In this document: positions 1 through 64,000 of the stretch, piece by piece | Numbering within the stretch: position 1 is the stretch's first letter | Layout of the letters: every line of letters begins with the position of its first letter | DNA from: Zavarzinia marina | Lineage (GTDB): Bacteria; Pseudomonadota; Alphaproteobacteria; Zavarziniales; Zavarziniaceae | Reading direction: 5' to 3' | DNA: 64,000 nucleotides | Assembly (NCBI RefSeq): GCF_021568905.1 | Contig: NZ_JAKGSB010000001.1 | Location: 558,001-622,000 of the forward strand | Translations under genes and position numbers: made by a program | Notes under the pieces: generated by a model | Told to the model about the DNA's origin: nothing | Database searches by the model: none | The model's input: the letters and a program-made list of their open reading frames with translations, nothing else

Positions 1-684
1 GACGAGATACAGGCCGATCTGTCGCGCCGATTCGAGACGGCGGAAGGCGCGGTGCTCACGGTCCTGGTGCGCCATCTGGGCCTGACCCGGATGCTGGCGT
101 CCTCGATCGCCGACGTCGTCGCCGCGCCCGGTCTCGGCACCGCCGGCGAACGTCGCGATCTCGCGCTGCGCGGCAAGCGGCTGGAGGAAAAGGCGGACGG
201 CCTGACCGTCGCCGCGCGCGAAGTGGCATCGCGCCTTCGCGAGGCGGATGCGCTCCGCCCCGTGATCGACCAGATCGAGGATGCCACCGACTGCCTGGAG
301 GACGGCGCCTTCCTGATCGGTCTGGTGCCGCCGGATCTCGCCGCCGCGCTGGCTTCGCCGGCGCTGGCCCGGCTCGCCGACATCGTGACCGACAGTTGCG
401 GCCAGATGGTGCGGGCGGTCGAGGCGGCGACGCGGCTGCCCCAGGGCCAGCGCGCGGATGCCCTGGCGGCGCTTCAGGCGATCGACGCCGTCGCCATGGC
501 GGAGCGCGCCGCCGACGTCGCGGAACGGGAATGTTACGCCAGCCTGGTTTCGGTGCCGTCCGGCGATGCCCGCGTCCTGCTGCTGGGGCGCGATGTCGCC
601 CGCGCGCTCGAAACCGCGACCGACCAATTGCTGCATGCCGCGCTTGCGCTCCGCGACCGCGTGCTCGAGGAGCTTTCGGCATGA
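1..684 (+). CDS. PhoU-like / DUF47-type helical protein (5' end outside window)
   Basis: The reading frame is open from base 1, so the gene begins upstream and the GTG at 52 is only an internal candidate start. The visible part is about 227 residues, almost all amphipathic helix, rich in Ala, Leu, Arg and Glu. It has the repeated helix pattern and ERAADVAE-type segments of PhoU/DUF47 proteins, which usually accompany phosphate transporters. The TGA stop overlaps the ATG of the next gene (ATGA), so the two are translationally coupled. The pairing suggests a regulatory or adaptor role for the dikinase-like partner, but that is inference from position. Family assignment is by sequence feel, not by a profile search. 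Confidence 0.6.
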   Translation, partial: DEIQADLSRRFETAEGAVLTVLVRHLGLTRMLASSIADVVAAPGLGTAGERRDLALRGKRLEEKADGLTVAAREVASRLREADALRPVIDQIEDATDCLEDGAFLIGLVPPDLAAALASPALARLADIVTDSCGQMVRAVEAATRLPQGQRADALAALQAIDAVAMAERAADVAERECYASLVSVPSGDARVLLLGRDVARALETATDQLLHAALALRDRVLEELSA

Positions 685-2264
685 ACGCCTATGCCCCCCT
701 CTATATCGGCACCGCCGGGGCCGACGTCGAACTGACGCCCGAGGCGGCCGGCGGCAAGGCCGCGCTGCTGTGGCGCATGAGCCGTCTCGGCCTCGACGTG
801 CCGCCCGCCTTCGTCCTGCCGACCACCCTGTGCCGCGCCGTCAACGCCGGCGACGCGGAAGCGATCGCGGCCATGGAGCGGGGTCTCGCCGAGGGCATCG
901 CCCGCCTGGAGGCGGCGGTGGAGCGGCGTTTCGGCGATGCCCGGGCGCCGCTGCTGGTCTCCGTCCGCTCCGGCGCCGCGAAATCCATGCCGGGCATGAT
1001 GGAGACCATCCTCGACGTCGGCCTGAATGGCGAGAGCCTGCGCGGCCTGATCGCCCTGACCGGCAATCCGCGCCTCGCCTTCGACAGCTACCGCCGCCTG
1101 ATCCAATTGTTCGGCGAAGTGGTGGAGGGCGTGCCCGCCGCCGCCTTCGAGGAACGGCTCGGCGCCATGCTGCTGTCCGAACAGGTCACGGGGGAGGCGG
1201 ACCTCGATCCCGAGGCGCTGGAGCGTCTGGCCCACGACTATCTCGCGGTCTTTTCGCGTTTGACCGGCCATGCCATGCCGGTGGATCCCATGCGCCAGCT
1301 GCTTTCGGCGACACGGGCCGTGTTCCGGTCCTGGGACGGCGACAAGGCGCGCGAATACCGGCGTCTGAACGGGCTGGAAAGCCTGGAGGGCACGGCCGTG
1401 ACGGTCCAGGTCATGGTCTTCGGCAATGCCGGCGGGCGTTCGGGGGCCGGGGTCGCCTTCTCGCGCAATCCGGCGACCGGCATGCCCGGGCTCTATGCCG
1501 ATTTTCTGTTCGATGCCCAGGGCGAGGATGTGGTGGCCGGACGCCGCGTGCCCGGCAACGTCGACTTGCTGACGCGCCGTCTGCCCGATCAGGCGGCGGC
1601 GCTGCGCCGGGGCGCGGAGCGCCTGGAGCGCGCCTTCGCCGACATGCAGGACATCGAATTCACCATCGAGGAGGGACGCTTGTGGTTTCTCCAGACGCGG
1701 TCCGCCAAAAGGACGCCGCGCGCCGCGCTGCGCATGGCCGTCGATGCCGTTAGCGAGGGCCTGATCGACGAGGCGACGGCGCTCGAGCGGGTGGCGGGGA
1801 TCGACCTCGCCGCCGCCGCCGTCGGCCGTTTCGCCGAACCGGCCGAAGCGGTGGCGACGGCGGTGCCGGCATCGCCGGGCGTCGCCTGCGGACGCGTCGC
1901 CTTCGACAGTGCGAAGGCTGCCGCCATGGCCGAGGCGGGGGGACCGGTGATCCTGGTCCGCCACGACACCTCGACCGACGATGTCGCGGGTTTCGCCGTT
2001 GCCGCCGGCATCTTGACCGCCGTCGGCGGCCGCACCGCCCATGCCGCCGTCGTCGCCCGCCAGATGGGCAAGCCCTGTCTTGTCGGCTGCGCCGGCCTCG
2101 TGATCGGTGAGACCGCGACGATCGGCGGCAAGCCGCTTCGCGAAGGGGATTGGCTCTGCCTCGACGGCGAAACGGGAGAGATTACCCTGGGCCGGCGCGA
2201 GATCGTGACCGAGAAGCCCGAGGAAGCGCTGGCGATGATCGAAGGCTGGCGCAAGGCCGGCTGA
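681..2264 (+). CDS. PEP synthase / pyruvate phosphate dikinase-like protein lacking the C-terminal PEP-binding domain
   Basis: A 527-residue protein that follows PPDK from its start. The nucleotide-binding domain carries the hallmark SVRSGAAKSMPGMMETI at about 94-110, then the SRNPATG and AQGEDVVAG motifs and LQTRSAKRT. The swivelling phosphohistidine domain follows, with GGRTAHAAVVAR; its catalytic histidine is residue 454, nearly the same position as in full-length PPDK. Full-length PPDK (about 870-900 residues) continues with a TIM-barrel PEP/pyruvate domain. Here the protein stops about 70 residues after the histidine, and a terminator and glnA follow. It could phosphorylate its own histidine from ATP but has no visible pyruvate site, so the phosphate acceptor is unknown. 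It is coupled by ATGA overlap to the upstream PhoU-like gene. Confidence 0.85.
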   Translation: MNAYAPLYIGTAGADVELTPEAAGGKAALLWRMSRLGLDVPPAFVLPTTLCRAVNAGDAEAIAAMERGLAEGIARLEAAVERRFGDARAPLLVSVRSGAAKSMPGMMETILDVGLNGESLRGLIALTGNPRLAFDSYRRLIQLFGEVVEGVPAAAFEERLGAMLLSEQVTGEADLDPEALERLAHDYLAVFSRLTGHAMPVDPMRQLLSATRAVFRSWDGDKAREYRRLNGLESLEGTAVTVQVMVFGNAGGRSGAGVAFSRNPATGMPGLYADFLFDAQGEDVVAGRRVPGNVDLLTRRLPDQAAALRRGAERLERAFADMQDIEFTIEEGRLWFLQTRSAKRTPRAALRMAVDAVSEGLIDEATALERVAGIDLAAAAVGRFAEPAEAVATAVPASPGVACGRVAFDSAKAAAMAEAGGPVILVRHDTSTDDVAGFAVAAGILTAVGGRTAHAAVVARQMGKPCLVGCAGLVIGETATIGGKPLREGDWLCLDGETGEITLGRREIVTEKPEEALAMIEGWRKAG

Positions 2265-2300
2265 ATTTCCTTACCTTCTGCCTGGACGACGGGGGTTCTC

Positions 2301-2338
2301 AACGAAACGAAAGAGGGGCGGCATTGCTGCCGCCCCTC
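2301..2338 (-). terminator. Rho-independent terminator of glnBA
   Basis: An 11-bp perfect GC-rich stem (2313-2323 with 2328-2338) closes a 4-base loop. On the minus strand it is followed by a T-rich tract (2301-2312), which fits termination of glnA transcription. On the plus strand no T-run follows. Confidence 0.75.
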
Positions 2339-2362
2339 GAACCTTGCCGATTTCCGGAGAAA

Positions 2363-3772
2363 TCAGGCGGTGTAATACATGTCGAACTCCACCGGATGCG
2401 GGGTGTGTTCGTAGTTGTAGACTTCTTCCATCTTCAGATCGATGTAGGCATCGATCAGGTCGTCGGTGAAGACGCCACCCTTGGTCAGGAACTCGCGGTC
2501 GGCGCTCAGGCTCTCGAGGGCTTCACGCAGCGAGCCGCAGACGGTCGGGATGTCCTTCAGCTCTTCCGGCGGCAGGTGATAGAGATCCTTGTCCATCGGG
2601 TCGCCCGGATGGATCTTGTTCAGGATGCCGTCGACGCCGGCCATCAGCATGGCCGAGAACGCGAGATAGGGGTTCGCCAGCGGGTCGGGGAAGCGCACTT
2701 CGACGCGCTTCGCCTTCGGGCTGGTGCCATAGGGGATACGGCAGGAGGCCGAACGGTTGCGGGCCGAATAGGCCAGCAGCACGGGGGCCTCGAAGCCCGG
2801 GATCAGGCGCTTGTAGGAATTGGTGGTCGGATTGGTGAAGGCGTTGATGGCCTTCGCGTGCTTGATGATGCCACCGATGTAGTAGAGGCAGGTCTCCGAC
2901 AGGCCGGCGTATTTGTCGCCCGCGAAGGTCGAATTGCCGTCTTTCCAGATCGACTGGTGCACGTGCATGCCCGAACCGTTGTCGCCCTTGACCGGCTTCG
3001 GCATGAAGGTCGCGGTCTTGCCGTACTGGTAGGCGACGTTCTGGACGACATATTTGTAGATCTGGATGAAGTCGGCGGCGCGCACCATGGTGCCGAACTT
3101 GATGCCCAGCTCGTGCTGCGAAGCGGCCACTTCGTGGTGGTGCTTCTCGATCGGCAGACCCATCTCGCCCATGACCGACAGCATTTCGCCGCGCATGTCG
3201 TTCAGGGTGTCGACCGGGGGCACCGGGAAGTAGCCGCCCTTGACCGCCGGACGATAGCCGAGGTTGCCGCTTTCATACGACTTGTCGGAATTGTAGGGGC
3301 CTTCGATGTCGTCGATCTCGTAGGAGACCTTGTTCATCGCGACCTTGAACTTCACGTCGTCGAACACGAAGAACTCGGCTTCCGGACCGACATAGACGGT
3401 GTCGCCGAGGCCGGTGTAGGAGACATAGGCTTCGGCGCGCTTCGCGACCGAACGCGGGTCGCGGGTATAGCCTTCGCCGGTCGCCGGCTCGATGATGTCG
3501 CAGAAGATGACCAGGGTCGGCTGGGCGCAGAACGGATCGACGACAGCGGTCGACGGATCCGGCATCAGGATCATGTCGGACTCGTTGATCGCCTTCCAGC
3601 CGGCGATCGAGGAACCGTCGAACATGGTGCCGTCGGTGAACAGATCCTCATCGACCGCGCTCTCGTCGAGCGCCAGATGCTGCCACTTACCCTTGAAGTC
3701 GGTGAAACGCAGGGAGACGTACTTGATCCCCTTGTCCTTGATGGTCTGAAGGACGGTCTTGGCGTCTGACAT
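2363..3772 (-). CDS. glnA: Glutamine synthetase, type I
   Basis: ATP-dependent ligation of ammonia to glutamate, the entry step of nitrogen assimilation; a cytoplasmic dodecamer. The 469-residue length matches bacterial GSI-beta. Visible motifs are the N-terminal DGSSI segment, the ATP-site segment [14 protein letters not shown], the NRSASCRIP active-site segment, and the adenylylation site LYHLPPEE with Tyr398. The protein should therefore be controlled by GlnE adenylylation. It lies 52 bases downstream of glnB on the same strand and shares its sigma-54 promoter. The ATG at 3772 is the natural N terminus for the family. Confidence 0.98.
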
Positions 3773-3824
3773 GATCTCAGGTCCCGTTTCGTGGTTGGAC
3801 TGATTGGAACGCGGTGAAGGGTGT

Positions 3825-4337
<513 letters not shown>

Positions 4338-4421
4338 CTAGTGATTGTTCAGATTGATCAAAGATTGGGCATTTCGCGGACACTGGCGGGGGCGTCGCCC
4401 CACGCTTATGATCGCCGCACC

Positions 4422-5594
4422 ATGCGTTCCTTCAATGCCAGCTTCGCCGGCCTCGGCACGACGATCTTCTCCGTGATGTCGGCCCTCGCGGTCGAGCATG
4501 ACGCCATCAACCTGGGCCAGGGCTTCCCGGACGAGGACGGTCCCCCGGACATCCGCGACGCCGCCGCGCGGGCGACGGTCGACGGTCCCAATCAATATCC
4601 GCCGATGATGGGCCTGCCCGCATTGCGCCAGGCGCTTGCCGCGCACGAGCGGCGCTTCTACGGCCTCGACTACGACTGGGCGACCGAGACCCTGGTGACG
4701 TCCGGCGCGACCGAGGCACTGACCGCCGGCCTGCTCGCCCTGCTCGAGCCGGGGGACGAGGTGGTGCTGTTCGAGCCGCTCTATGATTCCTATCTGCCGA
4801 TCGTGCGCCAGGCGGGTGCCGTGCCGCGTCTCGTGCGGCTCCAGCCCCCGGACTGGACGATTCCCGAGACGGCACTCCGCGACGCCTTCGGCCCAAGGAC
4901 CAAGCTCGTCGTCCTCAACACACCCATGAATCCGACCGGCAAGGTCTTCTCCGCCGACGAACTGGCGATGATCGCCGGTCTCGCCCGGGCTCATGATGCT
5001 TATGTGCTTTGCGACGAGGTCTACGAGCATCTGGTGTTCCCGGGCCGCCGCCATGTTCCCATGGCCTGCCTGCCCGGGATGCGGGAGCGCGTGGTGCGCG
5101 TCGGCTCCGCCGGCAAGACCTTCTCCCTGACCGGGTGGAAGGTCGGCTATCTGACCGGACCGGCGGCGATGATCGGGGTGATCGCCAAGGTCCATCAGTT
5201 CCTGACCTTCACCACGCCGCCGGGCCTGCAGGCCGGCGTCGCCCATGGTCTTGCCAAGGATGACGCCTTCTTCGCCGGTCTGGGGGCCGCCCTGGCGGCG
5301 AAATGCGCGCGGCTTTCGGCGGGGCTCGATTCGCTCGGCTTTTCGTGCCTGCCGGTCGATGGCGCCTATTTCGTCTCGGCCGATATTTCGGGGGTCGGCC
5401 CCGATCTCGACGACACCGATTTCTGTCGCTGGCTGACGGTGGAGGCGGGAGTCGCTGCGGTCCCGGTCTCCGCCTTCTACGACGGCGGGGCAGGGGTGCC
5501 CCGGCACCTGATCCGCTTCTGCTTCTGCAAGAAGGACGCGGTCCTCGACGCCGCCGTCGACCGCCTGCGCCGGAAATTGCGCCCGGCGGCCTGA
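4422..5594 (+). CDS. PLP-dependent class I aminotransferase (methionine/kynurenine aminotransferase-like)
   Basis: A 390-residue fold-type I aminotransferase. Motifs in order: NLGQGFPD near 30, QYPPMMGLPALR near 59, the NTPMNPTG loop at 166-173, CDEVYEHL near 197, and SAGKTFSLTGWK with the PLP-binding Lys232. The late RFCFCKKD segment supplies the substrate-carboxylate arginine. The combination resembles the YbdL (methionine) and kynurenine-aminotransferase group; substrate is not determined. The frame is open further upstream, but ATG 4422 gives the normal N terminus. It is the only gene between the divergent glnB and tRNA-His. Confidence 0.88.
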   Translation: MRSFNASFAGLGTTIFSVMSALAVEHDAINLGQGFPDEDGPPDIRDAAARATVDGPNQYPPMMGLPALRQALAAHERRFYGLDYDWATETLVTSGATEALTAGLLALLEPGDEVVLFEPLYDSYLPIVRQAGAVPRLVRLQPPDWTIPETALRDAFGPRTKLVVLNTPMNPTGKVFSADELAMIAGLARAHDAYVLCDEVYEHLVFPGRRHVPMACLPGMRERVVRVGSAGKTFSLTGWKVGYLTGPAAMIGVIAKVHQFLTFTTPPGLQAGVAHGLAKDDAFFAGLGAALAAKCARLSAGLDSLGFSCLPVDGAYFVSADISGVGPDLDDTDFCRWLTVEAGVAAVPVSAFYDGGAGVPRHLIRFCFCKKDAVLDAAVDRLRRKLRPAA

Positions 5595-5610
5595 AGGACG
5601 TCTCGGCGGC

Positions 5611-5639
5611 TTGACGAGCGGGGCCGGGGGGCGTATACG
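5611..5639 (+). promoter_or_regulatory. Sigma-70-type promoter for tRNA-His
   Basis: TTGACG (5611-5616), a 17-base spacer, then TATACG (5634-5639). It lies just upstream of the tRNA, so the transcript would begin only a few bases before the mature 5' end. Confidence 0.75.
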
Positions 5640-5651
5640 CACGGCCTCTGT

Positions 5652-5729
5652 GGCGGGTGTAGCTCAGTTGGTTAGAGCGCCAGATTGTGGCTCTGGAGGT
5701 CGCCGGTTCGAGACCGGTCACTCGCCCCA
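5652..5729 (+). tRNA. tRNA-His (GTG)
   Basis: Complete cloverleaf with acceptor GCGGGTG paired with CACTCGC (one G-T pair), anticodon GTG in the CAGATTGTGGCTCTG arm and a TTCGAGA T-loop. CCA is encoded at 5727-5729. The extra G at 5652 (G-1) faces the C73 discriminator, the histidine identity feature. Confidence 0.95.
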
Positions 5730-5840
5730 TTCCCTTCGACATCCTGCTGTCCGATCCTCTCGCGCGGTCACCGACAAGCGGCTTGGCGCCCGTCGGTGGG
5801 GCTTGTAGCCTGCCCCTGGAACAGCGGGCCTGCCTTTCGG

Positions 5841-6935
5841 ATGTATCTCACCACCAGCGGCAATCGGATTCTGGACGCGGACGGGCGTGATTTTCGTCTG
5901 GTCTCGGTGTCCTGGTACGGCGCCAACGAGGAAACCTTCGTGCCCCATGGCCTTTGGGCCATGAACTGGAAGGACATTCTCGACTCGATCCGGTCCATGG
6001 GCTTCAACAGCCTGCGCCTGCCGCTGTCGGGCATATTGGCCGAGAGCATGCTGCGCTGGCCGAAGCGGGGCGCCGTCGATTTCGGCAAGAATCCGGATCT
6101 CGTCGGGCGCAATGCCCATCAGATCCTGCGCAAGATCCTGGACCGCTGCGCCGAGATCGGCCTTCGGGTGATTCTGGACATGCATCAGCGAACCGAATCG
6201 TCCGGGATCGACGGCGATCCCCTGGGTGGTGGGCCGATCGGGCGCTGGATCGACCGCTGGCGCCGGCTCGCTTCCGTCTATGGCGGCCATCCGGCCGTGA
6301 TCGGCGCCGATCTCTATAACGAACCGCATACGCTGGATTGGGAGACCTGGGCCTCCTATGCCGAGACCTGCGGCGACCGGCTGCACGAGGTCGCCCCCCA
6401 TTGGCTGATCTTCGTTCAGGGCGTCGCGCGCTATCGCGACACCGTCCATTGGTGGGGCGGCAACCTGCGCGGTGTGGAGCGCCGGCCGGTAAAGCTGGCG
6501 CGGCCCGGCCGGCTGGTCTATGCGCCCCATGAATACGGCCAGACCTCGGGCTATCAGCCCTGGCTGCGCAGCGTCGTCAATCGGGTGGACGACTATCCGG
6601 ATAATCTGCCGGCGGTGTTCCGGGCCGCCTGGGGTTTCATCCACGAGGCGGAAATCGCCCCTGTCTGGGTCGGCGAATTCGGCGGCGCCTTCGGTTTCGA
6701 TGATGCCGACGGCCGCCTCTCGCCGCCGGGCTGGCCCGACTATCTGAACGAGCGGCGCTGGCTGACCGCATTTCTCGACTATTGCGCGCCGGCGGGCGGC
6801 CATGCGGGGATTTCCATGGCGCTCTGGTGCTGGAACGGGGGCGGGGGCCAGCCCTATGCCCTGATGGATGCGCAATGGCGGCCGATCGAGGGCAAGCTGG
6901 CGCTGCTCCGCCCGCTGCTGGCGCCGGGTCCTTGA
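5841..6935 (+). CDS. Glycoside hydrolase family 5-like (cellulase-fold) protein
   Basis: A 364-residue (beta/alpha)8-barrel hydrolase. The GH5 signature is visible: LYNEPH with the acid/base Glu161, YAPHEYG at about 228-234, and VWVGEFGG with the nucleophile Glu279. The closing ALWCWNGGGG segment carries the substrate-binding tryptophan. No signal peptide or carbohydrate-binding module is present, so a cytoplasmic place and a short intracellular glucan or glycoside substrate are likely (inference). ATG 5841 begins MYLTTSGNRI, the usual N-terminal strand; the frame is open upstream through the tRNA and no strong ribosome binding site is visible. Neighbours give no metabolic clue. Confidence 0.85.
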   Translation: MYLTTSGNRILDADGRDFRLVSVSWYGANEETFVPHGLWAMNWKDILDSIRSMGFNSLRLPLSGILAESMLRWPKRGAVDFGKNPDLVGRNAHQILRKILDRCAEIGLRVILDMHQRTESSGIDGDPLGGGPIGRWIDRWRRLASVYGGHPAVIGADLYNEPHTLDWETWASYAETCGDRLHEVAPHWLIFVQGVARYRDTVHWWGGNLRGVERRPVKLARPGRLVYAPHEYGQTSGYQPWLRSVVNRVDDYPDNLPAVFRAAWGFIHEAEIAPVWVGEFGGAFGFDDADGRLSPPGWPDYLNERRWLTAFLDYCAPAGGHAGISMALWCWNGGGGQPYALMDAQWRPIEGKLALLRPLLAPGP

Positions 6936-7031
6936 CATGCGTCGGTTGACCGGCGTCGTGGTTTGTGAGACTGGGGGCGGACGGAGCGGCCGACGGCAAG
7001 AGGGGGCCGCTTCCCCGAGGGATCCTGCGCG

Positions 7032-8045
7032 ATGATCGAGCTTGCCCGGAATCCGCTGGTCGAATTGCCGGAGCGGCGCGACGGCATCGTCTTTGCGTTT
7101 CACATGATCGACGGCCAGGGCCGGCGCCTGGTCGGCTGGGACGCCGTCATCGATGCCATGGCGAGTCCGGAGGGATTCGTCTGGCTGCATCTCGACCTTT
7201 CGGTCCGGCGGACCCGCGAATGGATTGCCCAGGCCGAACGGATCCCCGAGGATCTGCGCCATGAATTGGGCGCCAGCGATGTGCGCACCCGGCTCGAACA
7301 GCACAACGGCTTCCTGTTCGGCGTCTTCACCGACATGCTCTACGACATCGATCCGGACCTGACGGAAATCTCCACGGTGCGGATTCTGGGCTCGGACAGG
7401 CTGGTGATCAGCGCCCGGCGCCACCCGTCCCGCACCATGGACCGGATGCGCCGCGCGCTCTATGACGGGCTGAAGGTGCGCGGGCCGGCCGATCTGGTCG
7501 TCACCATGCTGCACAATCTGGCGGAGACGGTCGAAATGGCCGTGGTCGAACTGATCGTCGGCCTCGACGACATCGAGGATCGTCTGCTCGAAGGCCGGAA
7601 ATCCAGCGCGCGCGAGGATCTGGGCGCGGTGCGCCGTTTCGCCGTCCGCCTGCATCGCCATCTCGCCCTGAAGCGCCGCGCCGTGTTCCAGGTCTGCGCC
7701 CGCCCGCCCGCCTTCTTCGACGACGAGGATGCGGCCGACCTCCGCGATGCGATCGAGCAATTGGGCGCCGTGGTCGACGATCTGGTCTCGGCCCAGGAAC
7801 GGGCCAAGCTGCTCTATGAGGAAATGGCGGCGCAGCAGGCGGAACAGGCCAACCGCAACCTGCTGATCCTCTCGGTGCTGACGGCGGTGTTCCTGCCCAT
7901 GACCCTGGTCACCGGCATCTTCGGCATGAATGTCGCCGGACTGCCGGGGCTGGTCAGCCCCCATGCCTTCTGGTGGACCATGCTGGGCATGGGCGCGGTC
8001 GGCGTGCTGGCCTTTTTCGGCCTGCGCCGGCTGAACCTGTTCTGA
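7032..8045 (+). CDS. CorA/ZntB-family divalent cation transporter
   Basis: A 337-residue 2-TM-GxN transporter: a long soluble N-terminal domain, a helical stalk (about 150-270), then two C-terminal membrane helices. The diagnostic GMN triplet is at residues 298-300, followed by VAGLPG, and the protein ends in basic RRLNLF. The VAGLP loop and length are closer to the ZntB branch than to classical magnesium CorA, so zinc transport is the better guess, although ion choice cannot be read from sequence. ATG 7032 follows a GGGATCC stretch that is a weak ribosome site. Confidence 0.88.
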   Translation: MIELARNPLVELPERRDGIVFAFHMIDGQGRRLVGWDAVIDAMASPEGFVWLHLDLSVRRTREWIAQAERIPEDLRHELGASDVRTRLEQHNGFLFGVFTDMLYDIDPDLTEISTVRILGSDRLVISARRHPSRTMDRMRRALYDGLKVRGPADLVVTMLHNLAETVEMAVVELIVGLDDIEDRLLEGRKSSAREDLGAVRRFAVRLHRHLALKRRAVFQVCARPPAFFDDEDAADLRDAIEQLGAVVDDLVSAQERAKLLYEEMAAQQAEQANRNLLILSVLTAVFLPMTLVTGIFGMNVAGLPGLVSPHAFWWTMLGMGAVGVLAFFGLRRLNLF

Positions 8046-8056
8046 ACCGCCCCGCC

Positions 8057-8386
8057 ATGACCGAAATGCTTTCTCACCCCCTGGTCTTCTATTCGCCGCC
8101 GCTGCGGGTGGTCGCGGCGGCAGGACCGAAATGGACCTATGAGACCCTGGTGGTCGGGCGAGACGGCAAGGCCCGGCGCCTGCCGAGCCATATGGATTTC
8201 CCCGATGCCGAGGGGCGCAAGGCCTGCGCCGCCCATGTCGTCGCGCAGATGCGCGTCGACCGCGAGGCGGCGCGAAAGCGCGGCGCCGCGGCGGTCGGCC
8301 TGGTCGCCGTCTTCGACCTCGCGTCCTGGGAGGATCTGTTGCTCGCCCATGGCCTGAGCGAGGCGAAGGAGCCGGCGAGATTATGA
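8057..8386 (+). CDS. Conserved-looking hypothetical protein, 109 aa
   Basis: I do not recognise this protein. It is small and soluble, with no membrane segment or signal peptide. The N-terminal half looks beta-rich (LVFYSPPLRVVAA, TYETLVVGRDG) and the C-terminal half helical and rich in Arg and Ala. Evidence that it is a real gene: its start lies 12 bases after the transporter gene, its TGA overlaps the ATG of the next gene (ATGA), and its codon use matches its neighbours. It is probably cotranscribed with the transporter, the phosphatase and the NAD(P)HX repair gene. ATG 8057 is chosen because the longer frame would run into the transporter gene. Confidence 0.65.
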   Translation: MTEMLSHPLVFYSPPLRVVAAAGPKWTYETLVVGRDGKARRLPSHMDFPDAEGRKACAAHVVAQMRVDREAARKRGAAAVGLVAVFDLASWEDLLLAHGLSEAKEPARL

Positions 8387-8937
8387 GTGCGATCGATTTC
8401 ATCCTGATCCGTCACGGCCGCCAGAGCGCGGGTTTCCACGTCGATCCCGATCCGGGCCTGGACGAGACCGGCGAAGCCCAGGCCCGCGCCATGGCCGAGC
8501 GCCTGACGCCCGACGAGGCCCGCAATCTGGTGACCAGCCCGCTGCGCCGCGCCCGCGCCACCGCCGCCGCCGTCGAGGTGCGCCACGGCGTCATCGCGCG
8601 CGTCGAACCGCGCATCGCCGAAGTGCCGACGGCGGGCCTGACCCTCGAACAGCGCGGCGCCTGGCTGCCCGGCTTCCTGCATGGCGCATGGTCGGACCAG
8701 CCCGATCATCTGATCGCCTGGCGCCGGTCGATCGGGGATTTCTTCGCGGGGATCGAGACGCCCGGGGTCTTCGTCACCCATTTCGTCGTCGTCAATGCCC
8801 TGATCGGCCTTGCCACCGGGGACGACCGGGTCAGCCCGAGCCTGCCCGACCATTGCTCCATCAACCGCTTCCGCCTCGAAGCCGGGCGGGTCCGCCTGAT
8901 CGAGACGGGCGCCCAGCGCGAGACCATGGTGGGATGA
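8383..8937 (+). CDS. Histidine phosphatase superfamily protein (phosphoglycerate-mutase-like)
   Basis: A 184-residue branch of the histidine phosphatase superfamily. The catalytic LIRHGRQS motif begins at residue 8, the second arginine lies in TSPLRRARATA, and the later VFVTHFVVVN segment carries the second histidine. The short length excludes true cofactor-dependent phosphoglycerate mutase (about 230-250 residues), so it is a phosphatase of unknown substrate. It overlaps both neighbours by ATGA junctions and is therefore translationally coupled upstream and downstream. Confidence 0.88.
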   Translation: MSAIDFILIRHGRQSAGFHVDPDPGLDETGEAQARAMAERLTPDEARNLVTSPLRRARATAAAVEVRHGVIARVEPRIAEVPTAGLTLEQRGAWLPGFLHGAWSDQPDHLIAWRRSIGDFFAGIETPGVFVTHFVVVNALIGLATGDDRVSPSLPDHCSINRFRLEAGRVRLIETGAQRETMVG

Positions 8938-10436
8938 GCGGCATCGGCGATCTCGCCCTGCTGACCGTCGCCCAGATGGGCCGGGCGGACGGCGCGGCAA
9001 TCGCCGCCGGCACACCGGGCATTACATTGATGGAGAATGCCGGGCGGGCCGTCTTCCTCGCCATCGCCGCGCGCCACCCGGCCCGGCGCTGCGCCGTTCT
9101 GTGCGGGCCCGGCAACAATGGCGGCGACGGCTGGGTGGTGGCGCGCCTGCTGCGCGATGCCGGTTTCGACGTCCGCCTGGCCAGCCTGGTGCCGCGCGAC
9201 GCCCTGAAGGGCGATGCCGCCCTGGCGGCGGCGGCCTGGACCGGGCCGGTCGCCGCTTTCGAGCCCTCGGTGCTCGACGGCTGCGGCCTGATCGTCGACG
9301 CGGTCTTCGGCGCCGGGCTGGCGCGGGCGGTCGACGGCGTGGTCGCGGCGATGATCGCGGCCGTACCCGCCGGTGCCAAGGTCGTCGCCGTCGACCTGCC
9401 CAGCGGGGTGAACGGCGATACCGGTGCCATTCTGGGCACGGCGTTCGATGCCGCCCTGACCGTGACCTTCTTTCGGGGCAAGCCCGGCCACCACCTGTTT
9501 CCCGGCCGGGCGCGCATGGGCGAACTGGTGGTGGCCGACATCGGCATTCCGGCCTCCTGCCTCGACGCGATCGGGCCGGAGCATGCCGTGAACGCGCCGG
9601 GCCTCTGGGCGGCATCCTTTCCGCGCCTCGGCATGGACGGTCACAAATACGACCGGGGCCATACAGTGGTGCTGGCGGGCGGGGCGCTGCAGACCGGGGC
9701 GGCGCGGCTGGCGGCACGGGCGGCGCTGCGGGCCGGCAGCGGCCTGGTGACCACGGTCGCCCGGCCGGATGCGGCCCTGGTCGTCGCCCACCACCAGACC
9801 GCGGCCATGGTCGCGGCGATCGACGGGCCGGCGGATTTCGCCCGTTTTCTCGAAGACGGGCGGCGCAATGCCGTCGTCGTCGGCCCCGGTGCCGGGATCG
9901 GACCCGAGACCCTGGAATACGCGAGGATCGCCGCCGCCTCGGGGGCCGGCGTCGTGCTGGACGCGGATGCCCTGACGGTGCTGCGCGGGACCCGCGACAC
10001 GGTCTTCTCGGCCCGACGGGGGGCTCTGGTGCTGACGCCCCACGACGGCGAATTCGCCCGGGTCTTTCCGGAACTGGCCGGCCTCGAATCACGGGCGGCG
10101 CGGGCACGGGCGGCGGCCGGGGCGAGTGGCGCGATCGTCCTCCTGAAGGGGGCGGATACCTGCATCGCGGCGCCGGACGGACGAGTGGCGATCAATGTGA
10201 ATGCGCCGCCGACCCTGGCGACCGCCGGGTCCGGCGATGTGCTGTCGGGGGTGATCGCGGGCCTGCTGGCCCAGGGCATGCCGGCTTTCGAGGCGGCGGC
10301 GGCGGCGGCCTGGCTGCATGGCGCGGCGGCGGCGGGCTTCGGCCGGGGCCTGATCGCCGAGGATATCGTCGAACGATTGCCGATTGCCCTCGAAAAAGCC
10401 GAAAACCACTTGCGGGGCATGGGGCAGGCGGGCTAA
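8934..10436 (+). CDS. nnr: Bifunctional NAD(P)H-hydrate epimerase / ADP-dependent dehydratase
   Basis: A 500-residue fusion that repairs hydrated NADH and NADPH. The N-terminal YjeF domain (about 1-215) has GPGNNGGDGWVVARLL and the VDAVFGAGL segment; it epimerises the R form. The C-terminal ribokinase-like domain has LDADAL, LTPHDGEF and ATAGSGDVLSGVIAG, and dehydrates the S form. The fused order matches E. coli Nnr. The ATG at 8934 overlaps the phosphatase stop (ATGA), which rules out the longer frame. A possible weak promoter for the following tRNA-Leu lies inside its 3' end (10410-10439). Confidence 0.95.
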   Translation: MSGIGDLALLTVAQMGRADGAAIAAGTPGITLMENAGRAVFLAIAARHPARRCAVLCGPGNNGGDGWVVARLLRDAGFDVRLASLVPRDALKGDAALAAAAWTGPVAAFEPSVLDGCGLIVDAVFGAGLARAVDGVVAAMIAAVPAGAKVVAVDLPSGVNGDTGAILGTAFDAALTVTFFRGKPGHHLFPGRARMGELVVADIGIPASCLDAIGPEHAVNAPGLWAASFPRLGMDGHKYDRGHTVVLAGGALQTGAARLAARAALRAGSGLVTTVARPDAALVVAHHQTAAMVAAIDGPADFARFLEDGRRNAVVVGPGAGIGPETLEYARIAAASGAGVVLDADALTVLRGTRDTVFSARRGALVLTPHDGEFARVFPELAGLESRAARARAAAGASGAIVLLKGADTCIAAPDGRVAINVNAPPTLATAGSGDVLSGVIAGLLAQGMPAFEAAAAAAWLHGAAAAGFGRGLIAEDIVERLPIALEKAENHLRGMGQAG

Positions 10437-10490
10437 ATCCCGCATCCACCGAGGGTCGCGACGGCAGTTCCGGCGCGACGGAGAAGACAT

Positions 10491-10575
<85 letters not shown>

Positions 10576-10598
10576 GAGAGATCCCGGAAGAAAGAGCG

Positions 10599-11927
10599 AT
10601 GAACGTTACCGAGACCGCCGCCGACGGCCTTAAGCGCGAATTTCTGATCACGATCGGTGCCGCCGACATCGACGCCGAGGTGCAGGTCAAGCTGAAGGAC
10701 CTCTCGACCAAGATCAAGATGCCGGGCTTCCGCCCCGGCAAGGTCCCGGCCAGCCTGATCGCCAAGACCCATGGCGAGGCCGTCCTGGGCGAGGTGCTGC
10801 AGCAGAAGGTCAACGAGTCGATCCAGTCGACCCTGACCGAGAAGAACCTGCGCCCCGCGACCGAGCCCAAGGTGGACGTCACCAAGGCCGGCAAGGGCGA
10901 GGACCTGGAATTCAAGCTGTCCTTCGAGATCCTGCCGGAATTCGAGCCGGCCGACGTGAAGGAGATCACCCTCGAGAAGCTGGTCGCCCCCGTCTCGGAC
11001 GAGGAAGTCGACACCATGCTGAAGGGCTTCGCCGACCAGCGTAAGAATTTCGTCGCCGAGGAAGGCCGCACCGCCAAGGAAGGCGACGCCCTGACCATCG
11101 ACTTCGTCGGCCGCCTGGACGGTGAAGTGTTCGAGGGCGGTTCCGCCGACGGCGTCGACCTGGAGATCGGCTCCGGCCGCTTCATCCCGGGCTTCGAGGA
11201 ACAGCTCATGGGTGCCAAGGCCGGCGACATCGTGAAGGTGAACGTGACCTTCCCGGCCGACTACGGCGCGAAGGAACTGGCCGGCAAGGATGCCGTGTTC
11301 GACGTCGAGGTGAAGGAAGTGAAGGTCGCCGCCGAGGTGGTGATCGACGACGAATTCGCCAAGGGCTTCGGTCTCGACGATCTCGAGGCGCTGAAGAAGG
11401 CCATGCGCGAGCAGATCGAGCGCCAGCACGACGCCCTGTCGCGCCAGCGCCTGAAGCGCGACCTCCTCGATGCGCTGGCCGCGCGCCACGATTTCGAAGT
11501 GCCGGAGAGCCTGGTCACCGTCGAGGTCCAGCAGATCACCCGCCAGCTCGGCGAGGGTGAAGGCGAGGGCGAGGAGAACGAGGCCGTCAGCGAGGAGAAG
11601 CAGGCGGAACTGCGCGACATCGCAGTCCGCCGCGTCCGTCTCGGCCTGCTGCTGGCCGAGGTCGGGCGCCGCGCCAACGTCCAGGTGAAGCCCGAGGAAG
11701 TGAACCGGGCGATCATGGAAGAGGCCCGCCGCTGGCCCGGCCAGGAGCGCGAGGTGATCGAATTCTTCTCGAAGAACGAACAGGCCCGCGCCCAGCTCCG
11801 CGCCCCGATCTACGAGGAGAAGGTGGTCGACCTGATGCTCGGCGAAGCCAATACGACGGAGCGCGAGGTCAGCCTCGAGGAACTCCAGAAGGATCCGGAC
11901 GAGGACGCCGAATCCGCCGCCGCCTGA
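10599..11927 (+). CDS. tig: Trigger factor
   Basis: A ribosome-bound chaperone and peptidyl-prolyl isomerase of 442 residues. The ribosome-docking signature GFRPGKVP has Phe44-Arg45 at the canonical place. The FKBP-like domain follows at about 160-240 (EGDALTIDFVGRLDG), then the long helical chaperone arms, and the tail is acidic. ATG 10599 is preceded by the purine-rich site GGAAGAAAGAG; the open frame further upstream runs through the tRNA and is not coding. A strong terminator follows. Confidence 0.97.
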   Translation: MNVTETAADGLKREFLITIGAADIDAEVQVKLKDLSTKIKMPGFRPGKVPASLIAKTHGEAVLGEVLQQKVNESIQSTLTEKNLRPATEPKVDVTKAGKGEDLEFKLSFEILPEFEPADVKEITLEKLVAPVSDEEVDTMLKGFADQRKNFVAEEGRTAKEGDALTIDFVGRLDGEVFEGGSADGVDLEIGSGRFIPGFEEQLMGAKAGDIVKVNVTFPADYGAKELAGKDAVFDVEVKEVKVAAEVVIDDEFAKGFGLDDLEALKKAMREQIERQHDALSRQRLKRDLLDALAARHDFEVPESLVTVEVQQITRQLGEGEGEGEENEAVSEEKQAELRDIAVRRVRLGLLLAEVGRRANVQVKPEEVNRAIMEEARRWPGQEREVIEFFSKNEQARAQLRAPIYEEKVVDLMLGEANTTEREVSLEELQKDPDEDAESAAA

Positions 11928-11950
11928 GGGCGGTCGCAGGCATGATGAAC

Positions 11951-11984
11951 GGGCCCCGGCCGCAAGCCGGGGCCCGCTTCTTTT
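11951..11984 (+). terminator. Rho-independent terminator of tig
   Basis: A 10-bp perfect stem (11951-11960 with 11966-11975), a CGCAA loop, then the T-rich tail GCTTCTTTT. Confidence 0.85.
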
Positions 11985-12162
11985 CCATGCGTCGCCTGCG
12001 CCGGGACGGCGGGAACGTGGGCGCGACGGTGATCGGAAGAGCCGGCCCTCGGGCCGGTTCTTGAAATTGCCATGAAGCGTCGTCAGATGCTAACGGTTGG
12101 GCATGGCCCTGCCGGCCGGATTCGGTATCCGGTCGAGGGCAGGGGTAGGAGACGAGGCGACG

Positions 12163-12801
12163 ATGCAGGATCCGTATGAATTCACCATGAACACCCTGGT
12201 GCCCATGGTGGTTGAGCAGACTTCGCGGGGTGAGCGGGCCTTCGACATCTATTCCCGGCTCCTCAAGGAACGGATCATCTTTCTGGTCGGTCCGGTCAAT
12301 GACGCGGTGTCTTCGCTGATCACCGCGCAGTTGCTGTTCCTCGAAGCCGAGAACCCGAAGAAGGACATCGCCCTCTACATCAATTCGCCGGGCGGCGTCG
12401 TCACTTCGGGCCTCGGCATCTACGACACGATGCAGTACATCCGGCCGAAGGTGTCGACGGTGTGCTTCGGTCAGGCCTGTTCGATGGGTTCGCTGCTGCT
12501 GGCAGCGGGCGCGCCGGGCATGCGCATCTCGCTGCCGAACTCGCGGATCATGGTCCACCAGCCGTCCGGCGGGGCCCAGGGTCAGGCGACCGACATCGAG
12601 ATCCAGGCCAAGGAGATCCTGGCGCTCAGGAAACGGCTGAACGAGATCTACGTCCAGCACACCGGCCAGAGCGTCGACAAGATCGAGCAGGCGCTGGAAC
12701 GCGATAATTTCATGAGCCCGGATCAGGCCAAGGACTTCGGCCTGATCGACCAGGTCTATACCGGCCGGCCGGATCCCGAGGCGGACAAGGCGGCCGCCTG
12801 A
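12163..12801 (+). CDS. clpP: ATP-dependent Clp protease proteolytic subunit
   Basis: The serine peptidase that forms the double heptameric chamber and works with ClpX (downstream) or ClpA. The 212-residue protein has the catalytic triad with family spacing: Ser107 in GQACSMGS, His132 in [10 protein letters not shown], and Asp181. ATG 12163 is chosen over the in-frame start at 12097 because an AGGAG site lies just upstream and the N terminus then matches ClpP precursors. A CTTGAAA sequence at 12060-12066 could be a heat-shock -35 element, but no convincing partner -10 was found. Confidence 0.97.
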
Positions 12802-13169
12802 TCGGCCGCCGGGGGCGGGGCGAAGGCTCTGCGCTCCCGAAAATCACGTTGCGGGATTTTCTCCCGCGAAAGGGAAATTCCCGTCGCGGGATTTCCTCCC
12901 GCAACGGTTTAAACGTTTACCTCGAAGCAATGTCTTCGAGGTTAAACATGACTTGATAGTCAGCCATGGGCCGTGCTCGTATCGGAGCATGGTTGGCACC
13001 GGAGCGGTGCCTGACTCGCGCCCCGATGGGCCGGGCCGTCGCCGCGCCACCAACAGGCGCTTCTCGGCGCTCGTCGTCCGGTCGGACGAAAGTCGGTCTC
13101 GTAAAGGTCTTGTGCAATGCACAAAAAGACTTCTACGATCGAGGCGGCGGGGAATGGGACGGAGTGAAG
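12802..13169 (+). other. clpP-clpX intergenic region with a hairpin cluster and a palindrome
   Basis: 368 bases without a convincing gene. The first half holds several AT-containing hairpins (separate entry). A perfect 15-base palindrome, TTGTGCAATGCACAA, lies at 13110-13124 and may be a regulator site or part of the clpX promoter region. A short GGAG site precedes clpX. The clpX frame stays open upstream to 12966, but that stretch has no family resemblance and low-complexity Arg/Gly content. Confidence 0.6.
12847..12947. repeat. Nested inverted repeats, cloverleaf-like
   Basis: A perfect 10-bp inverted repeat (12847-12856 with 12897-12906) encloses two small hairpins: GCGGGA/TCCCGC at 12851-12867 and again at 12886-12902, with GGGAAATTCCC at 12872-12882 between them. 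The two GCGGGA hairpins are a direct repeat 35 bases apart. A further stem (about 12914-12927 with 12934-12947, CCTCGAAG/CTTCGAGG core with one bulge) follows. None has a proper T-run, so these are not ordinary terminators. Confidence 0.75.
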
Positions 13170-14435
13170 ATGACCAAGCTCAGCGGCAGCGACTCCAAAA
13201 ACACCCTGTACTGCTCTTTCTGCGGGAAGAGCCAGCACGAGGTGCGCAAGCTCATCGCCGGCCCGACGGTATTCATCTGCGATGAATGCGTCGAGCTGTG
13301 CATGGACATCATCCGCGAGGAGCACAAGTCGACCCTCGTGAAGGGACGCGAAGGCGTTCCCACCCCGCAGGATATCTGCCGGGTGCTGGATGATTACGTG
13401 ATCGGCCAGAACCACGCCAAGCGCGTGCTTTCGGTCGCCGTTCACAACCACTACAAGCGTCTCAGCCACGCGACCAAGAACAACGACGTCGAACTGGCCA
13501 AGTCGAACATCCTGCTGATCGGCCCGACCGGCTGCGGCAAGACCCTGCTGGCCCAGACCCTGGCGCGGATCCTCGACGTGCCGTTCACCATGGCCGACGC
13601 GACGACCCTGACCGAAGCGGGCTATGTGGGCGAGGATGTGGAGAACATCATCCTCAAGCTGCTCCAGGCCGCCGACTACAACGTCGAGCGGGCGCAGCGC
13701 GGCATCGTCTACATCGACGAGGTCGACAAGATCTCGCGGAAGTCGGACAACCCCTCGATCACCCGCGACGTCTCGGGCGAGGGGGTGCAGCAGGCCCTTC
13801 TGAAGATCATGGAAGGCACGGTCGCCAGCGTGCCGCCCCAGGGCGGGCGCAAGCATCCGCAGCAGGAATTCCTGCAGGTGGACACGACCAACATCCTGTT
13901 CATCTGCGGCGGTGCCTTCGCCGGCCTCGAGAAGATCATCGCCGGGCGCCGCCAGGGCAAGTCGATCGGCTTCGGTGCCGAGGTGAAGGGCCCGGACGAT
14001 CGCGGCACGGGCGAAATCCTGCGCGACGTCGAGCCGGAGGATCTGCTGAAATTCGGCCTGATCCCCGAATTCGTCGGCCGTCTGCCGGTGCTCGCCACCC
14101 TGAACGACCTGTCGGAAGACGCCCTCGTGGAAATCCTGTCCGAGCCGAAGAACGCGCTGCTCAAGCAGTATCAGCGTCTCTTCGACATGGAGAGCGCGAA
14201 GCTCAGCTTCACCGAGGACGCGTTGCGCGCCGTCGCCCGCAGGGCGATCGCCCGCAAGACCGGCGCTCGTGGCTTGCGCTCCATCATGGAGAGCATCCTG
14301 CTCGACACGATGTACGACCTGCCCGCCCTCGACGGCGTCGAGGAAGTGGTGGTCAACGCCGAGGTGGTGGAGGGCAGGGCGCATCCGCTCTATTCCTACG
14401 CCGAGCGGCGTGAAGACAAGGCGAGCGGTGCCTGA
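13170..14435 (+). CDS. clpX: ATP-dependent Clp protease ATP-binding subunit ClpX
   Basis: The AAA+ unfoldase that delivers substrates to ClpP; 421 residues. The N-terminal C4 zinc domain has Cys15, Cys18, Cys37 and Cys40. Walker A GPTGCGKT is at 119-126 and Walker B IVYIDEVD near 180. The KSIGFGAEV segment contains the IGF loop that docks on ClpP. ATG 13170 is preceded by a GGAG site and gives the normal MTK start; the longer frame is non-homologous. It is separated from clpP by 368 bases, so it probably has its own promoter. Confidence 0.97.
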
Positions 14436-14460
14436 CGGGGCGACATACGGCCCCTCTGAC

Positions 14461-14484
14461 GGCGCCCCCTTGAAGCGGGGCGCC
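14461..14484. terminator. GC-rich hairpin between clpX and lon
   Basis: An 8-bp perfect stem GGCGCCCC/GGGGCGCC with an 8-base loop, 25 bases after clpX. No T-run follows, so it may be an mRNA-stabilising or weak terminator structure. Confidence 0.35.
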
Positions 14485-14641
14485 GCCAACCACATCTCGT
14501 TAACGATTCAGGTGGCGTTCCTGTCCTCCCCAAGGCCCCGCTTTTCGGGGGAACGCGCCGGAAGCCTGTCCCCACGAGGGCGACGGGAGCGGTGCCGTCT
14601 TCGAGGGCCGTTCCGGATCGGCCCATGACGAAAGACAGCCC

Positions 14642-17053
<2,412 letters not shown>

Positions 17054-17069
17054 TCGGCTGAACGGATGG

Positions 17070-17114
17070 GGCGCCGCCTTCCGGGGCAGACCGGAAGGCG
17101 GCGCCTGTTTTTTT
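17070..17114 (+). terminator. Rho-independent terminator of lon
   Basis: A perfect 15-bp stem (17070-17084 with 17091-17105), a GGCAGA loop, then TGTTTTTTT. This is the strongest terminator in the window. Confidence 0.95.
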
Positions 17115-17149
17115 GGCGCTGTGAATGGCGGATTTCCTCGGTTTTTGCT

Positions 17150-17178
17150 TTGACGGGGTTGGGGCCGGCTCTTAAGAT
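17150..17178 (+). promoter_or_regulatory. Sigma-70-type promoter of hup
   Basis: TTGACG (17150-17155), a 17-base spacer, then TAAGAT (17173-17178), giving a 5' leader of about 50 bases before the hup GTG. Confidence 0.75.
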
Positions 17179-17235
17179 CTCGGCGAATCCGGCGGACTTT
17201 TTCGCGGGATCAACAACCTCATCAAGGGGGCAATA

Positions 17236-17511
17236 GTGGCTAACAAGAACGACCTCATCGCGGCCGTCGCCGACTCCGCGGGCCTTTCGAAGGCGGATGC
17301 GGGACGCGCCGTCGATGCCGTGTTCGACGCGATCATCAGTGCACTGAAGTCTGGCGACGACGTGCGGCTGGTGGGCTTCGGCACCTTTGACGCGGTCAAG
17401 CGCGCCGCTTCCGAGGGCCGCAATCCGCGGACGGGCGAAAAGATCGAAATCCCCGCTTCGGTGCAGCCGAAGTTCCGTCCGGGCAAGGGCCTGAAGGACG
17501 CGCTGAACTGA
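17236..17511 (+). CDS. hup: DNA-binding protein HU
   Basis: A 91-residue histone-like protein. It has the helical dimerisation half, then VGFGTFDAVKRAASEGRNPRTGEKIEIPAS, covering the beta arm with the RNPRTG tip that intercalates DNA, and the C-terminal KFRPGKGLKDALN. It bends and compacts DNA as a dimer. The start codon is GTG (17236) behind an AAGGGGG ribosome site. The position after lon is the common one in proteobacteria. Confidence 0.97.
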   Translation: MANKNDLIAAVADSAGLSKADAGRAVDAVFDAIISALKSGDDVRLVGFGTFDAVKRAASEGRNPRTGEKIEIPASVQPKFRPGKGLKDALN

Positions 17512-17549
17512 TGTCGCCGGGCGGCCGCTCGCGGCCGCCACGGATCGAG

Positions 17550-17584
17550 CCGGCCGCGCTTCCGGGCGCGGCCGGTCCTGTTTT
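17550..17584 (+). terminator. Rho-independent terminator of hup
   Basis: A 10-bp stem CCGGCCGCGC/GCGCGGCCGG (17550-17559 with 17566-17575) with a 6-base loop and the tail TCCTGTTTT. Confidence 0.75.
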
Positions 17585-17632
17585 CAGCCGCCGGGCGGGC
17601 CGGGCGGGGCCCGATGACGGCGGCATGCGTTC

Positions 17633-17707
17633 GGGCGATTAGCTCAGCGGTAGAGCATCTCGTTTACACCGAGAGGGTCGGCGGTTCGAAACCGTCATCG
17701 CCCACCA
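17633..17707 (+). tRNA. tRNA-Val (TAC)
   Basis: A 75-base cloverleaf with acceptor GGGCGAT/ATCGCCC, anticodon TAC in TCTCGTTTACACCGAGA, a TTCGAAA T-loop and encoded CCA. Confidence 0.95.
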
Positions 17708-17756
17708 TCCCTTCCACCTTCGGGATTTCCGTACCGCAAATGACGGGGACGGGGGC

Positions 17757-17785
17757 TTGACAGGGCCGGGGGTGGTCAGTAAATA
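17757..17785 (+). promoter_or_regulatory. Promoter of the first tRNA-Asp
   Basis: A perfect -35 TTGACA (17757-17762), a 17-base spacer and TAAATA (17780-17785). The tRNA starts 19 bases downstream. Confidence 0.8.
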
Positions 17786-17803
17786 GACGGCCTTCGCGGC
17801 TCA

Positions 17804-17880
<77 letters not shown>

Positions 17881-17896
17881 CCGCGAAGACGAAGAA

Positions 17897-17929
17897 AAGC
17901 CGCCGCCCCCCGGGGTCGGCGGCTTTTTC
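17897..17929. terminator. Bidirectional terminator: tRNA-Asp copy 1 and the GyrI-like gene
   Basis: An AGCCGCCG/CGGCGGCT stem followed by TTTTT on the plus strand and preceded by AAAA. The minus strand therefore also ends in a T-run, so it can stop the convergent gene at 17945-18436 as well. Confidence 0.85.
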
Positions 17930-17944
17930 CGTCTCTAGGACCCT

Positions 17945-18436
17945 TCAGGGCGCCGGCACCCAGATTTCGAGGCCGCCGAGGCCCGTTGCCGCATCGAAGG
18001 CCGGGCCGTAGACCTCGACCATTTCCACCCCCTCGGGCGTCGGGCCGCCGGCCTGACAGCACCAGGCCATCGCCGCGCCGCAGGTCGCCGCGATGCCGGA
18101 GATATGGCCGGTATGGGGAAAGACGGCCCAGTCGCGGGCCGGGACATGAATGCCGGCGAATGGGGCGGGCAATCCGTCCAGGGTCGCGACCTCGACGGCG
18201 CAGAGATAGTCGAAGCCCTCGGCGGCTTCGGCCGGGCGGAGCGAAAGACCGAAGCTGCGGCCCGGAAGTTCGCCGGGCATATGGCCGACATGGGGGCCGA
18301 AGCGCTGCCAGAGCGCGGGGATCTGCGCCACGGTCTCGATCGTGAAATGGCCCCGCAGGCCAGCCACCGTGAAGGCATCGACCGCGCGAATTTCCGCGGG
18401 CTGCGGGGCAGGGGGACGGGGTTCGGTCGTCTGCAT
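17945..18436 (-). CDS. GyrI-like / AraC effector-binding-domain protein
   Basis: A 163-residue stand-alone effector-binding domain of the GyrI-like (SOUL/BRP) type. The segments VAGLRGHFTIETVAQIPALWQRFGPH near the N terminus and FAGIHVPARDWAVFPHTGHI in the middle match the family pattern of a small-molecule-binding pocket. The C terminus ends GLEIWVPAP, the characteristic final strand. There is no helix-turn-helix, so it is not a full regulator. ATG 18436 is preferred; an in-frame start 14 codons upstream (18478) is possible. The gene sits alone between two identical tRNA-Asp units. Its ligand is unknown. Confidence 0.75.
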   Translation of the reverse strand: MQTTEPRPPAPQPAEIRAVDAFTVAGLRGHFTIETVAQIPALWQRFGPHVGHMPGELPGRSFGLSLRPAEAAEGFDYLCAVEVATLDGLPAPFAGIHVPARDWAVFPHTGHISGIAATCGAAMAWCCQAGGPTPEGVEMVEVYGPAFDAATGLGGLEIWVPAP

Positions 18437-18523
18437 GGCTTCGGTCCGGGGCGGTACGCGGTGGGCGCAGCCTACCATGCGAGACGCGCCATGCTGAATC
18501 GTCGCTTCCCGGCAAATAGGCTT

Positions 18524-18552
18524 TTGACAAGAATCGAACAGGCCGATACAAG
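18524..18552 (+). promoter_or_regulatory. Promoter of the second tRNA-Asp
   Basis: A perfect TTGACA (18524-18529), a 17-base spacer and TACAAG (18547-18552), 18 bases before the mature tRNA. Its sequence differs from the promoter of copy 1, so the duplication covers the tRNA unit but not the promoter. Confidence 0.7.
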
Positions 18553-18570
18553 GGCCGCCTTCGCGGTTCA

Positions 18571-18647
<77 letters not shown>

Positions 18648-18663
18648 CCGCGAAGACGAAGAA

Positions 18664-18696
18664 AAGCCGCCGCCCTCCGGGGTCGGCGGCTTTTTC
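18664..18696 (+). terminator. Rho-independent terminator of tRNA-Asp copy 2
   Basis: The same AGCCGCCG/CGGCGGCT stem as copy 1, followed by TTTTT. Confidence 0.85.
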
Positions 18697-18735
18697 GCGT
18701 TTCGGAAGCGGCGCCCTCGTTCCTCCGGGCCTCTG

Positions 18736-18770
18736 CTATACAATTTGACGAAATATGTTCGATTGTATAG
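18736..18770. promoter_or_regulatory. 35-bp inverted repeat, likely operator overlapping the promoter of the EBP-like gene
   Basis: Nine-base arms CTATACAAT and ATTGTATAG are perfect inverted repeats separated by 17 bases. A TTGACG (18745-18750) sits inside as a possible -35, and TATAGG in the right arm as a possible -10, although their spacing is short. The AT-rich block stands out from the GC-rich surroundings. It lies 40 bases before the gene pair that ends in a TetR regulator, so autoregulation by that TetR is the natural reading. Confidence 0.65.
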
Positions 18771-18809
18771 GCCTGATCCGGGTAGCGCGGATAAGGGGGA
18801 GGAACCACC

Positions 18810-19607
18810 ATGCGCGAACTGCATCCGAATCTGGGACGGGGCGCCACGGGCCTGCGCCTTCGGGTCTATCAATTGTCGCTGTTCCTGACACTGGTCTTCG
18901 CCGGCGGCGCCTTCGCCCTGGTGGCGCTGGGGGTCATTCCCGGCACGCCCATCGACATCTATTCGTCCTGGGTGATCCTGGCGGTGCTGTTCGTGCCCTT
19001 CATCGCGCTGATGGACGGGGCGGGGGAGAAGCGCACGACGCTCGAGAAATGGTCGGAGTTCGGCTTCGTCTGGCTTCTCGTCTCCGGCATCGCCCAGACG
19101 TTCTGGGAGCTGCCGTGGTTCTTCCTCGATCTCACCGGCGTCGTGCACGGCATCGGGCCGGAGGACGGCCATCTCTGGGCCTGGTGGGTCTATGGCGGCG
19201 CGGACACGCGCTACATCACCTCGAATCCGACCATCGCGGGGCTCGAATTCATGGCCGGCTTCTCCGGTCCGTTCGAACTCTACGCCTGGTATCTCTACAA
19301 GCGCGGCGCCAACCTCGGGGACAAGATCGGGGCGTGCTGGATGGCGTTGATCATCGGCGTCGGCCTGACCTATATGACCGGCGTCTTCTTCGTCGCCGAA
19401 TGGCATGTGGGCTGGGCCAATATCCAGCAGGGCGCGCTCGGCTTCTGGCTGAAGTTCGTCGGCCTCAACGTGCCCTGGATCGTCGCCCCGGTGATCGCCC
19501 TGCCGGCCGCGATCATGGAGCTGGCGCATCTCTACCGCGTCGACGGCTACGAGACGGCGCGGCGCGAGATGGCGGCGACGCCGGCACGCCGCCGGGCCGT
19601 CGGCTGA
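18810..19607 (+). CDS. Emopamil-binding-protein-like (EXPERA domain) integral membrane protein
   Basis: A 265-residue protein with about five membrane segments. The central part aligns by eye with eukaryotic EBP (sterol delta8-delta7 isomerase): a TM with GIAQTFWELPWF, then ADTRYI, a TM with GLEFMAGFSGP, GLTYMTGVFFVAEWHVG, and VGLNVPWIVAP. EBP active-site positions appear kept: Glu100, Glu146, Asn220 and Trp223; the EBP histidine in the second TM appears as Gln96. The family includes sterol isomerases, sigma-2 receptor/TMEM97 and lipid-binding relatives, so the substrate is open. ATG 18810 follows a GGGGGAGG site. The TetR gene follows 10 bases later and an operator-like inverted repeat lies upstream. 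Confidence 0.72.
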   Translation: MRELHPNLGRGATGLRLRVYQLSLFLTLVFAGGAFALVALGVIPGTPIDIYSSWVILAVLFVPFIALMDGAGEKRTTLEKWSEFGFVWLLVSGIAQTFWELPWFFLDLTGVVHGIGPEDGHLWAWWVYGGADTRYITSNPTIAGLEFMAGFSGPFELYAWYLYKRGANLGDKIGACWMALIIGVGLTYMTGVFFVAEWHVGWANIQQGALGFWLKFVGLNVPWIVAPVIALPAAIMELAHLYRVDGYETARREMAATPARRRAVG

Positions 19608-19617
19608 GAGCGCTGCA

Positions 19618-20193
19618 ATGGCGATCGCGGCCCTGGGGGCGGGCACGGACGAGCGCGGCACGCGACAGGCGATCGTCGAGGCCACGCTGCGCTGCATCCG
19701 CAAATTCAGTCAGGAAAAGACCGGCATCAGTGCCGTCGCCCGGGAAGCCCGCGTCACGCGGGCGACGGTCTACAGCTATTTCCCGACGCGGGAGGACATG
19801 CTCCACGCCGCCCTGCTGCAGGTGGTGGTCGGTTTCGTCGCGCGCCTGACCGGGCACCTCGCCGGCATCGCCGATCCGGAGAGCCGGCTGGTCGAAGCCA
19901 TGGCCTTCATCTGCCGCGAAATCCCCCGGGACCGCTACCTGAGCGTCATCGCCGAACCCTCCATGGCGGAGCAGGTCTACGACAAGACCCTGACCGCGCG
20001 GGAAGGGGAGGCGATCCGCCTCGACGTCTTCCGCGCCATCATGGGCGGCGGCGCCAAGGACGGCGTCTCCCTCGAGGACCGCTGCGAGATCTATACCCGC
20101 CTGGTGGTCTCGATGCTGACCTTGAAGACGCGGGATCCGCGCGACGAAGACGATCTCCGGGGCTTTTTCCGATCGCTGGTCTCTATCGCCTGA
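19618..20193 (+). CDS. TetR/AcrR-family transcriptional regulator
   Basis: A 191-residue TetR regulator. The N-terminal DNA-binding domain (about 15-62) has the family pattern GISAVAREARVTRATVYSYFPTREDML, with the recognition helix TRATVYSYF. The remaining helical domain would bind a ligand and dimerise; no family-specific ligand signature is seen. It is cotranscribed with the EBP-like membrane gene and probably controls it through the 18736-18770 repeat. The ATG at 19618 has only a weak ribosome site, so coupling to the upstream gene is likely. Confidence 0.9.
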   Translation: MAIAALGAGTDERGTRQAIVEATLRCIRKFSQEKTGISAVAREARVTRATVYSYFPTREDMLHAALLQVVVGFVARLTGHLAGIADPESRLVEAMAFICREIPRDRYLSVIAEPSMAEQVYDKTLTAREGEAIRLDVFRAIMGGGAKDGVSLEDRCEIYTRLVVSMLTLKTRDPRDEDDLRGFFRSLVSIA

Positions 20194-20219
20194 TACCCAC
20201 CGATAACCGGAGACGATCA

Positions 20220-20248
20220 CCGGCGGCGGCTTTCCGCCGGAGGCTTTT
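20220..20248 (+). terminator. Terminator after the TetR gene
   Basis: A CCGGCGG/CCGCCGG stem (20220-20226 with 20234-20240) with a 7-base loop, then AGGCTTTT. Confidence 0.5.
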
Positions 20249-20574
20249 CCGGTGGCACGCGAGGGGATCTTTCCGGGGCCGACTCCATAGCTGCGAATGC
20301 GTCGCAACCGCAGCATTCAAGGCCTCATCCGAGTCGAATTCGACTTTTGTCTCAATGCGATGACAGGTTTCGCTGCGTCGCGATAGGAAGACGCGCTTTG
20401 CGCTGGACCGATCACTTTCTTTGAGATAATCCGGCGCCTATACTCCTTCGACAGAAAGGGGACGGCTTCGGGGTCGAGCGACGGGCGCAGGCACGGCTGG
20501 TGCCGATGCGGTTCGTTGTCCGGACACGATAAGTCAGACTTTCTGACCCTTCTCTCGCGTTTGACGGATCCATC
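20249..20574 (+). other. Upstream region of the nuo operon
   Basis: About 330 bases with no gene. It contains a perfect 14-base palindrome AGTCGAATTCGACT (20332-20345), a TATACT that could be a -10 (20439-20444) with only a poor -35 (TTTCTT) 17 bases upstream, and a short hairpin GTCAGA/TCTGAC (20533-20547) in the nuoA leader. The nuo promoter must lie here, but I cannot place it with confidence. Confidence 0.5.
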
Positions 20575-20940
20575 ATGGACGAGCTGCTCAGGGAATACCT
20601 ACCGATCCTGATTTTTCTCGGGGTCGCCCTCGGACTGTCGATCGTGATGATCGTCGCTTCCCTCATCACCGGCGAGCAGAAGCCGGACGCGGAGAAGCTA
20701 TCCGCCTATGAATGCGGCTTCGATGCCTTCTCCGATGCGCGCGGCCGCTTCGACGTCAGGTTCTACCTGGTCTCCATCCTCTTCATCATCTTCGACCTCG
20801 AGGTCGCCTTCCTGTTCCCCTGGGCGGTATCGCTCGGCGACATCGGCACCTTCGGCTTCTGGTCGATGATGGTGTTCCTCGGCGTACTCACCGTGGGCTT
20901 CGCCTACGAATGGAAGAAGGGGGCACTCGAATGGGAGTGA
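20575..20940 (+). CDS. nuoA: NADH-quinone oxidoreductase subunit A
   Basis: A 121-residue membrane subunit with three transmembrane helices. The conserved loop [20 protein letters not shown] lies near the quinone channel, and the acidic [11 protein letters not shown] helix is intact. It is the first gene of the 14-gene nuo operon for complex I. The stop overlaps the ATG of nuoB by 10 bases. Confidence 0.97.
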
Positions 20941-21464
20941 TCACCAAGGCTGACGGGGCTCCCCCCGTCAAGGACCCGTTCTTCACGGATATTTCGGACG
21001 AGCTGGCGGACAAGGGCTTCCTCGTCACCAATCTCGACGCGCTGGTCAATTGGGCGCGCACCGGCTCGCTGTGGTGGATGACCTTCGGTCTCGCCTGCTG
21101 CGCGGTCGAGATGATGCATTCCTCCATGCCGCGCTACGACATGGAGCGCTTCGGCGTCGCCCCGCGCGCCTCGCCGCGCCAGTCGGACGTGATGATCGTC
21201 GCCGGCACCCTGACCAACAAGATGGCGCCGGCCATGCGCAAGGTCTACGACCAGATGTCGGAGCCGCGCTGGGTCATCTCCATGGGCAGCTGCGCCAATG
21301 GCGGCGGCTACTACCATTATTCCTATTCGGTGGTGCGTGGCTGCGACCGCATCGTGCCGGTCGACGTCTATGTGCCGGGCTGTCCGCCCACGGCCGAGGC
21401 GTTGCTCTACGGCATTCTGCAGTTGCAGAAGAAGATCCGGCGTACCCAGACCATCGCCAGGTAA
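20931..21464 (+). CDS. nuoB: NADH-quinone oxidoreductase subunit B
   Basis: A 177-residue subunit carrying the terminal [4Fe-4S] cluster N2. The ligands are in [10 protein letters not shown] (Cys56-Cys57), GSCANGG and [11 protein letters not shown]. Electrons pass from N2 to quinone at the NuoB/NuoD interface. ATG 20931 overlaps the end of nuoA; the longer frame upstream is nuoA shadow. Confidence 0.98.
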
Positions 21465-21474
21465 GAGGCGCGAC

Positions 21475-22125
21475 ATGGCGTTCTATCCCAATGCCGAGAT
21501 GACGGCGGCTTTCGTCGCGCGTCTCGAAGCCCTGATGACCGAAGGGGCGCTGGGCCTGACCGGCGTTTCCGTCGCCCATGGCGAGATCACGGCGACGGTC
21601 GAACCGGGCAGGATCGCGGACCTGCTGGTGGCCCTGAAGGACGATCCGGCCCTGCTGCTCGACCAATTGGTCGACGTCTGCGGCGTCGACTATCCCGAGC
21701 GTGAAAGCCGCTTCGACGTCGTCTATCACCTGCTGTCCATGCGCAAGAACGAGCGCCTTCGCGTGAAGCTCGCCATCGGCGAGGACGTGGCGGTGCCCAG
21801 CGTGGTCGATGTCTTCCCGACCGCCGGCTGGTTCGAGCGCGAGGTCTGGGACATGTTCGGCGTCTTCTTCGACGGCAATCCGGATCTGCGCCGCATCCTC
21901 ACCGACTATGGCTTCGAGGGGCATCCGCTGCGCAAGGACTTCCCGCTGACCGGCTATGTCGAGCTTCGCTACGACGAGGAGCAGAAGCGCGTCGTCTACG
22001 AGCCCGTGAAGCTGACCCAGGAATTCCGCCGCTTCGACTTCCTGAGCCCCTGGGAAGGCGCCAAATACATCCTGCCGGGCGACGAGAAGGCGGGCGCCCC
22101 CGCCGCGCCGCCGGCGAAGAACTGA
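21475..22125 (+). CDS. nuoC: NADH-quinone oxidoreductase subunit C
   Basis: A 216-residue 30-kDa subunit of the peripheral arm. The signature [20 protein letters not shown] and the following [19 protein letters not shown] are complete. It is separate from nuoD, unlike the enterobacterial nuoCD fusion. The C terminus is a short Ala/Pro tail. It starts 10 bases after nuoB. Confidence 0.97.
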
Positions 22126-22138
22126 CGGGACGCCGCCC

Positions 22139-23317
22139 ATGTCCGAAGTCGACATCAAATCCTACAGCCTGAACTTCGGGCCGCAGCATCCGGCGGCCCA
22201 CGGCGTGCTGCGCCTCGTCATCGAACTCGACGGCGAGATGATCGAGCGCTGCGATCCCCATATCGGCCTCCTTCACCGGGGCACGGAAAAGCTGATCGAG
22301 CACAAGACCTATATGCAGGCGGTGCCCTATTTCGATCGCCTGGATTACGTCTGCCCGATGAATCAGGAGCACGCCTTCGTGCTCGCGGCGGAAAAGCTGA
22401 TCGGCTGCAAGATCCCGGAGCGGGCGCAATACATGCGCGTGCTCTGGTGCGAGATCGGGCGCATCGCCAATCACCTGATGAACACCATGGCCCATGGCAT
22501 GGACGTCGGCGCGCTCACCCCCATCCTCTGGGGCTTCGAGGAGCGCGAGAAGCTGATGTGCTTCTACGAGCGGGTCTGCGGGGCGCGCCTGCATGCGGCC
22601 TATTTCCGCGTCGGCGGCGTCCATCAGGACATGCCGGCGGGCCTTGCCGAAGACATCATGGAATGGACCGAGACCTTCCCCAAGGTGCTCGACGACCTCG
22701 AGACCCTGATCGTCGGCAACCGCATCTTCAAGCAGCGCAACGTCGACATCGGCATCGTCTCGGCGGAGGAGGCGATCGCCTGGGGCTTCACCGGCCCCAT
22801 GCTGCGCGGCTCCGGCGTCGCCTGGGACCTGCGCAAGTCGCAGCCCTATGACGCCTACGACAAGATGGATTTCGACATTCCGGTGGGCAAGAACGGCGAT
22901 TGCTACGACCGTTTCGTGCTCCGCTTCTACGAGATGCGCGAGTCCCTGAAGATCATCCGCCAGGCGATCCAGCAGATGCCGGAAGGCCCGGTGATGACCG
23001 AGGACGGCAAGGTGGCGCCGCCGAAGCGCGGCGACATGAAGCGTTCGATGGAAGCCCTGATCCATCACTTCAAGCTCTATACCGAGGGGTTCCACGTGCC
23101 GGCCGGCGAAGTCTATGCGGCGGTCGAGGCGCCCAAGGGCGAATTCGCCGTCTATCTGATCGGCGACGGCACCAACAAGCCCTATCGCTGCAAGATCCGC
23201 GCGCCGGCCTTCGTGCATCTCCAGGCCATGGACTTCATGGCCACGGGGCACATGCTGGCGGACGTGCCGGCGCTCATCGGCAGTCAGGATATCGTGTTCG
23301 GGGAGGTCGACCGTTGA
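22139..23317 (+). CDS. nuoD: NADH-quinone oxidoreductase subunit D
   Basis: A 392-residue 49-kDa subunit that forms the quinone pocket with Nuo[15 protein letters not shown] near the N terminus holds the conserved quinone-site histidine. The hydrogenase-like fold and the C-terminal DIVFGEVDR are complete. Its stop overlaps the TTG start of nuoE. Confidence 0.98.
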
Positions 23318-23934
23318 GCCATGGCGTAGCACCCGCGGGCCCGTTCGAGCAGCCCGCCACCTTCGAATTCAATGCCGAGAACAAGGCGCTGGCCGATGTG
23401 ATCATCGCGCGCTATCCGGCCGGCCGCCAGCAGAGCGCCATCGTGCCGCTGCTCGACATCGCCCAGCGCCAATGCGGCGGCTGGCTGCCGCGCGCGGCCA
23501 TGGAATATCTCTCGGCCCTGCTGGGGATGGCGCCGATCCGCGTCTATGAAGTGGCGTCGTTCTACACGATGTTCAACATGGCCCCGATCGGAAAGCATCT
23601 GGTCCAGGTCTGCACCACGACGCCGTGCTGGCTGCGCGGCTCCGACGAGGTGCTGGCGGCCTGCAAGTCGAAGCTCGGCATCGGCATCAACCAGACCACC
23701 AAGGACGAGATGTTCAGCCTGATGGAAGTCGAATGTCTGGGGGCCTGCGTGAACGCGCCGATGGTCCAGATCAACGACGACTATTACGAGGATCTGACGG
23801 CCGAGAAGACCGATGCCATCCTCGACGCGCTGGCCCGGGGCGAGACGCCCGCGGCGGGCCCGCAGAACGGCCGGCAGATGTCCTGCCCCGAGGGCGGGCC
23901 GACCACGCTGACCACCCTCAAGGCAGGGGAGTGA
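23314..23934 (+). CDS. nuoE: NADH-quinone oxidoreductase subunit E
   Basis: A 206-residue 24-kDa subunit with a thioredoxin-like fold and one [2Fe-2S] cluster ([10 protein letters not shown] and CLGACVNAP). The start is TTG at 23314, overlapping the nuoD stop as TTGA; a GGGGAGG site 7 bases upstream and the N-terminal fit support it, and no better ATG is near. A C-terminal Gly/Pro-rich tail of about 35 residues follows the core. Confidence 0.95.
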
Positions 23935-23938
23935 CGCG

Positions 23939-25237
<1,299 letters not shown>

Positions 25238-25245
25238 GGTGATCC

Positions 25246-27303
25246 ATGCCCACCTTGACCGTTGACGGCAAGACCGTCGAAGTGCCCCCCGGCGCCACGG
25301 TGCTCCAGGCCTGCGAGGCGGCCGGCGTCGAAATTCCGCGCTTCTGCTATCACGAGCGCCTGTCCATCGCCGGCAATTGCCGCATGTGCCTCGTCGAGAT
25401 GGAGAAGGCGCCGAAGCCAGTCGCCTCCTGCGCCATGCCGGCGGGCGACAACATGGTGATCAAGACCAACACCCCGCTGGTGCGCAAGGCGCGACGGGGC
25501 GTGATGGAATTCCTGCTGATCAACCATCCGCTGGATTGCCCGATCTGCGATCAGGGCGGCGAATGCGACCTGCAGGACCAGGCCATGGCCTATGGCTTCG
25601 ACCACAGCCGCTACAAGGAAAACAAGCGCGCCGTGTCCGAGAAATACATGGGCCCGCTGATCAAGACGACCATGACCCGCTGCATCCAGTGCACCCGTTG
25701 CGTGCGCTTCGCGACGGAAGTGGCCGGGGTCGAGGAGATCGGCGCCATCGGCCGCGGCGAGACCATGGAGATTACGACCTATCTCGATCGCGCGGTGACC
25801 TCGAACCTCTCCGGCAACGTCATCGATCTCTGCCCGGTGGGCGCGCTGACCTCGAAACCCTATGCCTTCGCGGCCCGGCCGTGGGAACTGAAGAAGACCG
25901 AGAGCATCGACGTCCATGACGCGCTCGGTTCCGCCGTCCGGCTGGATGCGCGCGGTGCCGCCGTGCTCCGCGTGCTGCCGCGCCTCAACGACGACGTGAA
26001 CGAGGAATGGATCTCGGACAAGACCCGCTTCGCGGTCGACGGCCTGGCCAGGCGCCGGCTGGACCGGCCTTACGTGCGGATCGACGGCAAGCTGCGGCCC
26101 GCGACCTGGGAGGAGGCTTTCGCCGCCATCGGCGCAGCCCTGCAGAAGACGGCACCGGAAAAGGTCGGCGCCATCGCCGGTGACCTGGCCGACGCGGAGT
26201 CGATCCTGGCCCTGAAGGACCTGATGGAGGCCATCGGCACGAAGAACATCGACTGCCGACAGGACGGTGCCAAGCTCGATGCCAGCGTCCGGGGCGGCTA
26301 TCTGTTCAATTCCGGCATCACCGGGATCGAGGAGGCGGACGTCATCCTGCTGGTCGGCACCGACCCGGGCAGCGAGGCGGCGGTGCTCAATGCCCGGCTG
26401 CGCAAGGCCTGGCTGCGCGGCGGCGTGAAGATCGCCGCCATCGGCCCCGAGGTCGACCTGACCTATGGCGTCGAATGGCTGGGCAATTCGGCCCGCGTGC
26501 TGTGGGACATCGCGCGTGGCGAGCATCCCTTCGCCGAGGTCTTCGCCGCCGGCAAGAAGGCGGCGGTGATCCTGGGGCAGGGCGCCCTGCAGGGTCCGAA
26601 CGGGGCGGCCACCCTGTTCTTCGCCCGCCGTCTGGTCGAGAAGAGCGGCAACGTCCGCGACGGCTGGAACGGCTTCAACGTGCTGCACACCGCGGCATCG
26701 CGCGTCGGCGCGCTCGACCTCGGCTTCGTGCCGGGCGAGGGGGGGCTGGACGTCGCCGGCATGATTGGTGGCGGGGTCGATTTCCTGTGGCTGCTCGGCG
26801 CCGACGAGATCGACGTCTCGCGCCTCGACGCACCCTTCGTCGTCTATCAGGGGAGCCACGGCGATGCCGGTGCCCATGTCGCCGATGTGATCCTGCCGGG
26901 GGCCGCCTATACCGAGAAGAGCGGCACCTATGTGAACACCGAAGGCCGGGTGCAGCGCGGCCGCCGCGCCGTCTTCCCGCCGGGCGATGCCCGCGAGGAC
27001 TGGGCGATCCTGCGCGCTTTCTCGGAGCGGATCGGCAAGAAGCTGCCCTACGACAGCCTGGCGCAACTGCGCGCCCGCATGGTCGAACTCGCGCCGCATT
27101 TCGGCGCGCTCGACACAGTGGGGCCGGCCGGCTGGGGCGAATTCGGCGAACGCAATCCGATGGGCAAGGAGCCTTACGCCCTAGCCGTGGCGGATTTCTA
27201 TCTCTCCAATCCGATCGCGCGGGCCTCGGCCACCATGGCCGCCTGCGTGGCGGCGAGGGACGGCCAGGACATGGACCACGGGGCGACGGGGACACATGGT
27301 TAA
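25246..27303 (+). CDS. nuoG: NADH-quinone oxidoreductase subunit G
   Basis: A 685-residue 75-kDa subunit of the short, mitochondrial-like type (the E. coli form is about 900). The N-terminal ferredoxin domain has CYHERLSIAGNCRMC, then the His/Cys cluster segment HPLDCPICDQGGECDLQ, then TRCIQCTRCVRF. The rest is a molybdopterin-oxidoreductase-like domain without cofactor. The extra enterobacterial cluster N7 motif was not seen. The last 8 bases overlap a 51-codon ORF. Confidence 0.97.
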   Translation: MPTLTVDGKTVEVPPGATVLQACEAAGVEIPRFCYHERLSIAGNCRMCLVEMEKAPKPVASCAMPAGDNMVIKTNTPLVRKARRGVMEFLLINHPLDCPICDQGGECDLQDQAMAYGFDHSRYKENKRAVSEKYMGPLIKTTMTRCIQCTRCVRFATEVAGVEEIGAIGRGETMEITTYLDRAVTSNLSGNVIDLCPVGALTSKPYAFAARPWELKKTESIDVHDALGSAVRLDARGAAVLRVLPRLNDDVNEEWISDKTRFAVDGLARRRLDRPYVRIDGKLRPATWEEAFAAIGAALQKTAPEKVGAIAGDLADAESILALKDLMEAIGTKNIDCRQDGAKLDASVRGGYLFNSGITGIEEADVILLVGTDPGSEAAVLNARLRKAWLRGGVKIAAIGPEVDLTYGVEWLGNSARVLWDIARGEHPFAEVFAAGKKAAVILGQGALQGPNGAATLFFARRLVEKSGNVRDGWNGFNVLHTAASRVGALDLGFVPGEGGLDVAGMIGGGVDFLWLLGADEIDVSRLDAPFVVYQGSHGDAGAHVADVILPGAAYTEKSGTYVNTEGRVQRGRRAVFPPGDAREDWAILRAFSERIGKKLPYDSLAQLRARMVELAPHFGALDTVGPAGWGEFGERNPMGKEPYALAVADFYLSNPIARASATMAACVAARDGQDMDHGATGTHG

Positions 27304-27451
27304 TCTGTTTGCAGAGGCGGTCATCCCGCTGGTCGCCATTTCCGCCGAGGTGGTGGGCGTGCTGATGCCGCTCGTCCTTGCGGCCATCGTCGCCGTGGCG
27401 GCGCTGATCTGGCGCGAGATGGCACCTCATCTGACGCCCGCGGGCGCCTGA
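27296..27451 (+). CDS. Small single-span membrane protein within the nuo operon, 51 aa
   Basis: A 51-codon ORF that starts 8 bases inside the end of nuoG and ends 23 bases before nuoH. It encodes mostly Val, Ala, Leu and Ile, with one clear transmembrane helix (about residues 20-39), then [23 protein letters not shown] stretch lies just upstream of the ATG. The overlap and the hydrophobic composition argue that it is translated. I do not recognise a family. It may be an assembly factor or an accessory subunit of complex I, or an unrelated small protein; that is inference from place only. Confidence 0.65.
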
Positions 27452-27474
27452 ACGTAACCGGGGCGGACAGCGAC

Positions 27475-28470
27475 ATGTTCCTCGAACTCCTGATCATCCT
27501 GGCGAAGATCTTCGCCATCATCCTGCCGCTGCTGCTGGCGGTCGCCTTCACCACGCTGCTGGATCGCAAGGTCTGGGCCATGATGCAGTTGCGGAAGGGC
27601 CCCAATGTGGTCGGTCCCTTCGGTCTGCTGCAGCCCTTCGCCGATGGCCTGAAGCTGCTGTTCAAGGAAACCATCATCCCGGCCGGCGCCAACAAGGGCG
27701 TGTTCCTGATCGCCCCGGTGCTGACCTTCACCCTGGCGCTGATCGCCTGGGCGGTCATTCCCTTCGGCGACGGCATCGTGCTGGCCGACATCAACGTCGG
27801 CATCCTCTATCTCTTCGCCATCTCGTCGCTGGGTGTCTACGGCATCATCATGGGCGGCTGGGCGTCGAACTCGAAATACCCGTTCCTCGGCGGGCTGCGC
27901 TCGGCGGCGCAGATGGTGTCCTATGAAGTCTCCATAGGCTTCGTCATGGTCACCGTCCTGCTCTGCGTCGGTTCGCTGAACCTGAACGACATCGTGAAGG
28001 CGCAGGAGACGGTCTGGTTCGCCATCCCGCTGTTCCCGATGTTCGTCGTCTTCTTCATCTCGGCGCTGGCCGAGACCAACCGCCCGCCCTTCGATCTGCC
28101 GGAAGCGGAATCGGAACTGGTGGCGGGCTTCCAGATCGAATATTCGTCGATCTCCTTCGCCCTCTTCATGCTCGGGGAATATGGCAACATCATTCTGATG
28201 TCGGCCATGACCTCGCTGCTGTTCCTGGGGGGCTGGCAGCCGATCTCGCTGTTCGGCCTGCTCGACTGGATCCCCGGTCCGATCTGGTTCTTCGCCAAGA
28301 CCTTCCTCGTCCTCTTCACCTTCTGCTGGGTGAAGGCGACGGTGCCGCGCTATCGCTACGACCAGCTGATGCGCCTAGGCTGGAAAGTCTTTCTGCCCTT
28401 CTCGCTGTTCTGGCTCGTCCTGACCGCCGGTTTCCTGGTCACCTTCGACCTGCTGCCGGTGAAGGGCTGA
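27475..28470 (+). CDS. nuoH: NADH-quinone oxidoreductase subunit H
   Basis: A 331-residue subunit with eight or more transmembrane helices that seals the quinone chamber at the junction of the two arms. The conserved [20 protein letters not shown] cytoplasmic loop and the [19 protein letters not shown] segment are intact. ATG 27475 begins a strongly hydrophobic helix. Confidence 0.98.
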
Positions 28471-28481
28471 GGAGAAGCACC

Positions 28482-28970
28482 ATGGCCTTTCTCGACCGTA
28501 CCGCCCGCGCCTTCCTGCTGACCGAACTGGTCAAGGGCATGGCGCTCACCTTCCGCTATTCCTTCAAGAAGAAGGCGACGATCAACTACCCCTATGAAAA
28601 GGGTCGGTTGAGCCCGCGTTTCCGGGGCGAACATGCCCTTCGCCGCTATGCCAACGGCGAGGAACGCTGCATCGCCTGCAAGCTGTGCGAGGCGATCTGC
28701 CCCGCACAGGCCATCACCATCGAGGCCGAGCCGCGCGCAGACGGCAGCCGCCGCACCACGCGCTACGACATCGACATGACCAAATGCATCTACTGCGGCT
28801 TCTGCCAGGAAGCCTGTCCGGTGGATGCCATCGTCGAAGGCCCGAACTTCGAATTCGCGACCGAGACCCGCGAGGAGCTGATGTACAACAAGGACAAGCT
28901 GCTCGCGAACGGCGAGCGGTGGGAGCGCGAGATCGCGGCGAACCTCGCCGCCGACGCGCCCTATCGGTGA
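28482..28970 (+). CDS. nuoI: NADH-quinone oxidoreductase subunit I
   Basis: A 162-residue 23-kDa subunit with two ferredoxin-type [4Fe-4S] motifs, [12 protein letters not shown] and [12 protein letters not shown], carrying clusters N6a and N6b. The N-terminal amphipathic segment anchors it to the membrane arm. It lies 11 bases after nuoH. Confidence 0.98.
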
Positions 28971-28980
28971 GGAGGGGATC

Positions 28981-29595
28981 GTGACCGTCACCGCGCTCGT
29001 CTTCTACCTCTTCGCCGCGATCACCGTCGCGTCGGGCTTCATGGTCATCTCGGCCCGGAACCCGGTACATTCGGTGCTGTTCCTGATCCTCGCCTTCTTC
29101 AACGCGGCGGGGCTGTTCCTTCTGCTCGGTGCCGAATTCCTGGCGATGATCCTGGTCATCGTCTATGTCGGCGCGGTTGCCGTGCTTTTCCTCTTCGTCG
29201 TCATGATGCTGGACGTCAACTTCGTCGAGCTGCGCCAGGGCTTCCTGCAATATCTGCCGGTGGGCGCCCTGATCGGCCTCATCCTGCTGGTCGAACTGCT
29301 GCTCGTTTTCGGCTCGTGGAGCGTGCTGCCCGAGGCGGGCAATCTTGCCGCCGCCAGGGCGCCGGACGCAGCCACCCTGTCGAACACCGATGCGCTCGGC
29401 CGCATCCTCTACACGCAATATCTGCTGCCGTTCCAGGCGGCGGGCGCGATCCTGCTGGTCGCCATGATCGGCGCCATCGTGCTGACCCTGCGCAGCCGTC
29501 CGGGCGTGAAGCGCCAGAAGATCTCGGATCAGGTCACCCGCACCATGGAGACCGCGGTCGAGGTCAAGAAAGTCCAGCCGGGGCAGGGGATCTGA
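28981..29595 (+). CDS. nuoJ: NADH-quinone oxidoreductase subunit J
   Basis: A 204-residue membrane subunit with five helices. [23 protein letters not shown] contains the conserved helix 3 with its pi-bulge. The start codon is GTG (28981) behind a GAGGGG site. A hydrophilic C-terminal tail of about 30 residues follows the last helix. Confidence 0.96.
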
Positions 29596-29597
29596 AC

Positions 29598-29906
29598 ATG
29601 GAAATCGGACTCGGCCATTATCTGACCGTCGCCGCCATCCTCTTCGTGATCGGCGTCTTCGGCATCTTCCTGAACCGGAAGAACGTCATCATCATCCTGA
29701 TGTCGGTCGAACTCATCCTGCTTGCGGTGAACATCAATCTGGTCGCCTTCTCCAGCTTCCTGGGGGATCTGGCCGGACAGGTCTTCGCCCTGCTGATCCT
29801 GACCGTCGCCGCCGGCGAGGCGGCGATCGGCCTCGCCATCCTCGTCATCTACATCCGCAACCGCGGCACCATCGCGGTTGAGGACATCAACCTCATGAAG
29901 GGCTGA
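29598..29906 (+). CDS. nuoK: NADH-quinone oxidoreductase subunit K
   Basis: A 102-residue subunit with three transmembrane helices, homologous to MrpC. The membrane glutamates in [10 protein letters not shown] and [11 protein letters not shown], which take part in proton transfer, are both present. ATG 29598 follows nuoJ by 2 bases. Confidence 0.97.
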
Positions 29907-29910
29907 CGGC

Positions 29911-31905
29911 ATGATCGCGGCCATCGTATTCCTGCCGCTGCTCGGGGCCGTCATCGCCGGCTTCTTCGGGCGGCTTCTCGGCGACCGGGGCGCCCAGATC
30001 GTCACCTCCAGCCTGCTGGTGGTGTCGGCCGTGCTGTCCTGGATCACCTTCTTCGGGGTCACCGGCCACGAGGGCGGCGCCTATAAGATCCATCTGATGA
30101 CCTGGGTGCTCTCCGGCGCGCTCGAGGTCGACTGGGCGCTGCGGGTCGATACGCTGACGGCGGTCATGCTGGTGGTGGTCACCAGCGTCTCCTCGCTCGT
30201 CCATATCTATTCCGCCGGCTACATGTCGGAAGATCCGCATATTCCGCGCTTCCAGGCCTATCTGTCGCTGTTCACCTTCGCCATGCTGATGCTGGTGACG
30301 GCGGACAACTTCCTCCAGGTCTTCTTCGGCTGGGAGGGCGTGGGTCTCGCCTCCTATCTGCTGATCGGCTTCTGGTACAAGAAGCCCTCGGCCAATGCGG
30401 CGGCGATCAAGGCCTTCGTCGTGAACCGGGTCGGCGATTTCGGCTTCGCCCTCGGCATCTTCGCGATCTTCCTGGTGTTCGGCTCGCTCTCCTTCGACAG
30501 CGTCTTCGGCGCGGCGGGCGAACAGGCGGGCAAGAGCTTCGAATTCCTCGGCTACGACGTCGACATCCTGACCACCATCTGCCTGCTGCTCTTCGTCGGC
30601 TGCATGGGCAAGTCGGCACAGCTCGGCCTGCACACCTGGCTGCCGGACGCGATGGAAGGCCCGACCCCGGTCTCGGCCCTGATCCACGCCGCGACCATGG
30701 TGACCGCCGGCGTCTTCCTGGTGGCGCGCTGCTCGCCCTTGTTCGAATATGCCCCCGTCGCCCTCGAAGTGGTGACGGTGATCGGCGCCAGCACGGCCTT
30801 CTTCGCCGCGACGGTCGGTCTCGTCCAGAACGACATCAAGCGCGTGATCGCCTATTCGACCTGCTCGCAGCTCGGTTACATGTTCTTCGCGGCGGGTGTC
30901 GGCGCCTATGAGGCGGCGATCTTCCACCTCTTCACCCATGCCTTCTTCAAGGCCCTGCTGTTCCTCGGCGCCGGCTCGGTCATCCATGCGATGCACCACG
31001 AGCAGGACATGCGCAACATGGGCGGCACCTGGAAGTATATCAAGTTCACCTATGCCATGATGTGGATCGGCAATCTGGCCCTGGCCGGGGTGCCCTTCTT
31101 CGCGGGCTTCTATTCGAAGGACATGATCATCGAAGTCGCCTATTCGGCGCATTCGGGGGTGGGCAATTACGCCTTCACCCTGGGCGTGCTGGCGGCGGCG
31201 CTGACGGCCTTCTATTCCTGGCGCCTGCTGTTCATGACCTTCCACGGCGAGAAGCGCTGGGCCGGTCACGGTCACGACGATCATCACGCCCATGGCCACG
31301 ACGATCACGGCCACGATCACGGCCACGGCCATACCCCGCACGAGAGCCCGCTGGTCATGACCATTCCGCTGGCGCTGCTGGCGGTGGGCGCGATCTTCTC
31401 CGGCTTCTTCTTCTACGACAGCTTCGTCGGCGAACACCGCGAAGCCTTCTGGGGCGGGGCGATCTTCGTCGGGGCCGCCAACGAGGTGATCGAGCACGCG
31501 CATCATGTGCCGGGCTGGGTGAAGCTGGCGCCGCTGGTCGCCACCGTGCTCGGCATCGCCATCGCCTTCTGGTTCTACATCCTGAAGCCGCGCCTGCCGG
31601 TCGCGCTCGCCAAGACCCACAAGGAACTCTATGCGTTCCTTCTGAACAAATGGTACTTCGACGAGCTGTACAACCTGATCTTCATCCGCGGTGCCTTCCT
31701 GATCGGCCGGCTGTTCTGGAAGGGCGGTGACGGCAGGATCATCGACGGCTTCGGCCCGAACGGGATCTCGGCCCGGGTGCTCGACGTCGCGCGGCGCGCG
31801 GTCAAGCTCCAGTCCGGCTATCTCTATCACTATGCCTTCGTCATGCTGATCGGCGTGGCGGCCCTGGTTTCCTGGTACATCTATCGAATGGGCGTGACGC
31901 CATGA
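29911..31905 (+). CDS. nuoL: NADH-quinone oxidoreductase subunit L
   Basis: A 664-residue antiporter-like subunit, distal proton pump of the membrane arm, with the long lateral helix at its C-terminal end. The conserved [16 protein letters not shown] and [12 protein letters not shown] segments are present. A histidine/aspartate-rich loop (about residues 451-475, alternating [10 protein letters not shown]-type repeats) lies between helices. The stop overlaps the nuoM ATG. Confidence 0.97.
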
Positions 31906-33458
31906 TCGCGGACCTGGCCATGGGGTGGCCCATCCTTTCGGTCACCACCTTCCTGCCGCTCGTCGGTGCTGTCCTGATCCTGCTGACGCGGGGTGAGGGC
32001 GAGGCGGTCGAGCAGAACATCCGTCGGATCGCCCTGATCACGACGGTGGTGACCTTCCTCGTCTCGCTTCTGATGTGGGCCGGCTTCGACAATGGAACGG
32101 CGGCGTTCCAGTTCGAGGAGAAGACGGCCTGGATCGGCGACACGATCACCTATCACATGGGTGTCGACGGGATCTCGGTCCTCTTCGTCATCCTGACCAC
32201 CTTCCTGATGCCGCTGGCGATCCTCGCCTCCGAGGTGATCACCAAGCGGGTGAAGGAATACATGGTCGCCTTCCTGGTGCTCGAGACGCTGATGATCGGC
32301 GTCTTCTGCGCCCTGGATCTCGTGCTCTTCTACCTCTTCTTCGAGGCGGGCCTCATTCCGATGTTCCTGATCATCGGCATCTGGGGCGGGGCGCGGCGCA
32401 TCTACGCGACCTTCAAGTTCTTCCTCTACACGCTGCTCGGCTCGCTCTTGATGCTGCTCGCGATCATCGCGATCTATCTGACCGCGGGCACGACCGATGT
32501 CGCCGTCCTGTTGAACTACAACTTCCCGGTCGACATGCAGTACTGGCTGTGGCTGGCCTTCTTCGCCTCCTTCGCGGTGAAGGTGCCGATGTGGCCGGTC
32601 CATACCTGGCTGCCGGATGCCCACGTGGAGGCGCCGACGGCGGGTTCGGTGATCCTGGCCGGCGTTCTCCTGAAGATGGGCGGCTACGGCTTCATCCGTT
32701 TCTCCCTGCCCATGTTCCCCGAGGCGTCGGTCTACTTCACGCCGATGATGTTCGCCCTCTCGGTCGTCGCGATCATCTACACCTCGCTGGTCGCCCTGGT
32801 GCAGGAGGACATGAAGAAGCTGATCGCCTATTCGTCGGTCGCGCACATGGGCTTCATCACCCTCGGCACCTTCTCCTTCACCGAGCAGGGCCTGCAGGGC
32901 GCGATCATCCAGATGATCAGCCACGGCATCGTCTCGGGCGCGCTGTTCCTCTGCGTCGGCGTCGTCTACGACCGGCTGCACACGCGCGAGATCGCGCGCT
33001 ACGGCGGGCTCGTCAACCGGATGCCGGTCTATGCCTTCGTCTTCATGCTGTTCACCATGGCGACCGTGGGCCTGCCGGGCACGTCGGGCTTCGTCGGCGA
33101 ATTCCTGATCATGGTCGGCACCTTCAAGGCCAGCACGCTGGCGACCTTCCTGGCCGCCACCGGCCTGATCCTCGGCGCCGCTTATTCGCTCTACCTCTAC
33201 CGTCGGGTGGTGTTCGGCGAATTGGTCCATGCCGACCTTCAGGACATGGAAGACCTGAACTGGCGCGAGAAGCTGACCTTCATTCCGCTGATGGTCACGG
33301 CGCTCTGGATCGGCATCTATCCGACCTATTTCACGGCTGCGACCGATGCCTCGGTCCAGAATCTGATCACGCAAGCCCAGGCCAAGATGGCGGCGAACGC
33401 GGCGGCAGCGGCCGACGCGCCGGCGCCCGAGGGGGCTGAGCAAGGGGCGAGCCACTGA
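31902..33458 (+). CDS. nuoM: NADH-quinone oxidoreductase subunit M
   Basis: A 518-residue antiporter-like subunit with about 14 helices. The key glutamate is in [21 protein letters not shown] (helix 5), and the lysine helices around [19 protein letters not shown] are conserved. Its stop shares a base with the nuoN ATG. Confidence 0.97.
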
Positions 33459-34918
33459 TGACATCGTCGCTTTCAACGGATCTCGTGCTGATCCTGCCCG
33501 AAATCATCCTGGCCGCCGGGGCCATGGCGCTGCTGGTCCTCGGCGCCTTCCGGGGCGAGGGCAGCGCCGGCCTGGTGCGCTTCGGCGCCTTCGGCTTGCT
33601 GATCGCCGTGCTGATCCTGACCGCCTGCGCCGGGACCGGCGAGAAGGTGCTCGGCTTCAACGACATGCTGGTGGTCGACGGTTTCGGCAGCTTCATGAAG
33701 GTGCTGGTGCTGATCGGCGCCCTGGTCGCCATTCCGATGTCGGTCGACTTCTTCCGCCGCGCCGCGACCGACCGCTTCGAATATCCGGTGCTGATCCTGC
33801 TCGCGACCGTCGGCATGATGCTGATGATTTCGGCCAACGACCTGATCACGCTCTATGTCGGGCTGGAGCTGCAATCCCTGGCGCTCTACGTCCTCGCGGC
33901 CTTCCTCCGCGACGACGTGCGCTCGACCGAGGCGGGGCTGAAATACTTCGTTCTCGGCGCGCTGTCGTCGGGCATGCTGCTCTATGGCTGCTCGCTGATC
34001 TACGGCTTCTCGGGCACGACCAATTTCACCGACCTCGCGGCGGGCATCGCCTCGCTCGAAGGGCAGGGGGCCGGCATCGGCCTCGTCGTCGGCATCGTCT
34101 TCCTGGTGGCCGGCCTCGCCTTCAAGGTCTCGGCCGTGCCCTTCCACATGTGGACTCCGGACGTCTATGAAGGTTCGCCCACGCCGGTCACCGCCTTCTT
34201 CGCGGCGGCGCCCAAGGTGGCTGCCATGGCCCTGTTCCTGCGCGCCCTGACCGTGCCCTTCGGCGAGATCGCGGCCCAGTGGCAGCAGATCATCATCTTC
34301 GTCTCGATCGCGTCCATGCTCCTCGGCGCCTTCGCGGCGATCGGCCAGACCAACATGAAGCGCCTGCTGGCCTATTCCTCCATCGGCCATGTCGGCTATG
34401 CCCTGGTCGGCCTCGCCGCCGGCGGCGAGGAGGGGATCCGCGGCGTTCTCGTCTATATGGCGATCTATCTGGTCATGACGCTCGGCACCTTCGGCGTGCT
34501 GCTGGTCATGCGGAAGGACGGCAAGGCGGTCGAGACGATCCAGGATTTCGCCGGCCTCGGCCGGAGCCACCCCTGGCTCGCCTTCGTCATGGCCGCCTTC
34601 ATGTTCTCGCTGGCGGGCATCCCGCCGCTGGCCGGCTTCTTCGCCAAGTTCTACGTCTTCATCTCGGCGATCGAGCAGGGGCTCTATGTCCTCTCGGTCA
34701 TCGGCATGCTGGCCAGCGTGGTGTCGGCCTTCTACTACCTCCGCGTCGTCAAGATCATGTATTTCGACGCGCCGGAAGGGGCGCCGCTGGAACTGCCGTT
34801 CCCGCTGGCGTCGCGGGTGGTGGTCGGCGTCACCGGCTTCCTGACCGTGCTCTATTTCGTGGTGCCGGCACCCCTGGTCACCGCGGCCGGGGCGGCGGCG
34901 AAGACCCTGCTGCCCTGA
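33458..34918 (+). CDS. nuoN: NADH-quinone oxidoreductase subunit N
   Basis: A 486-residue antiporter-like subunit, the last of the nuo set. It has [17 protein letters not shown] (helix 5 glutamate) and [26 protein letters not shown] (helix 7 lysine and broken helix 8). About 14 membrane helices are present. birA follows 22 bases later, so the operon continues. Confidence 0.97.
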
Positions 34919-34940
34919 GCGACGGCGGAGGTCGGGCGCC

Positions 34941-35735
34941 ATGGCGGGAGACGGCGACAGCGGAACCGAACGGCCGGACATCGGCGGCTGGCGCATCCTT
35001 CAGTTCGACGAGATCGACTCGACGAACGAGGAAGCGCGGCGCCGGGCGGCGGCGGGCGATGCGGGCGAACTGGTCGTCGTCGCCGAGCGCCAGAACGCGG
35101 GCCGGGGCCGGCGCGGAAGGGCCTGGGTTTCCGAGGGCGGCAATCTCTTCTTCAGCGTCCTGCTGCGGCCGGTGGCCGGGCCCGCGCGGGCGGCGGAACT
35201 CGCCTTCGCCACCGGGCTCGCGCTTCATGACGCGCTGGCCGAGGCGACGGGGGCGGGCGACCGTTTCCGCCTGAAGTGGCCGAACGACATGCTGCTCGAC
35301 AACGAGAAGATGTCGGGGATGCTGCTGGAATCGGCGACCGGGCGCGACGGCGCCCTGGAATTCCTGGTGATCGGTGTCGGCGTCAATCTGGCGTCCTATC
35401 CGCCCGACATGCCCTATCCCGCGACCTCGGTCACGGCGGCGCTGGGCACGGCGCCCACGCCCATGGATCTGCTCGCCCTGTTTCTGCCGCGCCTGTCCCA
35501 TTGGATCGGCCTCTGGGAGCGTGACGGTTTCGAGGCGCTCCGCGAATCCTGGCTGGCCCGCGCCGCCGGTCTGGGCGACCGGGTGACGGTCCGCCTCGCC
35601 CATGAGACATTGGTCGGCGTCTTCGCCGGCCTTCGGCCCGACGGGGCCCTGGATCTTCTTCTGGATGGCGGGACCTCCCGCGCGATCACGGCCGGGGACA
35701 TCTTCCTGCCCGGCGTGGATGGAGCTGCTCTTTGA
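34941..35735 (+). CDS. birA: Biotin--[acetyl-CoA-carboxylase] ligase
   Basis: A 264-residue biotin protein ligase. The biotinyl-5'-AMP site GRGRRGR is at 54-60, KWPNDMLL near 112, and GVGVNL near 144. The N-terminal winged helix of the E. coli repressor type is absent, so it is an enzyme only and does not control biotin genes. The position after nuoN is common in alphaproteobacteria. Its stop overlaps the TTG of rnj. Confidence 0.95.
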   Translation: MAGDGDSGTERPDIGGWRILQFDEIDSTNEEARRRAAAGDAGELVVVAERQNAGRGRRGRAWVSEGGNLFFSVLLRPVAGPARAAELAFATGLALHDALAEATGAGDRFRLKWPNDMLLDNEKMSGMLLESATGRDGALEFLVIGVGVNLASYPPDMPYPATSVTAALGTAPTPMDLLALFLPRLSHWIGLWERDGFEALRESWLARAAGLGDRVTVRLAHETLVGVFAGLRPDGALDLLLDGGTSRAITAGDIFLPGVDGAAL

Positions 35736-37426
35736 ACAGGCGTAACGGCGGCGGCGATCAGCCCCGCCCCTTCGATCGTCGGCCCCGGGCCGACGAACTG
35801 CTTTTCGTTCCCCTGGGCGGTTCCGGGGAAATCGGCATGAATCTGAACCTCTATGGTCATGCCGGCAAATGGCTGATGATCGACCTGGGCGTCACCTTCG
35901 GCGACGAGCGCCTGCCGGGTATCGATCTGGTCATGCCCGATCCGACCTTCATCGAGGACCGGCGCGAGGATCTGGTCGGCCTCGTCCTGACCCATGCCCA
36001 TGAAGATCATATCGGCGCCGTGCCCTATCTCTGGGACCGGCTGCAATGCCCGATCTATGCCACCCCCTTCACCGCCGCCCTGGTGCGCCGCAAGCTGAAG
36101 GAAGTGGGGCTGGAGCGCGAGGCCAAGCTGCATATCCTGCCGATGAACGGCAAGGTCGAACTCGGCCCCTTCGGCTGCGAACTGGTCACCCTGACCCATT
36201 CGATCCCGGAGCCGAATGCGGTCGCGGTCACGACCGCGCTCGGCACCGTGCTTCATACCGGCGACTGGAAACTCGACCCCGAACCCCTGATCGGCGACAC
36301 GGCCGATGCCAGGCGGCTCGAGGAACTCGGCACCTCCGGCGTGCTGGCGATGATCTGCGATTCGACCAATGTCTTCTCGCCCGGCACCTCGGGGTCCGAG
36401 GCGGCGGTGCGCGAAAGCCTGATCGAGATGATCCGCCCGCTGACCGGAAGGGTCTCGGTCACCACCTTCGCCTCCAATGTCGCGCGCATCGCCTCGATCG
36501 CGGTCGCGGCGGCGGCGGCCGATCGCCATCTCGTCCTGGTCGGGCGCTCCATGCACCGCGTGGTCGAGGCGGCGAAGGAGACCGGCTATCTGACCGACCT
36601 GCCGCCGGTTCTCGACGAGGACGAGGCGGGCTACCTGCCGAAGGACAAGGTGCTATACCTCTGCACCGGCAGCCAGGGGGAGCCGCGCGGCGCCATGGCC
36701 CGGATCGCCAGGGGCGAGCACCGGCACATCGCGCTCGGCAAGGGCGACACGGCGATCTTTTCCTCGAAGATCATCCCGGGCAACGAGATCGCGCTGGGCG
36801 AGGTGCATAATCTGCTGGCCGTCTCGGGCGTCGAGGTGATCACCGAGAAGGGCAATTTCATCCATGTCTCGGGCCACCCGAACCGCGACGAACTGGCGGA
36901 AATGTATGGCTGGGTCCGGCCGAACATCGCCGTTCCGGTTCACGGCGAGGCGCGGCATCTGGTCGAGCACGCGGCCTTCGCCCGCAGCCTTCAGGTCCGC
37001 CATGCGCCGGTGATCAAGAACGGCGACGTGCTGCGTCTCGCCCCCGGGGAGCCGGACATCATCGGTGAAGTGGAATCCGGCCGTCTCGCCCTCGACGGCG
37101 AGGTTCTGGTACCGGTCGACGATCCCGCGATCACGGCCCGGCGCAAGATCGCCTTCGCCGGCCATCTGGTGGTCACCCTGGTTCTCGACGGGCGCGGGCG
37201 CCTGGCGGCCGATCCCGACGTCGTCGTCGCCGGCCTCGCGGAGGACGACGAGACCGATCTCGCCGAGGAAATCGCCGACGCGGTCGCGACGGCCCTGCCG
37301 CGCGGCAAGACGGGCGATGCCGATACCCTGGCGGAAGCGGCGCGCATGGCGGCGCGGCGCGCGGCCAACCGCCTGACCGGGCGAAAGCCCGTGACCGACG
37401 TCCAGGTGATCCGGCTTCGGGGTTGA
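35732..37426 (+). CDS. rnj: Ribonuclease J
   Basis: A 564-residue metallo-beta-lactamase RNase with 5'-3' exo- and endonuclease activity, acting in mRNA decay and rRNA maturation. HAHEDH with His88, His90, Asp92 and His93 binds the zinc ions. The beta-CASP domain and the C-terminal HVSGHPNRDEL segment follow. The start is TTG 35732, overlapping the birA stop (TTGA), with a GGAG site upstream; a basic, Gly/Arg-rich N-terminal stretch of about 20 residues precedes the core. The type III pantothenate kinase often found between birA and rnj is missing here. Confidence 0.95.
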   Translation: MNRRNGGGDQPRPFDRRPRADELLFVPLGGSGEIGMNLNLYGHAGKWLMIDLGVTFGDERLPGIDLVMPDPTFIEDRREDLVGLVLTHAHEDHIGAVPYLWDRLQCPIYATPFTAALVRRKLKEVGLEREAKLHILPMNGKVELGPFGCELVTLTHSIPEPNAVAVTTALGTVLHTGDWKLDPEPLIGDTADARRLEELGTSGVLAMICDSTNVFSPGTSGSEAAVRESLIEMIRPLTGRVSVTTFASNVARIASIAVAAAAADRHLVLVGRSMHRVVEAAKETGYLTDLPPVLDEDEAGYLPKDKVLYLCTGSQGEPRGAMARIARGEHRHIALGKGDTAIFSSKIIPGNEIALGEVHNLLAVSGVEVITEKGNFIHVSGHPNRDELAEMYGWVRPNIAVPVHGEARHLVEHAAFARSLQVRHAPVIKNGDVLRLAPGEPDIIGEVESGRLALDGEVLVPVDDPAITARRKIAFAGHLVVTLVLDGRGRLAADPDVVVAGLAEDDETDLAEEIADAVATALPRGKTGDADTLAEAARMAARRAANRLTGRKPVTDVQVIRLRG

Positions 37427-37502
37427 GGTGCGAGGACGAGGGGCCTAACGTCCGCCGCAGTGAGAGTGCCGGCATCGTTTCGACCGGCAGAGGAATTTGC
37501 CC

Positions 37503-37763
37503 ATGACCTTCATCGGCGGTCTCGTCTTCTTCTCGATCACCTGGTGGCTGGTGTTCTTCGCGGTCCTGCCCTGGGGTGTGCGCAGTCACGAGGAAGAGGG
37601 CGTGAAGACCGAGGCGGGGGTGCCCGCCGGCATCCCGCATAACCCGCCCATGCTGCGCAAGGTGCTGATCACCACCGGGATCACGCTGCTGCTGCTCGGC
37701 GTCTTCTATCTGGTGGTCGAATATGATCCCTTCGGCTATCGGGACTTCATGAACTCCTATTGA
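37503..37763 (+). CDS. DUF1467-family small membrane protein
   Basis: An 86-residue protein with two transmembrane segments (about 4-25 and 54-74) joined by a loop containing LPWGVRSHEEEG, the pattern of the alphaproteobacterial DUF1467 family. ATG 37503 is preceded by AGAGGA; an in-frame TTG two codons earlier is less likely. Function is unknown. It often lies between rnj and proS in this class, as here. Confidence 0.88.
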   Translation: MTFIGGLVFFSITWWLVFFAVLPWGVRSHEEEGVKTEAGVPAGIPHNPPMLRKVLITTGITLLLLGVFYLVVEYDPFGYRDFMNSY

Positions 37764-38370
37764 TCGGCGCGGCCGGCTGCCCGGCCGTTTCGGTGTCGTC
37801 GATCAACGTGGAGGGCGGGTCTTCCGCCTTTGCCGTCCCATTCATGTGACACGGCGCCTCCGCGCCGGCCATGGGCCGACGGAGGGCATTCATCCCAATG
37901 GCGATGGTGCCGCAGGACGCGGCGGGGGAGGAAAAGTCCGGAAAAGAAGAGGTCTAGAAATGGCACAAGGCCCACGAGGGGCCTTGCTGAAACGCCGCAC
38001 TTATGCTCTTTCGGTTGGTCGTTATTCCCGACCTTTGATGCCGAAGGCGCTTCCTCCCTAAACTTGGGTGGACCTACCGGCCCCCTCTTTGGTGTCGGAT
38101 ACGATAATCAGGTTCAGCATGGGAGTCACGCATTTTCGGCATGGATGCTTCGAAAACATGCATCCTGCTCTTAAATGAGGCTTTAACGCTCATCCCTTCC
38201 GGGGGGAAGGCGCAGATTTTGGGCACGGCGTCTCATCCAAACGGATGACGAGGCGATTCGTCGCGGGGGGCGCGCCGCGGGTTGGCACGGCGCTGAATCA
38301 ATGGGCAGGGCGATTGCGTGGCGGCCGGGATTTCCCTACCTTCGCCCCCCAGATCAACGAGATGTCCGAC
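37764..38370. other. Gene-free interval before proS with several hairpins
   Basis: About 600 bases with no gene I can support. The stretch from about 37940 to 38200 is visibly more AT-rich than its surroundings. Structures: CAAGGCCC/GGGCCTTG (37967-37987), GCA(T)GGATGC/GCATCCTGC with one bulge (38139-38168), and CTTCC/GGAAG near 38197-38210. Two tiny ORFs with plausible ribosome sites occur: 33 codons at 37960-38061 on the plus strand and 29 codons at 38074-38163 on the minus strand. A noncoding RNA, or remnants of an older gene, are both possible. Confidence 0.5.
37770..37790 (+). terminator. Terminator after the DUF1467 gene
   Basis: A CGGCCGG/CCGGCCG stem with a CTGC loop followed by a short TTT, directly after the stop codon. 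Confidence 0.5.
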
Positions 38371-39693
38371 ATGCGCCTCAGCCGTTATTTCCTGCCCACC
38401 CTCCGCGAAAATCCCGCCGAAGCCCAGATCGTCTCCCACCGCCTGATGCTGCGGGCCGGGCTGATCCGCCAGTCGGCCGCCGGCATCTATTCGTGGCTGC
38501 CGCTGGGGCTTCGCGTCCTGAAGAACATCGAGCGCATCGTGCGCGAGGAACAGGACCGTTCCGGCGCCGTCGAACTGCTGATGCCGACCATCCAGTCGGC
38601 CGACCTGTGGCGCGAATCCGGGCGTTACGACGCCTACGGGAAGGAGATGCTGCGCATCACGGACCGGCACGAGCGCGAAATGCTGTTCGGCCCGACCAAC
38701 GAGGAACTGATCACCGCGATCGTGCGCGACAGCATCAAGTCCTATCGCGACCTGCCGCTGAACCTCTATCACATCCAGTGGAAGTTCCGGGACGAGGTGC
38801 GTCCCCGCTTCGGCGTCATGCGCGGGCGCGAATTCCTGATGAAGGACGCCTATTCCTTCGACATCGACAAGGAGGCCGCGCGCCGCGCCTACGAGAAGAT
38901 GTTCGTCGCCTATCTGCGCACCTATGCCCGCCTCGGCCTGAAGGCGATTCCCATGGCCGCCGACACCGGCCCCATCGGCGGCGACATGAGCCATGAATTC
39001 ATCATCCTGGCCGACACCGGCGAAAGCGCCGTGTTCTGCCATGGCGATCTGGTCGACTACGACATCCTGGGCACCGAGGTGGATTTCGACGGCGACCTGT
39101 CGCCCATCATCAAGCGCTGGACCGGGCTCTATGCCGCGACCGACGAGAAGCACGACGAAGCCCGCTTCGAGGCCGAGGTGCCGGCGAACAAGCGCATCGC
39201 GGCGCGCGGCATCGAGGTCGGCCACATCTTCTATTTCGGCACGAAGTATTCGAAGCCCATGGGCGCCGTCGTGGCCGGCCCGAACGGGGAGAGCATCGAG
39301 CTGGAGATGGGTTCCTACGGCATCGGCGTGTCGCGCCTGATGGGCGCCATCATCGAAGCCAGCCACGACGACAACGGCATCATCTGGCCGGACAGCGTGG
39401 CGCCCTTCAAGGTCGCGCTGATCAACCTGAAGTCCGGCGATGCCACGGTCGACGGCGCCTGCGACAAGCTCTATGCCGCGCTCGAGGCCGCCGGCGTCGA
39501 CGTCCTCTATGACGACACGGGCGAGCGGGCCGGCTCGAAATTCGCCACCGCCGATCTGATCGGCCTGCCGTGGCAGCTTCACGTCGGGCCGCGCGGCCTT
39601 GCCAACGGCGTGGTCGAGGTGAAGAGCCGCAAGACCGGGGAACGCCGCGAAATCGCCATAGACGATGTCGTAGATGTGCTGGTGAAGGCCTGA
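38371..39693 (+). CDS. proS: Prolyl-tRNA synthetase, short alphaproteobacterial type
   Basis: A 440-residue class II synthetase. Motif 1 is in the [19 protein letters not shown] region, motif 2 around [24 protein letters not shown], and motif 3 in [14 protein letters not shown]. Two linked features define the type: about 130 residues shorter than the E. coli enzyme, and motif 2 joined to motif 3 without the inserted YbaK-like editing domain. Cys or Ala misacylated on tRNA-Pro must then be cleared by a separate factor. ATG 38371 (MRLSRYF) is the family start; ATG 38362, three codons upstream, is an alternative. Confidence 0.95.
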
Positions 39694-39721
39694 GGCGATA
39701 GAGCCCGACCGGGAGTTAGCG

Positions 39722-40969
39722 ATGTTCCGACGTTTCGAATGGGTGCTGGCCGGGCGCTATCTGCGTGCCCGGCGCCAGGAAGGCTTCATCTCGATCATCG
39801 CCTGGTTCTCCCTGCTCGGCATCGGTCTCGGGGTCGCGACCCTGATCATCGTCATGGCGGTGATGAACGGTTTCCGCGCCGAGCTCATGGGCCGCATCCT
39901 CGGCATCAACGGCCATGTCATCGTCCAGGCCCAGGTCGGCCCCGTGCTCGACTACGACGATCTGGCGAAGCGCTTCGAGGGCCTGCCCGAAGTGGTCTCC
40001 GCCATGCCCATGGTCGAGGCCCAGGTCATGGTCTCGGCCCGGGGGCAGGCCGGCGGCGGCCTCGTGCGCGGCCTCTCTCAAGCCGATCTGGCACGCTTGC
40101 CGCTGGTCTCCGACAATATCGTCGCCGGCTCGATCGATGCGTTCGAGGGCGACGACGTGGTCATGCTCGGCGATCGCATGGCCGACCGCATGGGGCTTTC
40201 CGTCGGCGACCGGGTGACCATCGTCTCGCCCAACGGCACCACCACGGTCGCCGGCACGACGCCGCGCATGAAGGCCTATCGCATCGTCGGCCTGTTCAGC
40301 ATGGGCATGGCGGAATACGACAACACCTTCATCTTCATGCCGGTCGATCCGGCGCGCGCCTTCTTCCGCACGGGGCCCGGGGTCTCGGCGATCGAGGTGA
40401 TGCTGACCGATCCCGACGCTTCCGCCGCGGTCGCCGAGAAGCTGAGGGCGATGGGCGGCGGCACACCGCTGCGCGCCATGACCTGGCAGGTGATGAACGC
40501 CACCTTCTTCGGCGCGCTGGCGGTCGAGCGCAACGTGATGTTCCTGATCCTGACCCTGATCATCGTCGTCGCCGCCTTCAACATCATCTCGTCCCTGATC
40601 ATGCTGGTGAAGGACAAGGGCAGGGGCATCGCCATCCTGCGCACCATGGGCGCCTCGCGCGCCTCGATCATGCGGGTGTTCCTGATCTGCGGCGCCTCGA
40701 TCGGCGTCATCGGCACGCTCGGCGGTTTCGTCCTGGGCGTCGTCTTCTGCGACAATATCGAGGCGATCCGCCAGTTCCTGCAGAGCCTGACCGGTGCCCG
40801 CCTGTTCCCGGACGAGATCTATTTCCTGTCGCGCATCCCGGCCAAGATGGAAGTGGACGAGGTGGTGACCGTGGTCCTGATGGGTCTCGCCCTGTCGTTC
40901 CTCGCCACGCTCTATCCCTCGTGGCGGGCGGCGAGACTCGATCCGGTGGAGGCACTGCGCAATGAGTGA
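39722..40969 (+). CDS. lolC: Lipoprotein-releasing ABC transporter permease, LolC/LolE type
   Basis: A 415-residue inner-membrane permease that extracts outer-membrane lipoproteins. It has the N-terminal [23 protein letters not shown] start, one membrane helix, a large periplasmic MacB-type domain, then three C-terminal helices with the coupling segment [20 protein letters not shown] single permease gene is present, as usual in alphaproteobacteria, so it probably forms a homodimer with LolD. It overlaps lolD by 8 bases. Confidence 0.93.
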
Positions 40970-41642
40970 GGTCTCCCTTCGCCTCGACGGTGTGACCCGG
41001 ACCTTCGCCCAGGGCGCCGAACGGCTCGACGTGCTGCGCGGCGCCGACCTCGATCTGCACCGGGGCGAGGTGGTCGCCCTGGTCGGCCCGTCCGGCGCCG
41101 GCAAGTCGACGCTTCTGCACATCGCCGGCCTTCTCGAAAAGCCGAGCGGCGGCAAGGTCGTGGTCGGCGGCACGGTGGCGGGCGATCTCCCGGACCGGGA
41201 ACGGACGCGGTTGCGCCTCCAGCATCTCGGCTTCGTCTATCAGTTCCACCACCTGCTGCCCGAATTCTCCGCGCTCGAGAATGTGATGATGCCGCAGCTC
41301 ATCGCCGGCGCGGCCAAGGCGAAGGCCCGGGACCGTGCCCTGGACCTTCTCGACCGGGTCGGGCTGTCGGCGCGGGCAGGCCACCGGCCGGCCAAGCTCT
41401 CCGGTGGCGAGCAGCAGCGCGTTGCCATCGTCCGGGCGTTGGCCAACGGCCCGAAGGTGCTGCTGGCGGACGAGCCGACCGGCAATCTCGACGAGCGGAC
41501 GGCGGACCACGTCTTCGGCGAACTCCTGCATCTGGTGAAGGAGCAGGGGCTCTCCGCCCTGATCGCCACTCACAACCCCGCGCTCGCCGCCCGCATGACC
41601 CGCATCGTCACCCTGCACGACGGCAAGCTGATTTCGGCCTGA
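40962..41642 (+). CDS. lolD: Lipoprotein-releasing ABC transporter ATPase
   Basis: A 226-residue ATPase of the MacB/LolD clade. Walker A is GPSGAGKST, the signature [15 protein letters not shown], Walker [13 protein letters not shown], and the switch histidine is in IATHNP. It powers the LolC permease encoded just upstream, with which it overlaps. The palindromic element at 41664-41762 lies 22 bases after its stop. Confidence 0.95.
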
Positions 41643-41663
41643 TAGGCCCTTCCGTCGCTTTGC

Positions 41664-41762
41664 CCCTCACCCCAACCCTCTCCCCGCAAGCGGGGCGAGG
41701 GAGCCCGTCACGCGCGATATCCACTCCCTCGCCCCTTTGGGGAGAGGGTTGGGGTGAGGGGT
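41664..41762. repeat. REP-like palindromic element, 99 bp
   Basis: Two perfect 23-base inverted arms (41664-41686 and 41740-41762; CCCCTCACCCCAACCCTCTC... and its complement) enclose a 53-base centre that contains a smaller CCCCGC/GCGGGG hairpin. This arm sequence belongs to a class of dispersed intergenic palindromes seen in many GC-rich proteobacteria (known pattern). It can fold in the lolD mRNA and act as a transcription end or stabiliser. Confidence 0.85.
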
Positions 41763-41842
41763 GAAACACCGCCGTTTCAATGCATGTGCATCGTCGCTGT
41801 GAGGACGATTTCGCGTAAGCTGGGGGTTCAGGAGAATCGCCC

Positions 41843-44800
41843 ATGCCCCACGCCGAATTCGTGCATCTGCGCGTCCACACTGCCTATTCGCTGTCCGAGG
41901 GCGCGATCCCGGTCAAGAAGCTGGTGGGGCTGGTGGCGAAGGCGCGGATGCCGGCGGTGGCGGTGACCGACAGCAACAATCTGTTTGGTGCCCTGGAATT
42001 CTCCGACACCGCCGTGAAAAGCGGCATCCAGCCGATCATGGGCGTGCAGCTTTCGATTGCCCCGCCGGGCGCGGCCGAGCGCGGCAGCGGGCGCCGGCCG
42101 GACCCCGATACGATCGTCCTTCTGGCGCAGAACGCGGAAGGCCTCGCCAATCTCCTGCGGCTGTCGTCGGCGGCCTATGTCGAGCCGGAACCGGGCCGCC
42201 CGCCGGAAGTGACGCTGGCGCGCCTCGGCGAATGCAGCACGGGCCTGATCTGCCTCACCGGCGGCGCCACGGGGCCCGTCGGCCGGCTTCTCCTGGAAGG
42301 CCAGAAGGATGCCGCCCGCGCGTTGATCCGCGATTTCGAGGGGATGTTCCCCGGCCGCCTCTACATCGAGATCCAGCGCCACGGCATGGAGGAGGAAGAG
42401 GCGACGGAGGCGGGCCTGATCGAGCTCGCCTATGACCGCGAATTGCCCCTGGTCGCCACCAACGACTGCTATTTCGCCGACGAGGCGACCTATGCCGCCC
42501 ATGACGCGCTGCTGTGCATCGCCGAGGGCTCGACCGTCGGCAATACGGAGCGCCGGCACCTGACGCCGGGCCATCGCTTCCGCTCGGCGGAGGAGATGCG
42601 CGAGCTGTTCATCGATCTGCCGGAGGCTGTGGACAACACCCTGGTGATCGCCAGGCGCTGCGCGATCCGGGCGAAGACGCGCGGCCCCCTGTTGCCGCCT
42701 TTTCCCTGTGGGGACGGCCACGACGAGGTCAGCGAATTGCGCCGCATGGCCCGCGAAGGCCTGGACATGCGCCTGGAGCGCCATGTCTTCACGCCCGAAA
42801 TGGATTCGGCAAAACGTGAGGAAATAGCCGTACCCTATTGGGAACGCTTGGAATTCGAGCTTGGAATCATCATCAAGATGAAATTCCCGGGCTATTTCCT
42901 GATCGTGTCCGACTTCATCCAATGGGCGAAGCGCCACGGCATCCCCGTGGGGCCGGGGCGCGGTTCGGGCGCGGGTTCCCTGGTCGCCTGGGCCTTGCAG
43001 ATCACCGATGTGGATCCCTTGCGCTTCGGCCTGCTGTTCGAACGCTTTCTCAATCCCGAACGCGTATCGATGCCCGACTTCGACATCGACTTCTGCCAGG
43101 ACAAGCGCGACCGCGTGATCCGCTATGTGGTCGAGAAATACGGGACGGAGAAGGTCGCCCAGATCATCACCTTCGGTAAGCTCCAGGCCCGTGCCGTGAT
43201 GCGCGACGTCGGCCGCGTCCTCGAAATGCCCCTCGGGCAGGTCGACAAGCTGGCCAAGATGGTGCCGAACAACCCTGCCAATCCAGTCACCCTCGAACAG
43301 GCGATCGAGATGGAGCCGCGGCTCCAGCAGGCGCGCGACGAGGATGAGACGGTGAAGCGCCTGATCGACATCGCGCTCAAGCTGGAAGGTCTCTATCGCC
43401 ACGCCTCGACCCATGCCGCGGGCGTCGTCATCGGCGACCGGCCGCTGGTCGATCTGGTGCCGCTCTATCGCGATCCGCGCTCCGACATGCTGGTCACCCA
43501 ATACAACATGAAGTGGGTGGAGCCGGCCGGTCTGGTCAAATTCGACTTCCTGGGCCTGAAGACCCTGACCGTGCTCGACCTCGCGGTCTCCCTGATCCGC
43601 GACCGGGGCATCGAGATCGATCTGGCGGCACTGCCCCTCGACGACAAGAAGAGTTACGAGATCCTGGCGAAGGGCGACACGGTCGGCGTGTTCCAGCTCG
43701 AATCCTCGGGCATGCGCGACGCTCTGAAGAAACTGAAGCCCGACTGTTTCGAGGACATCGTGGCCATGGTGGCGCTCTATCGCCCGGGCCCCATGGACAA
43801 CATCCCGAAATATATCGCCTGCAAGCATGGCGATGAGCAGCCGGACTATCTGCACGAGAAGCTGGAAGGCGTCCTGAAGGAGACCTACGGCGTCATCATC
43901 TATCAGGAACAGGTGATGCAGATCGCCCAGATCCTGGCCGGTTACAGCCTGGGCGAGGCGGATCTGCTGCGCCGGGCCATGGGCAAGAAGATCAAGGAGG
44001 AGATGGACAAGCAGCGCGTCCGCTTCAATTCGGGTGCCGCCGAGCGCGGCGTCGATCCCCGGAAATCCGACGAGATTTTCGATCTGGTGAACAAATTCGC
44101 CGGCTATGGCTTCAACAAGAGCCACGCCGTCGCCTATGCCCTGGTCGCCTATCACACGGCCTATCTGAAGGCGAACTATCCGGTCGAATTCATGGCGGCG
44201 ATCATGACCCTCGACATGGCGAACACGGACAAGCTGAACGTCTTCCGCCAGGAATTGTCGCGCATGAAGATCCCGCTGCTCCAGCCCGACATCAACAGGT
44301 CGGAGGCGGATTTCGCGGTGGAGCGGCTGGACGACGAGAGCTATGCCATCCGCTATGCGCTCGCCGCGATCAAGATCATCGGCCATGACGCGATCGAGAA
44401 GGTGCTGGCTGAGCGAAAACACGCCGGTCCCTTCAAGTCCATGGGCGATTTCGCCAATCGCCTGGATCCCAAATGGCTGAACCGCCGCCAGATCGAGAAT
44501 CTGGCCAAGGGCGGTGCCTTCGACAGCCTGGAGAAGAGCCGGGCGCGGGTGGTGCAGGGTGCCGAACATATCGTCCGCTTCGCCGACGTCGCGACGCGGG
44601 AGCGCGAAGCCCAACAGGAGAATCTGTTCGGTGGCGGCGGCAGCGCGTCGGGCGACGTGCTGAACCTGCCCCAGGTCGCGGCCTGGACCGCCATGGACCA
44701 GTCGGCCAATGAATTCGACGCGCTCGGCTTCTATCTCTCGGCCCATCCGATGGACGGCTACGGCCGTTCCCTCGACCGCCTAGGGGTGACGCGCCTCGGC

Positions 44801-45316
44801 CAGGTGGAACGGCGCATCGCCGGCGGCCAGACCCGCCTTCGCATCGCCGGCATCGTCCTGTCGCGCCAGGAGAAGGTGGCGAAGAGCGGCAATCGTTTCG
44901 CCTTCGTCAAGCTGACGGATCAGAGCGGCGTCGTCGAACTGACCGTCTTCTCGGAAGTCCTGGTGATGTCGCGCGAACTGCTGGAGCCGGGCAAGGCGGT
45001 GCTGGTGGAGGTCGATGGCCGGATCGACGGCGACATGGTGCGCATGACGACCCAGACCATCCAGTCTCTCGACGCCGTGGTCGCCAACAGCGCCGCCGGC
45101 ATCCGCCTCTATGTCGCCGATACCGGCGCCTTCGACGGCATGAAGGGCATCCTGGGCAAAGTGCCGAAGGGCAAGGGCCGCATTGCCGTCGTCCTCGGCT
45201 TTCCGGAAGAGGATCGGGAGCTCGAATTCGAACTGCCCGAGCGCTTCGCCGTCAGCCCGGCGGTGGTGGAACATTTCCGGAGCGTGCCCGGCGTCGAGCG
45301 GGTCGTGGAGCTATAG
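41843..45316 (+). CDS. dnaE: DNA polymerase III subunit alpha
   Basis: The replicative polymerase, 1157 residues, same length class as E. coli DnaE. The N-terminal PHP domain begins EFVHLRVHTAYSLSEGA; the HLRVH (not HLHxH) pattern is the E. coli-type form that has lost metal-dependent proofreading, so a separate DnaQ is needed. The palm has GRGSGAGSLVAW and DFDID with Asp412 and Asp414. A helix-hairpin-helix region and the OB-fold (IAGIVLSRQEKVAKSGNRFAF) follow. ATG 41843 fits the family N terminus. Confidence 0.98.
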   Translation: MPHAEFVHLRVHTAYSLSEGAIPVKKLVGLVAKARMPAVAVTDSNNLFGALEFSDTAVKSGIQPIMGVQLSIAPPGAAERGSGRRPDPDTIVLLAQNAEGLANLLRLSSAAYVEPEPGRPPEVTLARLGECSTGLICLTGGATGPVGRLLLEGQKDAARALIRDFEGMFPGRLYIEIQRHGMEEEEATEAGLIELAYDRELPLVATNDCYFADEATYAAHDALLCIAEGSTVGNTERRHLTPGHRFRSAEEMRELFIDLPEAVDNTLVIARRCAIRAKTRGPLLPPFPCGDGHDEVSELRRMAREGLDMRLERHVFTPEMDSAKREEIAVPYWERLEFELGIIIKMKFPGYFLIVSDFIQWAKRHGIPVGPGRGSGAGSLVAWALQITDVDPLRFGLLFERFLNPERVSMPDFDIDFCQDKRDRVIRYVVEKYGTEKVAQIITFGKLQARAVMRDVGRVLEMPLGQVDKLAKMVPNNPANPVTLEQAIEMEPRLQQARDEDETVKRLIDIALKLEGLYRHASTHAAGVVIGDRPLVDLVPLYRDPRSDMLVTQYNMKWVEPAGLVKFDFLGLKTLTVLDLAVSLIRDRGIEIDLAALPLDDKKSYEILAKGDTVGVFQLESSGMRDALKKLKPDCFEDIVAMVALYRPGPMDNIPKYIACKHGDEQPDYLHEKLEGVLKETYGVIIYQEQVMQIAQILAGYSLGEADLLRRAMGKKIKEEMDKQRVRFNSGAAERGVDPRKSDEIFDLVNKFAGYGFNKSHAVAYALVAYHTAYLKANYPVEFMAAIMTLDMANTDKLNVFRQELSRMKIPLLQPDINRSEADFAVERLDDESYAIRYALAAIKIIGHDAIEKVLAERKHAGPFKSMGDFANRLDPKWLNRRQIENLAKGGAFDSLEKSRARVVQGAEHIVRFADVATREREAQQENLFGGGGSASGDVLNLPQVAAWTAMDQSANEFDALGFYLSAHPMDGYGRSLDRLGVTRLGQVERRIAGGQTRLRIAGIVLSRQEKVAKSGNRFAFVKLTDQSGVVELTVFSEVLVMSRELLEPGKAVLVEVDGRIDGDMVRMTTQTIQSLDAVVANSAAGIRLYVADTGAFDGMKGILGKVPKGKGRIAVVLGFPEEDRELEFELPERFAVSPAVVEHFRSVPGVERVVEL

Positions 45317-45325
45317 GCGCGGACG

Positions 45326-45796
45326 ATGGCGCTGACTTCGACACAGATCGGCGCCATCGGCGAAAACCTGCTGGCGAGCACGGTGATGATCGCGAGCGGC
45401 GGGCGCCTGTCGCCGTTCAGGTCCGTCGCCGACGACGACGGGATCGATCTCCTCTTCTTCGACAAGGAGACGGGCGGCGCCGTCGCGATCCAATTGAAGT
45501 GCCGGAGTGGGGCAGCACAGGGCAACACGGTCTATTTCGAGGTGCGCAAGGCGACGTTCCAGGCGGTTCGCCCGGCCTATCTCGTCGCCGGGCTGCTGAA
45601 GGCGGACTTGACGGGCTTCGAGGCGACCTGGCTGTTACCCATGGCACGCTTGCCCGAGCTTGCCACCGGCAATACGCGCAAATGGGTGATGCAGCCGAGC
45701 AAGGCGGCAGACACGAGGGATCGCTTTCTGCCGTTTCGCAGCATGACCGACGAGGCGTTGGCGGCGCGCATCGCGGCGGCCTGCCATCGATCCTGA
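45326..45796 (+). CDS. Putative PD-(D/E)XK nuclease-fold protein, 156 aa
   Basis: A small soluble protein starting 9 bases after dnaE, so probably cotranscribed. The pattern GENLLA (Glu13), DDDGIDLLFFD (Asp41) and AIQLKCRS (Gln56, Lys58) follows the E...D...QxK layout of PD-(D/E)XK nucleases related to Holliday-junction resolvases and restriction-type endonucleases. The rest (PAYLVAGLL, WLLPMARLPEL) fits a strand-helix core. I do not recognise a named family, and catalytic activity is not shown. The replication-linked position makes a DNA-repair role a reasonable guess. Confidence 0.65.
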   Translation: MALTSTQIGAIGENLLASTVMIASGGRLSPFRSVADDDGIDLLFFDKETGGAVAIQLKCRSGAAQGNTVYFEVRKATFQAVRPAYLVAGLLKADLTGFEATWLLPMARLPELATGNTRKWVMQPSKAADTRDRFLPFRSMTDEALAARIAAACHRS

Positions 45797-45865
45797 CGGC
45801 GCAGCCGTCTTGCATGGGCCGATGCCTTGTGCGTTCCATTTCCGGGACATGGAAAGGACCCCGGC

Positions 45866-46489
45866 ATGGATTTCGACCATTGGATCGCCTTCGTCGCGGC
45901 CTCGACCGTTCTGCTCTTCATTCCGGGGCCGACGGTGCTCCTGGTGCTCGGCTATGCCCTTGCCCAGGGGCGGCGGGTCGCGGTGGCGACGGTTGCGGGC
46001 GTGGCTCTCGGCGATCTCGTCGCCATGTCCGCCTCTCTCGCCGGACTCGGCACCCTTGTGCTGGCCTCGGCCGAACTCTTCACCCTGCTGAAGTGGCTAG
46101 GCGCCGCCTATCTGGTCTGGCTCGGCATCAAACTGTTCCGCAGCCCATTGCCGGACGTGGAGGCGGCCGGTGAGGGCGAGGTGACGGCGCGGGGCGTCTT
46201 CGGCCATGCCGCCGTGGTGACCGCGCTCAATCCGAAGTCGATCGTCTTCTTCATCGCCTTCGTGCCCCAATTCGTCGACCCGGCGGCCGCGCTGGGGCCG
46301 CAGTTCGTGATCATGACGGCGACCTTCGTCGGCCTCGCCGCTGGCAATGCACTCGTCTACGCCCTGCTGGCCGACCAGATGCGCCACCGCTTGCTGAACC
46401 CCGCAGCCAGGCGCTGGATGCCGCGCCTCGGCGGCGGCGCCCTGATCGCCATGGGCGTCGCGACGGCGGCCTTCCGGCGTGGCGATTGA
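45866..46489 (+). CDS. LysE/RhtB-family amino-acid exporter
   Basis: A 207-residue membrane protein with six predicted helices. The N-terminal STVLLFIPGPTVLLVLGYALAQGRR and the central VTALNPKSIVFFIAFVPQFVDP match the LysE/RhtB/ArgO family signature. These export amino acids such as threonine, homoserine or lysine; the substrate here is unknown. ATG 45866 is preceded by AAAGGA. It converges on the nitrilase gene with only a 4-base gap. Confidence 0.92.
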   Translation: MDFDHWIAFVAASTVLLFIPGPTVLLVLGYALAQGRRVAVATVAGVALGDLVAMSASLAGLGTLVLASAELFTLLKWLGAAYLVWLGIKLFRSPLPDVEAAGEGEVTARGVFGHAAVVTALNPKSIVFFIAFVPQFVDPAAALGPQFVIMTATFVGLAAGNALVYALLADQMRHRLLNPAARRWMPRLGGGALIAMGVATAAFRRGD

Positions 46490-46493
46490 GCGG

Positions 46494-47552
46494 CTAGTCG
46501 CTACCGGCGCCTTCGCCGATCAGCGCCGGTTCGGCGATGGCATGGCCGGCCGCGGCGTCGACCGCCTGAACCGGCCGGGGGATGGCGGTGCCGAAGTCCG
46601 GCGGGGAGGTGACGACGCGTTCCGCCGGGTTGCGGTCGAGGAGGAGGCGCATGACGTCGGGGCGGGAATAATGCCCGACCGGATCCGCCATCGACTTGGC
46701 GAGTGCGATCGAGCCGAGGTCGATGTCGGCGTAGATCAGGCCTTCCTGGTCGTGGGGCAGGGGATCGGCCAGCGGCCGGCCGTCGGGCCCGTAGATCTGG
46801 GCATAGCCGCCGCCTTCACCCAGCATCGCGCGCTTGTCTGGCGTGTCGCACAGGATGTCGAGCATTTCGGGCGAGACGATGCCATAGGCGGCAAGGGTGT
46901 AGCATTGACCCTCGGCGGAATACATCTTGGAGGCGGCCGAATTGAACTCCGGCCCGAAGGCATGGACCATGCCGCCGTAGACGTTGAAGCTGGGCCAGGC
47001 GGCGATGTGTATCTGCTCGTGCATCGCGTACATGGCGTATTTTGTCAGGGGCTGAAGGTGCTCCCAGCAGCACAGCATGCCGACACGGCCGAGATCGGTG
47101 TCGCTGACCACCAGGTCCGAACCATCGCCGTCGCCGAAGACGGCGCGCTCCACATGGGTCGGTTTCAGCTTGCGGCGCCGGGCCAGCATGTGGCCGCGGT
47201 CGTCGATATGCCATTGCGCCATATAGAGGCTGCCGCCGTCCCGCTCGGCATGGCCCATGATCACATGGATGCGGTTGCGCCGCGCCGCTTCGCACAGGCG
47301 CCGTTCCTCGGCCCCGTCGCGGGAAAGCGCATTCTCGAAATAGCGCTGGACGAATTGCAGCCAATAGGCGGGCGCGCCCAGCCAGATATGGAATGGATAG
47401 CCGGGGATCCAGGTCTCGGGAAAGGCGATCAGGGAGGCACCGGCCGCCGCCGCGTCCTCGATCAGGGTGATCGCCTTGCGGAGGCCCGCCTCGCGGTCGA
47501 GGAAGGCGGGGGCGGCCTGAACCACCGCCACCTTGTAGGTCGTCGCGCTCAT
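46494..47552 (-). CDS. Nitrilase-family carbon-nitrogen hydrolase
   Basis: A 352-residue nitrilase. The catalytic triad is visible: Glu46 in AFPETWIPGYP, Lys130 in RRKLKPTHVER, and Cys162 in CCWEHLQPL. The length and the CWEH signature match true nitrilases that turn nitriles into carboxylic acids and ammonia rather than amidases. The C-terminal tail is Ala/Pro-rich. ATG 47552 (MSATTYKVAV) is the family start; the frame is open 43 codons further, into the control region. An AraC regulator is divergently transcribed. Confidence 0.9.
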   Translation of the reverse strand: MSATTYKVAVVQAAPAFLDREAGLRKAITLIEDAAAAGASLIAFPETWIPGYPFHIWLGAPAYWLQFVQRYFENALSRDGAEERRLCEAARRNRIHVIMGHAERDGGSLYMAQWHIDDRGHMLARRRKLKPTHVERAVFGDGDGSDLVVSDTDLGRVGMLCCWEHLQPLTKYAMYAMHEQIHIAAWPSFNVYGGMVHAFGPEFNSAASKMYSAEGQCYTLAAYGIVSPEMLDILCDTPDKRAMLGEGGGYAQIYGPDGRPLADPLPHDQEGLIYADIDLGSIALAKSMADPVGHYSRPDVMRLLLDRNPAERVVTSPPDFGTAIPRPVQAVDAAAGHAIAEPALIGEGAGSD

Positions 47553-47617
47553 CGTTCCCTCCCCATGAATTGTCCGAATGCCGTGGCGTGATACTATTGG
47601 CCTGGCGGCGATGCCGT

Positions 47618-47661
47618 CTTGACCGCATGGGACCAAACTCTTGACCGATTGGGCGGGGACC
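47618..47661 (+). promoter_or_regulatory. Tandem direct repeats between nitrilase and araC-type genes
   Basis: CTTGACCGCATGGGACC and CTTGACCGATTGGGCGG are repeated with a 22-base period (starting at 47618 and 47640), two helical turns, which fits binding of an AraC-family dimer. The second copy abuts the regulator ATG, so autoregulation is likely. Confidence 0.55.
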
Positions 47662-48624
47662 ATGGCAACGACTTTGAGCACGGAAGATGTCGTGCCGCAG
47701 GCCAGGCTGGGCTTCTGGGCCGATCTGGTCTGCGACAGCTATGTCGGGCTCGATTGCCGGGCGGCCGATCCTCGTGACTTTTCAGGTTCCATAGATCTGT
47801 TCGATCTGCATCGGGCGCGGATTTCCGAGGCCCAGGCGGATGCCCACACGCTGGTTCGCTCGCGCCGGCAGATCGCGCGCTCGGGCGCCGATGATTTCCT
47901 GCTCAGCATTCAATTGGACGGCCGCATGGTATTCGGCATGAACGGGCAGGAAGCGCCGGTGCCGCCGGGCAGCTTCGTCCTCTATGACGCCAGCCGCGAA
48001 TACAGCCTGCATTTCCCGGTGCGCACGTCGCAGGTCGTCCTGCAGGTGCCGCGCCATGAATTGGCGCGCCGGATCGGCCATGCCGAAGCCGCCTGCGGGC
48101 GGGTCATTTCTGGCGGTGGCGGCATTCATCGCGGCGTCTTCGCGTTGCTGACCGCGCTGCCGCTTGCGTGCCGCACGGCATCAGCCGAACAGATCGCTGC
48201 CTTGGAACAGCACGCCCTGGATCTCCTGGCGTGCAGCTTGCGGGCCGATCTTCCGACAGGCCGTTTCGAATTATCCGACCCGCGTTTCGCGGCCCTGATG
48301 CTGGCCAAGACCTATATCGACCGGAACCTGCGGGATCCCGCGCTGAATCGGGCCCGTATCGCCGCCGCCGTCGGGCGCAGCGTGCGTGACCTCAATCGTC
48401 TCTTCGCGGCGGAGGGGCAATCGGTCACCAGCTATGTTCGCAACCAGCGTCTGTCGCGCTGCCGGGATGATCTCGGCAATCCGGCGCTTTCCCATAAAGG
48501 CGTGTCGCAGATCGCTTTCGACTGGGGATTCGGCGACGCCGCCCATTTCGCGCGCTGCTTTCGCGCGCGCTTCGGGCAATCCGCGCTCGACTATCGCCGC
48601 GCGGCGCCGGCGCTCAGGTCCTGA
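47662..48624 (+). CDS. AraC-family transcriptional regulator
   Basis: A 320-residue regulator. The N-terminal sensor domain (about 1-190) is of the AraC-binding-like type found in regulators of aromatic and nitrile pathways (DFLLSIQLDGRMVFGMNG, PGSFVLYDASREYSLHF). The C-terminal domain carries two helix-turn-helices (ARIAAAVGRSVRDLNRLF and GVSQIAFDWGFGDAAHFARCFRARFGQSALDYR). It is divergent from the nitrilase, which is probably its target. ATG 47662 is chosen; a TTG 7 codons upstream is also open. It overlaps the end of the next gene by 11 bases, convergently. Confidence 0.9.
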   Translation: MATTLSTEDVVPQARLGFWADLVCDSYVGLDCRAADPRDFSGSIDLFDLHRARISEAQADAHTLVRSRRQIARSGADDFLLSIQLDGRMVFGMNGQEAPVPPGSFVLYDASREYSLHFPVRTSQVVLQVPRHELARRIGHAEAACGRVISGGGGIHRGVFALLTALPLACRTASAEQIAALEQHALDLLACSLRADLPTGRFELSDPRFAALMLAKTYIDRNLRDPALNRARIAAAVGRSVRDLNRLFAAEGQSVTSYVRNQRLSRCRDDLGNPALSHKGVSQIAFDWGFGDAAHFARCFRARFGQSALDYRRAAPALRS

Positions 48625-49660
48625 GCGCCTTCAACTCCCGCCACAGTCTGTCCGCCGGCCAGGGCGGGGCGCCCGCTTCGGCGGCATGGATCAATTCGAT
48701 CACGCGGGCATTGACCGGTGCCGCCCGGCCGAGTTTCCGGGCCAGGGCCAATATCTCGCCGTTGATATGGTCGACCTCGGTCTTGCGGCCGGCGGCCAGA
48801 TCCTCCGCCATCGACGAGCGGGCGTGGCGGTCGATCCGGGGCGTGCCGCCGCGCTTGCTGATCCGCTTGAACAGCCAGTCGGGCAGGGACAGGACGAAGG
48901 GCATGCGCTGGGCGGGCAGGGCGCCCAATTGGGCCGGTGCGATCCCCGCCGCCTTCAGGAGGCGCAGCCCCTCCGCCTGGCACAGCGCGAAGCAGCGGCG
49001 ATAATCGCGGATGGCGAGCTGTGCCGCCAGCGGCTTGCCCGACAATGCGTTGATCGCATTGTTCAGATTGATCAGCAGCTTGGCCCAGAGGATGGCGCGC
49101 ATGTCGCCGTGACGGTCCAGGGCGAGGCCGGCGGCCTTGAACAGGGGCGCGAGGGCGGCGGCCGTGGGGCCGTCCTCCAGGGCGATGGCGCCGCTGGTGC
49201 CCTGGTGGAAATGGCCGGGCCCGGGCGAGGCGACGTTATAGGGCACCATGCCGGCGACCACGGTGCGTCCGGGCAGAAGCGCCCGCAGCCGCTCCGGATT
49301 GGAGACGCCGTTCTGCAGGCTGACCACGGCGGCATCGGGCCTGGCGTGGGCGGCTATGTCGGCGGCGGCGCTTTCCGTCGCCTGGCTCTTCACCGCGAGC
49401 AGGACGACATCGGCCGCGGCGAGCCCTGCGGGATCGCTGGCGAGGGAGAGAGCGCCGGCCGGAATTTCGGCCCTGAAACCTTCGAGATCGGTCAGGGTCA
49501 TGCCGCCTTCGGCGAGCACCGCCATCTGGGCCGGACGGCCGACGAACGCGACATTCGCCCCGCCGTGCGCCAGGCGGCCACCGACATAGCCGCCGATCAG
49601 GCCGGCCCCGAGAACCACCAGCCGCAAACCGCCTTGCCGGGGGCCATCTTGCCTGTCCAT
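48614..49660 (-). CDS. Ketopantoate reductase (ApbA/PanE) family protein
   Basis: A 348-residue NADPH-dependent reductase. The Rossmann segment LRLVVLGAGLIGGYVGGRLA begins near residue 12, KSQAT lies near 91, and the helical C-terminal domain has ILWAKLLINLNNAINALSG with the active-site lysine and asparagine. The length is above the about 300 of E. coli PanE, and the genome position is not near pan genes, so it may act on another 2-keto acid. A GGGGAGAGTG site precedes ATG 49660. Confidence 0.85.
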   Translation of the reverse strand: MDRQDGPRQGGLRLVVLGAGLIGGYVGGRLAHGGANVAFVGRPAQMAVLAEGGMTLTDLEGFRAEIPAGALSLASDPAGLAAADVVLLAVKSQATESAAADIAAHARPDAAVVSLQNGVSNPERLRALLPGRTVVAGMVPYNVASPGPGHFHQGTSGAIALEDGPTAAALAPLFKAAGLALDRHGDMRAILWAKLLINLNNAINALSGKPLAAQLAIRDYRRCFALCQAEGLRLLKAAGIAPAQLGALPAQRMPFVLSLPDWLFKRISKRGGTPRIDRHARSSMAEDLAAGRKTEVDHINGEILALARKLGRAAPVNARVIELIHAAEAGAPPWPADRLWRELKALRT

Positions 49661-49762
49661 TTCACTCTCCCCATGTTTTCAGGCATGATGACAAAGCGCG
49701 CGCGCACTGAGTGTCGTCTTGTTTACATTTCGGTACACGGGTCGGCATTCGGCAGATGCACC

Positions 49763-49791
49763 TTGCTTTTCCCTGGTATCGGGGGTATTAG
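49763..49791 (+). promoter_or_regulatory. Sigma-70-type promoter of rpsB-tsf
   Basis: TTGCTT (49763-49768), a 17-base spacer, TATTAG (49786-49791). It leaves a leader of about 120 bases before rpsB, long enough for S2 autoregulation; a small TCCGA/TCGGA hairpin lies in it near 49858-49870. Confidence 0.6.
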
Positions 49792-49917
49792 GCGCGCCAT
49801 TCCACACGTGGGTTCGCGGCTGCGGAGAGGTTCCGCCGTCGCTCCGGTGTCCGGATTTCCGAGTTTCGGAGGTTCGGGCGACAGCCCACGGAGGCTCAAC
49901 CGGAAAAGGTACATATC

Positions 49918-50751
49918 ATGTCCGTTCCTTCGTTCTCGATGCGCCAGCTCCTCGAAGCCGGCGTCCACTTCGGCCACCAGACCCACCGCTGGAACCCGCG
50001 CATGGCGCCGTTCCTGTTCGGTGTGCGCAACAACATCCACATCATCGACCTGGGCCAGACGGTGCCGATGCTGCATCGCGCCCTGCAGGCGATCCGCGAT
50101 GTCGTCGCCGGCGGCGGCCGCGTGCTCTTCGTCGGCACCAAGCGCACCGCCCAGCAGCCGATCGCCGAAGCGGCGGCCCGTTGCGGCCAGTACTACGTCA
50201 ACCACCGTTGGCTCGGCGGCATGCTGACCAACTGGAAGACCATCTCCCAGTCGATCAAGCGCCTGAAGACCCTCGAGGAGCAGCTGTCGGGCGAGGCCCT
50301 CGGCCTCACCAAGAAGGAGCAGCTGAACCTCCAGCGCGAGCAGGAGAAGCTCGAGCGCGCGCTCGGCGGCATCAAGGAGATGGGCGGCCTTCCCGACATC
50401 ATCTTCATGATCGACACCAACAAGGAAGACATCGCCGTCCAGGAAGCCAACAAGCTGGGCATCCCGGTGGTCGCCATCGTCGATTCGAATTCCAATCCCG
50501 CCGGCATCACCTATCCGGTGCCGGGCAATGATGACGCGCTGCGCGCCATCTCCACCTATTGCGATCTGGTCGCCCGCGCGGTCCTCGACGGCATTCAGGC
50601 CGAGCTGACCGCGGCCGGCGTCGATATCGGCGAGGTCTCCGAGCTCGTCGACGTCGAGGCGGAAGAAGCCGCCCTGGAGGCTGCTGAGGCCACCGAGGCC
50701 GTCGAGGCGACCGACGTCGCCGGCGAGGAAGCTCCGGCCGCCCAGGCCTGA
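49918..50751 (+). CDS. rpsB: 30S ribosomal protein S2
   Basis: A 277-residue small-subunit protein. It begins [25 protein letters not shown], the universal S2 start, with the central [10 protein letters not shown] and [13 protein letters not shown] motifs. An acidic Ala/Glu-rich C-terminal tail of about 30 residues extends the core, as in many alphaproteobacteria. It is first in the rpsB-tsf operon, 42 bases before tsf. Confidence 0.98.
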
Positions 50752-50793
50752 GCTTTCGTCCCCGATCGCAAGCATCTCGAAAGGTAGACCCAA

Positions 50794-51720
50794 ATGGCTG
50801 AGGTTACCGCGGCCCTGGTGAAGGATCTGCGCACCAAGACCGGTGCCGGCATGATGGACTGCAAGAAGGCGCTGGCCGAGAACGGCGGCGATATCGAGCA
50901 GGCCGTCGACTGGCTGCGCAAGAAGGGCCTCGCGGCCGCCGCCAAGAAGGCCGACCGCGTCGCCGCCGAAGGTCTCGTCGGCGTCGCCTCGGAAGGCACC
51001 AAGGCCGCCGTGGTCGAGGTGAACTCCGAGACCGACTTCGTCGCCCGCAACCCGGCGTTCCAGTCCTTCGTCGCCAATGTGGCGAAGGTGGCGACCGAAG
51101 CCGGCGAGGATATCGCCGCCATCGCGGAAGCGGCCTATCCGGGCGCCGACAAGTCGGTGAAGGACGAGCTGACCAATCTGATCGCCACCATCGGCGAGAA
51201 CATGAACCTGCGCCGGGCCGCCGTGCTCGAAGTGCCGCAGGGCGTGGTCGCGTCCTACGTCCATTCGGCCGCCGCGCCGGGCCTCGGCCGTATCGGCGTG
51301 CTCGTCGCCCTCGAATCGGCCGCCCCGGCCGAAACGCTGGAGACGCTGGGCAAGCAGATCGCCATGCATATCGCGGCGACCAACCCGGCCTCGCTCGACG
51401 TTTCGTCGCTCGACCAGTCGCTGATCGCGCGCGAGCGCGACGTGCTGACCGAGCAGGCCCGCGCCTCGGGCAAGCCCGACAACATCATCGAGAAGATGAT
51501 CGAAGGCCGCATTCGCAAGTTCTACGAGGAAGTCGTGCTCCTGGAGCAGGTCTTCATCATCGACGGCGAAACCAAGGTCGGCAAGGCGGTGGAAGCCGCC
51601 GCCAAGGACGCCGGCAGCCCGATCAAGGTCACCGGCTTCGTCCGCTTCGGCCTCGGCGACGGCATCGAGAAGGAACAGAGCGACTTCGCCGCCGAAGTCG
51701 CCGCCCAGGCCGGTCGCTGA
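50794..51720 (+). CDS. tsf: Elongation factor Ts
   Basis: A 308-residue guanine nucleotide exchange factor for EF-Tu. [19 protein letters not shown] near the N terminus and [15 protein letters not shown] near residue 75 contain the TDFV contact that disrupts the EF-Tu magnesium site. It is cotranscribed with rpsB; a terminator follows. Confidence 0.98.
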
Positions 51721-51767
51721 TCCAGCCTGTTCCCGACTCGCCGGCCGTGAGGCCGGCCCACGGAATG

Positions 51768-51798
51768 GCCCGGCGCGTTTCCGACGCGCCGGGCTTTC
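51768..51798 (+). terminator. Rho-independent terminator of rpsB-tsf
   Basis: An 11-bp perfect stem GCCCGGCGCGT/ACGCGCCGGGC with a TTCCG loop, followed by TTT. A second weaker stem GGCCGGC-type precedes it near 51740-51758. Confidence 0.75.
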
Positions 51799-51850
51799 CG
51801 CATTCGCGCAGTGGCGATGTGTGCTTTTTGTGGTAGAAGCGCCGTCCCCG

Positions 51851-51879
51851 TTGGCCCATTGCCGGTCAGATGCTATACC
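51851..51879 (+). promoter_or_regulatory. Probable promoter of pyrH
   Basis: TTGGCC (51851-51856), a 17-base spacer, and TATACC (51874-51879), about 60 bases before pyrH. Confidence 0.5.
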
Positions 51880-51937
51880 CCGTGACCAGCCCGGCCAGCC
51901 GGTTCGGGACTGAGACGCTTCGCGCCTGGATAATCCC

Positions 51938-52657
51938 ATGACCACCGTGCCGAAATTCCGCCGCATCCTTCTCAAAGTGTCGGGGGAAGCCCTGATGGGC
52001 GGACAGCAGTTCGGCATCGACAATGTGACGGTCGATCGCATCGCCGGCGACATCAAGGGCGTCTACGACCTCGGCACCGAGATCTGCATCGTCATCGGCG
52101 GCGGTAACATTTTCCGCGGCCTGTCGGGTGCCGCGCGCGGCATGGAGCGCGCCACGGCGGACTACATGGGCATGCTGGCGACGGTGATGAATGCGCTGGC
52201 GCTGCAGAACTCGCTCGAGAAGCTGGGCCTGCAGACGCGCGTGATCTCGGCCATTCCCATGACCTCGGTGGCCGAGCCCTATATCCGCCGCCGCGCCATC
52301 CGCCACATGGAGAAGGGAAGGGTGGTGATCTTCGCCGCCGGCACCGGCAATCCCTTCTTCACCACCGACACGGCGGCGACGCTGCGCGCCGCCGAGATGG
52401 GTTGCGACGCCATGCTGAAGGGCACCCAGGTGGACGGCGTCTATTCCGCCGATCCGAAGCGCGATCCCAATGCCGTGCGCTTCGACGAATTGACCTATCA
52501 TGACGTATTGAGCCAGGACCTCAGGGTCATGGATGCCTCGGCGATCGCCCTGGCGCGCGAGAACCGCATCCCGATCCTGGTCTTCAGCCTGTCCGAACCC
52601 GTGGTTTCGGTGCTCAAGGGCGAAGCCAGGTCCACCATCATCAGGGAAGGGGAGTGA
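51938..52657 (+). CDS. pyrH: Uridylate kinase
   Basis: A 239-residue bacterial UMP kinase of the amino-acid-kinase fold; a hexamer making UDP for nucleotide and cell-wall precursors. It has [13 protein letters not shown] at the start, then IGGGNIFRG and [17 protein letters not shown]. It begins the long pyrH-frr-uppS-cdsA-dxr run; the genes follow with gaps of only a few bases. Confidence 0.98.
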
Positions 52658-52661
52658 CACC

Positions 52662-53222
52662 TTGACCGACGAGCCAGACCTCGAATCGATCGACCGGCGC
52701 ATGAACGGCGCGGTCGAGAACCTGCGCCACGAATATGCCGGCCTGCGCACCGGTCGGGCCTCGCCCACGCTGCTCGACCCGATCACGGTGGAAGTCTACG
52801 GCGCCCAGATGCAGATCAACCAGGTCGCCTCGGTCTCGGTGCCGGAGCCGCGCATGCTGTCGGTCTCGGTCTGGGACAAGGGCTCGGTCAGCGCCGTCGA
52901 GAAGGCGATCCGCAATTCGGGTCTGGGCGTCAATCCGGTGACCGACGGCACGCTGATCCGCATTCCGATCCCGGAACTGAACCAGGAACGGCGTCAGGAA
53001 ATGGTGAAACTCGCCTCCAAATATGCCGAGCAGGCCCGTGTGGCCGTGCGCAACGTGCGCCGCGACGGCATGGACCAGCTCAAGAAGCTGGAAAAGGACG
53101 GCAAGATTTCCGAGGACGATCACAAGATCTATGCCGACGAAGTGCAGGACATGACCGACAAGGCGATCGGCCTGATCGACGGCCTGCTGTCGACCAAGGA
53201 AAAGGAAATCCTGCAGGTCTGA
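52662..53222 (+). CDS. frr: Ribosome recycling factor
   Basis: A 186-residue factor that splits post-termination ribosomes with [20 protein letters not shown] and the C-terminal three-helix bundle ([20 protein letters not shown]) are complete. The start is TTG 52662, 4 bases after the pyrH stop, with a GGGAAGGGGAG site upstream; the longer frame is pyrH shadow. Confidence 0.95.
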
Positions 53223-53258
53223 GGCGGCTGAGAGACGGCGGGCGGCCGGGAGCGGGTG

Positions 53259-54002
53259 ATGAAGCCGGCGATCGAGACGAAGGATGCGACCAGGGACGCG
53301 GCGGTGCCGCGCCATGTCGCCGTCATCATGGACGGCAACAGGCGCTGGGCCAAGGCGCGCCTGCTGCCGCGCCTGATCGGTCACCAGCGCGGCTCCGACG
53401 CCGTGCGCCGCGTCGTCGAGGCGGCGGCCGACTTCGGCATCGAATATCTGACGCTCTACGCCTTCTCGTCGGAAAACTGGAAACGGCCGGAGGACGAGAT
53501 CGGCGACCTGATGGGCCTTATGCGGCTCTATCTGCGGCGCGATCTGAACGAACTCCATGCCAATGGTGTTCGCCTCCGGGTGATCGGTGATCGCGGCCGG
53601 CTGGCCGGCGACATCATTGACCTGATCGACGAGGCGGAATCCCGCACGCGGGACAATCGCCGGATGACCGTGGTCCTGGCGATTTCCTATGGCGGGCAGG
53701 GCGAGATCGTGCAGGCGGCGCGCGCCCTCGCGGCCGAGGTGGCGGCGGGGCGCCTGCGCCCGGAGGAGATCGACGAGAGCCTGTTCGCCAGCCGGCTCGA
53801 AACCGCCGGCATGCCGGATCCGGACCTGGTGATCCGCACCTCGGGCGAGAAGCGCCTGTCGAATTTCCTGCTGTGGCAGGCGGCCTATGCCGAATTCGTC
53901 TTCGTCGACACGCTGTGGCCCGATTTCGGCCGGGACGAGCTCGAACTGGCGCTGCGCGAGTTTCGCAGCCGCGACCGCCGCTTCGGCGCGCGCAAGGACT
54001 GA
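53259..54002 (+). CDS. uppS: Undecaprenyl diphosphate synthase (cis-prenyltransferase)
   Basis: A 247-residue enzyme making the C55 lipid carrier for peptidoglycan and [19 protein letters not shown] holds the catalytic Asp25, FSSENWKRP follows, and [15 protein letters not shown] binds diphosphate. ATG 53259 is preferred over the adjoining GTG at 53256. It lies in the order frr-uppS-cdsA typical for the phylum. Confidence 0.96.
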
Positions 54003-54009
54003 CCGCCGC

Positions 54010-54828
54010 ATGGCCCCGTCGCCGCCGCTGGACAGCAAGAGACCCGGCGATCTCGGCAGGCGTATCCTGTCGGGCGTCGTTCTGGGCGCCGTCGGCCTGG
54101 CGGGCGTCCATTTCGGCGACGGCTATTTCGTCGCGCTCATCGGTCTGGTCGCGCTCGCGCTCGTCTTCGAATGGGACAGGATCACCGATCGGGACGGCAT
54201 CGGCCCCGCCGCCGTCGTCCATATCGGCTTCGTCGCTGCGGCGCTGGCGGCCGGCGCCCTCGGCGTCTTTCCGGCCGCGATGGGCCTGATCGTCGCCGGC
54301 GTCCTCGCCTCCATCCTGCTGGCCCGGGCACGGGGACGGGTGGCCGTCTGGTCGGGCATCGCCGTGCCCTATGTCGCGCTGCCCTGCCTTGCCATGCTTT
54401 GGCTCCGCTTCGACGCGGCCGCCGGGGCGGCCCTGGTCTATTGGCTGCTGGCCTCCATCTGGGCGACCGATACCGGCGCCTACGTCGCCGGGCGGACCAT
54501 CGGCGGGCCGCGCCTCGCCCCGCGCATCAGCCCCAAGAAGACCTGGGCCGGCCTGATCGGTGGCGTGGTCGCGGCCGTCGCCGTCGGCGCCCTGGTGGCC
54601 CTGGCGGTCGGCCTGTCGCGACCGCTGCTGTTCGGTCTGGTCAGCGGGTTGATCGGCGCCTGGAGCCAGATCGGCGATCTCTGCGAGAGTGCGATGAAAC
54701 GGCATTTCGGCGTCAAGGATTCGAGCAATCTGATCCCGGGCCACGGCGGTTTCCTGGACCGGCTGGACGGATTGCTGTTCGCGGCGCCGGCGGCCGCGCT
54801 CGCGGTCATGGCGGGGCTGCCGGCATGA
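54010..54828 (+). CDS. cdsA: Phosphatidate cytidylyltransferase
   Basis: A 272-residue membrane enzyme making CDP-diacylglycerol. It has about seven or eight helices, and the family signature [14 protein letters not shown] followed by [13 protein letters not shown] near the C terminus holds the metal-binding aspartates. Its TGA overlaps the dxr ATG. Confidence 0.96.
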
Positions 54829-55991
54829 GCGGGGGGCCACGCAGCGTCACCGTACTGGGGTCCACCGGCTCGGTCGGCACCAGCACCCTCGACCTGATCG
54901 GGCGCAACCCCGACCAGTTCCGGGTCGTCGCCCTGGTGGCGCATCGGCGATTGGATCTTCTGATCGAGCAGGCGCGGAGCTTCCGCCCGGCATTCGTCGC
55001 CAGCGCGGACGAGGCGGCCCTTCCGGTCCTGCGCGAGGCGCTTTCGGGCCTCGGCATCGCGGTCGGCGCGGGGCCGGCGGCGGTGGCGGAAGCGGCGGCC
55101 CGGCCGAGCGACCTCGTGATGGCGGCGATCGTCGGCGCGGCCGGCCTCGCGCCGACCCTGGCGGCGGTCCGGCGCGGCGCCGTCGTCGCGCTCGCCAACA
55201 AGGAGGCGCTGGTCTGCGCCGGCGACATCGTGACGGCGGCGGTCGCCGAACACGGCGCCACCCTGCTGCCCGTCGATTCCGAACACAACGCCATCTTCCA
55301 GGTCTTCGATGAAGCCCGGCGCGAGCGGGTCAGCCGGCTGATCCTGACCGCCTCCGGCGGGCCCTTCCGCTCGGCCGACCGCGACGCCATGGCCCGCGCC
55401 ACCCCGGCCGAGGCGGTGTCCCACCCCAATTGGTCCATGGGCGCCAAGATTTCCGTCGATTCGGCGACCATGATGAACAAGGGCCTGGAACTGATCGAGG
55501 CCCACCACCTGTTCGCCATGCCGGAAGAGCGGATCGACATCCTGGTCCATCCCCAGTCGGTGATCCACAGCCTGGTCGAATATGTCGACGGCTCGGTTCT
55601 GGCCCAGCTCGGCGCGCCGGACATGCGCGTGCCGATCGCCCATGCGCTCGCCTGGCCCGATCGGATGGCGACGCCGGTCGCGCGTCTCGACCTCGCGGCG
55701 ATCGCCCGCCTGACCTTCGAACCGCCGGATTCCCAACGGTTTCCGGCGCTTTCGCTGGCGCGCCACGCCTTGAAATCGGGGGGGGCGGCCCCTACAATCC
55801 TGAACGCGGCGAATGAAGTCGCGGTCGCGGCATTCCTGGCCGAACGGATCGGCTTCCTCGAAATCGCCGCAGTCGTCGATCAGGTTCTGGACCAATGCGC
55901 AGGTCGTTTCGGCGCGTCCTGCCTCGACGAGGTGGTGGCTGCTGACAAGGCGGCCAGACACGGCGCCGAAGCCGTGCTGGGCCGGACATAA
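54825..55991 (+). CDS. dxr: 1-deoxy-D-xylulose 5-phosphate reductoisomerase
   Basis: A 388-residue enzyme, committed step of the MEP isoprenoid pathway, which feeds uppS. The NADPH site is [13 protein letters not shown], the metal and substrate sites are [17 protein letters not shown] and [21 protein letters not shown]. The start overlaps cdsA (ATGA). Confidence 0.97.
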
Positions 55992-56054
55992 CAACGGGTT
56001 GAAACGTGGCACGTCGCAGGACGTGCCGGGAAAGGCGGTCCTCCGGTGGGCGAT

Positions 56055-57206
56055 ATGTCCTTTTTGAGCGATATTCTGGGCGGCATCGGCTCGTCACTGC
56101 ATACGGTCTTCTTCTTCATCGTCGCGATCTCGGCGCTGGTTTCCGTTCACGAGTTCGGCCATTTCTGGGTGGCGCGGCGCTGCGGCGTGAAGGTGGAGAC
56201 CTTTTCGATCGGTTTCGGCCGCGAACTCTTCGGCTGGACCGACAAGACCGGCACGCGCTGGCGCGTCTCCGCCCTGCCGCTCGGCGGCTATGTGCGCTTC
56301 TTCGGCGACGCCGACGCGACCTCGGCCCGGGGCGACGATTCGCCGATGACCGCGGAAGAGCGGCGCGTCAGCTACCAGGGCCAATCTGTCGGCAAGCGCG
56401 CGGCGATCGCGGCGGCCGGGCCGGTGGCCAATTTCATCCTGGCGATCTTCCTGTTCTTCGCCCTGTTCTTCATGGTCGGCCAGCCGTTCACGGCGCCGGT
56501 CGTCGACAAGGTTTCGCCCGGCAGCGCCGCCGAGGCGGCGGGCATTCTGCCCGGCGACCGCTTCATCGAGGCGGACGGCCGCTCGATCGAGAGTTTCGAG
56601 GACCTGCGCCTCGTCATCCGCCTCAATCAGGGCACGCCCATCGACATCGCGCTCGACCGGGGCGGCGCGCGCATGGACCTGACCGTCACCCCCGGCATCA
56701 CCGAGGTCGACGACGGGCAGGGCGGCAAGCAGAAGATCGGCCTTCTCGGGGTGGCGCCGTCGGGCCTCGAATTCCGCGAGCGCGGCTTCTTCGAGGCGCT
56801 CTGGTACGGCACCCGGGAGGTCGGCTCCGTCATCGACGTGACGACGACGGCGGTCGGGCAGATGATCCGGGGCGATCGCGGTACCGAGGAACTGGGCGGA
56901 CCGCTTCGAATCGCCGACATGTCGGGCAAGGTGGCGGCCACCGGAATCGCCAATTTCATCTGGCTGATCGGCGCGCTGTCGGTAAACCTCGCCTTGTTCA
57001 ACCTTTTGCCGGTGCCGATGCTGGACGGCGGACACTTGTTGTTCTATGCGTTTGAGGCCATGCGCGGCAGGCCGCTCGGGGAACGGGTTCAGGAATTCGG
57101 TTTCCGGATTGGCCTCGCCATGGTGCTGACGCTGATGGTGTTCGCGACCTGGAACGATCTGGTTCAGCTTAGGGTCTTCGATTTCATCAGCCGGCTCTTC
57201 ACCTGA
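56055..57206 (+). CDS. rseP: RseP-type site-2 intramembrane zinc protease
   Basis: A 383-residue inner-membrane metalloprotease. HEFGH with His32, Glu33 and His36 lies in the first helix; a PDZ domain (about 125-205) follows; and LLPVPMLDGGHLL in the third helix supplies the zinc aspartate. It cleaves anti-sigma factors and leftover signal peptides. A GTG three codons upstream (56046) is an alternative start with a better-placed AAAGG site. It precedes bamA, as is usual. Confidence 0.94.
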   Translation: MSFLSDILGGIGSSLHTVFFFIVAISALVSVHEFGHFWVARRCGVKVETFSIGFGRELFGWTDKTGTRWRVSALPLGGYVRFFGDADATSARGDDSPMTAEERRVSYQGQSVGKRAAIAAAGPVANFILAIFLFFALFFMVGQPFTAPVVDKVSPGSAAEAAGILPGDRFIEADGRSIESFEDLRLVIRLNQGTPIDIALDRGGARMDLTVTPGITEVDDGQGGKQKIGLLGVAPSGLEFRERGFFEALWYGTREVGSVIDVTTTAVGQMIRGDRGTEELGGPLRIADMSGKVAATGIANFIWLIGALSVNLALFNLLPVPMLDGGHLLFYAFEAMRGRPLGERVQEFGFRIGLAMVLTLMVFATWNDLVQLRVFDFISRLFT

Positions 57207-57232
57207 ACGGCGGCGGCAGAGGGAGTTCTGGG

Positions 57233-59545
57233 GTGTCCTCAATGGTGCGCGTTGCACGTCGGCTGGTCGGGCCGGCTTCGCTGGCTGTCGGTCTCGTCTT
57301 CACGCCGGTCGCCTTTGCACAGGTGTCCGGCGGCGGTTCGCAAGCCGTTGCCCCCATCGTCTCGGGCATCCGCGTCGAGGGGAATCAGCGCGTCGAATCC
57401 GAGACCGTCATCTCCTACATGGCGATCAAGGCCGGCGATCCCTTCGATCCCCTGAAGGTCGACATGTCGCTGAAGGCGCTCTATGCCACCGGGCTCTTCG
57501 GTGACGTGCAGATCCGCGCCGAGGGCAACGACCTCGTCGTCACGGTGGTCGAGAATCCGATCATCAACCGCGTCGTGCTCGAGGGGAACAGCAAGCTCTC
57601 CGAGGACAATCTGACCAAGGAACTGCAGGTCAAGCCGCGCGTGATCTTCACTCGCTCCAAGGTGCAGTCCGACGTCCAGCGCATGCTCGAACTCTATCGC
57701 CGCGCGGGCCGTTTCGCCGCGACGATCGAGCCGAAGATCGTGCAGCTGCCGCAGAACCGCGTCGACCTGATCTTCGAGATCAAGGAAGGGCCGAGCACCG
57801 GGGTGGAGCGCATCAGCTTCATCGGCAACAAGGCCTTTTCCGACGGTGACCTGCGCGACGAGATCGCCACCCGCGAATCCCGCTGGTACCGCTTCTTCTC
57901 GTCCGAGGACAATTACGATCCCGATCGCATGACCTACGATCGGGAATTGCTGCGCAAATTCTACCTGACCAACGGCTATGCCGATTTCCGCGTGCTGTCG
58001 TCGGTCGCCGATCTGACGCCGGAGCGCGACGCCTTCTTCATCACCTTCACGGTCGACGAGGGCGAGCTCTACAACTTCGGCACCATGGAGGTGGACAGCC
58101 GCATTCGCGACCTGCCGTCCGAGGATCTGATCAGCACGCTCCAGACCATCGAGGGCGAGACCTACAACGCCGAACTGATCGAAAAGACGATCGACAGCCT
58201 GACGGATGCCGCCGGCAACCTCGGCTATGCCTTCGTCGACATCCGGCCGGTGCTGAAGCGCAACCGCGAAAGTCAGACCGTCGACATCATCTATCAGATC
58301 AACGAGGCGCCCCGCGTCTATGTCGAGCGGATCAACATCACCGGCAACGTCCGCACCCTCGACTCGGTCATCCGGCGCGAATTCCGCCTCGCGGAAGGCG
58401 ACGCCTTCAACACCGCGAAGAAGGAACGGTCGCGCCAGCGTCTGCAGGCGCTCGGCTTCTTCGAGAAGGTCGACATCACCCAGGTCCAGGGCACGGCGCC
58501 GGACCGGACGGTGATGAACGTCGACGTGCAGGAACGTTCCACCGGCGAGCTGCAGCTCGGCGCGGGCTATTCCTCGTCGGAAGGCGCGGTCGGCGAAGTC
58601 TCCATCCGAGAGCGCAATCTGCTCGGCCGGGGCCAGGACATCCGTATCTCGGCCAGCCTGTCGCAGAAGCGCACCCAGTTCGATTTCGGCTTCACCGAAC
58701 CCTATTTCCTCGGCCGCAACGTCGCCGCCGGTGTCGACATCTTCAACATCGACCGCGACTATCAGGACGAGGCGCAATACGATCTGCGCCGCCTGGGCTT
58801 CGCGCTTCGCGCCTCCTTCGACCTGTCCGAATACACGCGCATGTCGACGCGCTACACCCTGCGGCAGGACGAGATCACCAATGTCGGCTCGCTGGCGTCC
58901 CGCGCGGTCAAGGAAGCCGAGGGCGAGGCGCTGACCTCCATGGTCGGCTATGTCCTCGCCTATGACCGGCGCGACCGGCCGCAACGCCCGACCGACGGCT
59001 ACTACCTGTTCTTCGGTCAGGATTTCGCCGGTCTCGGCGGCGACGTGACCTATGTCCGGACCACGCTGGGCGCCAATTACTACTACCCGATCACGAGTTC
59101 CGTGATCGCCTCCGCGACGGCGGAAGCGGGTTACATCCACGGCCTCGGCCAGGACATTCGCCTGAACGATCGCTTCGACGTCGGCGGCCAGAACCTGCGC
59201 GGTTTCGCCGATGCTGGTATCGGCCCGCGCGACGGCGACACCGACGACGCGCTGGGCGGCAATGCCTATGCCATCGGCTCGCTCGAGGTCAGCTTCCCGG
59301 TCGGCCTGCCCGAGGAATACGGCATCCGCGCCAGCGTCTTCACCGACTTCGGCACGCTCTACGAAGTCGATGCCCCGACCGTCACCAACCTTCTGGACGA
59401 CGGTTCGTTGCGCATGTCGGCGGGCTTCGGCATTTCCTGGGATTCGCCTTTCGGGCCCATCCGTGTCGACTTCGCGCAGGCCCTCCTCAAGGAAGACTAC
59501 GACGACACGCAGGTCTTCCGCTTCAGCTTCGGGACGAAGTTCTGA
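57233..59545 (+). CDS. bamA: Outer membrane protein assembly factor BamA
   Basis: A 770-residue outer-membrane insertase. It has a signal peptide ending near VAFAQ (about residue 30), five POTRA domains (about 40-420), then a 16-stranded barrel with the VRGFADAGIG-like L6 segment (QNLRGFADAGIGPRD) and a C-terminal beta-signal ending in phenylalanine. GTG 57233 is chosen because GGGAG lies 7 bases upstream; ATG 57242 is possible. The skp gene overlaps its stop. Confidence 0.97.
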   Translation: MSSMVRVARRLVGPASLAVGLVFTPVAFAQVSGGGSQAVAPIVSGIRVEGNQRVESETVISYMAIKAGDPFDPLKVDMSLKALYATGLFGDVQIRAEGNDLVVTVVENPIINRVVLEGNSKLSEDNLTKELQVKPRVIFTRSKVQSDVQRMLELYRRAGRFAATIEPKIVQLPQNRVDLIFEIKEGPSTGVERISFIGNKAFSDGDLRDEIATRESRWYRFFSSEDNYDPDRMTYDRELLRKFYLTNGYADFRVLSSVADLTPERDAFFITFTVDEGELYNFGTMEVDSRIRDLPSEDLISTLQTIEGETYNAELIEKTIDSLTDAAGNLGYAFVDIRPVLKRNRESQTVDIIYQINEAPRVYVERINITGNVRTLDSVIRREFRLAEGDAFNTAKKERSRQRLQALGFFEKVDITQVQGTAPDRTVMNVDVQERSTGELQLGAGYSSSEGAVGEVSIRERNLLGRGQDIRISASLSQKRTQFDFGFTEPYFLGRNVAAGVDIFNIDRDYQDEAQYDLRRLGFALRASFDLSEYTRMSTRYTLRQDEITNVGSLASRAVKEAEGEALTSMVGYVLAYDRRDRPQRPTDGYYLFFGQDFAGLGGDVTYVRTTLGANYYYPITSSVIASATAEAGYIHGLGQDIRLNDRFDVGGQNLRGFADAGIGPRDGDTDDALGGNAYAIGSLEVSFPVGLPEEYGIRASVFTDFGTLYEVDAPTVTNLLDDGSLRMSAGFGISWDSPFGPIRVDFAQALLKEDYDDTQVFRFSFGTKF

Positions 59546-60123
59546 TGATCGGACAACGCATCAAGGCCGCGGCGGCCGGACTCCTGCTCTCGGTCGCCCC
59601 CATTTCCCTCGTCGCCGCCACGAGCCCGGCCCTGGCCGAGGATCTGCCCCAGGCGAAACCCCTGATCGTGGACTACAAGCGTATCCAGACCGCGTCCAAG
59701 GCGTCCCTCGACGTCAATCGCCAGATCCAGGCGGTCCGGGCGAAGTATCAGGCGGTCGTCGACAAGGACCTCGAGGCGCTCAAGAAGGAAGAGCAGAAGC
59801 TGCGTGAAGCGGCACCCAAGCTCTCGGATGCCGAACGCTCGAAGCGCCAGAAGGCGTTCGAGGAGAAAGTGGCGGCCGCCCAGAGGCGCGCCCAGGCCAG
59901 CAACAAGGCGATCAGCGAGGCGGTCGATACCGCCGGCGCCAAGGTTCGCGAGGCGCTGGTGCCGATCTTCAGCGAGATCATGAGCGCACGCGGGGCCAAT
60001 GTCCTGCTCGGCACCGAGGAAGTCGTCTATTTCGATCCCAGCCTGGAGATCACCGACGAGGTGCTGGCCGCGCTGGATGCCAAGCTGCCTTCGATAAAGG
60101 TCGAAGTCGCACCCGTGAAATGA
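59545..60123 (+). CDS. skp: OmpH/Skp-family periplasmic chaperone
   Basis: A 192-residue protein. A signal peptide ends near SPALAED (about residue 32). The body is a long coiled coil ([27 protein letters not shown] as the core), the tentacle of the Skp trimer. It carries unfolded outer-membrane proteins to BamA, encoded upstream and overlapping by one base. Confidence 0.9.
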
Positions 60124-61154
60124 TCATGGCCGAACCCCGGTTTTTCGAGGGCAGGGGGCCGTTCAGCCTGGGGACATTGGCCGAGATCGCCGGCGCCACC
60201 CTGGCGGAGGGGGCCGATCCCCATCAGACCATCGCCGGCGCCGCACCCCTCGAGTGGGCGGGCGCCGATCACATCACCTATGTCGGTCACGGCAAATTCC
60301 TTGCTCTCCTCGCGTCCTCGGGCGCGGGGGCCTGCCTGCTGCGCGAGGAGTGGGCCCAGCGTGCGCCCCCGGGCATGGCCCTGATGCTCACGCGCCAGCC
60401 CGCCATCGCCTACGCCCGGATCGCCCAGGCCTTCCATCCGCGGCGCGTGGCGGCGCCGGGCATCGCGCCGACCGCCGCCGTCGCTTCGGATGCCGTGCTG
60501 GGCCATGGCTGCGAAATCGGGCCGGGCGCGGTGATCGGCGCCGGGGCCGTGCTCGGCGCCGGTACGATCGTCGATGCCAATGCGGTGATCGGCGCGGCCG
60601 TCGTCCTTGGCGACCAGGTGATCGTCGGCGCCGGGGCCAGCGTCCAATGCGCGCTGGTCGGCGCGCGCACCACGATTCTGGCCGGAGCGCGCATCGGCGA
60701 GGCCGGCTTCGGCTTCGTGCCCAATCCGCCCGCGGGCCATCTGCGCATCCCGCAGGTCGGCCGGGTGGTGATCGGCGCCGACGTCGAGATCGGCGCCAAT
60801 ACCTGCATCGATCGCGGCGTCTATGGCGACACGGTATTGGGTGACGGCTGCATCATCGACAATCTCGTGCAGATCGGCCACAACGTGAAACTCGGGCGCG
60901 GTTGCGTGATCGCCGCCCATGTCGGCATTTCGGGATCCTGCACCGTCGGCGATTTCGTCGCCTTCGGTGGCGCGGCCGGTATCGCCGACCATGTGAACAT
61001 CGGCACAGGCGCGCAGATCGCCGCCAAGGCGGGCGTGATGCGCGACGTGCCACCCGGGGGCACCGTCGGGGGAATTCCGGCGGTACCGGTCAAACAATGG
61101 TTTCGCGAGACGGCGACATTGTCGCGCCTCGCCCAGCACAAGGGGGAAGACTAA
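60120..61154 (+). CDS. lpxD: UDP-3-O-(3-hydroxyacyl)glucosamine N-acyltransferase
   Basis: A 344-residue left-handed beta-helix acyltransferase, third step of lipid A. The N-terminal uridine-binding domain is followed by hexapeptide repeats ([17 protein letters not shown]) and the catalytic-histidine region [16 protein letters not shown] 60120 overlaps the skp stop; ATG 60126 is an alternative. Confidence 0.96.
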
Positions 61155-61627
61155 TGGCCGAGTCCGGCGAGACCACCGTCGAGACGCTCGAATCCGTCGA
61201 CATCATGCAGATCCTGCGCATGATCCCGCATCGCTACCCCATGCTCCTCGTCGACCGGGTGATCGGCCTCAAGCCGGGCGAGGCGGCGACCGGGGTCAAG
61301 AACGTCTCGATCAACGAACCCTTCTTTCAGGGGCACTTCCCGTCCTATCCGGTCATGCCGGGCGTGCTGATCGTCGAAGCCATGGCGCAGACCGCCGGCG
61401 TCGTCGTCATCTCCATGCTGGGCACCGAGGCCGAGGGGCGGCTGGTCTATTTCATGTCGATCGAGAACTGCCGGTTCCGCAAGCCGGTGATTCCGGGCGA
61501 TCAGATGCACATCCACGTCCAGAAGGAACGCGGGCGCGCCAACGTCTGGAAATTCCATTGCGTGGCGAAGGTCGAGGGGGCATTGGCGGCGGAAGCGACC
61601 GTCACCGCCATGATCCTCGACCGCTGA
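61154..61627 (+). CDS. fabZ: 3-hydroxyacyl-[ACP] dehydratase FabZ
   Basis: A 157-residue hot-dog-fold enzyme of fatty-acid elongation. Catalytic His61 is in FFQGHFP and Glu75 in [11 protein letters not shown]. Encoding fabZ between lpxD and lpxA links 3-hydroxyacyl-ACP flow between membrane lipids and lipid A. It shares one base with the lpxD stop. Confidence 0.97.
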
Positions 61628-61637
61628 GGAGACAATC

Positions 61638-62441
61638 TTGTCGAACATCCATCCAAGTAGCGTGGTCGATCCGGCCGCGAAACTGGGCGCGGGGGTCGAG
61701 ATCGGACCCTTCTGCATCGTCGGACCCCAGGTGGAACTGGGCGACGGCGCCAAGCTCAACGGGCATGTCGTCGTCACCGGCCTGACGAAGATCGGCGCGG
61801 GCACGGAAATCCACTCCTTCGCCGTCATCGGCGGCCCGCCGCAGACCTTGAAGCCGGTCGGCGCCGACACCCGCATCACCGTCGGCGACAATTGCCAGAT
61901 TCGCGAACATGCGACCATCCATCCCGGCACCGTGGGCGGCGGCGGCCTGACCTCGGTCGGCAACAACTGCCTGCTGATGGTCGGCACCCACATCGGCCAC
62001 GACTGCCACGTCGGTAACAATGTGGTCATGGCCAACAACGGCACGCTGGGCGGCCATGTCAGCCTCGGCGACTTCGTCTATGTCGGCGGCCTGTCGGCCA
62101 TCCACCAGAATGTCCGCATCGGCGCCCACGCCATGATCGGCGGCATGACGGGGGTCGAGCAGGACGTCATTCCCTATGGCTCGGTCATGGGCAACCGCGC
62201 GTTCCTCGCCGGGCTGAACATCATCGGCCTGAAGCGCCGGGGCTTCACCCGCGATCAGATCCACACGCTGCGCCGGGCCTATCGCATGCTTTTCGCGGAC
62301 GAGGGCACGCTGGCCGAACGGCTCGCCGACGTGGTCGAGGAATTCGGCACCTCGGATGTGGTGATGGACGTCGTCGCCTTCATGCAGGCCGATTCCGCGC
62401 GCTCCTTCATCCTGCCGCGCGCCGACCGTGGCGGTGCCTGA
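61638..62441 (+). CDS. lpxA: Acyl-[ACP]--UDP-N-acetylglucosamine O-acyltransferase
   Basis: A 267-residue left-handed beta-helix trimer, first step of lipid A. The catalytic His121 lies in GTHIGHDCHVGNN, and the C-terminal helical bundle (LNIIGLKRRGFTRDQIHTLRRAYR) is complete. The start is TTG 61638 behind GAGGAGAC; no nearby ATG fits the family N terminus. Confidence 0.96.
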   Translation: MSNIHPSSVVDPAAKLGAGVEIGPFCIVGPQVELGDGAKLNGHVVVTGLTKIGAGTEIHSFAVIGGPPQTLKPVGADTRITVGDNCQIREHATIHPGTVGGGGLTSVGNNCLLMVGTHIGHDCHVGNNVVMANNGTLGGHVSLGDFVYVGGLSAIHQNVRIGAHAMIGGMTGVEQDVIPYGSVMGNRAFLAGLNIIGLKRRGFTRDQIHTLRRAYRMLFADEGTLAERLADVVEEFGTSDVVMDVVAFMQADSARSFILPRADRGGA

Positions 62442-63282
62442 CCAGGCGCCGTCGGCGCCGCCGAAACTGGCCATCGTCGCCGGCGGCGGCGACCTGCCGG
62501 TCCGTCTCGTCGAGGCGTGCCGGCGCCAGGGCCGGGACTTTCATGTCTTCGGCCTGGTTGGATCGGCCGAACCGCGTCCGTCGGACGGTATCGCGGACGA
62601 TTGGCTCTCCATCGGCTCCGTCGGCCTGCTGCTGAGCCGGCTGCGCGCCACGGGCTGCCGCCAGGTGGTCATGGCGGGCAATGTCGCCCGGCCGGATTTC
62701 GCCCGCCTGCGCCTCGACTGGAAGGGCCTGCGCGTGCTGCCCCGGGTGCTGACCGCGGCGCGGCGCGGCGACGACAGCCTGTTGCGCTGCCTCGTCACCA
62801 TCTTCGAGGAGGAAGGTTTCACCGTGATCGGCGCCGATGCCGTGCTCGACGCCGGCCATCTGCTGGACGAGGGGCCACTCGGCGCGGTTCTGATGGACGA
62901 GGCGGCGACGGCCGATCTCGAGCGGGCGATCGAAGTCGTCGAGGCGCTGGGCCGGGTCGACGTCGGCCAGGGGGCCGTGGTCGCCGACGGTAATGTGCTG
63001 GCGGTCGAAGCCGTCGAGGGGACGGACCGGATGCTGGCCCGGGTCGCCGATCTGCGGGCGGGCTGGAGCCGGCGGGCCGGTCTTCTCCTGAAACTGCCGA
63101 AGCCGCAGCAGGAACGCCGTGTCGACCTGCCGGTGATCGGCGTCGCCACGGTCGAGGGCGTGGCCGCCGCGGGTCTTGCCGGCATCGCCGGGGCCGCCGG
63201 CGCGACCCTGGTGATGGATCGCCAGGCGGTCGCCGCGCGGGCCGACGCTCTCGGTGTCTTCGTCGTCGGAATCGCGCGATGA
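62428..63282 (+). CDS. lpxI: UDP-2,3-diacylglucosamine pyrophosphatase LpxI
   Basis: A 284-residue enzyme, fourth step of lipid A, using the LpxI route of alphaproteobacteria rather than the LpxH metallophosphatase. IVAGGGDLPVRLVEACR at the start and DEAATADLERAIEVVEALGRVDVGQGAVVADG in the C-terminal half fit the DUF1009/LpxI family. The start GTG 62428 overlaps lpxA by 14 bases; GTG 62434 is equally possible. Confidence 0.93.
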   Translation: MAVPDQAPSAPPKLAIVAGGGDLPVRLVEACRRQGRDFHVFGLVGSAEPRPSDGIADDWLSIGSVGLLLSRLRATGCRQVVMAGNVARPDFARLRLDWKGLRVLPRVLTAARRGDDSLLRCLVTIFEEEGFTVIGADAVLDAGHLLDEGPLGAVLMDEAATADLERAIEVVEALGRVDVGQGAVVADGNVLAVEAVEGTDRMLARVADLRAGWSRRAGLLLKLPKPQQERRVDLPVIGVATVEGVAAAGLAGIAGAAGATLVMDRQAVAARADALGVFVVGIAR

Positions 63283-64000
63283 CCTCCGACCTTCCCGCTC
63301 TTGATCCGCCGGCTTCGGCGCCGCTTCACGTCTACATCATCGCGGGCGAACCGTCGGGCGATGCCCTGGGGGCCCGTCTGATGGCCGCCCTGAAACGCGA
63401 GACCGGGGGCCATGTGCGCTTCTCCGGGATCGGCGGTGCCCTGATGGCGGGGGAGGGGCTGAACAGCTCGTTCCCCATGGCCGAACTGACCCTCCTCGGC
63501 GTCATGGAAGTCCTGCCCAAGGCCGCCCATGTCCTGCGCCGTGTGCGCGAGACGGCGGCGGAGATCCTGGCGCTTCGCCCCGACGTGGTGGTGACCGTGG
63601 ATGCGCCCGCTTTCGCCTTCAGGACCGGCAAGAAGATCAGGGGCAGCGGCATTCCCCATGTCCATTACGTGGCGCCCACGGTCTGGGCCTGGCGTCCGCG
63701 CCGGGCCAAGATGGTGGCGGGCTTTCTCACCCATCTGCTGGCGCTGTTTCCCTTCGAGCCGCCCTATTTCGAGGTTCACGGCCTCGCCACCACGTTCGTC
63801 GGCCATTCCGTGGTCGAGGGCGTGGAGAATGTCGCTTCCATGCGCGCGGCGGGCGAGGCGCTGCGGCTGCGCCTCGGCATCGCGCCGGAACGCCCGATCC
63901 TGGTCGTGCTGCCCGGCAGCCGCTCCAGCGAGGTCCGGCACCTGGCGCCGGTCTTCGGCGAAACCCTGGGCCTTCTGGCCGACAAGGGCGTCGGATTCGA
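63279..64000 (+). CDS. lpxB: Lipid-A-disaccharide synthase (3' end outside window)
   Basis: The first 240 residues of a GT19 glycosyltransferase that joins lipid X to UDP-2,3-diacylglucosamine. The start ATG 63279 overlaps the lpxI stop (ATGA). Motifs YIIAGEPSGDALGARLM, VTVDAPAFAFR and HYVAPTVWAWRPRRAK are typical, and VLPGSRSSEVRHLAP opens the donor-binding domain. The frame is open to the last base, so the gene continues beyond the window. Confidence 0.95.
   Translation, partial: MTSDLPALDPPASAPLHVYIIAGEPSGDALGARLMAALKRETGGHVRFSGIGGALMAGEGLNSSFPMAELTLLGVMEVLPKAAHVLRRVRETAAEILALRPDVVVTVDAPAFAFRTGKKIRGSGIPHVHYVAPTVWAWRPRRAKMVAGFLTHLLALFPFEPPYFEVHGLATTFVGHSVVEGVENVASMRAAGEALRLRLGIAPERPILVVLPGSRSSEVRHLAPVFGETLGLLADKGVGF

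Follow-up and report, generated by a model that had tools for sequence, protein, structure and literature searches.

EBP and CYP51 are known from textbooks as enzymes that build sterols. After CYP51 and either a C-14 or an 8,14 reductase have acted, a double bond is present in the sterol at C8 or C8(14). In human EBP, the 3-beta-hydroxysteroid delta8,delta7-isomerase, His76 is the proposed proton donor, with Glu80 and Glu122 as its partners; activity is wholly lost in the His76Ala and Glu80Ala variants and mostly lost in Glu122Ala and Trp196Ala, while amines are held through Glu122, Asn193 and Trp196, and diverse drugs are bound (PMC6549186). Eleven residues determine the activity of the human enzyme (Moebius 1999, as cited in PMC4263179), and conserved acidic residues at human positions 80 and 108 are a feature of the EXPERA/EBP family (PMC4263179). 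Members of the family can be turned to a new isomerisation, as in plant biosynthesis by the triterpenoid isomerases ISM1 and ISM2, which are 45 and 53% identical to a plant sterol isomerase (PMC9999417). A C. elegans orthologue of EBP, mentioned in PMC13277303, is suggested there to move delta7 to delta8(14).

Bacterial EBP homologues have also been described. The gene for one, in Mycobacterium sp. UM_CSW, shares an island with a TetR gene and a gene for a probable cholesterol dehydrogenase (PMC4818103). Another belongs to Nannocystis, which makes its own sterols (PMC10152446). Since bacteria that make sterols are reported to have homologues of EBP or of a C-8 isomerase (PMC10152446, PMC13277303), the premise of the sequence-only reading that bacteria usually lack sterol isomerisation has to be softened. 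In mycobacteria, CYP51 with a ferredoxin is paired with a protein of the 8,14-Bsr type, and the host has steroid-degradation genes; 8,14-Bsr activity is reported for the mycobacterial enzyme, its active-site residues Y37, Y43, Y78, Y80, D133 and D136 have been probed, and the same source cites a Mycobacterium that turns lanosterol into a C19 steroid unsaturated at 8(14) (PMC13277303). To a similar pair, Zavarzinia, a proteobacterium, adds a cycloisomerase, genes resembling those of C-4 demethylation, and EBP.

The window analysed here is the whole stretch of 64,000 nucleotides, positions 558001-622000 of contig C9 in the Zavarzinia marina genome (G000). The EBP gene begins with an ATG 6 bases 3' of a purine-rich ribosome-binding sequence, and a TetR gene starts 10 bases after its stop codon (Table 1). 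What is, by eye, the start of a nuo operon lies downstream of this unit from 20575. The inverted repeat ahead of the unit, a possible terminator, was left unflagged on the forward strand by a consensus scan.

Table 1. Features of the EBP unit, in coordinates of the window
Feature	Position	Strand	Basis
tRNA-Asp upstream of EBP	18571-18647		
Inverted repeat with T-run, 3' of tRNA-Asp; candidate terminator preceding the EBP unit	18662..18694	+	sequence; within inverted repeat I1
Perfect 9-base dyad CTATACAAT-N17-ATTGTATAG, operator-like; motif common to CYP51 promoters	18736..18770	.	inverted repeat I7; genome pattern scan; matrix scan
Purine-rich ribosome-binding sequence AGGGGGAGGA	18794..18803	+	read from sequence
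EBP/EXPERA-family membrane protein, His76-to-Gln variant	18810..19607	+	ORF, 265 aa; PF05241; human EBP match; residue alignment
TetR-family regulator, 191 aa	19618..20193	+	PF00440; 33-38% identity with TetR proteins adjoining or close to sterol clusters

That this gene encodes an EXPERA/EBP homologue, as had been proposed from the letters, is borne out by profile searches. The protein scores just above the curated cut-off of PF05241 (27.4 against 25.7 bits, E 4.5e-6), as do its homologues at L002 (29.8 bits) and L003 (26.6 bits); the homologue at L009 falls just under it as a protein (24.3) and just over it in the genome search (27). NCBIfam holds no matching family for the window protein. 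Human EBP (PDB 6oht) is matched at E 5e-6 by the single window sequence and at E 1.5e-13 by a profile of five bacterial sequences, with the next PDB match at 0.048, and is by these searches the sole convincing PDB relative. The window protein and three close homologues aligned to the human core in hhalign with a probability of 93% (E 3e-7), compared with 0.4% for a single membrane protein of G000 used as control; identity over this core, within the shared EXPERA domain, is 26-29%. Hydropathy gives four strong membrane peaks. The AlphaFold2 model, built from three sequences only (mean pLDDT 43.8, pTM 0.32), is too poor to judge the EBP fold. Judged by sequence, then, the protein is an EXPERA member with Gln in place of His.

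We compared the 11 determinants of human EBP activity in an alignment of the window protein, its three close homologues and a Planktothrix homologue. Both EXPERA acidic positions are present, as E100 (human 80) and D132 (human 108). The sequence-only reading had two membrane glutamates, an Asn and a Trp kept and the active-site His replaced by Gln, and the alignment agrees: E100, E146, N220 and W223 correspond to human E80, E122, N193 and W196, and Q96 stands at H76. With W, Y, D, R and Y also kept at human 101, 104, 108, 110 and 111, nine of the 11 residues are retained in the window protein and the three close homologues. The two that are missing are the same in all four sequences, His76 being Gln and Thr125 an alignment gap, and the window protein falls short of the complete set of a functional delta8,delta7-sterol isomerase. 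Glutamine cannot donate a proton where histidine can. Either E100 and E146 would supply the proton, therefore, or the reaction would be a different one, or the protein would only bind its ligand; the substitution itself argues for an altered reaction.

Binding without catalysis, by an EXPERA protein that serves as a sensor, carrier or sink for sterols or amines, would suit Q96 and the Thr125 gap, and the counterparts of E122, N193 and W196 that are kept are those by which human EBP holds amines (PMC6549186). Pairwise dN/dS among the window gene and its three close homologues is 0.135-0.258, however, so the gene is under purifying selection, and under that selection the counterparts of E80, E122 and seven more activity residues have been kept. 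A promoter motif shared with CYP51, described below, is also less well explained without a reaction, and we consider a purely binding role quite unlikely.

A full EBP gene is present in three of the six Zavarzinia genomes (G000, G002 and G004). A scan of genome contigs for close EBP relatives gave two loci, L002 and L003; L002 encodes an 85% relative, and its contig is also found in G002, a genome of the same genus as G000. The position of the G002 gene matches that of the window gene; it is flanked by two tRNA-Asp genes and has no TetR. The G004 gene lies in a different place, directly before a CYP51-ferredoxin fusion. G001 (100% complete) has an EBP match of only 42 residues with a stop inside, near tRNA-Asp and nuoA, which is possibly a remnant; at L010 of this genome (about 2650-2770), the short EBP-like 3' match is overlapped by an ORF that by eye encodes an ankyrin-repeat protein. 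No EBP match was found in G003 (99% complete) or G005 (75%). The window's tRNA-Asp genes (17804-17880 and 18571-18647) have near-identical flanks and enclose a GyrI-like/Cass2 effector-binding gene on the reverse strand (17945-18478). At L008 the tRNA-Asp pair holds EBP instead, so the spot may exchange cargo.

In wider samples, PF05241 is sparse: 4 of 385 genomes in the class sample exceed the cut-off (5 at E up to 0.001), as does 1 of 398 in the phylum sample, G000 itself (3 at E up to 0.001). The ORF at L011, from the class sample, is shorter and by eye encodes an EXPERA protein of another kind. Viral contigs held no EBP relative, and the plasmid search returned Planktothrix only. So patchy a distribution, and the location among tandem tRNA-Asp genes, might be taken as the mark of a recently acquired gene with no role in its host, but the dN/dS values and the conserved promoter motif make this highly improbable.

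In G004, genes for SnoaL-like, cycloeucalenol-cycloisomerase-like, FA_hydroxylase-domain and 3Beta_HSD proteins follow further along from EBP and CYP51. Relatives of these cluster proteins lie at approximately 3.0-13.2 kb of contig C13 in G000, without EBP, and likewise in G001, G003 and G005; EBP of G000, on C9, is thus unlinked to its sterol cluster. Because three cluster-bearing sister genomes lack an intact EBP gene, EBP is accessory and dispensable to the cluster. CYP51-ferredoxin, the SnoaL-like (8,14-sterol-reductase-like) protein and the cycloisomerase-like protein are encoded in all five genomes from which stretches were fetched; in the sixth, G002 (74% complete), the cycloisomerase was the sole cluster gene sought and gave no match. 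Genes for ALDH, FA_hydroxylase and HSD proteins occur in four of the five stretches, that of G005 being 20 kb of a 46-kb contig, and in G003 over 10 kb separates them from CYP51. For unannotated stretches we called genes from open frames and GC bias, and where GMC, ALDH and epimerase proteins had no family call their labels were assigned by eye.

The identities of these proteins vary in firmness. CYP51-ferredoxin of G000 aligns over residues 14-550 of 554 with PDB 6mcw, which we take to be the Methylococcus enzyme, at E 3e-195, ahead of mycobacterial and eukaryotic CYP51. All six of the probed 8,14-Bsr residues are present in the SnoaL-like protein of G000, the one copy checked, at an ungapped offset of 12, which alone among 80 offsets tried gives at least three of them. 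Pfam SnoaL_2 matches its G004 orthologue, and the G000 copy has no Pfam match. Relatives of this protein were also seen elsewhere, at 53% identity in the actinomycete Nonomuraea gerenzanensis (L068, 8001-8507; NZ_LT559118.1), where the stretch has no annotation listed, and at 28-32% in ten Sphingobium and one Novosphingobium plasmid records.

The cycloisomerase-like protein has no match in Pfam or NCBIfam, and a search of plasmids for it gave none. In BLAST against Arabidopsis CPI1 it reached 35-37% identity (E 1e-44 and 7e-48), compared with E 2.5 for the best of 200 shuffles. Its cycloeucalenol-cycloisomerase label comes from this comparison rather than from a curated family, and the query is presumed to be the CPI1 sequence. 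Among NCBIfam models, the 340-aa SDR is closest to HpnA (156 of 368 bits) and then SdmB (110 of 600), the 396-aa HSD to OleD (253 of 580 bits) and the GMC protein to choline dehydrogenase (328 of 605 bits). Since the best models for the SDR and the HSD are not sterol enzymes, that for the GMC protein is choline dehydrogenase, and all scores are below cut-off, a role in C-4 demethylation is a guess from domain types.

The dyad before EBP ties the gene to this cluster. With up to one mismatch, ATACAA-N19-TTGTAT occurs twice across the G000 genome, once ahead of EBP and once approximately 30 bases before CYP51-ferredoxin, at one place in G004, before EBP, and nowhere in the remaining four genomes. 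The reversed pattern, used as a control, occurs once in G000 and in none of the other five, so a single pattern match means little and the weight lies on where the matches fall and on a matrix scan. A longer related motif is visible in all five CYP51 promoters and all three Zavarzinia EBP promoters examined. A matrix made only from the CYP51 promoters of G001, G003 and G005 gives its best score in the 64-kb window to the EBP promoter, at 21.9 bits, while the best score in 60 dinucleotide shuffles was 14.5 and the mean of the bests 7.4. The second-best separate site of the window, at 47772, reaches 12.2 bits, under the best shuffle, and is probably there by chance. The same matrix places the EBP promoter at the top in L008 (32.0 bits), in the G004 stretch the CYP51 promoter first with the EBP promoter second (38.3 and 32.5 bits; next separate site 13.9) and the CYP51 promoter at the top in C13 of G000 (37.6 bits; next separate site 11.8).

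A seven-site matrix found nothing above 9.1 bits in approximately 81 kb around the KshA-type genes of G000 and G003. The motif is therefore not a general promoter, and we rejected the idea that the KshA and KstD genes belong to the same motif regulon. Part of the dyad motif may be promoter, since TTKAC and TATAG elements overlap it; a consensus scan detected no sigma-70 promoter. Because EBP shares its promoter motif with CYP51 and directly adjoins CYP51 in G004, its link to the sterol genes is well supported, and it very probably belongs to the sterol regulon.

Control of EBP by TetR, as the sequence-only reading had it, is plausible, and the evidence differs between loci. The window has both features of a TetR-controlled unit, an adjacent TetR gene and an operator-like promoter dyad, and TetR is divergent from EBP at L003. 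No relative of the window TetR is found in L008 (9.6 kb) or L009 (15 kb), although both carry the EBP promoter motif. The window TetR is 33-38% identical to the TetR proteins beside CYP51 in G003, G005 and a gammaproteobacterial MAG, and likewise to those found more widely around the clusters of G001 and G004; other TetR proteins of the cluster stretches align to it weakly. G000 has a second TetR of this subfamily on contig C17 (36% identity to that of the window), so the window TetR is a candidate regulator at the dyad. At L069 (207-4309) the C17 protein adjoins two genes that by eye form a DUF1302/DUF1329 pair, and G004 has a comparable trio close to its cluster.

The neighbouring TetR could also serve a xenobiotic resistance protein, induced by cationic amphiphilic compounds. 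EBP binds diverse drugs (PMC6549186), and a fungal EBP gene belongs to a xenobiotic-response regulon (PMC6050962). Yet the motif is one common to sterol demethylase promoters, and two of the three Zavarzinia EBP loci are without a relative of the window TetR, which leaves resistance an improbable function.

By its gene content, the host seems unable to build sterols. A squalene/oxidosqualene cyclase domain (PF13243) was found in none of the six Zavarzinia genomes, two of them 74-75% complete, while the Bacillus subtilis and Methanosarcina acetivorans controls match. The squalene-epoxidase model finds nothing in G000 and matches weakly in two of the six genomes (G003 and G004), as well as in the E. 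coli and Caulobacter controls. Zavarzinia is included in a footnote, apparently of genera without shc, in PMC12583986. Of the ligands suggested earlier, namely a hopanoid, a steroid or an amine, the hopanoid is disfavoured, PF13243 being the squalene-hopene-cyclase-type C-terminal domain, and a steroid or sterol is favoured by the CYP51 motif, the adjacency to CYP51 and the KshA and KstD relatives; on a xenobiotic amine as ligand the evidence points neither way.

Relatives of steroid breakdown enzymes are present. KshA_C (PF19298) matches strongly in all six genomes (E 3.9e-82 to 2.1e-84), and among the controls only Corynebacterium glutamicum matches, below cut-off. The G000 KshA protein aligns with solved structures of KshA at E 3e-140. 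Approximately 4 kb away is a KstD-like protein that matches the 3-oxosteroid 1-dehydrogenase 7p18 at 7e-186 and stays under the NCBIfam cut-off (548 of 788 bits, NF005882). G000 thus encodes relatives of both KshA and KstD, the pair by which aerobic 9,10-seco steroid degradation is recognised. C1 of G000 (L054, 7820-12468) encodes another Rieske protein that has a KshA_C domain and resembles SdmA weakly; by eye, its neighbours are SDR, MaoC-like and thiolase-like genes.

These relatives bear on whether the sterols would be broken down or kept. Scavenged eukaryotic sterols could instead be remodelled by EBP and the cluster to a membrane sterol that the cell prefers. In favour of this, the cluster resembles the tailoring that follows cyclisation in eukaryotes, no KshA or KstD was seen inside it, and the KshA-type genes are without the shared motif. 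Remodelling is nonetheless unlikely, given KshA relatives in every genome and the KstD relative in G000, and 8,14-Bsr-type enzymes occur in sterol degraders too (PMC13277303).

A similar gene set is found in a second class. The gammaproteobacterial MAG G747 (L003) encodes an EBP of 63% identity that keeps the Gln. On another contig it has HSD, C4-oxidase, ALDH, TetR, CYP51-ferredoxin and cycloisomerase genes, with an epimerase and a GMC oxidoreductase assigned by eye; a search of the 40-kb stretch gave no 8,14-Bsr-like match. Between the TetR and CYP51 genes there are motif-like sites of 20-24 bits. A match to the shared motif was not obtained at the L003 EBP promoter, where the EBP-TetR gap scores 10.6 bits, against 14.7 at another L003 site. 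The occurrence of EBP together with the sterol gene set in two classes points to a working link or to joint transfer.

A plasmid EBP of the cyanobacterium Planktothrix agardhii (WP_227398361.1; PF05241 47.6 bits) is the next homologue, 33% identical to the window protein, and 37.6% over residues 74-220, and also lies beside sterol genes. Unlike the window protein, it keeps all 11 activity residues, including His76, and its cluster, with squalene epoxidase and cyclase domains, looks biosynthetic. This apparent sterol-biosynthesis cluster (L018, 11557-34123, on plasmid p2 of strain No.2A, NZ_LR882940.1) comprises squalene/phytoene synthase, the squalene epoxidase and cyclase domains, P450s, three Rieske proteins, an ERG4/ERG24 reductase, an SDR, a carbamoyltransferase and EBP.

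We propose that the window EBP is a sterol double-bond isomerase that acts with the remote sterol-tailoring cluster on exogenous methylated sterols, toward their breakdown, and give this reading a probability of about 0.54. The substrates would be sterols taken from outside rather than made by the cell. CYP51-ferredoxin would take off the 14-methyl group, the 8,14-Bsr-like protein would reduce the diene left by that step, and the cycloeucalenol-cycloisomerase-like protein would open 9,19-cyclopropyl rings. The C-4 methyls may be removed by the GMC oxidoreductase, aldehyde-dehydrogenase, C4-oxidase and 3-beta-HSD-like proteins. EBP would then move the remaining double bond from C8 or C8(14) towards C7, making C9 and ring B accessible to KshA and KstD; shifting an 8(14) bond to C7 in this way could relieve a block before C9 hydroxylation by KshA. 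A TetR of the window subfamily is predicted to bind the dyads before EBP and CYP51 and to be released by a sterol or an early product.

Several observations count against the isomerase reading. The proton donor is lost, three of the five cluster genomes are without an intact EBP gene, and EBP is unlinked in G000. The C-4 genes are loosely identified, the G747 stretch has no 8,14-Bsr-like match, and KshA and KstD are without the motif. These points weaken a needed pathway isomerase more than they weaken an EBP-family protein of the sterol regulon. Sterol isomerase-type activity, whether for breakdown or for remodelling, is still probable, and a place in a pathway for exogenous sterols is the most likely one for the window EBP, ahead of a response to hopanoids or to xenobiotics in general.

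Among the titles and abstract openings listed in searches of open-licence literature, none described such an EBP/CYP51 arrangement. Here, relatives of EBP and CYP51 appear co-regulated with a plant-type cycloisomerase in bacteria without a detected cyclase and with steroid-ring-opening enzymes. A more far-reaching interpretation, which we offer as speculative, is that the Gln variant forms a new EBP subclass with its own reaction, moving the 8(14) bond, or the bond from cyclopropane opening, to C7. Proteobacteria would then break down lanosterol- and cycloartenol-type sterols with the eukaryotic post-cyclisation pathway as a catabolic front end, held in one TetR-type regulon.
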